64,000 nucleotides of DNA from Dermatophagoides farinae. Its lineage: Eukaryota; Arthropoda; Arachnida; Sarcoptiformes; Pyroglyphidae. This document shows, piece by piece, positions 1 through 64,000 of the stretch. The notes beneath the pieces were generated by a model. The model was not told the origin of the DNA and ran no database searches. It saw only the letters and a list, made by a program, of their open reading frames with translations. The position numbers and the translations under genes are program-made. Where the stretch lies: NCBI RefSeq assembly GCF_024713945.1, contig NC_134677.1, forward strand, positions 6,389,001 through 6,453,000. The letters run 5' to 3'. Within the stretch, counting starts at the first letter, position 1, and every line of letters begins with the position of its first letter.

Positions 1-688
1 CAAGCAAAGTTCGACAATGATTATGATATGACTTGCTGCGTGCGTGGTACCCGACGATTGATGCCGTTCATAAATGATAGATCTAAAAGAAATAGCTAAA
101 AAAAATCAGTACACGTTGTTACACACACATACACACTCACACACATTTACAGTCATGTGAGAAGGTGTCGCCACCTCCTTAGCCGCTGAAAAAATATTGG
201 AAAATAAAAGGAAGCCATACGTCTGGCGCCACCGTTAATTAATGTTGTTATTATAATCATCGATGAATCAAATCACTATCGATTGTTATTGATAAATTTT
301 CATCGTTTTTTTTCACAATTCATATAACTAATAATATTATTTTTATATTATTGCTTCTTAGTCATTTGTCATCATCATCATGGAAATTAATTTTAAAATT
401 TTTAACCCTTGAAATTTTTTTTGCTTCAAAATAAAACATTCATAAACGTTTGGGGATTTTGTTGTAGTGGCAGCATTCGGGAGCTCGTTGAACCTTTGAA
501 CCGTTCATGTGTCAGTACAGTTTCCTTTTAGTGTAGAAAATTTGCCACAGTCATAGATGACATGATTCGAAAATCTCAATTCTAATTCAATTTTAATCTA
601 ATATATTTGTAATTAATAGAATAATTATTAGAAATCCATTCGCAAGAATATTGATTCTTTATTTATGATTATATTTCAATGATTATGA
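1..688. other. Spacer left of cytidine deaminase
   Basis: No coding sequence was recognised. The stretch is AT-rich with T-runs, a short CA-repeat near 122-145 and a GC-richer pocket at about 160-236 containing GGCGCC. That pocket contrasts with its surroundings and could belong to a promoter of a gene beyond the left edge or to the 3' region of the deaminase gene; nothing decides between these. Confidence 0.4.
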
Positions 689-1277
<589 letters not shown>

Positions 1278-1628
1278 ATTTTATAGCAAAATGAAAAATC
1301 TATTCATCAAACAGTGAAATTTTTTTAGCAAAAGAAAAACGAACATCGTTTATTCATTTGCTATAGTCATTGAGCGAGCAACTAGTGGCCTAGAAATTTT
1401 TTTTTTGCATCTATTTCACATAGCATTTGCCAATCATTCATTTCATATCAAATAAAATCCATTAGATATCGAGAATGAATGTTCAAGTTTATTATTTGTC
1501 ATTAAGAAATTATTATTATGAAAAGAGAGAAAAATCAATGATTTTTTTTTGTTGTTGAAAAATTTGCAAATCAGAGAAATAAAATGTTTTTATATCAATT
1601 TTTAAAATGAATTATCCATGCTTATAAT
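1278..1628. other. Spacer between Smad4 and CDA
   Basis: About 350 bp of AT-rich DNA with T-runs. It must contain the Smad4 3' UTR and the deaminase promoter. No clear TATA element or coding sequence was seen. Confidence 0.4.
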
Positions 1629-3881
1629 TCATTCATTTGCATGAGAATCTTGAAAAGGAATTCGGTGTAATACTTCATCTAAAAGTTGTAGAGCACGATG
1701 AAGATGTATCTCAATCCAACAAGGTGTCTCTTTGATCGTTTTTCTTGGATAATCGGGGCCCCAACCTTTGACAAATGATAAGCGTAGAATACACAATCTT
1801 CTAAGATCATCAACACCGATTCCAGATGCGGATGCTGGAAAAGCTGAAAAAAACAAGTGATTTAGTGAATAAAGATAATTTCATTTGATCGATGATACAA
1901 TATACCTAGATTAGTTCCTTGTACACCCACAACAGCAGCTGCTCTAGCTTTGGCAATGTTGTGTGCATCACTGGCTTGTTGTTCCATTTGACGGTAACAT
2001 TGTTTAAGATCAAAAACTTTTATCAATGTTTCTGGATAAATCTTGTGAACAGCATCTCCTGGTTGTCGACCAGCCTCACGATCCAGATAGTAACTTTGTA
2101 AAAAAACAGAATGATCGGACAGACAACTTAGGTAAACGTCTCCTTCTCCTTGAAGATCAAGCTTAACACCTAATAAAATCGAATTATATTATGAATTAAA
2201 TGATAATTAATCAAACATATAAATACCTTTGCCTATATGCAAACGAGCTTTTTCGCTTGGTTCAGCACGATGAACGTTGGAAAGTGCTCCCAAACAGAAA
2301 CGATTGCCACCACTTGGATCAACATATCCATCAATAGTAACAGAATTAAAGTTTGAAGGAACTTTAAAAGTTTCTCCAACGTGTTGATCAAGCTCAAAAT
2401 AAGCGATCGAACACCAATATTCTGGCAATGGCTGATTTGATAACGGCATATTTTGAGAGATGTTACTTGTTGCATTACGTGGTATTATTTGCGAATTATT
2501 CATTTCTTGTGGCCAATATTCCATATGAGAGGCCATTCCAGCGACGTCTCCATTGTGTGTCGAATGTTCTTGCCCATTTGGAACATCTGAAGTACCAGAA
2601 TATGACATGTTAGTGGATGGTGGAGGCATTTGGGCAGCGATTTGATTGGCATGATGACTGCCGATTGAAGGTGGAATCTTTTGATGAAGATGAGCAGTTG
2701 AGTTTGTTTGAATTGGAGAAGTATTCGCATTCTGTCCATTGTTCATCCGTTGAGATGATAAAGGTTCAATCTCTGTTTTGATCTTTATGTTGGACTGTTG
2801 GCTATAATCAGCAATATTATTGTTAGTAGGAGGTCTATCATTATAATGTGCTGATTGCGTAAAATGAGATGTTGAAGATAGATATGAATTCTTATCAGTA
2901 GATTTTCCTATTTGATTCTGTTGAGGATAATGTTGAACCACATTCGATACTGAGGGGCCTGAAAATATAATTGAAAATTTAATATATAGGCTTTGTTAGA
3001 AAATAATTAAAGGTAAATGTACCAGCAACAAGGTAATCATTGCTTATATTTGGTTGATTGTCATCTTCATTGCTAGTTAGTGTAAGACTGGATAGATCCA
3101 GTCCAGGTGATACCACGCGTTCATAATGGTAAGGATTAACGCAAACGAAATCGCATTTTAATTCGAATGCATATTGACCTATTGTACATTGAAAATTTGT
3201 TAAAATTATATATCTATTGTGTATTTTATAAAAATAAAAAGTGAAAAACTTACATGTTTTGACATGTTTTAATTCATTTTTATGTAAATCAGGCCAACGC
3301 CAAATACGAGCATAGATCACATGAGGGAAACCTTTTCGTCCAGCAACCTGTAGACGACCATCTAATGTCCTTTGGATGGTCACACATTTCGTATGTATAG
3401 AACCATTAGTTGTGATGGCCGTGATGAGAGAATCAAGTTCATCGCGTTTTTCTTTCAATTTTTTAACAAGAGATTCAATCGCTCGTTTAGCAAAACTTTC
3501 TGATTCACCACCTTGTCTATGACACATCAACGAATGTACTATTGAATGACAAGCATCCGCTGAGGTAGGCCTCGATGACGGTAATGATGATGATGGTCCA
3601 GCATTCGATGGGCCATTAGTCGATCCCGATGTGGATGAGTATGGTACATTTGTTGGAACTTGAGGAGGCGGAATTACTGGATTGACAGGGACTAAACCTT
3701 TATTCAAGATATTCATCTGAAGTGACATCTGGTTATTATTAATCTGATGACTAGCTGCCGTTGTTCCTGGATACATAACATTAGCAGAATTCATTGAATG
3801 CGGCATTTTCAATGATGGTGGGACAGGTGGTAATGGTGGACCAGCAGCCGAAGACAAATCATTACATGGATCATTCATCAT
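1629..3881 (-). CDS. Smad4: Smad4 / Medea co-Smad, 5 exons, 664 aa
   Basis: Common-mediator Smad that joins receptor-activated Smads in TGF-beta/BMP signalling and binds DNA in the nucleus. Exons: 3881-3254, 3178-3023, 2958-2227, 2169-1906, 1843-1629; all phases fit. The MH1 domain starts about residue 109 ([20 protein letters not shown]) and includes the DNA-binding hairpin [20 protein letters not shown] and the zinc-site region with CVNPYHYE. A Ser/Pro/Asn/Gln-rich linker fills exon 3. MH2 begins at [12 protein letters not shown], with [10 protein letters not shown]-like text (here [16 protein letters not shown]), then [12 protein letters not shown] and [18 protein letters not shown] near the end. 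The absence of a C-terminal SSxS motif fits a co-Smad rather than an R-Smad. The roughly 108-residue Pro/Ser-rich extension before MH1 is long compared with vertebrate Smad4 (about 15-20 residues there, from memory). A downstream in-frame start is possible but none is better placed. Confidence 0.96.
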
Positions 3882-4618
3882 TGTTTACAGAGGATGGTTG
3901 ATACTTGTAATGAATGTTTTGTAATAATGAATGGTAGAGAGTACCAAGAATAGAAGACAAAATCACCCTCGAAACTCATGAGTGAAGAAGAAGCATCAAA
4001 AATAAGTACATAAAAAATGGGAAAAAATTTGTACAGTCAAAGTCACACTGCTGGAAGCATAGATCGGAATTGCCAAAAATCACGTGAATGATGACGAACA
4101 ACTTTATAATGCCAATTTTTGGCATGCCAATAGTAGATGTGTATATATTAACAATTTAAGAAAATATAACGCAAGAATTGACGCAAAGATGATTAGCAGG
4201 AGCATAATGGCCATTGCAAGAAAGCAAAAGAAAAATTGCAGAAACAAACTGACTGGCTCTGGATCATCATCAAAGTGTGATCAACATAGATGACATGTCG
4301 GAATATTTTTAACCCTTTTTTAAAATATGAAATAGAGATTCTAATAATTTAAAAAATATATTACAACAATATATTATATCATTATTTATTAGGTAATTGA
4401 GGAATATTGATAAATCAACAATGTAAATAAAAAATAATAAATAGAAAAAACAATCAATTCATAATATGACGGCACCAATATCAGTGAAAAAAAATGTTTG
4501 CTGTATACAAAGACGAACCCAAAGAATCACTATTTGGGAATAGAATTTTTTTTTTTTGAAGCTAGATGTAATTGTTTTGTTTTGGCTGAGGTAATTTATT
4601 TAGCTGCCGATTCTTTTA
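3882..4618. other. Spacer between TPST and Smad4
   Basis: AT-rich, with Smad4 upstream sequence on one side and TPST 3' sequence on the other. A 69-codon plus-strand reading frame at 4084-4293 has no recognisable features and is not called as a gene. Confidence 0.4.
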
Positions 4619-6005
4619 TCATCTAGAATTTGATGATTTGTTGTCTTCGTTTAAATGTTTTTGTTGTTGCTGAATCATTGATTGATGATGATGAGAAGAG
4701 CTCTTGTTTATGATATGCTGTCGGATTTCATTTCGTAATTCAACGACATGTTTTTGTACATTATCCCAATGCTGTTTGTTCTTGTCCAATTCATCCATTT
4801 TTTCTTTTACTAATGGGTCTGGTTCACCATAATTAGGTGGATTAGCGAATGGATCGTATCCCAATTTTTTCAACATAGGTGCAATCTTGTGCATATTGGC
4901 CACAACATCATCTGGTATGTGGCCAACCCATTTTGATAGAGCTTCTAAATTGATAGGTTTAATCACTTGATCAGTAGATCTTTCAAGCCTATGAAAAACA
5001 ATGGTCAATTAATAAAATTTTTCCTCAATTTGTTGTATTATCACATACTTGGAAAGAGAAATATCACCCATTTCAACTAATTTTTCATGATGTAATACGG
5101 TGCTGTTCCATGGAACATCAAGAAAATCCAATATCTTATGCATCCATTTTGTGGGATTCAACACAAGTTGTTCATAGTAGACATGAAAACATTTTTCTGG
5201 TCCCAATTTGTTGCATTGTTCATACTATTAATCAGGTTAAAAGAAATTAATTCGGAAATTACCAATATCGTGTCTCTTACCATATGAGTCATGGCTGTGT
5301 TCCATTTTTTTAAACAATCTCGATAATCATTCAAATCGAAACCGGAGATCGTGACTTTACGTGATATGATGGAATGAACAACTGCTCGACCATCACGAAC
5401 CATAAAAATAAATTTGGAATTTGGAAAAAGATACTGCAAATAAGTGGCTGAACGAAGTGTAAAAGGATCTTTGTTACAAAGGCGTGAAGCTGGTTTTCCA
5501 TGTCGAACAATGATTTCTAAAATAAATGCCCGTATCGCTGAATCAAGAACCTCGGTAGTGATACCAGCTTCTTGTAATCGTTTCGACTCGAATGGTGCTT
5601 TCAACCACGATTGACGATTGCTGAGTATTCGTGGAATGACTCGAGTTTCTTCACCACAACGAATGTCTGGATGGGCATCCAATAAAACTCTTAATAGTGT
5701 TGTACCGCTTCGAGGCATACCACCGATAAATATCAGTGGCATATTGTGATCATAAAGATGTTTTTGTTTTCCATCGATGGAAACATACTTCTAAAGAAAT
5801 GAATGAATAAATAAAATTAATTGATCGATTTCATTGACTTTTGATTTATATTTCGTGAAATTACTTCGGATGAGATCCATTCATAATCAGGTTTTGGGCT
5901 AAAAATGCAATTCGGATTTTGAAATGTATAATACAATATGAAAAAGATGATTTGACACAAGATGAATATGTACAAAGGTTGTCTTCGAATATTCGGTACG
6001 AACAT
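4619..6005 (-). CDS. TPST: Protein-tyrosine sulfotransferase, 4 exons, 398 aa
   Basis: Golgi enzyme that transfers sulfate from PAPS to tyrosines of secreted and membrane proteins. Exons: 6005-5865, 5790-5281, 5224-5049, 4988-4619; phases fit. Residues about 8-30 form a hydrophobic type II signal anchor. The lumenal domain has the 5'-phosphosulfate loop [12 protein letters not shown], the [10 protein letters not shown] stretch holding the probable catalytic Glu, [12 protein letters not shown], and the 3'-phosphate region [22 protein letters not shown]. Later come [20 protein letters not shown] and [14 protein letters not shown], all as in animal TPSTs. The start was chosen because exon 1 gives the expected anchor and splices in phase 0 to exon 2. 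The C-terminal 40 residues are His/Ser/Gln-rich and look lineage-specific. Vertebrates have two paralogues; which one this resembles more was not resolved. Confidence 0.95.
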
Positions 6006-7226
6006 TTTTTTCTTGAGTGAATAATTAAAGCATTTATCAAATTAATATATTGAATATATTTGTCGATTATAGATATTAACATAAAAAAATGATTGCAATT
6101 GAGCTGCCAATTTTTTTAAAACCAAATAAAGTTGAATTGATTTTCCATAAAAAGCAATTCATATAAGGATAGAAATTGATTATAATAATATGGAACTACA
6201 TGATCATTCGAAACAATAATGAAAAATGCTCGTAACACTGTTACAAAGAAAATAAAAACGATCAATAATTGATGAATATTATTTTTGGTAGATTTATTGA
6301 TAAATGTCAAACATTTTGATTCATTTTTTTTTACTGTTTTTCTTTGGTTTGAAACATCAGAAAACAAAATTCATTCAATTTATCTTTACGATTTATATAG
6401 CATCATGCTAAATAAAACAGACGCACACACACAAAAACAAAAACAACAGAAACATTTTTCACAAAAAAAAAAATCCGTTTCCATGGAAACTTTCTTGTTA
6501 TATGAAATTAAATTCTTTCCACAATACATATTTTTTTTGCACGTAGAAAAATTAATTAGAATAAAATAATAAAATAAAAATATCAAACTAATAGCACCCA
6601 AAATATATATTGATGATGTGTCGATCTGTTTCGGTAATAAAATTAGCCAACTTATCATCATCATTTTATTCGATGATCATGATAATTATGATGATGTTAT
6701 CCACAGTGGTGTTCATCATCTAATTTTAAATGCCAAACACGTTCATTATTTTAAAAAAGTGAATTATATAAATGAACATAATCCTTTTAACAGATAGTTA
6801 TTATAAACAAAAAACCAAAATAAACTTTTCAACACAACACCAATGAAAGAAAAAAAAAATCAAATATTTTTTAATTATATATTTCATATATAATCCATTT
6901 TCCGATAAAATCGAGAGCAGAGAGCAAATAAATTATGCGCGTACATACATAAAAATAAAAATATAAGAAAAAATACAATAGCAAAAAAAAAAAAAAAAAC
7001 AATCACCAGGCAATACGACCATTCGAATCAAAGATAATTTCAATTTTCAATTTCGTCGTCAATGTGTGTGTGTTTGTGATATGTAAATGGATCAATTGCA
7101 AAAATCGCAAATGTCAAATATGCTTGTTTGTATTACATTTCAATAAATCAATTATCATCATTATTATTAAAACAATTTATTTTATCGTTGATATATGATA
7201 TATATCGTTGATAGAAGATATAGATG
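6006..7226. other. Spacer between PLC-epsilon and TPST
   Basis: Very AT-rich, with poly-A runs near 6460 and 6983 and a short duplicated 10-mer (ATCGTTGATA) near 7183-7210. Reading frames here are low-complexity and unconvincing. It should contain the PLC-epsilon 3' UTR and the TPST promoter. Confidence 0.4.
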
Positions 7227-10200
7227 TTATTTACTGACATTGCCAAGCTTTTTTAATCGTTTCATTGAAAGTCTTTTCAGCCGACTAAATGAACTCATAT
7301 TTGTTTCATTCATAGTACTACTTCCAGTTCGTTCATCGATATCCGATGATAATTCACCATCGCTATGTACTTGTCTGGATTGATTGTTCATAGTGATAAT
7401 ATTTGGATTTGTTACCGGCTTTTCTTGATTTGATTGATTTGTTGATCGTTGTAATGAATCATCCGATTCTTTTCGATGAAAATGCTTTGAATATGTTCGA
7501 TGCATTCGTGATAATTTTCGTAATGAATCCCGTGTATTCAATTGTATTGAATAACGGGCACTTTGACGAGTTAATGGCATTTTCGCTACAGTATTATCAT
7601 TAGCCGTTATGTCTGAACGATATTTCAATTCAAATTTTCCCTTATTTTTCCATTGTGTTTGTACATTATAAATATTCTCATCATCTTCCAATACACGTCG
7701 ATAGCTTATACAATTTTTATTCAATTTTGGTTCGTTCAGTTGAGTATCAATGAAATTTTCAATCTCTTCAACAAGAACAAATTTTTTAGAATCTTCACTT
7801 CGATGTGCTTTATGTAATGCTTGCGTAATAATATTCTGTGCTGTACTGGTCACCAATGATTTCAATATCGTATAAGGTTGATCTTTGCTTACATTATAGA
7901 TGCAAACTAAAAATGTTTCATTTTCATCTCGTTTATTTTCTTCCCATTCACCTGAAATTTCCTTTTCAGAAGAATTGGTATATTCTTTATGCGCTGAAGC
8001 CGATCGAATTGTTGTCATCCATGCTCTAGTGCTTGGATCATCGGCTAATCTCTTCAGAATAAATTTTCCATCACCTTTCCAATTATTCTGAGCCTCTAAT
8101 GGCCTTTCATTTGGATCGAGAATTCGTTGCGTTAATGCGCTTCTATCACTTGGACGATTTTTTTCCCAACCTTTGTTCACTTCTTCGAGCAGGACATAAT
8201 CATTGACACTTTCATTTGGTTTATTCGCTTTGTACAATGCTTGAGCGATAACATCATTAACAGTACTATCTTGTGTTATTTTTAAAATGGTTGATGATTC
8301 TTCAGGTATCACACCATGAACGACTAGGAAAAACATGCGCCGTTTCACCGATGATGTGATGATTGGCTCGATTTTGGTCAAATCCAATTTATTCAAATCA
8401 ATTCTTGATAACTTATTATTCTTAGACATTTGTAATTGATCAGTCGATGTATCGGATTGAATATCAAGGCCTTCTTCCTCATAATTTGAATAGATGAACA
8501 ATGTAGATAATGGTTGATTTTGATTTAAAATACTTCTTAATCGCAAATGTCGATAGCCTTGACGTAGACATTTCACTGGTAATGTAATTTGAGCCACCAT
8601 CTGATTCAATGTTACATCAGTTACAGTTATACGTAGAAAAACTAGATCAACAAATTTTATCTTGAATTAAAAGAAAAAATAAATTGGTGATAATTAATAT
8701 CAATAAAATTAACTAAATATATGAAATGAATATATACCCGAAATCGAAAAGTATCATTCCAAATAGGATTTAGAGAATTACGTTGCACAATTTTAGTTCG
8801 TTGCCTATTGCAATCAACCGGAATTCCTATGGTTTCTACTTCAACCTGTGGACTACCAGTGTTTGTATTCGGACAAACATATTGACCAGATATTATCTGC
8901 AAACATTAAAAACATGCATGCGTAATTTGTTTCTTGAATATGAATATAAACACTTACTGTTATTGTTAAATTGATTGTATGTAAACCATCAAATTCTTTG
9001 TCCCAGGGATTAAATCGTCCATACATCATATGGTATTTATCTCGCATCACTCTCGATTTCAATACATATCCACATCCACCATTTTGTTCAAACATTGCAG
9101 AATATATCTGAAGAGCCGTGTCGACTGTCTGATAATTAAGCGCTACATTTTGTATGCCAAATGCCCAGAATATAACGGGATTAAAATTGGAAGAATCGAT
9201 TCGCATTCCGGTCGGATATGTCCTCATAATCTGACTTTCAGTATGTGCTATAACAGTCAAGGGATTTTTTCGACATAATTTTTTCGCAGTATTTTCGTTG
9301 ATTGAGGCCACTTGATAGCAAGGTGCTGTTGAATTTGGTCGTTTATTCAGCCCTTGGTTTGTATTGGCAACTTGATAAATTGGTGACAAATTATTCAGTT
9401 CTCGGGAGGATTCATCTTTTAATTTGATCGAATCCGTTACTGATAAAAGATTTTGATTTGATTGAATACTAGTGCTCATTGTATTTGTAGACATCAGTTT
9501 ACGTGATGTAATTTTTTTACATACCGGCGTTGCCATTACTGAATTTGTGGGGCTAACACTTATCGAAGCATTATTTCCCGAACGAAGACTGTGAAATTTT
9601 ATTGCTTGACAATAAATGACCAAATCTGAAAGTTCAGGTGCTATTTGACTACTCGATTTACGAGCTGATTTATTGTGCAATGGAGAATTAAATATATTGT
9701 TATCACATTCAGGATATGAAGATTCAGATCGAATTGATCTAATTTGTCGTTGAATTCTTGGAGTGTCTTTTTCACTTAATCCGGTTCTTTTTTCCGGTGA
9801 TGTTCCGATGCTTGTCGAGAGAGACATTGGTAACAATTCTTCCACATCTTCATCATCATCTTCATCATCATATTCATCATCATCATCATCATTGAATGAA
9901 CCGGTGCTTGTATTGCTTACCAAACTATTGGCTCGATCATTGATCGATTTACTATGCACTAAACTCACTCGCATTCGTTGATTCGCTAAGTGTAACAATG
10001 GAGCTCGTAATTTTTTATTCTTAATCAAAATTCTATATTTTAATTGATTCGGTGATGGTAAACGAGGATCATCAGCATAATCGCTTTCAAATAAAAATCT
10101 GGTCACTAATTTCTCACCAAAAACAAGCACGAATATTTGTGCCATTCTAGCTTGTTGCTGTAATGAACAATGATTCTCAACCGAAAGTATCACTGGATAT

Positions 10201-13200
10201 GGAGATGCTACAAAAGCTTTCTCATTGATTGTTTCGACAACTTTTTTGAATGGTATTTTAGATGTCAATGTATGGCCATGATATATTACTGGCATTCCGT
10301 CATCACCATCCCAACAATCTAATTCGACACAACGACAACCTGTTAATAGAACTTGACTGTATAGTTCAACAGAAGATTCTCCTTTTAATTGATGGCCAGT
10401 TAGATAGGTATTATGACTAGTTGCACAATAATAATGTGACAAAGGATAGTTCATATCTTCTTCATCAGTTTGAATTAATTCTGGTGTATATGCAAAATTA
10501 TCTTTATCCATAAGATAGCAAGCAAATCCTTCAAATGAAAAACAATGTCTTGTACGTAATGATGTATTAGGCTCATGCATTTCTATCAATTTTATAACAT
10601 CATCCATTGTGTATGATTCACATTGATAAGTAGTTATAAATGAATGAAAATCATCAGCAGTTAAAATTGATGTATTCAATGAATCGATTCCAGCACTGTT
10701 AGTCACAATACTGGCAGCCGAAATTGCATCAAAAATACGATTCTTATTATAGTCGTTTGTCAGATGTATGGAACTATTACGTGTCAAAAGGCCGATAAAT
10801 TTTCTTTTGTCGTTATTATTATTATTAGTAGTAGTATTTGATGAAATCTCCTTGCTATTTTTAGCTAAAGATTCTTTTCTTGATGGATTACTTTTGATTT
10901 CTCTGATTGCATAAACATCGCCTATCATCAAGTAGAAAAAAAAGAATTAAACAATGAATTCAAAATACAAACATACTTTTTGTTGCAATTTGTTCGAATA
11001 TATCTTTGATGTCACGACGAATACAAATATAGAATGATCGAAATAGTTCAGAATATTCGAAAAAAGACAAATTGGCTGAATGAGTGATAACTGAACGGCA
11101 TTCGACATTCGAATTGGTTGATGTGGTACGAGATTTTTGTGGCACTTTGAGTGATGCACCAAATGAATCCAAAAATGTTGAAATGTTACGTTTACAATAT
11201 TTTTCCTGATATTGTGATGTGAGCTGTGTTGTTTGAATTTGTGAACGATGATAATTACCACCGGCCAATGTATTACTTCTTATATGAATTGTATCAGAAA
11301 CGATAAAATTATCTTCAAAACTACTTTGTGAATTGTTCACATTTTGATCAGATTCGGCATGAATTTGTGTCGACAAATTGGAAGATCTAAAATTGTGTGT
11401 TGGTGTCGAATGATCACTGCGGCAATGATTCAGAAAAGTATCCGGTGATGAATTTATAGACAATTGTGATCGATTGCTAAATTCACGATTTACAGAGAAA
11501 CTTGTTCCTGTCTTTTTCTTTCGATTTTTATTAATATTGTTGAATTTATTTATTGACGAATCTGTTTGCAACGATTGATAGCTAGATCCCATTGTATCTA
11601 CTGTCCATTTACGTCCGCCAAACACTCGTATTGCTTCAGCGGGTGTTGGTCCTTTGCAAACAGATTCTTCATAATAGGCTTGAAGATATTTTTCTTTCAA
11701 CCATGAAATTCTTTGATCAGTTAATTTTTTTTGATTTTGTAATAATTTCAAAATACTTTTTAAACCTTCTGCCCATATTGATAATGTCATTTTTGGTGCT
11801 ATAAATTCGGTCGTTCGATTATCACTCAAATTCTGACCAAATAACAATTTAATACTATAATTGTTATTAGGATCAGCAAATATTGAATCCATTAAACCAT
11901 GACGTCTTCCAATCATTGATAAATCAACACTAGCTGTACTTATGAATACATCTTTCAGGTACATTAAATCCAAGAATCCTTCTTCAAGACCAATTAATGC
12001 TGGTTCTTTAGTTTCATATTTCAATGATATACCAGGTAGAATAAAATCTTCAATGTCATATGATAGCTGATAATCTTGAGGTGTATTACCACTTGACCTG
12101 AAAGAGGTGCTCCAAAAAGGCTTGCACCATACAATCATTGAATTGCTTTGTTCTAGTTTAATGTAGACCATGGATGAACGGCCACCATCTTCTTCATAAT
12201 GAATAATTGTTGTACCATGATGCATTACCTGTAATACATGATAGTCGATCATATGATGATCAAATGGTATAAAACTAATTCCGTGTGATCGACGCATCGA
12301 TTGTATGGGAATAAAAGAATTCATATCAATCAAATAAAGGTCATCATTTTCTTTTTTAATTAACGATTTTGGAGCATTCAAGTCGGCAGAATTATTTCTT
12401 TCAATCATTGCATTAGATTTAATGTTACAAGATGATGTTTCTTCTTGGCTGTTTCTATTGTCGTATCGTGTTTCGTTTGCATTGATTGCCAACATAGCTG
12501 ATTCATTTGATGTAATGTTAGACGTTTGATTTATCGTTGTCAGTAATTGGTTTCGTCGAATTGAATGTATATGAAATGTACGCAGATTGTCCATAACTTG
12601 ATGAGCTTTGTACATTTTTTCCATATTGATGATGCCTCCTACACCGATGCGTGACATATAATTATTATCGCCATTAAAATCGGAAATTGTTTCAATTCTA
12701 GGTTGATGATGATTAGATTCAATTGAATCCCGATAATTGTTTGCATGTTCATTTAATAAAACAATCAGGCTTGGTAAACGTTTAAGGACATTTTTTAGAT
12801 CAAATAAAAAAGCTCCAAAGAATGGAATCACTTGTGAATGTGGAATGTCCAATGCTTTTATAACGGCTTCTTTATATTCATCGGATGGTTCATTCAACGT
12901 AAGCAAAATTTTTGATAATTTATGGCACAGGTGAAGATCATCTTTTTGTTCTATAGACAACCAAAAGGGTTTTAATTTTTCTGATCTAAAAAACAAAAAT
13001 TTGAAAATCAAAATGAAACATTTTTTACACTATTCAATTTCAATGATGGAATCCTAAAATATATATATTTACTTTAATCCGGCTAGTATTTCAACGGCTG
13101 AATTGAAATTTCCCATATTCCAACATGTTTGTACTACTCTCATTATACATGACAAAAATGCTTTCCTGAATTTATTTTTTTTAATTAAAATTTATTTTGA

Positions 13201-13706
13201 TTCCAAATTAAAGATTTTTATTTCATCCTACCTCATTTCATGTGTTGGTTGTGAAATTATGAGTTGTGTGATCCAGGAAGATACCTCATGAAAACGTTCA
13301 ATCAGATCCTCAACGGTAAGGGCTGTTGGCATACCGTCATTGTCAACTGATTGTTTGTTTTGTGAATCATCTTCACCGGTACTAGAAATTTGGGCGCTAA
13401 GATCTAATGTGACTGTTAGAGCAAAACAAAAATTAAATGGGTGTGAAAAATGGTGTCAAACATATAGTAATAGGAAGAAATAAAAAAGAAGAGAACAAAA
13501 CAAACCTTGTCGAATATAATGGACTGGCTGAATATTATAAAATAAATCATATTCAACTTGAGCAAGACAAAGGGCCACTTCTTCAGGAAAATGCAAAATT
13601 GATTCCAAACCTAATAGTTCATCGCGAAAACGCCTTTTCATTTTGCCATTCGAACCTACACTATTGTCTGTAGTCATTGAATTGTTATTGCTCAATTTGG
13701 AATTAT
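7227..13706 (-). CDS. PLCE1: Phospholipase C epsilon: RasGEF-PH-EF-X-Y-C2-RA-RA
   Basis: Phosphoinositide-specific PLC that hydrolyses PIP2 to IP3 and diacylglycerol and couples Ras/Rap/Rho signals. Exons: 13706-13506, 13412-13232, 13165-13073, 12985-10977, 10921-8958, 8896-8738, 8660-7227 (about 2013 codons), all in phase. Order: CDC25/RasGEF (FPEEVALCLAQVEYDLFY, SSWITQLI, TCWNMGNFNSAVEILAGLK, IPFFGAFLFDL); PH-like region (ATASVD/GRRHGLM part, WLKEKYLQAYYEE, FGGRKW); EF region; X domain with catalytic SHNTYLTGHQLKGESS (His codon near 10414) and YHGHTLTSKIPF; an acidic X-Y linker (Asp/Glu run near 9840-9895); Y domain (QIAPELSDLVIYCQ, YPTGMRIDSSN, NGGCGYVLK); C2 (SLNPIWNDTFRFR); two RA domains at about 8330-8040 and 7920-7600; and a basic tail. 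If the gene starts in this block, a plausible Met is at 13677. The first exon can also be entered in frame from the FERM-like exons upstream. Confidence 0.95.
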
Positions 13707-13952
13707 CTGTTTTTCCATCATTGACGTCGTTGGTTAAAGAGAATAGAATAGTGAAACAAAAAATAATTATAAATTAGATTAGAATCCAGAATTGGAAACA
13801 ATAACAACACCGATGAATGACAAAAACAAATCATGATTAATTGGAAATCCGACATACATTCAGTTAATCACACTTAATCAGGGTTTGTTCCCATTCTATT
13901 TCTTTCAATCATACAAATAGAAAATGATAAAACAACAAAAACAATTTCATAC

Positions 13953-14994
13953 CTTTACAACAAGGATTGTTATTATTATTGGTACCATACCGTGATTCAT
14001 TCGCTATCAATGTATCTAGAAAAGATGAATCAACACATTGTAATATTTCCCATAAAACGGTGCCGATAGCACGTAAACTATTATGTGATGGTGCGATGAA
14101 CGACCATTGTGTACCACGAAATTCCAATACTAAACGATCATGCGAACGGCCACCACCAGTACGCCATTGCTGTAGATTATTTGTTGGTTGTGTTTTAGCC
14201 AATTGTAATGTATTACAATCAAGTAGTACGATACGATCCAAACAAATGCCAAGTAATCGTGTTGCACGTCTATTCGTACGGCCATGAAGCAGTTCTTTCA
14301 CTTGGAATAATTGACAACCATATGCAGGCAAACGTTTACAAGTTTGTATGTAAAGTTTTTTCAACTGTTGTTCACTTTCATAAACGGATGTATGGAATAA
14401 TTTACGCTTCTGTTCCTATTTTTATTCAATGAAAAAAAAAATAAAACAAAAAACGTAATGAGACATAAAAAGATACAAAAATGATGAAAAAAAAGAAAAA
14501 AAATCCTAGAAATCATTGACTATTTAAAAAGTGGAAAGAATTCAAATGAAAATCAAGACCGATGATTAATTTATTTTCAACCATAAAATATGAGATTCTT
14601 TTGTGTTCATAATGAAAAAAAGTAAATGTGAAAAACGCACTGTTTTCAAAATATTTGATTTGTATTATTCAACATCATTACAAACATAGAAAAAAAAACC
14701 GGAAGCAATACTATTTGATTTGAAACGGAGAATAATTTTTCATTAAAATTAAAAACCATCACTATTCACTATTGTAATACAATGGAAATGTTTTTTTTTC
14801 ATGTTCAATTTTTATTCAATTGACTTACTCGTATTGTTTTGGCAATATTTTTACTACTTTGATAGATTGGTGGCAAATATCGACGAGCATCGATTGAACT
14901 GAAATCATAATCACGATCATTCCAATTGATTGACATCCATTTAAATATGCGGTTTGTTGTCTTATTTGAAAATGTTTGTAGAATATTGTTACTG

Positions 14995-15028
<34 letters not shown>

Positions 15029-15553
15029 AAAGAATGCGATTCATATTGTTGAATTTGAAAATCGGATCATTGGCCTTATTAGTAGTGGCATTTTGATCAT
15101 TTTCTTCTTCATCATTTTCATCAAAAGATGAAGACATAGCTGATGATGCTGGAATTGATGCTGATTTGCCAGTCGTTGATGTTGCAGATGTAACACGAAT
15201 AAATTTACCCGAAAGCGTTAAAGGATTTTCCTGGAATCAACATAATGTTTTTTTTCAAGTTACGAATTTTTCTTCATTCTTTTTTACTATTCTCACTTTA
15301 CCAAACTCACTTTTACATTTTCACTGATGGGTCGTAATTTTTCTCCCAATAATGATGTCGATGTATTCAACATTGATGATGAAGATTGTCCAATAATGTT
15401 CTCATGATGTGTATGATGATCTGATTCATTGTCGATCACTGTTGTTTTGTTTAACGGTGGTGATGTTTCCTCAATACGTAATTGTATCACGGCCAACGTG
15501 ACCGCTTCCTCTTTTGAACATGGCAACTGTCCACTAAGAATCAGTTTTTGAAG
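13953..15553 (-). CDS. FERM-like F2/F3 exons upstream of PLC-epsilon
   Basis: Three exons: 15553-15311, 15230-14829 and 14415-13953. The first encodes LQKLILSGQLPCSKEEAVTL, which resembles the opening helix of a FERM F2 lobe. The second ends with YLPPIYQSSKNIAKTIR after a long Ser/Asn/Asp-rich insert. The third reads like an F3 (PH/PTB-fold) lobe: LPAYGCQLFQVKEL, RRATRLLGICLDRIVLLDC, WRTGGGRSHDRLVLEFRG and a final helix IGTVLWEILQ. The first exon begins at an acceptor, so coding must continue upstream. The last exon ends with a good donor whose phase (1) matches the RasGEF exon at 13706, giving a frame-continuous join into PLC-epsilon. Without splicing it would stop at 13909. The module may therefore be the N-terminus of PLC-epsilon or the C-terminus of a separate ankyrin/armadillo/FERM gene. 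The FERM call is by pattern only. Confidence 0.6.
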
Positions 15554-17159
15554 CTGTTAGGCCAAGAACAGAAACAAAAAAAAAGAATATAACAATATAG
15601 AAACGAACATGTTAAAAAAAAACAAAAAAAAATGTGAAATTCATTTGTTCATAATGGCAAAAAAAAAGTTTCACTTTATTTCATAATGAACTAACGATGA
15701 CAACATCAACATCAAATAATAATGTATTCAAAGTTTGAAATCTAACGAAAAAATTCTCGATATGAATTTTTTTTTCTCGAACAAAAAATTTCAAAAAAAC
15801 ACTAATAATTTGCCATTATTAGTAATGGCCAATGGCCATTCAACAAAATTAAATTGTTCAAACACTGTTCGGAATATTAATCTCTAGTTCAAAGTATTTT
15901 TTTTGCACTGGTAATATCCACGATTAAGACATCATTATCATCGTCATCATCTATGTTGATATATCATAGATAAGTTTGACAAGATATACTGAACTGAATG
16001 AACATGAATCAAAACGAATGAAAATGAAACACTGGCAACATGAAAATAATGTTGGTCCAAAAGGCGGCTGCGTCGGTTTCTCTTGAAGGCGACAGGCGCC
16101 ATTGCTTCAACCATCATTATATACATAAGTATTCTTATATTATACCATCGATTATATAATATATTTCTGTTTATATGTAATAATGGTTTTTATTTCGTTA
16201 ATATTTCGTAGTTGAAACAGAGAAAGAGAGAGTTATGTGTTTTGGCTGTTGTTCATCATACCATAATCTAGCTTGAACTTCATACATTCACAAAACGATC
16301 ATCATAATCAAAAAAAAAAAAAAAAAATGTGAAGCCAAAACACGTCAAAAATTGATCATTTTATTTTTGGGATTCAGAGAAAAGGGGCCGTTAGTCGTAA
16401 CAGTTACATCCATAAGTAACCAATCAACCATCATCATCATCTAGCACAGCGGCCAATATTGAAAATATTCAATTTCTTATCCATTCATTCATCCAATTGT
16501 AATAGAAGAGTTATTATTGGAATTTTTTTCTCATTTTTTTTCTGTTCCAAATATTCTGCCATTGAAACATAAAACAGACACATACAAACATTTGATGAAA
16601 ATAAATGAATGACTGATGAAAGCTAATCAATTAGTGATTGCAGTGATGGAAAAACACCAACAGCGAACAACCAATGTATAACCATGAAAACCTGGATAAA
16701 GTGTGAGAAATATTCTCGATCATTTTGTTTTGTTTAAATATTATTCAGCAAAATGATATGGATATGATATTATTTTCGTTATAATATTTCATGGCTTACA
16801 AGGTGAAGATGGTTATTCTGTTATGGTGTTTCTACTTCTATTCTTATCGATAATATGAGTGCGTGATGGTAACGACAAAAATGAGTAAATTCTATTTTTT
16901 CCTGTCATGACGACAAATTTTCTTTTTTATTTTCTATGTATGTATTGAAAAGAAAAAATTTTCTTATTTTTTTTCAATACATTTACACACGTACATACAT
17001 ATAGACATTGTATGGAAAAAATTCATTTTTGTTGCCTTTTGCTTAGGCTATTGGTTGTTTTGATAGGAATAATAAAGAAGTGAATAATGTAATAGAAGCC
17101 AAGAATTTTTTTTTTTTGTTAATAAATTCAAAAAAAAAAATGAATTCCTATAGCTTATT
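15554..17159. other. 1.6-kb intron or intergenic gap with a GC-rich pocket
   Basis: No convincing exon was found. At 16040-16110 the base composition rises sharply (GGCGGCTGCGTCGG and GACAGGCGCC on the plus strand) within otherwise AT-rich DNA. The minus strand has a short open frame with clustered ATGs just there. This could be a promoter and first exon for the FERM/PLC-epsilon transcript, or a regulatory element inside an unusually long intron of a larger gene. Confidence 0.4.
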
Positions 17160-20100
17160 TCATACAATTTTCAATGTGAGAGAAAAAAAAATGCAAAGAA
17201 ATAGAAGAATTGTGAATTTTTCAAATGATTCGGAACCTATTTTGATATAAGTTTTTTTTCGAAAAATATTGACATTTTCTTTGAAATTCTTTGCGTGCCT
17301 ATTGAATATTCCTGGTACATCGTCAGTAACAAAAAATTCTTCAATTACCATCTGTAAATATTAAAATAATATAATGAAAACTTTTTTTCCTTTCATTTTT
17401 TCGTTCAATTTCCCCTCATCTTCATTCCATTAATTCAAATCATTAGTGAAAAAATTCAAAAAAAAATTTACCATTTTATAATCTTTGTTGATTTGTTCAT
17501 CTATAGATGGCGGCTCAGTGAGTGTTTCCGATTCCTTTTTTTTCAAAAAATTGAATAGTAATGTTGAACAAAGAAAAAAAAAGAAAAAACAACAAACATC
17601 ATTTATTGAATATATGGTGAGTATATATATAGTTACATTAATAATTGCTAGATAGCGAATCTCTTCACAAAACCAACGATATTGTTCACCCATAGCAGAG
17701 ACTCGATTTAGAAATTCAATAAATTCACGTCGAAAAGCAGATTGGTGAAAATCGTCTGGACAAATATTGATCCAATCGATAATCAGCTTCATTATCGCTT
17801 TATGTATGTTGGGCATAATCCATTCATTAATAACCTGGCCAGTGGAACCGGATCGTGAAGCCGTTCTGGTCGAAGTCGTACGATGTGAACTGCATCCACA
17901 TGAATTGGGACTTTCGCTAAGATTTTTGAACGAATGTTTTAATGGTGATAAGTTTGGGCTTGTATGATCTAAATGTTTCAATAGAACAAATAATAATAAA
18001 AAAATAAAAATATGTTTCATTTGTTGTTCATGCTTTTAAGATAATAATCATAGACAATTACTGAAATTGAATATTTGATTATTACAACGAATATCGATGG
18101 CAGCAGTTTGTGAACTTTTACAATTTGCATTCATTCTCGATAATGATGATGTTGAACATGGCGGCTGGTTTTTCTCTTGCTGTTGTTGTTGTTGCGTTTG
18201 TGAAATCGGATTCTTAGGCAAATGAAGTAGAACGGTAGGAAAATTTTCTAATGTTATTCTTGGAACACTGCATGATCGCGGTCGTTTGAATGGATTACCT
18301 ACATTTTCGAATGTTTCTCTAATGATGTTTGTAACCGAATCATTAACGGTAGAATTTTGATTTGAATTTTCACAAATAAGCACCGGAGATTTGGGTAAAT
18401 TTTGTAATTCGCGTTGAAAGGAAATTATATATGCTTCTTCGGCATCAGAATTATCAATTGAATTATTTGGATTGGGATTAGTTCCATCAATGGAAAATGT
18501 ATGCTGATTTTTATTGGATTGTTTATACTGATGAGAATGTTGATGAATGAACGGTGTATCTAATTCATTGGCATGTGATTGTAGTTGCTGTTCGACTAAT
18601 GATGCCCGTTGTATAGACGATCGTTGTATAGATAGCCTATGTGCTGTTGTTTGACTATTATTACGACTTACTGTCGACAGACAATCTGACATTGGACTTT
18701 TTGTTCCCAATGGAAAAGAGTTTTGTGGAGTTAATCGATAATTTTCTGAAAGACCTGAATAATTAAAAGTAGTTGAAATAAACATATATTCAATAATCAA
18801 ATATCATCAATACTGGCCTTTTGCTGACATTCGTCTTTCTAAATCGATTCGATTCGGTGATAGGCTAGAATTGGAACAATGCCAATCGATATTTTGTTTG
18901 AGATTAGGGAAATTACAATTACTAGCATTCGAATTGGCACGGGAACGATAACATTCATATGAACTGGTAGCCGAAGAGGCAACGCTAGCACGAGATTGCC
19001 ATGTCCAATAAGAAATAGCGCCAAACATTCGATGTTGAAGTACCCTTAATAAGATTATCGGAGGTAAAGTCATTGGTAATGTGGATAAGTAAAAGAAACA
19101 ATTAGGATGATTTGTGGTATGATGATTAGTGATTAGACCGGAAGGCATATCAACTTGAATAGCTGGTGGACAGGAATCTTTCATGGTATTGTTCTGGAAT
19201 CCATCCATCAAACAATTCATTGTTTCGTCATTTAATGGATCTATACAAAGACTATCTTCTCCATTGATCAATTTATCCTAAATACAATATAAAAAAAATG
19301 CAAATACATTAGTAGCGATAATTACATTTTTCTTTTATTGTAAACATGAACGTAATACTTCGATTTTTTTGATTAAATCTACGACGATATTTTCCACCGA
19401 ACATCCTATCAAAATTTGTGGAAATGTTTCGGAAAAAACGACGCTCGGGGCTATCGACGTTTGTATTATGTAACTGTCTTCAGCTGAATTGTTTGAAGGT
19501 GAATGCCAATTGGAATCATCTGAATTTAAAACAAAATGTATGTATGATTAATCGATTGTTGTTGTAGCCTTAAGTTATTAAATGGATTGAATTACCCATC
19601 AAATCGAATAAATAAACTTTGTTTCGCAATCTCTTCTCAAGACCAAGGTAGACCATTATTCGAGCGGCTTGGTGTTTTACAAATTTAGCATACTTTGTGC
19701 TGTGATTCGTGTAGAACCATTCATCCGATGGCAATATTAGCTGCATTAATGTATCGGCAATGTTGGCATCAATCAAACGTTGATGATTGTTAGGATTGAT
19801 AGAAATGTTTGCAATTGTTTGTAATGTCAAACAAATTAACTGTGGATCGTTGGTAGAATCGATGGATGAAATCAGAACCTTTAGGGGACCCTCTTCAATT
19901 AATCTTTTTTGTGCATCATCATTCTGACTTGTATATAAAATAGCCCGTGCTGAAAGAATTTGAAGGCAATGATATAAACAATTGCGACATCTGTGGTGGA
20001 ATATTGAAATATTTCACAGTTTTTTTAAAAACGTATTTTTTGTCTGTATATATATATATATAAAAAGTTGTACCTTTTACTTGGGATGCACAATTGTTTT

Positions 20101-23100
20101 GATTCGGAAAAACGTTTATGTAATGTAATAGCATTATTTAATACATTGAGCAAAAGATCTAATCCTTTATGAGACAAAATTGTGATAAATGTTTGAACAT
20201 TAAAGCTTTTAACGGTGCTGTCATCCGAAAATCTTTCGACAACATTGTTTTTTGTATCATCATGGATATTATTGTTATTTTTTCGGTTTAAATATTGTTG
20301 AAAATTTGTATCATCATTTTTCGTCATTTTGCCCGTTGTTGTTGTAGTTGTTGGTGTATTTTTTAATGTTTCGGAAATTAATTTCAACTTTTTCTGTTGA
20401 TTTTGTTTGGTTTTTGATGATAAATGAACATTTTTGACCCAGAAAATCAAATTTTTTGTCTCGAAGCTATGAAAAAAAACACACGAGACAAAAGAAAATC
20501 GAAATAAACACACAAAGAATAGAGAAAAAAATATATAATACGATAATTTGATTTCAAAATTTATATCATAAAAAAATTATATATAAATACTATAAAAACG
20601 CTCACTTTTGTATGACGTTTGTTGCCGAAGGTTGTTCAATAGAATCTTTTTCTGTTTCAGATTTCGAATGATGGCTTTTGTCATGATTTTTATTGTTATT
20701 GCTAGGATTCTTCTGCATGAAATGGAATGGTTCGTGAAGACGTAAATGTTTGATATGTTTGCTAAATTGTATGGCTGCCGTTGTGTGTTTATTATCACTC
20801 CCGGCAGGTTCTTCATGACTAAATATCAATGACGATTTACCCGATTCTTTTTCCACATCTTTTTTTTTGTTCTCTATATTTTCTTCATAAATATAATCAA
20901 AATCAAGTGGTGAAGCAAAAGTTTCGTAACGAACAAAAGCATCAATAATTTTATTGATTATCAATAGTGAAGTATATTGAAATGTTTGCCCACTTTTTAG
21001 GCAATGAAAAGCACAATCAATAAGGCTACACAATTGACTTGCCAATTGCTGCTTTAATCGAATAATCATAATAATTTCAATTTCGTCCAAATTATCTGCT
21101 AATTCATTATTTGTTCCACATGAATCGATACTTTGATTCGGTTGTTTTAGTTTATTGTGAATAATTTTCTTCTTTTCCATAGAAAAATTTTCTATGATAG
21201 TCTAATTGATAACAGTTGAATTAATTACTTGTTCCTAGAATGTATGCTTACCTGTAATGCTTTTTGTAAAAGTTTAGATAGGCTATCATGAAGTATGGAT
21301 AGAATATTTTGTTGTTCATTCTTTGCAACTATTTCTGGCAAGTATTTTTGTAGACAACAGATAATGTTTGGAATACACTCAATATTTGATGCCATTTTAT
21401 ATAATGTTTCGATTGAATCTTGTAATCGTTTAATATTTAATTCTTCATTATTATTCTTATTTTCATCTAAAAATAGTCGTAAGCTATTCGATTATTATTA
21501 GTGTTTAACATTGTACAAATTTACCTATACCATGAGTGGTTGTTGTACGATTTGACAAAGCTTGAACAATTTTCAAATGATTTTTTGCATTTTCTTCCCC
21601 ACTACGTCGTCGTCCAAATAAATAACGAGCTCCAAAACTTGTATGATGATGATGATTAGTTGAAGTCTGTGGTTGATTATTATCAATGTTATTATCACCA
21701 GACAATTGTAATGTTGATTGCGACAACTTTTCAAAAATTGTGTAATTGGAAAATAAGAGTAGAAAAAAAAACATTTGGACAATTGTCATTATAAATGTCA
21801 ATTAGATAGACTTACATTCTGAAATGATTTCAATGCAGAAATTTTATCACCCTGTGAATCAATGGCAAAACTTCGTTTATGTCCAATAGATCCTGGTGAT
21901 ATTGACAATAATAATGTGGAATTAGAAGCAACACTATTAGTGATACTTTTTCTAGACACAATTTTTGGCCGAGTTTCCGAAAGTAATATATCTTCTTGGC
22001 CTAGGGTAGTTGCTTCTTTACTGGATTGTTTGGTTGTGAAAGGGAAATTTTTCTTTCTAGTTTCATTTTTCATAATTTTTGTCTCAAAAAATTTGGCAAG
22101 ATTTGTTCCATTTGTATAAGAATCTGTGCTATTATCTTTGAGAAATAAACGTTTTGATGTCGATGCTAAATTGTTCGCCGTTTTTAATGGAGTCGTCTTT
22201 GAATTTTTTCTATGTTTAACAAACAAAATAGAATCTTGTTTACCATCATCAGTTGATCCAAGCAATAATTGTTCAAATGATTCATCAATAATGGTCTTTT
22301 GCATTTGTATAACTTCATTGGAAAATGGATAATCTACCAGATCAATTGGAGCAACATTTTGATTATTTTTAGTTCTCAATTTAGCTCCAGAATGAATAAG
22401 CAATCGTAAACAAGCTCGAGAAATATGCTGTTGACACAAACATAAATGTAACGGTGTCACGCCATGGCCGTCCATCAAATTCACATCTGCTCCATATGAT
22501 ATTAGTTCTCGAAGAATAACCGAATTATTTAACGCAACAGCCAAAAATATTGGAGGTAATGTGAACAATTTCTCTCGATTGTATTCCTCATCATAAGTTA
22601 TATGAGTACCATCCGAACAAATATGAACAGTTTTTCGATCTTTCGATATTTCTGAACGGATCTGTATTATTTTGGCACTTTTGGTTGACGACCGACGGCT
22701 ATTAAAATTGTATGGCTCACTATTTATGGAACATTGATTCGATTGCATTGATTGAAATGAGGGCATTTTCGGTGTGCTTACTATATTCGGATTTAATAGC
22801 AACGGTAAATTAGCCGATCGAATCGATGGTGAACGTATTAATGGCTCACAGCTTGTTGATTGAATATTTTTAAAATTTGAATATAGCAAATGATCTTGAC
22901 TATCCACACTAGTATTTCTTGAACGTCGAAAGCATTCTGTATGACAGCTAGTTTTACCCGGATTATTCGGATCAATTCGATGTTTTAATAAAAATAAAAT
23001 GACATCATAAGCATTATTTTCAATTGCTAGATGAAGTACATTAGAAAAGATGGAAACACTTTCAACATCATCTATGGAGCTAGATTGACCATGAAAAAAA

Positions 23101-23906
23101 TTTTGTTCATTGATAGCGACCTGCGTTTTCAATACTGGCCTTTCAATTTTATCATCTTTCTGAAATGATGATGATGATGATGATGGCTTTTTTCCTGTCA
23201 AGCTCGTTTTGTCTAGTGATTCATTTTTACTATCATCATATAGCTCAAGAATTCTTGAAACCAATTTCACATCATTATGGCGAATTGCTTTTTCCAATAA
23301 TTGTTCCGTTTCATAATTTATATCATTGATAGAAGATGCCTGACTGTTGTGTCTTGATATTGATAATATAGATACCGTATGTGGATTCTTGTTGACCCCT
23401 ATATATTACAGTCAGTAAAATTGTTATTTCAATTGTGCATTGAAGCATTTGTAAAATTTCAATTAATGTTAGTTACCTGCATTGACGCTCAACGTGGACG
23501 ATGATTGTATTTTTCCAATTTCGGGTTTTGAATGATTAAAAAAATGTTGTTCATCGGAAGACTTATTGGTTTCTATGGCTATACGGGTGTTGTTTGTACC
23601 AATCAATGAGATTGACAATTCTTGTGGTGCTTTGCATTTATCTAGTGATTGTGTAATTTTTATTCTAGATTCATTCTTTTCATTGTGTTTTTGTTTGTCC
23701 ATTTTGTTTGCAATATTAAAAATTTGATCAGAATCGTATATGATAATGATTCTTAATATGATGACCAACGTTGATGATGGAAACAGCAGCGGCAACAATA
23801 TTTGTCGATGATGATGATGATGGTGACATTTGTTGAAATCATTTTCATCAACAATAAAAAATTGATTTTTTTCATTTGATCGATGCATTAGAACATTGAT
23901 AGTCAT
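17160..23906 (-). CDS. Ankyrin/armadillo-type large protein (N-terminal block), about 13 exons
   Basis: I do not recognise the family by name. Exons joined by splice signals and phase: 23906-23477, 23398-21816, 21726-21525, 21466-21252, 21201-20606, 20466-20074, 19990-19596, 19519-19359, 19277-18818, 18754-18062, 17968-17637, 17534-17472 and 17351 to 17166 or the stop at 17160 (about 1900 residues). Visible parts: ankyrin repeats (VLHLAIENNAYDVILFLLKH near 23000; LRELISYGADVNLMDGHGVT near 22490); armadillo-like helices in the 19990-19596 exon (LTLQTIANISINPNNHQRLI, VKHQAARIMVYLG); Ser/Asn-rich linkers with a poly-Gln run near 18180; and a helical segment (IIDWINICPDDFHQSAFRRE) recalling the N-terminal motif that precedes RasGEF domains. 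The ATG at 23906 follows an acceptor-like CAG, implying a 5' UTR intron; 23702 is an alternative start. It may continue into the FERM-like exons: the last exon has a possible phase-0 donor at 17165. Confidence 0.6.
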
Positions 23907-26016
23907 CTGTCAGGAATTTAATTTGAAGAGAGAAAACATTCAGTCCACATCATTTCATAAAGCTATTTATTTTTTTTACAAAGAAAAAAAATTCTTCAAC
24001 AAAAAGTTTCTAAACCATCTTCTTTGGTCTGTAAAAATAATGAAAAGAACATGAAAGTTTCAAAAATAAACAATGAATGAAAATTCTGTTAGTTTATTGG
24101 ATTTATATTTATTACTTTATATATATTAAAAGCAAGTTTCAAACAATTTTGACAAATCATTTCTCATCATTGACCTAACCCAAAAACATTTAATGGCTAC
24201 TAAATCATATTATTATGTAATATGTGGATTTTATTTGCTCTTTGTTCTAATTGAATAAATTTCATTATTTGAATAACTTTATTTTTTAAGATATATTCAG
24301 TAGATTGTTTGTTTCAATATTTATGACCTTTTGTGCAATAGAATAATGAAGTCTATTCTTTTCTCGGTCTCTTGTGTTCAATTTAGGCATTGTCTCTCTC
24401 TCTACGTTTTTCTATGTCCCTTTAATCAATATCGACCAGAATCGATTTAAAATGTCCTAGTTTTTTTTTATCTGGCCATTCTTTTCTAAGATATAATGTT
24501 TTGTTTAAATGAATGGCTGTTCTAGTCAACCAAAGAATATGAAGGTAATGAAAAAATCGACTTTGTTTGCTACGTACGTGTACTTGTTGTATGTATGTTT
24601 ATAAAATCGTACCAATGAAGATCGAAATATATGAAAGTTTTGTTTGGTTGAAAATGTAGAATAAGAATGAAAAAGTAGGAGGAAGATTCCCAATCTAATA
24701 GGCATATAAATATAAAAGCAATGATGATGGTGATGACGACAATTTTCGGTTATTTTCACCAAAACAACCAATAAACCTAACCAACCAAAAAAAAACCTCA
24801 AGACATGACTACCACCGCCCCTTTTTTCCTATTAACCATTGCCAATATTATATTCCAAACAAACAATAGCGTGATTAGTGGCAGTTAGTGTCAAATATAG
24901 AATGAAATTTCATTTATTAAAAATACTCTATTTTAGCTAAGTAGTTTCCGTTCTTTCTTCTATTCCTAAATGGAAAGAATAATGTATAAATTTGTTCGAT
25001 CTTATTCCAAAGAGGACGAGAATTTTATTATCTTTCTCTCTTTCATTAAGAATTAAAAAAAAAATTACAGAGTTCGAAATTCACACTCACACACACACAC
25101 ACTGCTATATCTTTAAGCATAGAATTTATATTAATAGGTGTTTTTTTTCTTTAATACAGCTTCAGGCCCCTTATTGTTGGATGATGTAATTCGGTAACAA
25201 TTGACAAATGCACTTCATCAGATAAAAAAAAAACAGAGGGGGAGGTTTTTTCATATGAAAATAAATCTTGTTCATAGTTGGATCAATTGATTTTGTTTTT
25301 TTCCTTGTTTTGTTATATCATATTAAATCCATACACATAACACCATGCAAGATCAAAATTGATTTCTTTTTACACTAGAATATCCGAAATGTCATTGATT
25401 TTTAATGAAATCTCGCATACACACACACACATACACATGTTTCGAATAAATTCTAAATTCTACTTAAACATATACATAGTTAAATCCTAGATTATGGTAA
25501 TTAAGGTATATTCAAATCATTTTTCTTTTGCTTCTATTTTATTCCACATAACATCGTTGACAAAAACAAATTCAATACAGAAAAATTTTACTAAGAAGGA
25601 TAAACTAAATTTTCATAAAATTAGTTGGTTGTTGTTGTTGTTGTTGTTTCATACGAAATCTTCAACAAGGTGTGAAAACAAGACAAAAAAAACTTTTTAT
25701 GTTCAATGTTTAATCAAATACCTATGATTATGCGATAATGGCGTATTACATGATGAATCTTTAATATAGTTTTTTTTCCAATTTCTTCATCAGAATGAAT
25801 CACCGTCAAAATTAGATTTATTTTCCCAGGGCTGTCAGGCAAAAAAAAAAAAAGATGAACGAGAAATGAAATGAAAAAAAAATCTTCATATTCTTTGACT
25901 GCATTTGACATTTCTTTTCTTTCTTGTGTGATTCCAGTATTTTTTTTTTGTTTTATTTTCCGGTAAATCGGTATGTCGAATGTTTAATATGAATCGACCC
26001 ATACAGAGGTGAATCA

Positions 26017-26040
26017 TTGTGTGTGTGTGTGTGCGTGTGT
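26017..26040. repeat. GT microsatellite
   Basis: Interrupted (GT)n run with one GC interruption inside the 24-33 kb spacer. Confidence 0.85.
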
Positions 26041-27506
26041 ATGTATGATGCTAAAGATGATTGGATTCTAAGTTGGATTTTAATGAATGTATGAATGACG
26101 ATGAATAGATGAATGAACGTATAATAACCATTCAAGTAACCCAATTTTGTGTTACAGGCTGACTGTTTGTTATGTGTGTGAACAAAAATCGCCAATAACG
26201 CAAAAATTGGAAAATATATTGTCGTTCCAAGTGACAATAGAATGATATTGGTATTTTTTTTTCTTTGAAGAAATGATTTTTATTCTCACACAACAACAGC
26301 TAAACTACGGTTTTTTCTTACTTTGATGGATATTGTATAATAACAAATATTTATGATTCTTCTGCATTGATGATCATTCCTAATTTTTTTTTTTTTTTTT
26401 GGTTTCCATTCATCCATTTATTCTTTTTCATATATGTTGATCTATGTGTTCTTAACCATTCATGCAGTATAATTCTCTTCATATGTTTAGTTATTAAAGT
26501 AAAAAGTTTACCAATTTTTTTTTCTCAACTCCGTTGAGAGAATCTTTTTCCAGTTACATTAGTTTATGTATTAATAACATATATATATATGATGAAAAAT
26601 GATAAACAAGTTTAAAGTAAATCAACAGAAAAAAACCGCTTTCCTTCATGTAAAAAAAATTAAAAATCATAGAAAATTTAATTCATTGAAAAAAAAATAT
26701 TTTCAACATTGAAAAGTATTTTTTTAAAGAGGATTTTAACTAAAAAAAACTGTACCCAATATCCATAGAAACTTGAAACGCAAAAAGAAATTGAATTGAA
26801 TCCTGGTATATGAAAAAAAACTCAATTAATCAATGACCAACAATTGAAATCTTTCAAAATAATAAATTCTCATGATGCAAAGAAGAAACACATACATCAC
26901 ATTAAATAACTGAAACAATTGCTATACGGAATATTCTTCATCATCCAATAAAAAGCTATCAATTTAGTTAGATTTTTTTTCCTTTGGTTTAGTGGTGAAA
27001 ACAAAACAAAAAAAGTTCACTTCCGACTATAATCTTTCAAAACACTTTTCAATGGAAAAAAAAAGTTTTCAATCAGTTATCGAATACAATAACCAAACAA
27101 AAAAAAAAGAAACAAAAAAACAAAATACTTATTTCTATGCAAATTGGATATACAAGATAATAACATTTAGAAGAAAAAAGATCTCATAGTCTTTTTTGTT
27201 TTGTTTTGTTTAGCGCTATTATATCTATCTATATCTGTCTATCTATCTAATATTGAAAAAACCAATCAATCAATTTCTAAAATGTTTATAAGTTATTTTT
27301 GTTGTTGTCTTTATATACTTGAAGCAAACAAGAACAGACGTGCATAGTGTTTGACATAATTCAAAGAATATATTTCGAAAAAATTGACAAAAAAAAGACG
27401 ACGACTTTCTATTTTCAATAATGTTTTCAATAGTCAAAGTGGATTATTTGTTGTTATATCACAATATTATGACAACAAATTCCTATATTGACTTTTGATC
27501 ATATAC

Positions 27507-27526
27507 GTGTGTGTGTGTGTGTGTGT
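27507..27526. repeat. GT microsatellite
   Basis: Uninterrupted (GT)10 run in the long spacer. Confidence 0.9.
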
Positions 27527-30500
27527 TTATTCGATGTTCATATAATGATAATTGATTCATTCATTTATTTATTCCAAGTTTGTTTATTAGACCTGAGTTG
27601 AAATTTAATGTCAACCTAACGATGATACAATAATGATGATGAGTATGATGGTTTCATCAACAACAACAACAACAACAAAAAAATGTTGATTCGCAGTTTG
27701 CAAAAATATTTTTCGTCCTTTCAATCAACTTTTCATTTTTGATATCATTATATATTGTTAATAATAATAATATTTTTTTTTCATTTCATTTCAGTGATTC
27801 TATGTCACTTTTTAGTGACAAGCAAACATGTATATAATTGGATAATTAGAAAACAAAAACTGGTACACTCAAGCTAATATTAAGGGTGGTTTGGTTAAAA
27901 ATTCCATCGATCGTGGTAAAAGTTTTAGGATTTTTTTTTCATTTTTGTTTCTTGGTACACACCATCGATGAGTGTCTCTTGGCAACCATTAACCACTATT
28001 CATTAAAATAAAACAAAAGAGTGACGACGGCGATGATGAGTAAATTAAATTTAAAAAAAAAATTCAAAATTTTTTTCACCATTATACCCATAAATTTCTG
28101 GGATGGCCCCACTAAAGATTTCATGATTTTGAAATAATATTCTATGAATAAAATATTAATTAATAGTTCCTGCGTGTTCCAATTTGAATTTATGAAATGA
28201 ATTCGTGTATTAAGAATAAAAATAGAAAAAGAATACAAAAAATTCGAGCTTTTTTTCTTTCTAATTCATTATCAATTTAATTGATTATCATGAAAAAACA
28301 ATATGAACCCAATATCAATAATATATCATATCGATATATACATTATTCGATACAATAATGATGTATTATCATTATTCAACTATTATTATTGATGTATATA
28401 TAAACTAATAATCATAATTGAATAGAATTTCATTGGATATTCATTTGCATTTATCATTTTTCTTCATCATGAAGAACAAAAACTAACCATAAACTGAATG
28501 ATTGAATTGAATCCAATAAATAAACAAAAAAATAAATGAAAAAAAATAAATATGTAAATGTAGCAGCATATCACATGAAATAATCAATACATATACAACA
28601 TACATCTACTATTTGGATATTTATTTAGTAGAATTTGAAGATTCATTGACAGACGACTACGATGATGATGATGATGATGATAGCTCGATTATAAATCAAT
28701 TGTATCAAGAAGAAAAATTATATATTCATTGATGAGATAAAACAGAGATGTAATTATATTAATAATGCTGCTGCTTCTGCTGCTGGTGAAGACAAGCATA
28801 ACCAATGAAGTGAAAACAAAAAAAATAACAATCATTCGAATAGTAATAGAATACTGAAATCGATATAATGAAATGTTCAAGAATCTATTCTACAAACACA
28901 TTAATTACTTGCCTACTCATTGATGATGGTTATATATTATGATGATCAGATTCGTATGATGATCATGTGAAGGGTTTTCCATCCCTTCATCTGTAGAAAT
29001 AACCAAAAAAAATTCTCAATGAAAAAAAAAATGAAAAGAATCTTTTTTTTTGCCTCTTTTCATTTGAGGATATTATATTTTGGCTATTTCTACAACGGAA
29101 AACTTCAATTGGCAGCATATTAGTTCATTGATAAATAATTGAAATATCAAACACAAACACATACACACACACACCACATTGACAACAAATAAGCACTAGA
29201 ATTACCGTTCGGATGATGGTTAATGTAAAATGATCTCATTGATGGTGATCATCATCAACAACACAAAAAAAAATTGATCGAATTTTTTTCTCCGTCCATC
29301 AAACATCACGATAATGTATGAATTTCACATTTTTACATCACAAATCATTTTTTTCTGTATATATCACTTTCAAATATCAAGAAAATATTTTTTTTTCATG
29401 TTAATCAATAATAATGTGGAATGACAAAAAAAATAAATAAATGATTCTACCTTTTTTCAATAATTCTTCTTTGATTGTCGATTTATGTTGATGTTGATCA
29501 TAAATTCGGCACAAACACATAGAAAAATAAATGGATAGAACACATACACAGACACACAATATTTATTTATTCACATTTTAAGGGATAAAAAGTTACGAAA
29601 AAAAATTGATACAACTTGAATGAACAGATTCGAACAAACCACCGATCATCATCAAACACTATCTTAGATATCCGGAATAGAGAAAAAAATGAAAGATAAA
29701 AAAAATATAAAAAACAATATTAGAAAGAATATATTTCAAGAATAAAGGCGCCAAGTCAACATTTGCCGCTTTTATGTTCAATGTCTATGTGATAATTGCA
29801 ACAAAGTTCTTGAACCGTCTGTGCCAATGAAAGAGAAAGTGAAAGAGAGAGAGAGAGAGAAGCTCTCACTCTCTAGGGTTTTTTGCCCAAGCCATGTAAC
29901 TGATCAACCAGGATCCTCTATCTTGGATGAATGTTTGTGTGTGTGTGTGCATTTGTATTACCATAGAGGCGTCAATCTTTCGAATACCCCAAAATTTCGA
30001 AAGCAACAGTAACATTAACAATAACAATAACAACAACTTAAATCGGTAGACTACTACTGCCTTTGATATTGGTTTTATTTTCTCCGGTTCTGGGATTCTC
30101 TTTCTGTGTTATAAATTGAAGCCTTATACATGACAAGACTTATATTATTATTATTATTATTCGATATCCTAGACGCTTCTGCGCGCCAATTCAAGGCAAC
30201 GCATGAACAACAAAATGAACGAAAATAAAAAAAAACAGGGAAAAAAGTAAAATAATAAAAATAAGATACACACAAACATTGAAAAACAAAAATATACCGG
30301 AATATTCAATATTTTTTTTTGTTTTGACCAATATTGCTGTTGTTTGTATCCACATCTACATCGGAAAAAAGTAAACAATTTTCCAAATGACCGACATCCA
30401 AATATAGCAAATTAGCAATGATAATAATCAGTGGTATTTCATTTGAAATCGTCTTGTTAGCTTCTGTTTAGAAGAATACGAAAACAATGACATTACCAAT

Positions 30501-32531
30501 CAGAAAACGTACGAGAGTAAAGAAAAAAAAACTGAAAAGAATAAATAACAACTCGCTTCGCTTGTGTGTGTGTGTGTGTAAAAGTCTAATCAAAGAAAAA
30601 CAAAAAAAAAATTCCACACTGTCTCATTTAATTTCTTTCCAGTTATTTTTCCCTCGTCCGTTTTATAATTAGTTTTATTCGGGTAATCTAAACTTGAAAA
30701 AAAACTATTCAATGCGTATGTATGTGTGTGTGTGCGTGGGTGTGCATTTTTTTCAATATATGAAAATCGGTATCCAATTCAACCCGTGTATTATAAACAT
30801 TTTTATTGATATTCATTCATTTATTCTAATTATTGTGTGTGAATTGCGGTATGGTTTATACCATGGCCAAACATTGGAATTTAAGAAATTTTTTTTTCTT
30901 TCTTTCCATCTTTTTGCATTCATTAAAACAACAGAGAAAAAAAAATAAAAGTTCATCTTCGATGTAAACAAATACAAATTACAAAAGAAAATACTGACAG
31001 ATCGATTTTTTTTCAGTTGCCATTCTCAGTTTTTTTTTTTGATTTTGATTTTGATTTTGTTTCCATATAGCTGAACGTTTAGTGGTGGTTCGAATCAAAT
31101 CAACAAAAACATCTATGTATTAGTCAATGATGAAACGATTGGCATATGGGCGTATGTGTATATAATAGAACTAGAAAAAAAATGAATAGAGAGTCAAATA
31201 TTGATTCAAGCGATATGGACTCAAATGATGCTTATGTGTGATACAGACAAGATCGTTTTGATTGATAACGGAAATGTGTTTTCCAATGAACAACAACAAA
31301 CAACAACAACAACAGAAAAAAAACCGAAAATTCGTTCAACAACACTATCAAGATGGATTCAAACATAAAATACAAACATTAATTAATCATATACAATCTA
31401 TATTGATCGGATTATATAAAATGTTTGAGCTTTCGTATTATTATTATTATTGCTTCCAATGTAATATTTGTAAGTAAATCTATATTTCCGTCTGTGGTTG
31501 TTGGTTTGTGATAATCTTTTAGCCTTTATTATTATTATTATTTAGTAACATTTCAAATGCCACAAATCGTCATCTTTGATATTTTTGGTATATGGGATGA
31601 ATTTTGATATATCCAGAAATAATTCTTTCATACTTGTTTTAGTGCATACAATGTAAAAAGAAAATGGAAAAAAAGAAAAACCAAAAAATAAAAAATAAAA
31701 TTCAAGTATTCACCCTCATTCCTCCCCCCATCCAGTCCCACATAAATCAATGCACCGGAACATTTTTTTTTTATTTTTAAAATTTTTTCCGCATTTTTCA
31801 TTTCTAAACGGATGCAGTTTGTCGATTCTGAATAATGCTAGAATTTCCTTATTCTGATCATTCTTTCATTCATTCATTCATTGAAAATTAGGTAAATACA
31901 GACACATTAAAAGAGGAAAATACTGGGGGAAAAATGGCAATAGATTTACCGAATTGAACATATGCTCATCTATGGTTAGAATATAATTGGCAAAAAAAAA
32001 CTTTTTTGTTTGATTTTCAAAATGTATGGCAATCAATTTGTTTTGTTTCACCAAAAAAAAAAAAAAAAAACAAAACAGAAAAAAAAACTCAATTCGATTG
32101 TTGGTCAAACAAACTTATTCACTAATAACAAACAGATGGATTAATGCTATGCATGTATGCATTGCACGACCTTTAACTAACTACCCGATTGGTTTGTATT
32201 ATTTAAATAATTCAAGATTATATCGTTCATCCATCTATCTATTCGTCATCACCAGTAACAACATCGCCATCATTTATAAACACCGTGAAGAAGAAAAAAA
32301 AATTGTCATTGACTTAATGAAAATTTGTTCGTTTTTTGTCGTCCAATTAGAGAACGCTTGAATTTTTTTTTTCGTTTCTCTTTTTTTTTATTATTATCAT
32401 TGGTAAGCAAAATAGCAACAAAAATTTCACCAGTCAGAAATGTCATTGTGGTTGTCCAAATTGTGTTTCTCTTTCCGAAAAGAATAGATCAAGTGTTTCA
32501 CATTGTATTTTTTTTCTGTGTTTGTCTGCTC

Positions 32532-32555
32532 GTGTGTGTGTGTGTGTGTGTGTGT
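32532..32555. repeat. GT microsatellite
   Basis: Uninterrupted (GT)12 run in the long spacer. Confidence 0.9.
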
Positions 32556-33514
32556 TTATTTGATAAAATGACAGAAGATTTAAGTTTTTTTAATCAACAA
32601 TAGTTTAAATGGAAAAAATTTCTTTATTACAAAATAAATGCAGACACATACATTGTACAGTGTCATATGTCCCTGGGGAAGAATGAATTTTTTTTTCTAT
32701 TAGTTTCTTCTTGTGACCGACGATGAAAAATGAGTGAGAATAAAAAGTGAAAAAAATAAGCAGATGCAATTTGTTTTTGAAGGTGTCCAACGGATGAATG
32801 ATCATATTTTGTTAAATGGTGATGCTAACGGCAACAAGAAATGAAACAACAACAACAACAGATAAGATGATTTAAAAAAAAAATCAATTAGAAAAGTAAA
32901 TAATTTTTTCACGAATTTTCAGCCAACCTAAAAATGGTGGTTCGATTTTATTTCATTTTATTATTATCAAATATAGAGGGAAAAAAATTTAATTTTTTGC
33001 TGATTTTGAAAAAAAAATTTATAATTAAATGCCATTTTTGATATAATTTTTTCATCATGAAAAAAAATTCACAGAATTTGCTTGTGTATGCTTTTGTAGT
33101 TTTTTTAGCATTCGACTGATTTGATCATTTATCCAGAAGAATGATGATTATCGGATTGGATCAAATGGTCACAAATTTTCTTCAATCATACACTATTGCT
33201 GTTATTGGGGGGGGTTTTGTTATACAATTATGGATATAAAAAATCTGCTCCATAAAATTGGTTACCATTAACAGACAATACAATTATCATGAGATGGAAT
33301 AACATGGATGATGCCTTATCCTACCAAACAAATAAGCAAAAAAAAAATTGTGGCCGATGTTCCATCAAAATGACCAACACGTATGAAGAATAAATATGAA
33401 AAAAAACAGTAAGATTATTGGACATTTTCAGCATAGAATTATATTTGTTTAAATGTGTATGTGTGTTCAACTACATTAATAATGATGATGATTAGCTATG
33501 TTTTCATTTCTTAG

Positions 33515-34607
33515 CTAGTTTTTAGCTGTTGTTTTGGATATGTTTGCCGCGTCCATCCAATGTTTGATCAATTGTTTTTGATCATCATCAAAACTACATA
33601 ATCGTTCCAATATGGACCAACCTTTTTTGGCTGTTGTCAATAAATATTCATTGTCTGGCTGAAATGAATGTGTATAGGCCCCCAAAGTGAGTGATTGAGC
33701 AATTCGCGCTCGGGCACAGATTAATATATTGTTAATATCTTGATTGTCCAACGATATTAGACTACAATAGCCTTGTAGTACAAACTTTGGAGCTTCTAGA
33801 ATGCAATCGAAATCAGTGTCTAATAACATAACATAAGCAATGAAAATTGCTATATCATATATACGAGGCCCATAGAATATGTCGCCAAAGTCAATAAGTC
33901 CATATATTTGGTATGCATTATCGATTTTGCGAACAATAATGTTCTGTTCATTGAAATCTCCATGCAAATATGATTGTTTCATCGAATCCAATGACGATAC
34001 AATTATTTGTTCAAAATCTTTTACACATTTTAAAACTAATTCATTTCGAGAAGGAATTTTTATATAGTTAAGATAATCATACAGTTTTGGAACATTTGCT
34101 AGACTCCAGAAAAATTTTCTCGTACGTATAACTTTATCATCAAATTTTTCTAATGCCAAATCGATACGGGCCAGAAATTGGCCACAACCAATAAGTAATT
34201 GTCGTTCAATCGGTACGTTATATAGAATAATTCCATCCACATAAGCGAATAGACGGATTGCAAAAGTTTTCGCCGGATTGACAGGATTATTCATGGGTAA
34301 TTGAATACGCGCCAAATAATCTCCATGGATATTCTTGATTGGACATGGAACATTGAAATTTTGGCTTGAAAGAAAAAGAATCATATTATTTTGACCATTC
34401 AATAGACCGGGCTGTTCGCTATCATAAGAATTAGTCATTTTTAGCACGAATTTATCGCCATTACTAGTGTGGACAATATAATTACGATCATCATAACTAT
34501 TCAATTCTTTAACACGTTCAACATGGATGTCGTAGTATGTTGCACACAAAGTGATTATATCTTGATCACCAAGTAATGGTGGTTTTGTTTGTTCGTTCTG
34601 TTCGCCA

Positions 34608-34641
<34 letters not shown>

Positions 34642-34654
34642 CCATGTTCATCAT
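33515..34654 (-). CDS. HYKK: Hydroxylysine kinase-like aminoglycoside phosphotransferase-fold protein
   Basis: Homologous in pattern to HYKK (AGPHD1), which phosphorylates 5-hydroxy-L-lysine with GTP in lysine and collagen breakdown. A single uninterrupted reading frame covers the fold. The N-lobe has LNSYDDRNYIV and KFVLKMTN with the probable nucleotide-binding Lys. The catalytic loop is SYLHGDFNEQNIIV (Asp and Asn of the HGD..N motif), followed by the metal-binding GLIDFGD. The C-lobe has ARARIAQSLTLGAY and LLTTAKKGWSILERL, close to HYKK. The start is set at 34654 (MMNMEQ), just before a ten-Gln run. The frame stays open to 34747, adding about 31 hydrophobic residues that could be a targeting segment or upstream UTR. 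The lack of introns, unlike most neighbours, and the isolated position in spacer DNA could reflect a retrocopy. Function is inferred from family resemblance. Confidence 0.87.
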
Positions 34655-37318
34655 TTGGAGTGTTGTAAATAATTTATCTATATTATAGAATAGAATAGAA
34701 AAGATATTTATATATGGAAACAATCGGAATAGATCGGAGATCATCATTATAATAGAATAAAAATCATTTTATGTGCATGAATATACATAAGACATACAAG
34801 CTGTTTATATATAAACTTGTCGAGAATGGTAAGAATGACGACTTAAAATTCATTTCGTGCACTATTCTTCACATACACATTGTACACCATTTATTGTGTA
34901 ATAATAGAATAAAAAAAATAAGGGTTCCTTCAACGATATAATATTGAAGTATAATAAAAAATTACAATGATGATGATGATGATGATGATGATGACGACGA
35001 CACTATTAGCAAGCAATAGTATATCAACCAAAAACAACGATGTAAGAACAAAAAATCAAAATGATGCATGCAATAAAAAGAAAACAACAATACAAAAGCA
35101 TCTTAACATTTTTCTTTCTAAAAAATCTATCATCAGAGCATTACAGTATTTTTGTGATCCAAAATTGCTTGTTTTTTTCTGTTTTCTGTTCCCTATAAAA
35201 AAAATATCGTTTCGACTCTCTTTCTGTTTTGTTAGTATATATTCTGTTTATTTGCTTTTTGAAATCCTTATAGAGTAGAGGTTTTTTTTTCTCTATTGTT
35301 CAAATGATAAGGATCGACTAACTTGATGTAAAAGCATAATGAATATAAAGAGTATATTAACCATGTTCTTGTCTGTGTGTGTGTGTATTTCTATCTTCCT
35401 TTCTAACATGTATCCTAAATATGACATTCAAATTTTCGATAATACGATTGTTAACTATTTGGCCATATATCCGAATATATCAATTTCAATTGACAAATAT
35501 GCGTTGGTGTATTGATAATAGTGATATTAATAAGAAATAATATGGAATTCGACCAATATCCTTATTAAACATTGACAATATAAAATTATATGATCATAGA
35601 TGTGTTTGGTAAATGTCATGTGATAATTTATCATATTAGGATGATCTAATTTTACTGTCTGAACATCAAACATTAACATATCTAATCATTGATAATAATG
35701 AAACTAGATTATTATATAGTTACAATGATGAATTGAGAAATTCGTTTTTCTTTTTCGTTAAACAATAAGATTTTTACGAAATAAACTAGAAAAATTTTAT
35801 AAACTTTTTTTCTCTAGATCAATTTTTCATCAGGAATATATGGAAAATGAATCTGTTCATATTAAAAAAAAGTTCCAACCATAGTAATAATGTAAAATTT
35901 CATGGCAATTCATTTCTCTCATTGTTTCCTTGTTGTTTCGTATCCATGTAAACAATGTATTCACATATTCAAACATCTATGCAGTGAATATAACCACCAA
36001 AAAAAAAAAACAAAGCCAAAAATTTTAATGAAATTTTGATTAAAATTATTATCAAACAAACAACATATGCATAAACTAATGCATCCAATTCCATAATATT
36101 AACAAACAAACAAGCTATTTTTGATGAAATTACATATATTCACACACACACACACACACACATACAATATGAATAAAATTTTCAAAAAGTTTCTATTTAT
36201 TATCTTTTTGTTTTGATTCAATAGATGAAAGTTAAAAATATGAATGAATGAAATTTCTGGAAAAAAAACCAAGAAGAATAATGAAAAAGAAAAACTTGAA
36301 TTGGATTGTGCGTTTGAATGGATTTTTTGTTTTGTTTTGTTTCAAAATTCAAAGTTCTATACCTTGTCCTCCTCCCAAACATCTCGTTTTTCAACATATT
36401 ACACATGGTTGAACAAAACAAAAAAGAGAAAAATAGAAAGTAGAGTTTTTTTCTTTAATTCTATTCGGTTTTTTATGGTTCATCACGGGTAAGGAGGGAA
36501 CATCCATTACCATTTATTTATCTATATATACCTGAATGTTTGATGTCTATGTACATGGATCTGAACATTATCTGGTAGAATCATCTTTTTTTTATTTATT
36601 TTATCTTTTTTGTTTGTTGGGAAAAAAGCTGAAAATTGAACCAATTCTAACACACATCCTGTCTATTATCATTTGTTTTATATCTGAATCTAATAAAATA
36701 TCATGTAACAATTTTTCATGTTTTGTTCAATGTTTGTCACAATATTTTCTCACTGAATGATTCGTTGCAATATACATGAGAATGGTGAAAAACAAACGAA
36801 ACAAAAAATTTCCACTGAAAATAAAGTGGTAAACCCAAACAAATATTCAATAGAAATTTGTATTGCAATTTAGATTCTGTGGTGGTTTATTCTGAGAAAA
36901 AAAAACTTTTTTTCCAGTTCACTCTCTTTTTTCTTTTTATACATGAAAAATGCTATATTCATTTTGAATCTAACAAGTTGATTTACCAAAACAGTTGAGC
37001 TAATTTGATCAGCTACTCTAATCACGCACAGAGAGTTATGCAATAGTAAATTTGTGATCAAATAACAGTGAAATCATTATTGAATGAATTTTTCATTCCA
37101 TATGACCGATTCTTGACGGAAAATAATAATAATCTTGTTTGAAAATAAAAATATCCTTTGAATTTTTATCCTATTTGATTGTTGAAACCATAATAAATAC
37201 AAAATTTTGTAACACAAAAGATATATATGAACCTAATTATAAGTGTGTAGTTGCATGCATATATTTACAAACGAACTACTCTCAATCAATTAATATAAAA
37301 ATATAGATTCTTGCCATA
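34655..37318. other. Spacer between astacin and HYKK genes
   Basis: AT-rich, with an ATG-triplet run at 34968-34993, a CA microsatellite at 36141-36162 and many A/T runs. It must hold the HYKK promoter and the astacin 3' UTR. No coding sequence was recognised. Confidence 0.4.
36141..36162. repeat. CA microsatellite
   Basis: Uninterrupted (CA)11 run in spacer DNA. Confidence 0.9.
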
Positions 37319-39095
37319 TTAAATCAGAGTGGTTGGAATGAATGAATGAAACATTGAAACATAAGGTATATTTGGAGAATTAAAATGGGCAATCGATGAT
37401 CGAGGTGAATCAAGTAATAGATGGCGAAGTCTGTTTCGTTGTGCATATGGTGGTGACGTATCAGCTATCGGTTGCATTTCTTGAGGTAATTGATTATTAT
37501 AATTCCTAAAATGATTTCTATGATGATGACCAAATTGATTAAAATGTGGATTAATTTGTCGATGATTATGGTTATTTGATTCAAATGTATTTTCATCAAT
37601 ATCAATTTCATTATCATCAATGGCATCATCGATGTAATTATCTTCAAAATCATCTTTCTTATGACATTTGTAAAGGAAATTAATTTTAGATATATCTAAT
37701 TCGGATGGACAATCAAGCCCTCGACATCGTAAATAGGGCACAGGACGTTTTGGAAGGATGGTTGGTTTACGATTCTTTGAGAATGCATATTGACGATAAT
37801 GCATGACAGACATTAGATCGTAAGGAAATCCATTATCAGCCAAATAATCGGATTCATGTTTACGAAAATTTCGTTTAGCGGCTAGAAAAAAAAATTTGTT
37901 CAAATCAAAACAATTAATATTGTCAGAAAAAAATATACTCACTTGGTTTAATATTGTTCCAAACAATTTCAACATGTTCATCTCTGTCTGGGCGTGATTG
38001 TTCATGAATGAAACCCACAGAATGCATTAGTTCATGCGTAACCGTTTCGATGCCATAGCAACCTTGTCCAAGTATTACCCATTGTTGTCCACCAATTTTA
38101 CCGACATGTGCCGCACATCCTGGACCACGTTTGATGAGCACGTAATCATGATCGTTTGGTTTTTTCGGTACAAAACGTATACATGTCCTTTCTTGTAGTA
38201 TCATCATACCTCGAGCAATAGCAGCTCGTTCATCATCGGTAAATTTATTTTCCATAACATAAGGAATACGACCATAAGGCCATCTTTTCGCCGTATACAA
38301 TGAAATCTATTATGATTGGTAATTGATTGATTACTATTATTATTTTCATTTTTCAAATAGGTAAAATAACTATATTTTTGAAATTTTTTCACTTACCTTT
38401 TTCTCATCACTTTCTTGTATCATCATATCACCTTCATAATAAGTATAATGCATCTCTGGATCATTTAACGGCATTATAACTGAAGCTTTTGGTTCCATTT
38501 CACTAAATGACATGTTCTTTGCACGATAAAAATCATCGGGCAATAAAAAAGTAGTGTCAACAGCAGCAGCACTGTTAACAATGTTGTTTTGTTGATGAAA
38601 ACGTCTCACTATCGTCATTGATGGATGAAACTTTGAATAAGATTATTTTTGTTACAGATTTTAAAAGCTTATTAAGTAACGCACATGAAATGTATGAACA
38701 TTCATCATTGCTATCACTATATGGCTAATAGACAATACAGATCAAGTGTACCTCATTTATTGAATTAGATCATAGGATAGATAGGTAAATTTTTGGAACT
38801 ACCTGAAAAAAATATGTATACTTGCATTGAATAGTTAATTTTGAAAATTATTCAAAAGATATAATTACTACAGCAACGAACAAAATGAAAACCCTAATTA
38901 ATAGGTGCCTGTTATCCAGGTTAACAAAACATTCAATTTTATTTGTGTATCTTTCTTTTGAAAATTAGTTGCAGATTGTTGAACGTTCATTATCATAATA
39001 CATGAATTTTTAAAATTTTTTTTACCTTTTCGATAGGAATTAGTTGGAACAATCACTAACAGAATGGCGATTGTGTGAAAGACTAGCATTCGCAT
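37319..39095 (-). CDS. Astacin-family (M12A) zinc metalloprotease, 4 exons, about 402 aa
   Basis: Secreted zinc endopeptidase zymogen. Exons: 39095-39026 (signal peptide MRMLVFHTIAILLVIV), 38608-38397, 38306-37943, 37881-37319; phases fit. The propeptide contains YYEGDM, matching the FxGD aspartate-switch motif whose Asp ligates zinc in the latent enzyme. The mature domain begins near the end of exon 2 or the start of exon 3 (AKRWPYGRIPYVM). It carries the zinc signature HELMHSVGFIHEQSRPDRDE with the three His and the catalytic Glu, and the Met-turn SVMHY with the Tyr zinc ligand. The disulfide cysteines CIRF, CAAH, CYGIE and CRGLDC are present. After the catalytic domain there is no CUB, EGF or ShK domain, only a 100-residue Asp/Asn/His-rich tail. 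The exon 1 to exon 2 junction is the least certain, because the acceptor at 38609 lacks a strong pyrimidine tract. Substrate is unknown. Confidence 0.92.
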
Positions 39096-39246
39096 AGTGT
39101 AACGGTTAAATTAGAAAAAAAACAAAGCAGAATTCAAACAAACAATTCAAGGCACGATGAAAATTTTGGAATTGTTTCCAACAAATCAGTATCAAATACT
39201 GTCGAATATTTGATTGAATAAATGATGAAGCAATGATGGAATGATT

Positions 39247-39280
<34 letters not shown>

Positions 39281-41764
39281 CGGTGATGATGATGAAAATG
39301 ACAAAAATGGCCAAACAAGATTATTATCGAATATCATGTCATCAGATTCGTTTCAGAAACAATATATCACACATATAAAACAAAAAATATGAGAGCCAAA
39401 TAGATGAAGGAAAAAAATCATCGCCACCAATCCCATCAACGATCAATTCGACTATGTTCCCATTTGGATAAACAAGTAATATTTGTTTGATTTCATTAAA
39501 TATTTTTGTGTTTAGTCGAGTTTGTTGTTATTTGGTTGTAACTGTTTATTTGTTCGTATTTTCGACCAACAGCTAGACACAGACAGTGATATACTTTGAC
39601 ATCAATTTTTTGTGACAAAGTATCATTGGTGACATTTCGGGTCAATAATAGATTTTGAAACAAAATAAAATACAAGAGAAAAATAGAGTAACGATTTGGG
39701 TCCGTTTGTTTATTCCCGAATAATGACAGAGATGAAAAAAAAATAAAAGAGAAACTTGCTGACATGATCTTTCTTTTTTTTTTTTGTTCTTTGTACTTGT
39801 AATCGGTTGCAACCGAATTGTCTTTGATGGTTTTTCTTTTCTTTCCTTCACCATATGCACTTTCGTTTACGTTGAGAGATAACATGAACTCTATGATTTT
39901 TTTTCTCGCCTAAAATATTTTACAATCATATAAGTACCAATGCCAATTCAATGAAAGCTCATTTCAATTTTTTGTTTTTGTTTTTGTTTTTTTTTCATAA
40001 ATTGTTCCAAATTAATTTATTTAAGTCGGTGTCAAGGTGTCAAATCTCAATCGTGATCATTTCACGAGATTTGATAATAATTTCTCTCTACACATCAAAA
40101 GAGTATGGCCCGAAAAAATTATTATCAACAAAATATAGAAAACAAAGATAATAACCAAAATTCTATGTGACAATTGTTGTTTCGAAAATCATTCAATTGA
40201 GTTATGATTTCCAAACTTTCATTTCTTTGTTGTTAATTAATTAATGATTTATATATAATAATAATATAATAATTTTATCATAGTCATCATCATCATCATC
40301 ATCGTTTCAAGAGTTTAATAGAATACAGAAACACCGGGAAATTTATTATTTATTAAACAATCGATCCATGTTTGCCAACATGTTAGAAATATGATGTGTT
40401 GTGTTGAGTTTTAAACTATCACATCATCAAAAACGATGACTTAGAATATAATAGGATGTAGGATAAAAAAGACGGATGACATGACACTTTTTTTTTCTTT
40501 ATTGATATTTATTATTTGATAATTATGGTTCATATATTGTTTAGGCCAAGAACAAAAAAAAAAAAAAAAAGATAGAGAGAAGAAAACACAAAAACATGAA
40601 TAAAGCAATACAAGAAACAATACAATGCAAATAGTGTTGTTTGATTTCGAAAGAGTTATTACATAATATGTAATGAATGAATTATATGTTAAATGAAAGC
40701 ATATGGACAATAATAATGTTCATTTCCGTGTGTATATTATGTTTGAGTGAGTGTATTCGATGTTCAGTCATTTCAATTTAAATCAATTTTGGATCAATCG
40801 ATTCAGTAAGAAGAAAAACGAAAAAAAAATTAGTCATGGCAAACCTTTTTTGTAGAATGAAAACTCTATTGTATTCTATACACACATTTGGGCGTAGATA
40901 AAACTAGGTGAAACATTACATAACACGTGTATTGTATTTTGAAAATATTTTTTTTCTTTGTTTTTTACTTTTATCGTCCCCTCATCCATATATTTTTCGT
41001 TTGTTTGTTGTTGAACAATGAATCCACATGAATGAGTGAATGAATGAATGAATGTTGTAAGCAACCAAAATATCATAAAAACATTAATTTCTCCAATTCA
41101 AGTGATTATAATATGATTCTTATATATCAATGCAACAAACGAGTTAAAATTGAAATTCAATCATGCATAAAATTTGTTTTTTTGCGCTTTTTCTTGGTGA
41201 CGAAACAAATTTACAATTATCCTCTATATATTGATGATAATATTAAAAGTAATTAGAATGATGAATGATATGAGGCTGTTATGTGAAGATGTGGCAAACA
41301 CAACCAAATTTTTGCAATAGTATCATGTAGTTTTGTTTCAATTCATTCAGAGAAAGAGAGAGTAATTTGAAAGAGAAAGATATGTTTTGGTTGCAAAATT
41401 TGTTCAAAATTTTTTTGACGTTAAAATCTTTGGTCAGAAACGGAAAATAAAAAGAAACCCTGAAAACAATCATCTAATCATAACTATTTCTCAAAGTAAT
41501 GGATTAAATTAGTTTTGTTTGAAACAACAAGAGTAAATTACCAATCACGGGAGAGTTCAAAGATTAATATCATTGGTAATGAAAGCTATGGTTTAGATGG
41601 ACAACGATATATTATCAATGAATGGGGATGAAAATAAAATTATCTCAAAGTCACTTAATTCACAACCTTAATAAACATTTTGACTTTTGTGTTTCATAAT
41701 AGGAAAAAGAATACTAATCGATTGGTCCATTTTGGTCGTTCAGATTGAATCATAGATCAAACTA
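39096..41764. other. Spacer between MFSD6 and astacin genes
   Basis: AT-rich spacer with a TGA-triplet array at 39247-39294, TTTTTG repeats near 39965-39990, a poly-A tract near 40555-40570, GAAT repeats near 41035-41053 and many T-runs. Reading frames are low-complexity. It includes the astacin promoter and the MFSD6 3' UTR. Confidence 0.4.
39247..39294. repeat. TGA trinucleotide repeat
   Basis: About 48 bp of TGA/ATG triplets with one CGG interruption. Read on the minus strand it produces a spurious poly-His reading frame. Confidence 0.9.
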
Positions 41765-45309
<3,545 letters not shown>

Positions 45310-46902
45310 ATGGAAATTCAAGATGTTCCTGATAGTGAGGTTGTGTGTAAATATAATTGTCGTGATTTTGATTTTTTTTTATTTTCCTTTTTCCGTTTGT
45401 TCAATAGAGGCCGTTACAACCAAATAGAACTTCAACGCGTCGAAAAAACATGGGGTTCTGGTCGAGAACATTGTTTCAGCGAATATTCTTACAATCTCTT
45501 TGTCGATTGATAATCTATTTGAATAAGATTTACCAAGATTTTGGAGCTGTTAATACATATCATTCTGAACATGCGCTATATTTTGAAATAATTTCATTAC
45601 TTTGCTTGATACTTCCATCAATGATATTCGCCATTTATCAAAGTTTTGCCGAATTTATCAAGAATGAAAATTTCAATGCAAAAGCCATCATTACTAAATT
45701 TGTAAATGGATTATTATTGATTCCATGGCAAATGAAAAGGTATTTAAGAAAATTATTTCCTAAATTAGCCACAAGCATTCTTTTTTTTCTCTTCATAATA
45801 GATATCTGGATGGGCTATATTTTTCATCTCAAAATCTTTGCTCTTTCCGGCAAGCAAAAGATGATGAAAAGGAAAATTTTTTTTTCGTAAATCGTAATGC
45901 AGAAACGTTAGAATTTTTCGAAGATTTCTATGCCGGATTCATTCAAGTAGTCATGCAGATTTACATTCTGTCAGTCGAAACAAACAACAAATATTCATTT
46001 AGTAAGATTTTTTTTTTTTAATTTTTACATTATTTTTACATTTTCATTTCACTTTTCAGTCATTGGAGAAGTAATCGGTTCTGCTTTGTCCATTTTTTCC
46101 ATGCTCATTGCCATTCGCCGAAGAGATGATGGAATTCTGACTGGTATTCATGATTTATGGATTTATGATTAATTCTAATGAGAACTGTTTTGAATTATAT
46201 CTAGGTTTCTTATCTTTAGTAGGATGGACTTCAATGTTCGCAAGTCGTATTTTAGTGTTTGCTTTGGCCGCTATTATCATCAAACAATGGATCGTTGTCT
46301 TGTGTTTAGTTCATGTTATTGGTTTCACCATTTGGGTTTATAAGATCGCAATGGAAGCATTGGAGGAAATGGATACACAAGCTGATCGTTCGAAGAAAAG
46401 AGGTTTTAGTACCGCTGTATTGATTTTCTTTTTCTTTGGTCTTCCATCATTGGTCATGTGGCCTTACATGTTTTATTTGAAAGAAAAACAACGTCCAATG
46501 CGATTTTTATTCATAGTATTCATTGAGAACACCATTCTTGTTTCATTATGGTTTGGTCTTCATTCAACCAAAGCCAATACAGATATTTATTGGTTAATGG
46601 CTGTTATTGTAACTACCGTTGTGGCAACCTTATTCCTATCGCTATATTTCTGTTGTAAACCATCAAAAGTTGATCAAGTTGTTTTATATGATATGCGATA
46701 TTCCGACACCGAGTCATTTGGCATTTATTTCGAATTCTGTGACATTGTTTTCAACTTAAAGGTGGAAAAAGAAGTGAAAGAATTGTTGGATATTATACGG
46801 GAAAAACCAGAATTGACTCATCCACGTTACCGACAGCAACAACAACAACAACAACAGGTAGCACAGCCTACAGCTCCTGAAATTGATCGACAGTCACCAT
46901 GA
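45310..46902 (+). CDS. XK-related membrane protein (putative scramblase family), 5 exons, 447 aa
   Basis: Belongs by sequence pattern to the XK/Xkr/CED-8 family, several members of which scramble phospholipids at the plasma membrane during apoptosis. Exons: 45310-45339, 45408-45739, 45802-46001, 46060-46143, 46205-46902; phases fit. Landmarks: LYFEIISLLCLILPSMIFAI, FVNGLLLIPWQMKRYLDGLYF (the family LLxRYxxAL region), FFEDFYAGFIQVVMQIYIL, VIGEVIGSALSIFSMLIAIR, WTSMFASRILVFALAAIIIK, FGLPSLVMWPYMFYL and several more hydrophobic helices. The C-terminal tail is polar with an eight-Gln run and no obvious DxxD caspase site, so caspase activation of this paralogue is not supported. The first exon encodes only ten residues; its donor (GAG|GTTGTG) is weak, so the start is the least certain part. 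The subfamily was not resolved. Confidence 0.88.
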
Positions 46903-47872
46903 TAATTACAAATCCAATTGCTGATATAAGACATGTGATACACCATTGGTATTTCATTACAGAATTTTTATTTTTGTATATAAATTCAAACAAAAACCCA
47001 CAAAAAAATACTCCCACAATTCATATTTTTCAGAAACTATTCATTTCATGTTAATGTTTGCAAATTGAAACAATTAAAAATTGAGTTATCAATAATTTCG
47101 ATAAAAATGACTTTAATTATTTAAACGTGATTTTGATCATCAACTCAGAAAGGATTTGACAATTTTCCAATTAAATATTGTGTTATTATATTCACTTTTT
47201 GGTTTTCACTTTCGATGTATAAATCGGGCATAATTTCTTATGCAACAGTATTTCAACAATTTCTCCTCCCATCGTCTAACATCTCGCCTCACACAGGGAA
47301 AAATAGCCTCCTCATTTGAGGGTGAGAAATGTGCAGCGAAAGTAAGAATTTTATTTTCAAACTAATACCAAATGCTTTCCCATCAAAATTTGAGCTACTT
47401 ACGCTTCACAAAAATTTTGTTCTCTCGGTGCAGTGTAACCAGTTTTTTTTTGATTATATTTAATTTCACAAACATGCATGCATGTACATGTACTGGCGCT
47501 GATGTATATTAAATAATAAAAAGAAAAATAGTAATCATAGAGAGAAAAAAAATCATCATCATTTTTCAATGTTCAAACTGGAAACCAAATGGCAACATGA
47601 CACGTACATATGACGACTGCGTCGAACTTGCGTCTGATATTTGTTGACGATATATTCGGTAGTAGTAATAGTAAGATAATTTACATTTAGATTCATATAT
47701 TGTTAAATCTGCTTTAATACTTGTGATCAAAGAAATCATCATCATTATTTTTTTCGATTAAATTGAAAAGCTTACATTAATAAGATATATTACTTACAAA
47801 TAGTAATCACTTTCCTATTTGATTGATTGAGTGATTTTGAAGTACCCAATTGAAATATATCGAATCGATTCA
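46903..47872. other. Spacer between XK-related and cytochrome b5 genes
   Basis: AT-rich, containing the XK-related 3' UTR and the cytochrome b5 promoter. A GC-richer patch lies around 47600-47640 (GACTGCGTCGAACTTGCGTC). No coding sequence was seen. Confidence 0.4.
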
Positions 47873-47880
47873 TATATAAA
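47873..47880 (+). promoter_or_regulatory. TATA box of cytochrome b5
   Basis: TATATAAA, followed about 25-30 bp later by pyrimidine-A initiator-like sequence. It lies upstream of a short probable 5' UTR exon ending at 47929. The position fits a TATA element, but AT-richness makes chance matches common. Confidence 0.45.
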
Positions 47881-47929
47881 CATTATTTTTTTCTGGTTCA
47901 TTTTTGGTTCATATTAATAATCATAAAAG

Positions 47930-47993
47930 GTATGTTTGAAATATGATTTTTTTGTCTAGCAAAATTTTTATGATTCTTTTAACTTTCATTAAG
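47930..47993 (+). other. Probable 5' UTR intron of cytochrome b5
   Basis: Donor AAAG|GTATGT and acceptor TTCATTAAG flank a 64-bp interval, the same size as other introns here. Splicing leaves a 13-nt leader before the ATG at 48007. Confidence 0.5.
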
Positions 47994-48006
47994 ACAACTG
48001 AATAAA

Positions 48007-48859
48007 ATGGCTGAAGAAATCAAAACTTTTACATTGACTGAAGTTGCCGAACATAATGAAAAGAAATCCGTTTGGATCATTATCCATGATTGCGTTTATG
48101 ATGTGACTCCATTCCTTGATGAGGTTTGTTATTTTTTTTTCGAATATTGGTTTTCAATATAAATTTAAAAAAAAATTCAGCATCCAGGTGGCGAAGAAGT
48201 TCTAATCGAACAAGCCGGTAAAGATGCAACCGAATCATTCGAAGATGTGGGCCATTCTACCGATGCTAGAGATATTATGAAAAAATATAAAATTGGTGAA
48301 TTATGTGAGGTATGTGTGAAAAATTTTATCATATCATTGAGGACAATAAATTTATTTTTCCTTGTTCTCATTTTTTTTTATAGGCGGATAAAAAGAAAAC
48401 AAAAAAAGTTGAGGTGAGCAACATATATGTTTTGCATGTCATTTTTTTTCCTTATGGAACTCTAACATTATCGATTAATATTATATTATTTGATTAACAA
48501 TTATAATTTCCGTGAGAACAATAGTTATATTGGGTGGGGGGGATGTGTGAAATATTTTTGTCATAGGGTTTTTTTTTGATTCAAATATTCATTGATTATG
48601 ATCATGCATGTGTTTCTAATTGGTCTTTTAAAAATATTTCATTTCACAAACAAAAGTGAAAAACATTTTGCAAATGACTAACTTTGTTTTTTGTTATCAT
48701 CTTACCTTGCCCGTTTTTGTTTTTTTTTTGCTTACTTCACACTTCACAACATCTTTCATTTTTCAACATTATGAAATGATATAACTGGATTATATTTGAA
48801 AAAAAAATTAGAAACCTAATAACGGTGGACCAGGCAAAAAGAACTGTATTGTCATTTAG
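48007..48859 (+). CDS. CYB5: Cytochrome b5, alternative short isoform ending in a CaaX-like CIVI
   Basis: Exons: 48007-48123, 48181-48309, 48384-48413, 48812-48859, all phase 0, giving 107 residues. The haem domain is identical to the tail-anchored form. The alternative last exon follows an ATTAG acceptor and encodes [15 protein letters not shown] and a stop. Cys-Ile-Val-Ile fits a CaaX box; with Ile as last residue, geranylgeranylation would be favoured by general CaaX rules. The preceding GKK is the kind of basic stretch seen near prenylated tails. If both exons are used, the same haem domain would be membrane-bound by a helix or by a lipid. The acceptor is flanked by A-rich rather than T-rich sequence, so usage is less certain than for the anchor exon. 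Confidence 0.65.
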
Positions 48860-49361
48860 GATGACTGTAATTCATTCTATCTACTACTATCGATTCGTGA
48901 GATGTGACTATCTATTTTTTTAAAAAATATTAAACAATTCAAGATTATATAGTTTTTTTTTAAAAAAAACAAGAAAAAAAATTAAAATATTTTTTTTAAA
49001 TATCCAAAAATCATATCTTATCGTCAATTCGAGAGTATATAAAAGAGAATGTGAGAAATATTAATAGCAATATAGGAATGAATATGTTTCAAAATCATTT
49101 TTGTTGTTGTTGTTGTTGCTGTATTACCCAAAGTTGTTAATAATATAATATAAAATAATTACATATATATCCATATGTCCATCTATACATATTCAATCAA
49201 TCAATCAATGATTGAATTTTTTTTAGGAAAAGACAATTTCATGGTCCGATCCGAAAAACAATGGCAATTCAAGCGATTGGATGACCTGGACGATTTCTAT
49301 TGTTATTGCATTGGTTCCTATAGTTTTATATCGAATGGGCTATTTTGGTTCAAACAAATAA
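48007..49361 (+). CDS. CYB5: Cytochrome b5, tail-anchored isoform, 136 aa
   Basis: Small haem protein donating electrons to fatty-acid desaturases, P450s and other ER oxygenases. Exons: 48007-48123, 48181-48309, 48384-48413, 49227-49361; all joins are phase 0. The haem domain has the axial His of HPGGEEVL and the second His of GHSTDAR, preceded by [10 protein letters not shown] and followed by YKIGEL. The last exon encodes [10 protein letters not shown], then a hydrophobic helix [20 protein letters not shown] and four more residues (GSNK), the standard C-terminal ER or outer-mitochondrial tail anchor. Total length equals a typical membrane cytochrome b5 (about 134 aa). This exon lies 367 bp beyond an alternative last exon at 48812-48859, so the two isoforms share the first 92 residues. 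In the first frame of the region an unrelated longer reading frame obscures this exon; the anchor is in a different frame. Confidence 0.9.
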
Positions 49362-50327
49362 ACAGTTGTTCAAATCATCATACCTATATAGAAGAAAAAC
49401 AAGCACAATGAATACTAAAAGCAAAGCCAACTTTATTTTTATCTCTACTAATTCACAATTATTAATGAAATTATCATCATTGGCGAAATTCAGGAAAAAA
49501 AATTGTCATTAGAAATATTCTAATTACCATTGTTTTTCAAGATTATTACGACATTTGTTGTATAAAACAGAAAAAAATTTGTTGAAAAATATTCAAATCA
49601 ATAATAAAATAAATACTAAATGATAATAATGAAATTTTTATTTTTTTTATAATTAATCCAATAAAGAAAAATATTGTAATGTTGAAAATGATAATGATGA
49701 TCCAAGTTGTTTTTGCTATTTTTTTCGCTCGGTCAAAAATTGTACTTTTGTTGCATTTAATAAGTACAAAAATACATTTGTTGCCAATATTTTTGTTCAA
49801 ATAAAATTCAAGTTCAAGTGATTAGCTGTTTCTGTTTGATAATGAAATCGATGCTAACGATGATGATGATGATAATGGGATGTATCAAAATGTTTCCAGC
49901 ATTGATGTGATTTTCCAAACCGCTTCCAATATTGTTGATTATCTGATAAATTTTGAGAAAGAGGGAGAAAGAGAGAAGACAGATCTGCAAAAGAAAACTT
50001 GAAAACCTAATGCTAAAGTATAATCCCCTTTGAGATAGCCTGAATTTTTTTAGGTCAGAAAAAAAGTAGCCTACTAATTCTTTCGCTACCTAGAATTTTC
50101 CCTTTCCCTGATTTATTATTAATCAAACCCTATCAGTTTAAATCAAAAAGCTGGATATTTATCGAAATAAAAATGATCAAGAAACACCGAACGAAAATAT
50201 GAATAAGGATGGTCGATTAATGATTAGGCTTCAAAATATATAAATATTTTTTTCTCCATCTTTCAATGGCCTTTGAATGACCCAAAAAAATAATAGGGAC
50301 CGATGAAATCAAAATTGATGAATCAAC
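49362..50327. other. Spacer between cytochrome b5 and Acinus genes (convergent)
   Basis: Contains the 3' UTRs of two convergent genes. AATAAA occurs right after the cytochrome b5 stop. Otherwise AT-rich with GAT triplets near 49858-49875. No coding sequence was recognised. Confidence 0.45.
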
Positions 50328-52680
50328 TTATCTTCTACGGGGTGAAAATCGACGACGATCAGGAGAACGAGATCGTGAATATCGTGATAGATTTCGTCGG
50401 TATACAGGACTATAAGAAGGCTTGCGACGAAAATTTGTAGGGGAAGTTCTTCGACCACGATGCTAAGAACAAATAAAAAAATACCGATATGATATATGAC
50501 TGTCTTGTCGATAAAAAATACTCACCATATCACGAAACATAGGTGGAGGAGGGGGTGGTGAAGATCTTCGTGTAGGCATTTCCATACGCTGTGATATTCT
50601 AGCTTCACGTTCTTTTTCCAATTGATTACGATGTTTTTCTCTTTCCAATGCTTGTTCATCAGTTAATGGCAACCAATAGATATATGGAATCGTTTTTGTT
50701 TTCCTGAATAAATCTTCAAGCGAATTCATAGGTGATTCGCTTCTTGGTTCCTGATTACGTTGATTTGATAGTTCTTCTTTTTTCTCTAATTTTTCTATGA
50801 TGCACATTAATCATTTTTAAATCTTTCAACAATTTTTTGCAAATCACTTACCTGTTGTTTTCGCAGGCTTATCACGATAATGGTGGTGATGATGATGTTC
50901 AGATGGAGATTCATCTTTATGTTTTTTTAATTGTCGCTGATTGTCATCATCATTTTTTTCTTTTTCTTCGTGTCGACTGACTTTAACAGCAACTTTATCT
51001 CGATCCCATTCGCGAATGTTCCCACGAGCAGCAATACTTTCAGATTTGTCGTTGGTTTTACCAAATGTTTCAACTTTAGGTTCCTTCATGATGATGTCAT
51101 ATTTTCCTTTATTTTGAGCGATTGATGAAGAATTTTTATCGACGTTTTTCATAGGAAGATCTTCGTAATTTTCTGGATGAAGACATCGATCAATGTCTTC
51201 AAGTGTAGCGAATTCGACACAAAGATTTTTCGGGCTTGATTGTGGCCATTTAAGATTATGTAAGTTTTCACGAGTCTTGACAGCTTCATCGACACTCGAA
51301 TAAGTTGCATAACATTTGGATTTGATTTTATCTATCCAAAACTTTTCCTCATCAATTTGACCAACACTATTCAACAATTTTTTCAACTGCATCAAAGTAT
51401 ATGGTCGAACCAAGCCTGTTATAAACAAGACTGTCGACTCGGGATTCTTGGCAGGACAAACTGATCGTTGATCATTCTCTTCAATATTACCATTTTCTTT
51501 TTGCGGTGTTGCTACTTGAGACATTTCTACAACGTTGTTTTTAAATGAAATGTCTACCTTTTTTATTTCCATTTCAGTCACTTCAACCGATTTTTGTTGT
51601 TGTGGTGGTTCATCAGTTTTATTGCTAAAGAATGTTTTGTCTTCGCTTGATTTACTCACCTTGATGACAGGCTGATCATTGTCCATCATTGAATCATTTA
51701 TCAGTTGTTTAAGCTCATCGCTCGAGATTCCTTTTTTCAATACTGATGATTCGTTTGTTTGCGAACTTCCCCAGCGTCGTTTCTTCTGAACAGGCTTACC
51801 ACTAGGTCCTTCTATCGATTTTTGTGTGGCCATTCTATTTTTTAGTATTGAAGTTCGACTTTTAGAATCATCTGATTTAATTTCGATTTCATTTTTCGAA
51901 CTTTCTTCAATTTTCGTTATTGGTTGACTTTCAATTTTACATTCATCGATTTTCGGTTGCTCTAGTTTTGCCTCCTGTTCATCATGACTATTTTGAGGTT
52001 TAATTTCTTGAGTTACTTGCTCGGATGACTTTTCTTCAGTATTATCGGCTTTCGATTCTGTTTTGTTCTCTGGTTCTATTAAAGGCGGTGCAATTTCATT
52101 TTGGCTAGTGTTAACAATGTCATTCTTGTTTTGCTGTTCACTGTCTGAATCAGTAACATCGCTTTGTGATGCTTCACTTTCAGAATCTTGTTGCTGTACT
52201 GGCTCTTGTTTTCTGGGACTCGAACGAATAGTCAATTTGATGGTTTCTTTTTCTTCATTAATGGATATTGAAGCAAATTTCTCGGTACTATCAATACTTT
52301 TAGAATTAGAATTATCATTGACTATAGAATCGTCAATTTTTTCTGGTGGTTCAATGGCATTTTTTATTGGTTCGGCTTCATCGGTAATCGCAGATTCTAT
52401 CAACAAAATCTAGTCATATAATGCTATATAAAAAAAATTGATTTCACATACCTTGATCGGGTTGATTTGTTGAATGTAGAGCCTAATATTTTACAAAAGA
52501 AAAACATCAAGATTAATAAAAAAAAAATCGAATATGTTAATGACAAACCGTTAACAATAATTGTTGAAGCTGAGATTTTGTACCCGAACTACGAATGCCA
52601 CGTTTTCTGAGTTCTTCTTTCAAATCGACTACCCTTAAAGTATTTAAAGGTTTACCATCAATCAAAATATTATCCGACAT
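50328..52680 (-). CDS. ACIN1: Acinus (apoptotic chromatin condensation inducer), 5 exons, 703 aa
   Basis: Nuclear component of the ASAP/exon-junction-associated complex with RNPS1 and SAP18, acting in splicing and apoptosis. Exons: 52680-52549, 52482-52452, 52396-50852, 50794-50526, 50462-50328; phases fit. Exon 1 is an N-terminal SAP domain (LRVVDLKEELRKRGIRSSGT) for nucleic-acid binding. A long Glu/Ser/Lys-rich disordered region follows. The RRM-like domain lies at about 51440-51180 (VLFITGLVRPYTLMQLKKLL, FWIDKIKSKCYATYSSVDEA, LKWPQSSPKNLCVEFA). Exon 4 has the RNPS1/SAP18-binding motif EDLFRKTKTIPYIYWLPLTD, followed by a charged helix. The last exon is an Arg/Ser-rich tail. This order matches animal Acinus. 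The internal region also carries a run of six His. No canonical caspase-3 site was identified by eye. Confidence 0.95.
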
Positions 52681-53361
52681 GATGATAAATAATATAATTT
52701 TCCAAACACATTTGATTAAAGATTCAAAATCAAAAATTGAGCCGCATAGCGAAAAGAGCAAACAATAAACAACATGCCTCATGTACCGTTAATAAATGAT
52801 AGGACACAATGGACGCCTTTATTCTCATGGTATTGAATTTGAATTTCAATATTGAATAAAATGAAAAGTACAAATAAATAATATATTGAAAAAATTTTAT
52901 TTCGAAATTGAAAGGAATCTGAATGAAAATATTAATTAATTGTTTTGTATTATATATCAATTTATATAAAAATTAGAGTAAAAGCGAAATGTAGAGCTAA
53001 ACATTATTTGTAGGAATAAATATAATTAAAATTTGTCAACAAAATGTATTCTCTTGTGTGTTTCTGTGAGATGATTTGAGGCAAATGATTTTGATGTTTC
53101 GGTTAAATAGAGTGTTTGAATCAGTTTCGATTCGTATTTGAATTGGTTGTGTGACTAGAATAGAATTTAGTCCATAATTTAGTCCGAAAATTTTTATAAG
53201 TTGTTACAATAATAAATTCGGTGTCTATTTATTAGATTTAAAGACCAATGTGGACGCGTAAAAACCATTTTTTTAGCTGTTATCATTTTGAGATCACAGT
53301 ATTCCATGAAAATAAATAATTTGATTCAAATGTATGAATTGGTATAACAAACAAGCAATCA
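52681..53361. other. Spacer between FHOD 3' end and Acinus 5' end
   Basis: AT-rich, about 680 bp, holding the Acinus promoter and the FHOD 3' UTR. No coding sequence or clear signal was seen. Confidence 0.4.
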
Positions 53362-56300
53362 TTATGTGGTAATAGCTGACAGCATCATTCGTTCCTCTTC
53401 CGATAGATCAAGATTTCCTCTAAGTGTTCGTCGCACTATTTGATAGATTAAAAACAAATATATTTGTTAAATCATCTTATTTTTGTTACAAACAAAAAAA
53501 AACATACACGATTTCCGTTCTCCATAGCGAGCTTTTCGTCGATTTTTCTCTTGAGCTCTAACAGGTTGTTGAGTTGTCGATCGTACCAAGCTTTCGAGTA
53601 TTTCATCGTCAGCCTCACCATAAGATTCAACATGAACACTATGTCGGTATGAATGTATTCCTCTTGGACCAGAACCATTACCATTAATTACAAGATTAGT
53701 CATCGAACCAGTAGATGGACGTCGTAATTTTGTTCCGGGTAAAGTTCCCCATTTTGTTACGTTACCATTATCAAATTGTGTCTCACCCCCAGTTTTGAGA
53801 ATTCGCTCCAAATCAGATTCGGCATGTTCTTTAGCTTTGAATTTGTCCAACTGCTCATTTGAAAAAAAATTAACATTGAAATTGTAAATAATAATAGAAC
53901 TGATAGATACCTCAGTAATCATTTTGCCTCTGGTTTTATTTCTTTCACGATGATTTGCTTTCTTTTCGATTTGTTCTCTAACTCGTTCTCGAGTAGTTCG
54001 ATATTCCAAAGCGAATTCGCTTATAATCTTCAACAAATGATTTGGTTTATTCTCTTTGATCGCATTTGAAGGCATTCCCAAAAAGACGAGAAATTTTTTA
54101 AATCGATTCATTATACGACGATGAATGATTTCCAGTACAATAATACGTTGAGCACAATCAGTTAAAAATTCTGTCATTTTATTCTTCATCGGACTTGATC
54201 CATCAAATTTAGAAATAACTTTTAAATGTTCCCAAGATTGTTTGCAATCTTGTTCCATTTTGTGAAGATTTTTTCCTAAATCATCAAAATCGACCTTAGA
54301 GGCACGTGATACAGCTCCTAATTCCGAGTATAGATTTGAGGTATTTGGAAATTTTTCCATGATCATTTGAACCAAATGATGCAACAAAGAATGCTTATGA
54401 ATGGTATCTTTGATTTCTGGAACTTTGGCCAGGTAATCGATTTGAAACCCTTTCACATCGGATCCATTTAAAAAACTTCCGATTGATCTAAGTGTTCCAA
54501 GAATAATTTTAAAAGTTTCACTTTTTTCAAGTTCATGAATTGCTTGTTTCAAATCCATTAATGGTTCAGCTACTTCTCGTTCCATTTGTTCATAATCCAA
54601 TCTAAATGCCCACAAACGAAGTCTAGCTTCGAGAGCAGTGATTGAAGATAGTGTCATCAAAAATGATTCGGCTTGCCCTAATGGTATATCCGGATTATTC
54701 ATCTCAGCTTCCATAATTTTATTCTTTTCCTCTTCTGTAGGCATCATAGTTGTTAGAATTTTCTCAATGCCTTCCCTATTCATGATTGATTGATCCATTT
54801 TGAGTATGGCAGTTTTTATTGCTCTTGGAGGAGGTAGTTTAGTCATTCCAATATTGATCGCATTGGAACGTTTGGTGTCGAGTACAAGGATTTCATTTTT
54901 TTTATTAGCATCTTGAGTTTTCTGTCGAATATACAAGAAAAAACAATCAAATTATTAATTAATTCAAATGGTTTAAATAAGCTAAATTAATCTTACATCA
55001 AATCCCTATTAATAATAGATAGATTGACAATAAGTAAATTAATGATTATTAGCAGAAGCATATTATTAAGTGTGCCACACGTTAGAAGCCATCAGATTCA
55101 CGATTTGTGATTAAGTTTACAAGAGTTATAATAAAAAATAGATCGAAAATTATTTGAAGTGGTATCATTTTCAAAGAAATCTCGATAAATAGACTTACCT
55201 TGTTCATTAGTTCTTTGGTACGACTTTCAAAAAGAGTTTCCAATTTCTCGGTATCAACAGATACATTTTTGATTTCATCCCAAATGGTCTTTTTCTTTAT
55301 TATTCTACTCAAAAGTGATTTATCTTCTTTTACTTCTTTCCAGAATAATTTTATCGTTTTTTTGTTTTTGTTTTGTGAAGATTTAGAATCTGGGGGAATA
55401 GGTGGTGATGGTGTATTTGTGTTACGACCATTATTAATCGAAGACCAATTACCTAAACCGGGTCCATTGAATCTTGGAGGTGGCGGTGGTGGTGGCAGAC
55501 AACCTCCAGATGACATTGGTAGTGGTGGTGGTGGCGGTGACATCATCATAATCGGAGGCGGAGGAGGATTCGAACCATTTAATGATAACATTGGAGGAGG
55601 CGGTGGAGGTCCACAATTAGGAACAATAACATTAGCAATGGGATTACAGATATCGGTGTCATCATCGTCAACAAGATCGGTGAAATCCATATCATTAATG
55701 ACTAGAGGACGAGACATTTGATGGACCATTTTCTCCCATTGTTCAAAATTGTTGGTAATTTTATCGGTTATTTGTTCTTTTGGATGGATTATCTTGGGGG
55801 CGAGATTACTGTCTGACTGTGTGGTCTGTTGAATAAATTTTTCTTTCAAACATTTGACTGATTCGGTTGATTTATTTAAATTCAGGAGATCATTGATGAC
55901 AGTAGGTGAAGGTGAAACTATATCAGATTTTCCATTTCCATTCCAAAGTCCAGTAGATGCAGTTGGAATCGGAGCTGGAGGCTTTACATAGTTTGGTGAT
56001 TTAGGTGCATCATCTCCATTGGCTTTGCCATACATCAGTGATAACATCCACGTTTTTCTTTCCTTTAAGCTTGGTTGACGAGATAACCCTGAAGATGCAT
56101 CGCCATTTGTCTGATGATATCCATGATTCAACACAGATTTTTTGGTAGTCTCCCATAGATTGAACGATTCTTGTGAACCATCAAAATCATGAGGCTTCAA
56201 CATTTCATCAGATGATTCAGTGTGATTCGAACTTCGACTGTTCAAATCCAAACTACGATCGGTATCATCCTCATTACTATCTATAGAAGGTGAATCTAGA

Positions 56301-59300
56301 TTTTTAAGCGGATCGATCAAAGTTGCTGTTTTGGTATCTTCATTACTAACATAACTGCCGTAGCTAGCATACGATCCATATGAATCGGCACTACTGCAGG
56401 AAGAAATACTCGAACGTTGATTGTGAATCTCATGTTCTCGAGCTAAACTTTTTGAACGAAAATCTCTTTTCTTGAGATTGATGTTGATTTCATCAAATCC
56501 ATTTGATACCATGGATGGATTGACATTTGGAGGCAAATTATAGAAAGTTTTCTTATTGGTGAAAGATGAATTTGATGATGAAATTGACTTGTTATTAAAT
56601 CGAATAAATTGTGATGTTCCATTGCTTTGGCTATTTTTAACAGGAAAAGATTGTTTAACCATGTCAATTGAATGACGTTTACTTTTACGGCGGTCTTCAT
56701 TGTTATTGTTGTTTGTTTTTCTATTTCGAGGAATATGTCTAGAATCGGCTGGTATACCATTACCGTCATCATCACCGTCTTCAAGTCTTAGAACGGCTTC
56801 GTAAATACGGAACTGTTGCAACAAATCACGATCTGTACCATGTTTTGACATGTAATGCTGAATGATTCGTTCGATTCCTTGTTCTTCCAATGCATCACAA
56901 ACATCGTAATAAGTATCTTGATCCGGTAGGCCATTCAATGTTTTGTTGATTAATGTCATTGAAAAGATTAATAGTTCGATATCGGCCGAATCTTTTTCGT
57001 TCAAAATGCTCATTATATTGTTCCATGGCTTAACACCTGTTGAATGAACAATAATTTCGGTAATTCTTTTATCAAAAATTTTTATATAAACTATATTCAT
57101 ACCTCTTTCGCTGTCAATTTGATGGATGCTATTGATCAATATCAGACAATTACTATCGACATACTCCACAAAGACTAATAATAATTTAAATGCGGTTTTA
57201 ACCACCAATCGATACTGAAAATGATAAAATTTTTTTTGTTGTTGTTGTAGTAAAGTAATAACAAAAATAGAAGGATAGATTAGCTTACTTCTGAAGAGAT
57301 CAACGAATAAAGCCATTGTATGGTTTCCGGATGTTCGATTACACCATTCATACCATCAACATAAAGCATTAGTTGGCCAAGTGCTATTGTAATAATGAAT
57401 TGTCGATATTATCATCATTGTAATCATCATAGATAATAAAACGAATAATTTACCTCTGAGTATATAGTTTTGATAGTTTTGATCGGCTTCGGATCCAACT
57501 TTGATTAAACAAGCTAGACCATCATTACGGACAAATTCGTGTACTAGATCTTTGTCATACTAAAATATAAAAAAAAACATTATGAATTGAACTTATTAAT
57601 GATCATTGTACGTACCTGAAATATCTGCTTTAAAGAGAACAATGCACGACGTAATTCTTTTCCTGAAGAGTTTAAAAGTTTTTCTGTAATAATAAATGGA
57701 ATCCATAATAGAAAATACATGATCAAATATTAGATTGTGATTTAATTAGAAATTTTAGAGAAAAAAATTAAAGAGGAATATGCGTTTATCCGGGTCCGGT
57801 TGGATTCCGTGATTCATAATTGTCTTATTAACAACAACATTCGTTTCATTTTGAAACAACAATTGGTTTAACAAGCAAAGATGCTAATATCCAAACAGTG
57901 TTAATTAGCCACATCATCAACAACAATGTCAGTACAGACAACAAAATGAATGAAGAAAAAAAAAGTTTCCGTAGATCATGATTTCTTTATCAACAAATTT
58001 TACATTAATCTATACAGACCATTAACACGATTTGTTGGACGACCTGCGAACAAACTCGTGCAATATGATGACAAGGTAATTATTATTGTTTTTAATCATC
58101 ATCATCATCATCATCACCATTATCATAATGAAATGAATCAAACAACAAAATCAGATTCACACATTTTTATTTCGTTGTTGTTTGGGTCGACAACGTCAAT
58201 CATCATGAACCGCGCAAATATTTTTTTTTTTTTTTTTTTTTTTTTTTGATTTCAAATGTCCAGATAAAATTATTCGCATAAAACTTCAAAGCAGTTAGAG
58301 CAGATCTTTGTTGTATAGCTAATAATCATTTTTATTGTTCGAAATGAAAAAAAAACACAATGAAATCTATATTTGCAATAATGTTTAAATTTTCAAAAAA
58401 AAAAAAAATGTTATCAAAAAATCCAAAATCAGACAATGAAATTCTATATTAATAAATTATAGAAAGATTGAAAATTAATAAAAACCAACGAAAATTACCA
58501 ATATAACAATAATGAAATCAACAAAAGAACAAACAGATACAACACATGTTACCAGAAATTGCTATTTTTTCTTAGCTCAAATAATTTCAATTATCTTATG
58601 AAGAATAAAACCAATCATCAACTAAAATAGAACAATAGTGATCATTTTTTTTTTTAGTTGTTTTAGAAACAAAGATGATCAGAAAAAATAAAATTGAAAA
58701 ACAATCCAACTAGAAACAATAGGGTTCATTTTAATAACAGAAAACAGTTAGTTTAGCTTTGTGATGTGATATATAAATTGTTTATATATGACAAATTGTT
58801 CTGTATCATGGAAAGCAATCATAATTATATAATAGAAATGAGGAAATTTAGTTTGATCTATGTATGTGAAGGATGAGGAGCCGATGTAAGCGAACATAAT
58901 ATCATAAAAAAAGTGGCCATGATATGATCAATAAATTATCATACTTATCATATCGCAAATCATTTCATCAAGTTTTGACCGATTGTGTGTTGATTAAATT
59001 CATCAACAAAATAAAATGTGTTTTGATCAATCTGTTATCAATGATTAATCAGTATCATTATCAGTTTTTATTGTTCGGTGTTGGAAATGATGCCAAAAAT
59101 TCAATTAAGCATTGGAAAAGAAAAATTGGCTATTAATTTGGTTGCACGTTTAATCTTTAAAGCTGGAAAGCTTAATTAGACGATTAATATAAATCATCAT
59201 CATTAGGTGTTTGTGTTCATTTGTAATTCGATATCCAAAATAATTGATTGTTATTATATTTTATGCATTCAATTTTTTTTTTCGTCAGTTCCAGTAGCAC

Positions 59301-61769
59301 GATCGAATAAATGAATGAGGAGCAAATAAATCAAAAAAAAAATGGGAAAAAATCCTATTCAATTTGAATGAATTTTTTTTTTTTTTTTTTTTGGATGGAT
59401 GGGAAAAAACCTAAAATGAACCTTTTTGTTTGTTCATATATAACACCTTCATTCACATCAATATATTCGACATTTTGTTATTATCTAAAAAAAAACAAAT
59501 TGAACATTCCATTCAAACAAAACAAAACAAAACAAAAAAAGAAAAAAAATCATAGCTGCCAAGGTGTTTAGTTGGAATGAAATTACTACAGCAACAACAA
59601 CAGCAGTTGATTTTTATAGTTTGAATATTTTGTTGCAGTTTGTGTGGCATGTGTACATATACAGGTAATGTATGTATAGATTGGCATTTGCATCAACTAT
59701 AACGCTCCCAGAAATAAAATAAAAAATGTCGGCTTGCTACAAGATCGTGAATGCATATTCACATAAACATACGGATTCCAACAAATGGCCAACTAACCTA
59801 CCAACAACGATGATGTTGATGATGAAATGATGATAGTGATGGTGGTTGTAGTAATAATAGATTTTAAAAATTGATTAGACTAACAATCTATAGATTGAAT
59901 CACATTGAATACAAATGATGAGAACCAGAATAGTAGGCAGGGGAAATTTTTTTTTTATTTCTCGAATAAAATGATTGATTTTATCATTTTTTTAGCCATC
60001 ATTTCATGATGGCAACTAACGAACAATGTAGCTATTTTTTCTTTTTTTTTTTTTTTTTTTTGGTTTTGATTTCCTAAACAATCAAATTGATTTGATTTTT
60101 TTTTCCTTTTAAATATTATATATGAAAAGAAATTTGATATTGTTTGAGCTATTGTCATATGGATCGAATCCAATAGATGAATGGATGGATGGATGGATGA
60201 ATTGTTCACCAATGACCATATATGTCGAGGAACAGGAAGCTTGCCAAAAAAAAACAAAACAAACATATCTTATGACAGGAACAAAATATGGTACATTTTT
60301 CGTAGCAATTTATGGTGTCTAAACATGAATGTGTGTGTGTGCATGAAATAAAGATACATTTTTCATATAAAATCTAATGCCAATGATAATTATCTTGGCT
60401 AAATATCATAACAACACCCTTAAACAATGGGACGACAAAATGTGTGTTATAAATGCGATTATGAATGAAAAATTGGATAAGAAATAAAAGTAGAAAGGAA
60501 GAAAAATAAAAAAAAAATCTGTACAAAGCTTGTTAATTAAAAATGCGTATCATATACTTTATATATATTTCATTAAGTCAACTAATGAGAAAAAATATGA
60601 AAAATATTGTAAACACACACACACACACACACACACATGTATTTCGTGAATTATATATCTTTTTTGTCCATTATTATTAATAATACAAATGTAGTACAGT
60701 TGAAGCAACTAAAAAGACATTTATCTTCATTCGGAATGAATCAGATAATGTGTGTGTGTGTGTGTGCGTGTGTATGGTGATCATATCGGACATTATGCTT
60801 GTCGATATTAAAAAAAATGATCATTTCAGAAATCAGTAACAAGGTACAATTGTATAAAACTAAAAAACTAATAAACATTAAATAGGCAATCGATCATGTA
60901 TTTAACCATCATGACCATTGATGATAGTAATGATGTTGATGATGATGATGATGGTCTTCGATCATCAAAAAAAAATGGCTTGTATAATACTGCGAAAAGC
61001 TTATTAAAAAACTGAGATAGAGAAAAAAAACGATGATGGGAATGACATTTTCGACAGTACGACCCTAGTTGTAATTTTTTTTTTCATCATCAATTCAACA
61101 ACAACAACAACAACAAAATTAAACGGTACGATGATGATACCGGCAAAATGATGTAAAATAAAGATAGATTCACCGATGGTAAAGATAAGAGTCACATTTC
61201 ATTCATTCATTCAATCAGATAGATGATGATGATGATGATGAAAAGATACATTGATGAGAATATAATTAATAATAATAATAATGAGGAGGATGATGATTAT
61301 ATCGTATTTTTTTTTCTTAAAAACTTTAAAATCTTTTCATAAGTGGTGGTCAATCAGCAGGGGTATATACATGTGATTTAGAGCAAACATTTAATTGATT
61401 GACTTAAAACGAAAAGTATAATCTGGAATAATTTCATATCTTAAATAAAATGAGAACATATCTGATTTAATTTGATGTAAAATGTGAAATGAACGTAGTG
61501 AATTTATTTTTTTATTTCGAGAAAAACGAATTTTTGTTTTTCATTGATCTACATTTGAAATGTTCTCATTCGTTTTGTTGTTGTTTGTTTGGTCCATTTT
61601 CAATTCATGTGAAAATGATCCATCATTTTTATTTGTTGGTTACGGAATGTGTGATTATAAATAGGTTTTTTTTTTAAAAAAAAAGAAAAGAAAATTCAGT
61701 CAACACTTACCAATAATAGCATGAACGCGTACCGATAGTTTGGTTCGTAAAATGACCGCATTCTTGCGA
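53362..61769 (-). CDS. FHOD: FHOD-type formin, 5' end missing
   Basis: Actin-assembly protein of the FHOD class (Drosophila Fhos, vertebrate FHOD1/3), acting in muscle and stress-fibre actin under Rho/ROCK control. In-window exons: 61769-61711, 57683-57616, 57559-57454, 57383-57289, 57214-57103, 57036-55199, 54921-53911, 53853-53508, 53435-53362 (about 1236 codons), phases fit. The first visible exon ([16 protein letters not shown]) belongs to the GBD/FH3 start. FH3 continues with [36 protein letters not shown] and [19 protein letters not shown]1 holds several Pro runs near 55480-55610. FH2 runs from LFWKEVK to [10 protein letters not shown]-like text ([18 protein letters not shown]). The C-terminal DAD has KARYGERKS then LRRTLRG, matching the basic FHOD segment phosphorylated by ROCK in mammals. 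The initiating exon was not found between 61770 and 64000. Confidence 0.93.
58221..58247. repeat. 27-bp poly-T tract
   Basis: The longest homopolymer noticed in the window, inside the large FHOD intron. Its exact length may be affected by sequencing. Confidence 0.9.
60613..60639. repeat. CA microsatellite
   Basis: Uninterrupted 27-bp (AC)n run inside the FHOD intron. Confidence 0.9.
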
Positions 61770-64000
61770 CTGTTTTTTATTCGGGGGGAAAAAGAAGAAA
61801 AAAAATAAAGGAAACAAATCAGTAAAAAATTTAAATTTTTAGTTTATTTCAAAGGTACTAATTTTTTTAGAGAAAATTTTTAAGAAAAAAAATGATGATA
61901 ATTTAAATTTCTAAATACATCAATTCTTCATATCTATTTCGGTAATATACATTATATAATGAAAAACAACATTAAACACATATTCAGAAAACCGAAAAGT
62001 CTATATATTCCTCTATCACCCATTCGAAAATTTAGCTAGATCTACCTTCCGCATCATCAAAGGTCGCATCACACACGACAAGAAAAAAAAACTGAAATGG
62101 CCTTCAGGTATGTAATGAACATAGAGGAAACATGTTTTCTATTTTTTTTTTGGCCATTTAATCTTGCAAAGAAAAATTGACTTTGACATTAAAAAAAAAT
62201 ACAAGGTGGACATCATATACCATCCGAATCCAATCATTCGGTTGGAATAAAGCAATTCATCATCATCATCATCATCATCATTTTCGTAATATTTTTTTTT
62301 CTCTCTCTCTACATGTTATCTAGTTTTTTTTATAATGATGATACTTCATGGATGTTTAATATTATCATTATTATTATTATGAAGTATTGATTGTATTGAT
62401 AATCGACATTAAATTACCTTGATAAAATATTGATGAAACTATTAGATAGAAAGATTGATTGATTGATCGATGAATGAATGAATGAATGATTATGACTATG
62501 ATGATGATGTACGAAGATATACATCATTGAATGTGATAAATGATTGTATAGACAGATTTTGTTCGTGTATGGAATGAGTGATAAGAAAAAACAAGAATAA
62601 TAATAAGCATTTAATTGTAACTATATATCGACTATCAAGAAAAAAAAGAAAACAAGATAAAAAAAATCTGAAAAATTCCATGTTAGAATGAATACGCATA
62701 TATTGTCAAATGATGATAATAATAATGATAGATAAAAAAAGGTAATGAAAAACAAAGGACGGTTGTTTTTGTCCATCATAATCATCATGGTGATGGTGTC
62801 TCCCTGTGATGCGTGTGAGTTAACCCATTGGTCCTAACCGGTTCCTATGGTGTTTCTTTTGTCTTGCTACAAATAATGACAACCTACCAACTACCAAAAC
62901 AGCAACAACAACAACAACAAAGAGTAACATTTATTTAAGTTCAAAAGTCAAAGGCAAAAAAAAGAAATAAAAATCATCATCATGAAAGGAAAGCCAAAAA
63001 TTTTTTTGGTTAATGATGAATGTATTGGATCAGGTCATTGGCCGGATAAGAACTCACACACACACACACACAAATGGAGAATAACAATGATCTTTTTTTA
63101 AAGAAAAAAAAATTCAAGTGTTCAACTGGTGACGACTATTTGTATATATATTGCTGCCGAATAACATTAATCTAAACTATCATTTATTATTGGCTTGATT
63201 TTTCAACAAAAAAAAAATCCTATAGTTGAAAAAAGAAAAAAAACTTGGCGCCCGTTGAAGCGATTCAAAAACGAAATTAAAACACAACAACAAACCAACA
63301 AACGGGGACAAGAATGAATTTTTTTTTCTCAATGATCTGAATTTGAATCTCCCTCTCTCTCTCCGTGTGTGTGTGTGTGTTTGTCCTTGCGTGAGAACTT
63401 GTTGCAATTGCTTATTGGGTTGCCAACATTCATATAAATAACGATGAGAATGTGACAAAGACAAGAGTAAGACATTAACAGGATTTCTATCTATCCATGA
63501 TACATGATTCCATTGATTATGATTGTTTTATTTCCGTTTCCGTAAAAATCAAGAAAAAAACTCTATAAAAATGTATTTTCGATTCGATTATTTTTTTTTT
63601 GGTTAAAGTTTTTTTGATCCACATAAAACTACTATGGTGATGATGACGCCAAATCTTAAAATTATAATACACATTCCTATCCTATCATCATCATCATCTA
63701 CACCGATACAATTTCACATGACCCAATCATTGAAAACAATAGCCATTAAACATTGTGTAACAATTCAACACAATCTATGAAGATAGTAAAAAAAAAATGA
63801 AATGAAAGGAGAAAAAAATGTTCAAGTTCATGAACGTTAGAAACGTCACAGACGGATAGATGGATGTGATGAGTTTATTTTTCTTCAATGATCTGTAAAT
63901 ATCGAAATGATGATGATGATGATTTGTTTGCACCATGGTGATGATGACCAAGTAAACGATTTTAATATAAAAAAAAACAAAGACCGTTTTTGGTCAAACA
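61770..64000. other. Right end: probable FHOD intron, no exon found
   Basis: The FHOD exon at 61769 begins with an acceptor in phase 2, so earlier exons must lie further right. None matching an FHOD N-terminal domain was seen to 64000. The stretch has CAT/GAT triplets (62261-62281), a CA run at 63055-63072, A/T runs, and a GC pocket with GGCGCC at 63246-63252. Confidence 0.5.

What the first reader, a model, noticed from the sequence alone, without database searches (positions are those of the whole stretch)
48384..49361. Cytochrome b5 with two alternative last exons: CaaX-like tail or membrane tail anchor
Seen: after the exon ending at 48413, two downstream exons both start with AG acceptors in phase 0. 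The first (48812-48859) ends the protein in Cys-Ile-Val-Ile and a stop. The second (49227-49361) encodes a hydrophobic helix of about 20 residues and a short polar end, the normal cytochrome b5 anchor. Known: cytochrome b5 is tail-anchored, and a soluble isoform arises by alternative splicing in mammals; C-terminal CaaX boxes are prenylated. Inference: splicing would switch one haem domain between helix anchoring and lipid anchoring, possibly changing its membrane and partners.
Basis: partly seen in the sequence, partly recalled or inferred. Interest (0 to 1): 0.72.

Follow-up and report, generated by a model that had tools for sequence, protein, structure and literature searches.

The report
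Mite cytochrome b5 alternative lipid-anchor tail
In the American house dust mite, the gene for the electron carrier cytochrome b5 may offer two alternative endings, the usual membrane-spanning tail or a short tail that could be tagged with a lipid; the short ending is written in the DNA but no transcript has yet shown that it is used.

Summary
Exons 48007-48123, 48181-48309 and 48384-48413 encode a cytochrome b5 haem domain. Phase-0 reading after AG at 48812 gives [19 protein letters not shown] (107 aa); after AG at 49227 it gives the normal transmembrane tail (136 aa), which aligns to a known cytochrome b5 tail. The genome is Dermatophagoides farinae. A strict CaaX tail with nearby lysines is rare by chance: 0.1% of 4000 shuffled introns, and 1 of 552 real tiles, that one being this exon. 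Codon usage is coding-like but not decisive; the acceptor is weak, eighth of 21 AGs in the intron. The mite has prenyltransferase-type and ICMT-type genes, and its Rap2-like GTPase ends in CTII. No transcript or relative's sequence could be examined; my searches found no paper on a CaaX cytochrome b5. I rate a used, prenylated isoform at 0.42; the main rival is a chance open frame. If real, it is a new variant of a known kind: splice-selected membrane anchoring, as in OAS1 and SLMAP.

The parts
48007..48123 (+). Cytochrome b5 exon 1, ATG at 48007, 39 codons, donor GAG|gtttgt
   Evidence: PF00173 match
48181..48309 (+). Exon 2, 43 codons, carries both candidate haem-ligand histidines (H40 of HPGG, H64)
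   Evidence: that these histidines are the ligands is recalled from mammalian cytochrome b5
48384..48413 (+). Exon 3, 10 lysine-rich codons ([10 protein letters not shown]), donor GAG|gtgagc
48812..48859 (+). Candidate alternative last exon: [15 protein letters not shown] and stop TAG; acceptor ...aaattag|AAACC
   Evidence: no transcript evidence
48929..48934 (+). ATTAAA, possible poly(A) signal for the short form, 70 nt after the stop (another at 48981); no AATAAA between 48860 and 49226
   Evidence: hexamer matches only
49227..49361 (+). Normal last exon: transmembrane tail anchor [44 protein letters not shown] and stop
49603..49665 (+). AATAAA hexamers at 49603, 49608 and 49660, possible poly(A) signals of the long form
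   Evidence: hexamer matches only

Best explanation
The one gene of ordinary cytochrome b5 type found in D. farinae has two mutually exclusive last exons. Splicing from 48413 to 49227 gives the ordinary 136-residue tail-anchored protein, by homology an ER protein. Splicing from 48413 to 48812, with cleavage and polyadenylation before 49227 (perhaps at ATTAAA 48929), gives a 107-residue form with the same haem domain, a lysine-rich linker and a C-terminal CIVI box. Geranylgeranyltransferase I or farnesyltransferase would prenylate the Cys, and ICMT would methylate it after removal of IVI. The polybasic, prenylated tail would hold the haem domain reversibly on cytosolic membrane faces, possibly the plasma membrane, rather than fixing it in the ER. 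The DNA anatomy is shown; splicing, prenylation and location are inferred.
For: Both tails are in phase after AG. A strict CaaX plus lysines arises in 0.1% of 4000 shuffled introns and in 1 of 552 tiles, this one. Codon score +1.6 bits against a null mean of -3.1 (19 of 239 null stretches reach it; 64% of 329 coding stretches do, these being the training frames themselves). The normal transmembrane exon's own acceptor is also weak in the same model (2.57 against 1.73), and A-rich acceptors occur elsewhere, including this gene's first intron. Matches to prenyltransferase beta-type (PF00432, 9 matches at 5 places, 3 of them on C1 and C7), alpha-type repeats (9 matches at 3 places) and ICMT (2 matches at 1 place). 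A Rap2-like GTPase (L034) ends in CTII. GGTase-I can take Ile at X (PMC11304957 passages), and Ile is stated valid for both enzymes (PMC1175975 passages). KKxCIVI with stop TAA or TAG occurs once in the genome, here.
Against: No RNA evidence. Conservation could not be tested. The acceptor ranks eighth of 21 AGs in the intron and lies below all 32 training acceptors (lowest 3.6); AGs before 48567 (6.76) and 48525 (4.02) score higher than either last exon. No AATAAA follows the CIVI exon before 49227. Loose CaaX with K/R occurs in 4 of 552 tiles. The backward control pattern also hit once on each strand, so one hit in the genome is what chance gives. Leu is preferred over Ile at X by GGTase-I. 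Prenylation predictors were not run and RCE1 was not searched.
Confidence: 0.42

Rival explanations
1. The CIVI frame is a chance open frame in an 813-nt intron and is never spliced; only the tail-anchored form is made.
For: Short (15 codons); loose CaaX endings occur in 2.4% of shuffled introns and 19 of 552 tiles; the acceptor ranks eighth of 21 AGs and lies below all 32 training acceptors; no AATAAA; no cross-species support obtainable.
Against: The full combination (strict CaaX, lysines) is at 0.1% per shuffled intron and found once, here, in 552 tiles; codon use is coding-like; it falls in a gene whose product needs a C-terminal membrane anchor.
Confidence: 0.41
2. The exon is used but not for prenylation: either a cytosolic cytochrome b5 like the mammalian soluble form (recalled), or a cassette exon ending at a donor-like GTGAGA that begins at 48897 and lowers the amount of the anchored form.
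For: A stop codon in any included exon gives a soluble haem domain; GTGAGA is at 48897; the hexamers for a terminal exon are weak.
Against: It does not explain a strict CaaX at the exact C-terminus with lysines before it.
Confidence: 0.14
3. Another last exon or acceptor is the real alternative (for example the higher-scoring AG before 48567), and CIVI is incidental.
For: The AG before 48567 scores 6.76 in the small acceptor model, the highest of 21.
Against: Its frame gives [30 protein letters not shown], in which I see no anchor signal.
Confidence: 0.03

Closest known systems
Tail-anchored microsomal cytochrome b5 (CYB5A/CYB5B family)
   Same: Haem domain and, in the long form, an alignable C-terminal membrane tail
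   Different: The proposed short form replaces the tail with a CaaX box; known soluble forms (recalled) have no lipid anchor
OAS1 p46 (human), PMC8357416
   Same: A splice-site choice makes an isoform that is prenylated and sent to endomembranes (abstract and section headings seen)
   Different: Different protein; there the other isoform p42 has no membrane anchor (recalled), here it has a transmembrane anchor
SLMAP alternative tail anchors, PMC2712456
   Same: Alternative splicing supplies two different C-terminal membrane-targeting tails (abstract and passages)
   Different: Both tails are transmembrane helices
Arabidopsis G6PD5 splice forms and PGL2 CaaX, PMC9478949
   Same: Enzymes of one redox pathway placed on the ER by splicing or by a CaaX box (passages)
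   Different: Splicing alters the N-terminus; the CaaX is on another protein
NADH-cytochrome b5 reductase N-myristoylation
   Same: A partner of cytochrome b5 targeted through a lipid (only reference titles seen)
   Different: Myristoyl at the N-terminus; not cytochrome b5 itself

Membership tests
Cytochrome b5 haem domain (PF00173) | Match to the family profile over nearly its whole length | tested here: met
   6.1e-29 (short) and 1.2e-28 (long), positions 1-73 of 74
Cytochrome b5 haem domain (PF00173) | HPGG motif and second haem-ligand histidine | tested here: met
   H40 (HPGG) and H64 (VGHS), both in exon 2 and so in both forms; ligand role recalled
Tail-anchored cytochrome b5 | Single C-terminal transmembrane helix with a short end | tested here: met
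   Long form only: hydropathy peak 1.81 from residue 115, aligned to 2m33 through residue 129
CaaX-prenylated proteins | C-terminal Cys-aliphatic-aliphatic-X, X accepted by FTase or GGTase-I | tested here: met
   CIVI at the exact end of the predicted protein; Ile can be accepted
CaaX-prenylated proteins | Prenylation machinery in the organism | tested here: met
   Family matches only: PF00432, PF01239, PF04140; RCE1 not searched; which beta subunits are present was not resolved
CaaX-prenylated proteins | The protein is made and carries the lipid | not testable with these tools
   No RNA, protein or labelling data available
Alternative last exon | Transcripts joining the shared donor to each acceptor | not testable with these tools
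   No RNA data; only acceptor scores, eighth of 21 for this AG
Alternative last exon | Conservation in related species | tested here: inconclusive
   No relative confirmed in viral contigs or genome contigs, which by their descriptions hold viral and prokaryotic DNA

The most novel reading that the evidence does not exclude
A cytochrome b5 that is switched by alternative last exons between a fixed ER transmembrane anchor and a reversible prenyl plus polybasic anchor, moving one electron carrier to another membrane and other redox partners. If conserved in mites or wider arthropods, it would be a lipid-anchored branch of the family that none of my literature searches found.
Probability: 0.38. 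Interest if true: 0.68.

Novelty: new variant of a known kind. Interest (0 to 1): 0.46.

Why it matters
Cytochrome b5 is a textbook tail-anchored protein that supplies electrons to desaturases and P450s at the ER (established knowledge). A prenylated form would show that the same haem domain can be sent elsewhere by splicing, would link electron supply to the mevalonate pathway, and would give a clean natural comparison of two ways of holding one domain on a membrane.

Tried and rejected
Relatives: a protein search for the short form in viral contigs (35 pattern matches, none confirmed) and genome contigs (206 pattern matches, none confirmed). By their descriptions these hold viral and prokaryotic DNA, and near relatives of the window's genome may be left out, so this says nothing about conservation. 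A DNA search of the own genome found the region itself and one 30-nt match at query 712-741, which is a GTT-type simple repeat. The Cyt-b5 family search gave 8 matches, two being exons of this gene; the other six were read as open frames and judged by eye, not by a test, to be other proteins.

An origin of the CIVI exon by copying a GTPase tail was considered: the tail pattern occurs once in the genome, so no donor was seen. A shared NNG stretch in the two tails was noticed but is too short to argue for duplication.

Opposite strand: no frame longer than 46 codons, stop to stop, was listed on the minus strand across the last intron (frames of 25 or more); not pursued.

Literature: searches listed no paper that I could recognise as describing a prenylated or CaaX cytochrome b5. 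Only titles, abstract starts and, for five papers, passages were seen, with the outline of one more; one search listed 15 of 74 papers. Subscription journals are mostly not held.

I lowered the main confidence from 0.45 to 0.42, the novel case from 0.40 to 0.38 and the interest from 0.47 to 0.46, and raised the chance rival from 0.38 to 0.41, for that reason.

Full report
What is there. The window holds a cytochrome b5 gene on the + strand: exons 48007-48123, 48181-48309 and 48384-48413, all multiples of three, followed by two candidate last exons that both continue in phase 0. From 48812 the reading is [15 protein letters not shown] and a stop; from 49227 it is a 44-residue tail with a hydrophobic helix and a short polar end. 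The spliced proteins are 107 and 136 residues. Both match the Pfam Cyt-b5 family over positions 1-73 of 74. The long form aligns with the 134-residue cytochrome b5 of PDB 2m33 from residue 3 to 129, the membrane tail included, so the 49227 exon is the ordinary anchor.

Where it is. The assembly has 62,435,336 bases in 22 contigs. This agrees with the 62.43 Mb reported for a chromosomal D. farinae genome, whose abstract places Der f 1 on chromosome 2 (PMC11074847, outline and abstract). A 68-residue stretch from contig C2 is identical over 68 of 68 residues to the Der f 1 chain 5vpk (148.8 bits; Der p 1 chains about 123). I take the organism to be Dermatophagoides farinae. The Cyt-b5 family search gave 8 matches, two of which are exons of this gene. 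The open frames at the other six were read, and by eye none is an ordinary small tail-anchored cytochrome b5; this was not tested formally.

Is the CIVI frame more than chance? In 4000 dinucleotide shuffles of the 813-nt intron, at least one in-phase tail after [CT]AG ended in a loose CaaX in 2.4%, a strict one in 0.95%, a loose one with at least two K/R in the seven residues before it in 0.275%, and a strict one with them in 0.1%. In 366 real tiles of the same length the counts were 7, 2, 1 and 1, this exon included. With further loci, using 54 of 69 sources (15 dropped as overlapping loci or from contigs outside C1-C10), the counts were 19, 3, 4 and 1 of 552, and the single strict case with K/R was this exon. 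The other two strict cases were at window 40898 and in L047. The tiles cover both strands and include coding DNA.

The codon score of the 15 codons is +1.6 bits. Null stretches after [CT]AG have mean -3.1 (19 of 239 reach the observed value), and 64% of 329 coding stretches reach it, although these come from the frames used for training. The acceptor scores 1.73 in a small model of 32 acceptors, eighth of the 21 AGs in the intron; the transmembrane exon's scores 2.57, third of 21; AGs before 48567 and 48525 score 6.76 and 4.02; all 32 training acceptors score at least 3.6. The model therefore ranks even the real last exon low, and gives the CIVI exon no support. A-rich acceptors do occur in this genome, for example in the gene's own first intron. 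Between the CIVI stop and 49227 there are ATTAAA at 48929 and 48981 and some TATAAA and AATATA, but no AATAAA; AATAAA occurs three times after the transmembrane exon.

Could the tail be prenylated? The genome has matches to the protein prenyltransferase beta-type domain (9 matches at 5 places, of which C1:5.98 Mb, C7:2.33 Mb and C1:3.50 Mb are on large contigs), to alpha-subunit repeats (9 matches at 3 places) and to ICMT (2 matches at 1 place). RCE1 was not searched. Thirty Ras-family loci, the best of 112 matches, were read forward from the match to the first stop; many such stops lie in introns. Two of the 30 readings end in Cys-x-x-x and two more in CC or CxC. One of the first two, L034, ends in GCTII, and its only solved relative below E 1e-70 is RAP2A (E 2e-77). 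So an ending of the same CaaI kind sits on a standard type of prenylation substrate in this mite. In print, GGTase-I is said to modify Caa[L/F/I/M/V] (PMC11304957, passages), and Ile and Val at X are said to be valid for both enzymes, although Leu and Met are preferred by GGT1 (PMC1175975, passages). The short form carries net charge +6 from residue 83 on, which would favour acidic membranes by analogy with polybasic GTPase tails (recalled).

Most likely working. I favour a gene with two alternative last exons: the long one placing the haem domain in the ER by a helix, the short one placing it on membranes by a prenyl group and lysines. The DNA anatomy and the identity of the long form are shown. 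Use of the short exon, prenylation and location are inferred. I give 0.42 to the whole, because rarity at the level of one intron still leaves room for chance across a genome, the acceptor gives no help, and nothing on transcripts or conservation could be tested.

Rivals. An unused chance frame (0.41) is about as likely. A used exon without prenylation is next (0.14): a soluble form, or a cassette exon ending at a donor-like GTGAGA that begins at 48897.

Known work. Splicing that yields a prenylated form (OAS1 p46, PMC8357416, abstract and headings; its CaaX also named in PMC13372824, passages) and splicing between two tail anchors (SLMAP, PMC2712456, abstract and passages) are known. Placement of pathway enzymes on the ER by splicing or CaaX is known in Arabidopsis (PMC9478949, passages). 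A CaaX cytochrome b5 did not appear in the listings of searches; of the papers in those listings I opened passages of three and the outline of one. In two of them the cytochrome b5 mentions were titles in the reference list about its reductase. This makes it a new variant of a known kind, if real.

Noticed in passing
L020 (G000:C21:124980-128951), and contigs C16, C17, C19, C20: Small contigs of the assembly carry Ras-family genes, several of them in one open frame (L035 on C20, L039 and L040 on C19, L042 on C16; L036 on C17 has stops), and on C21 an 836-aa open frame with a prenyltransferase toroid domain; they may belong to another eukaryote in the culture.
   Followed up: partly
L034 (G000:C4:1159917-1160396): The D. 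farinae Rap2-like GTPase ends in CCNGCTII, a CaaX with Ile at the last place.
   Followed up: partly
window 40898-40939: Another in-phase tail after a [CT]AG ends in a strict CaaX (IKLGETLHNTCIVF); it has no lysines just before it and was not examined further.
   Followed up: no
window 48567: The AG with the best acceptor score in the last intron opens a 30-residue frame with no resemblance to a cytochrome b5 tail that I could see.
   Followed up: no
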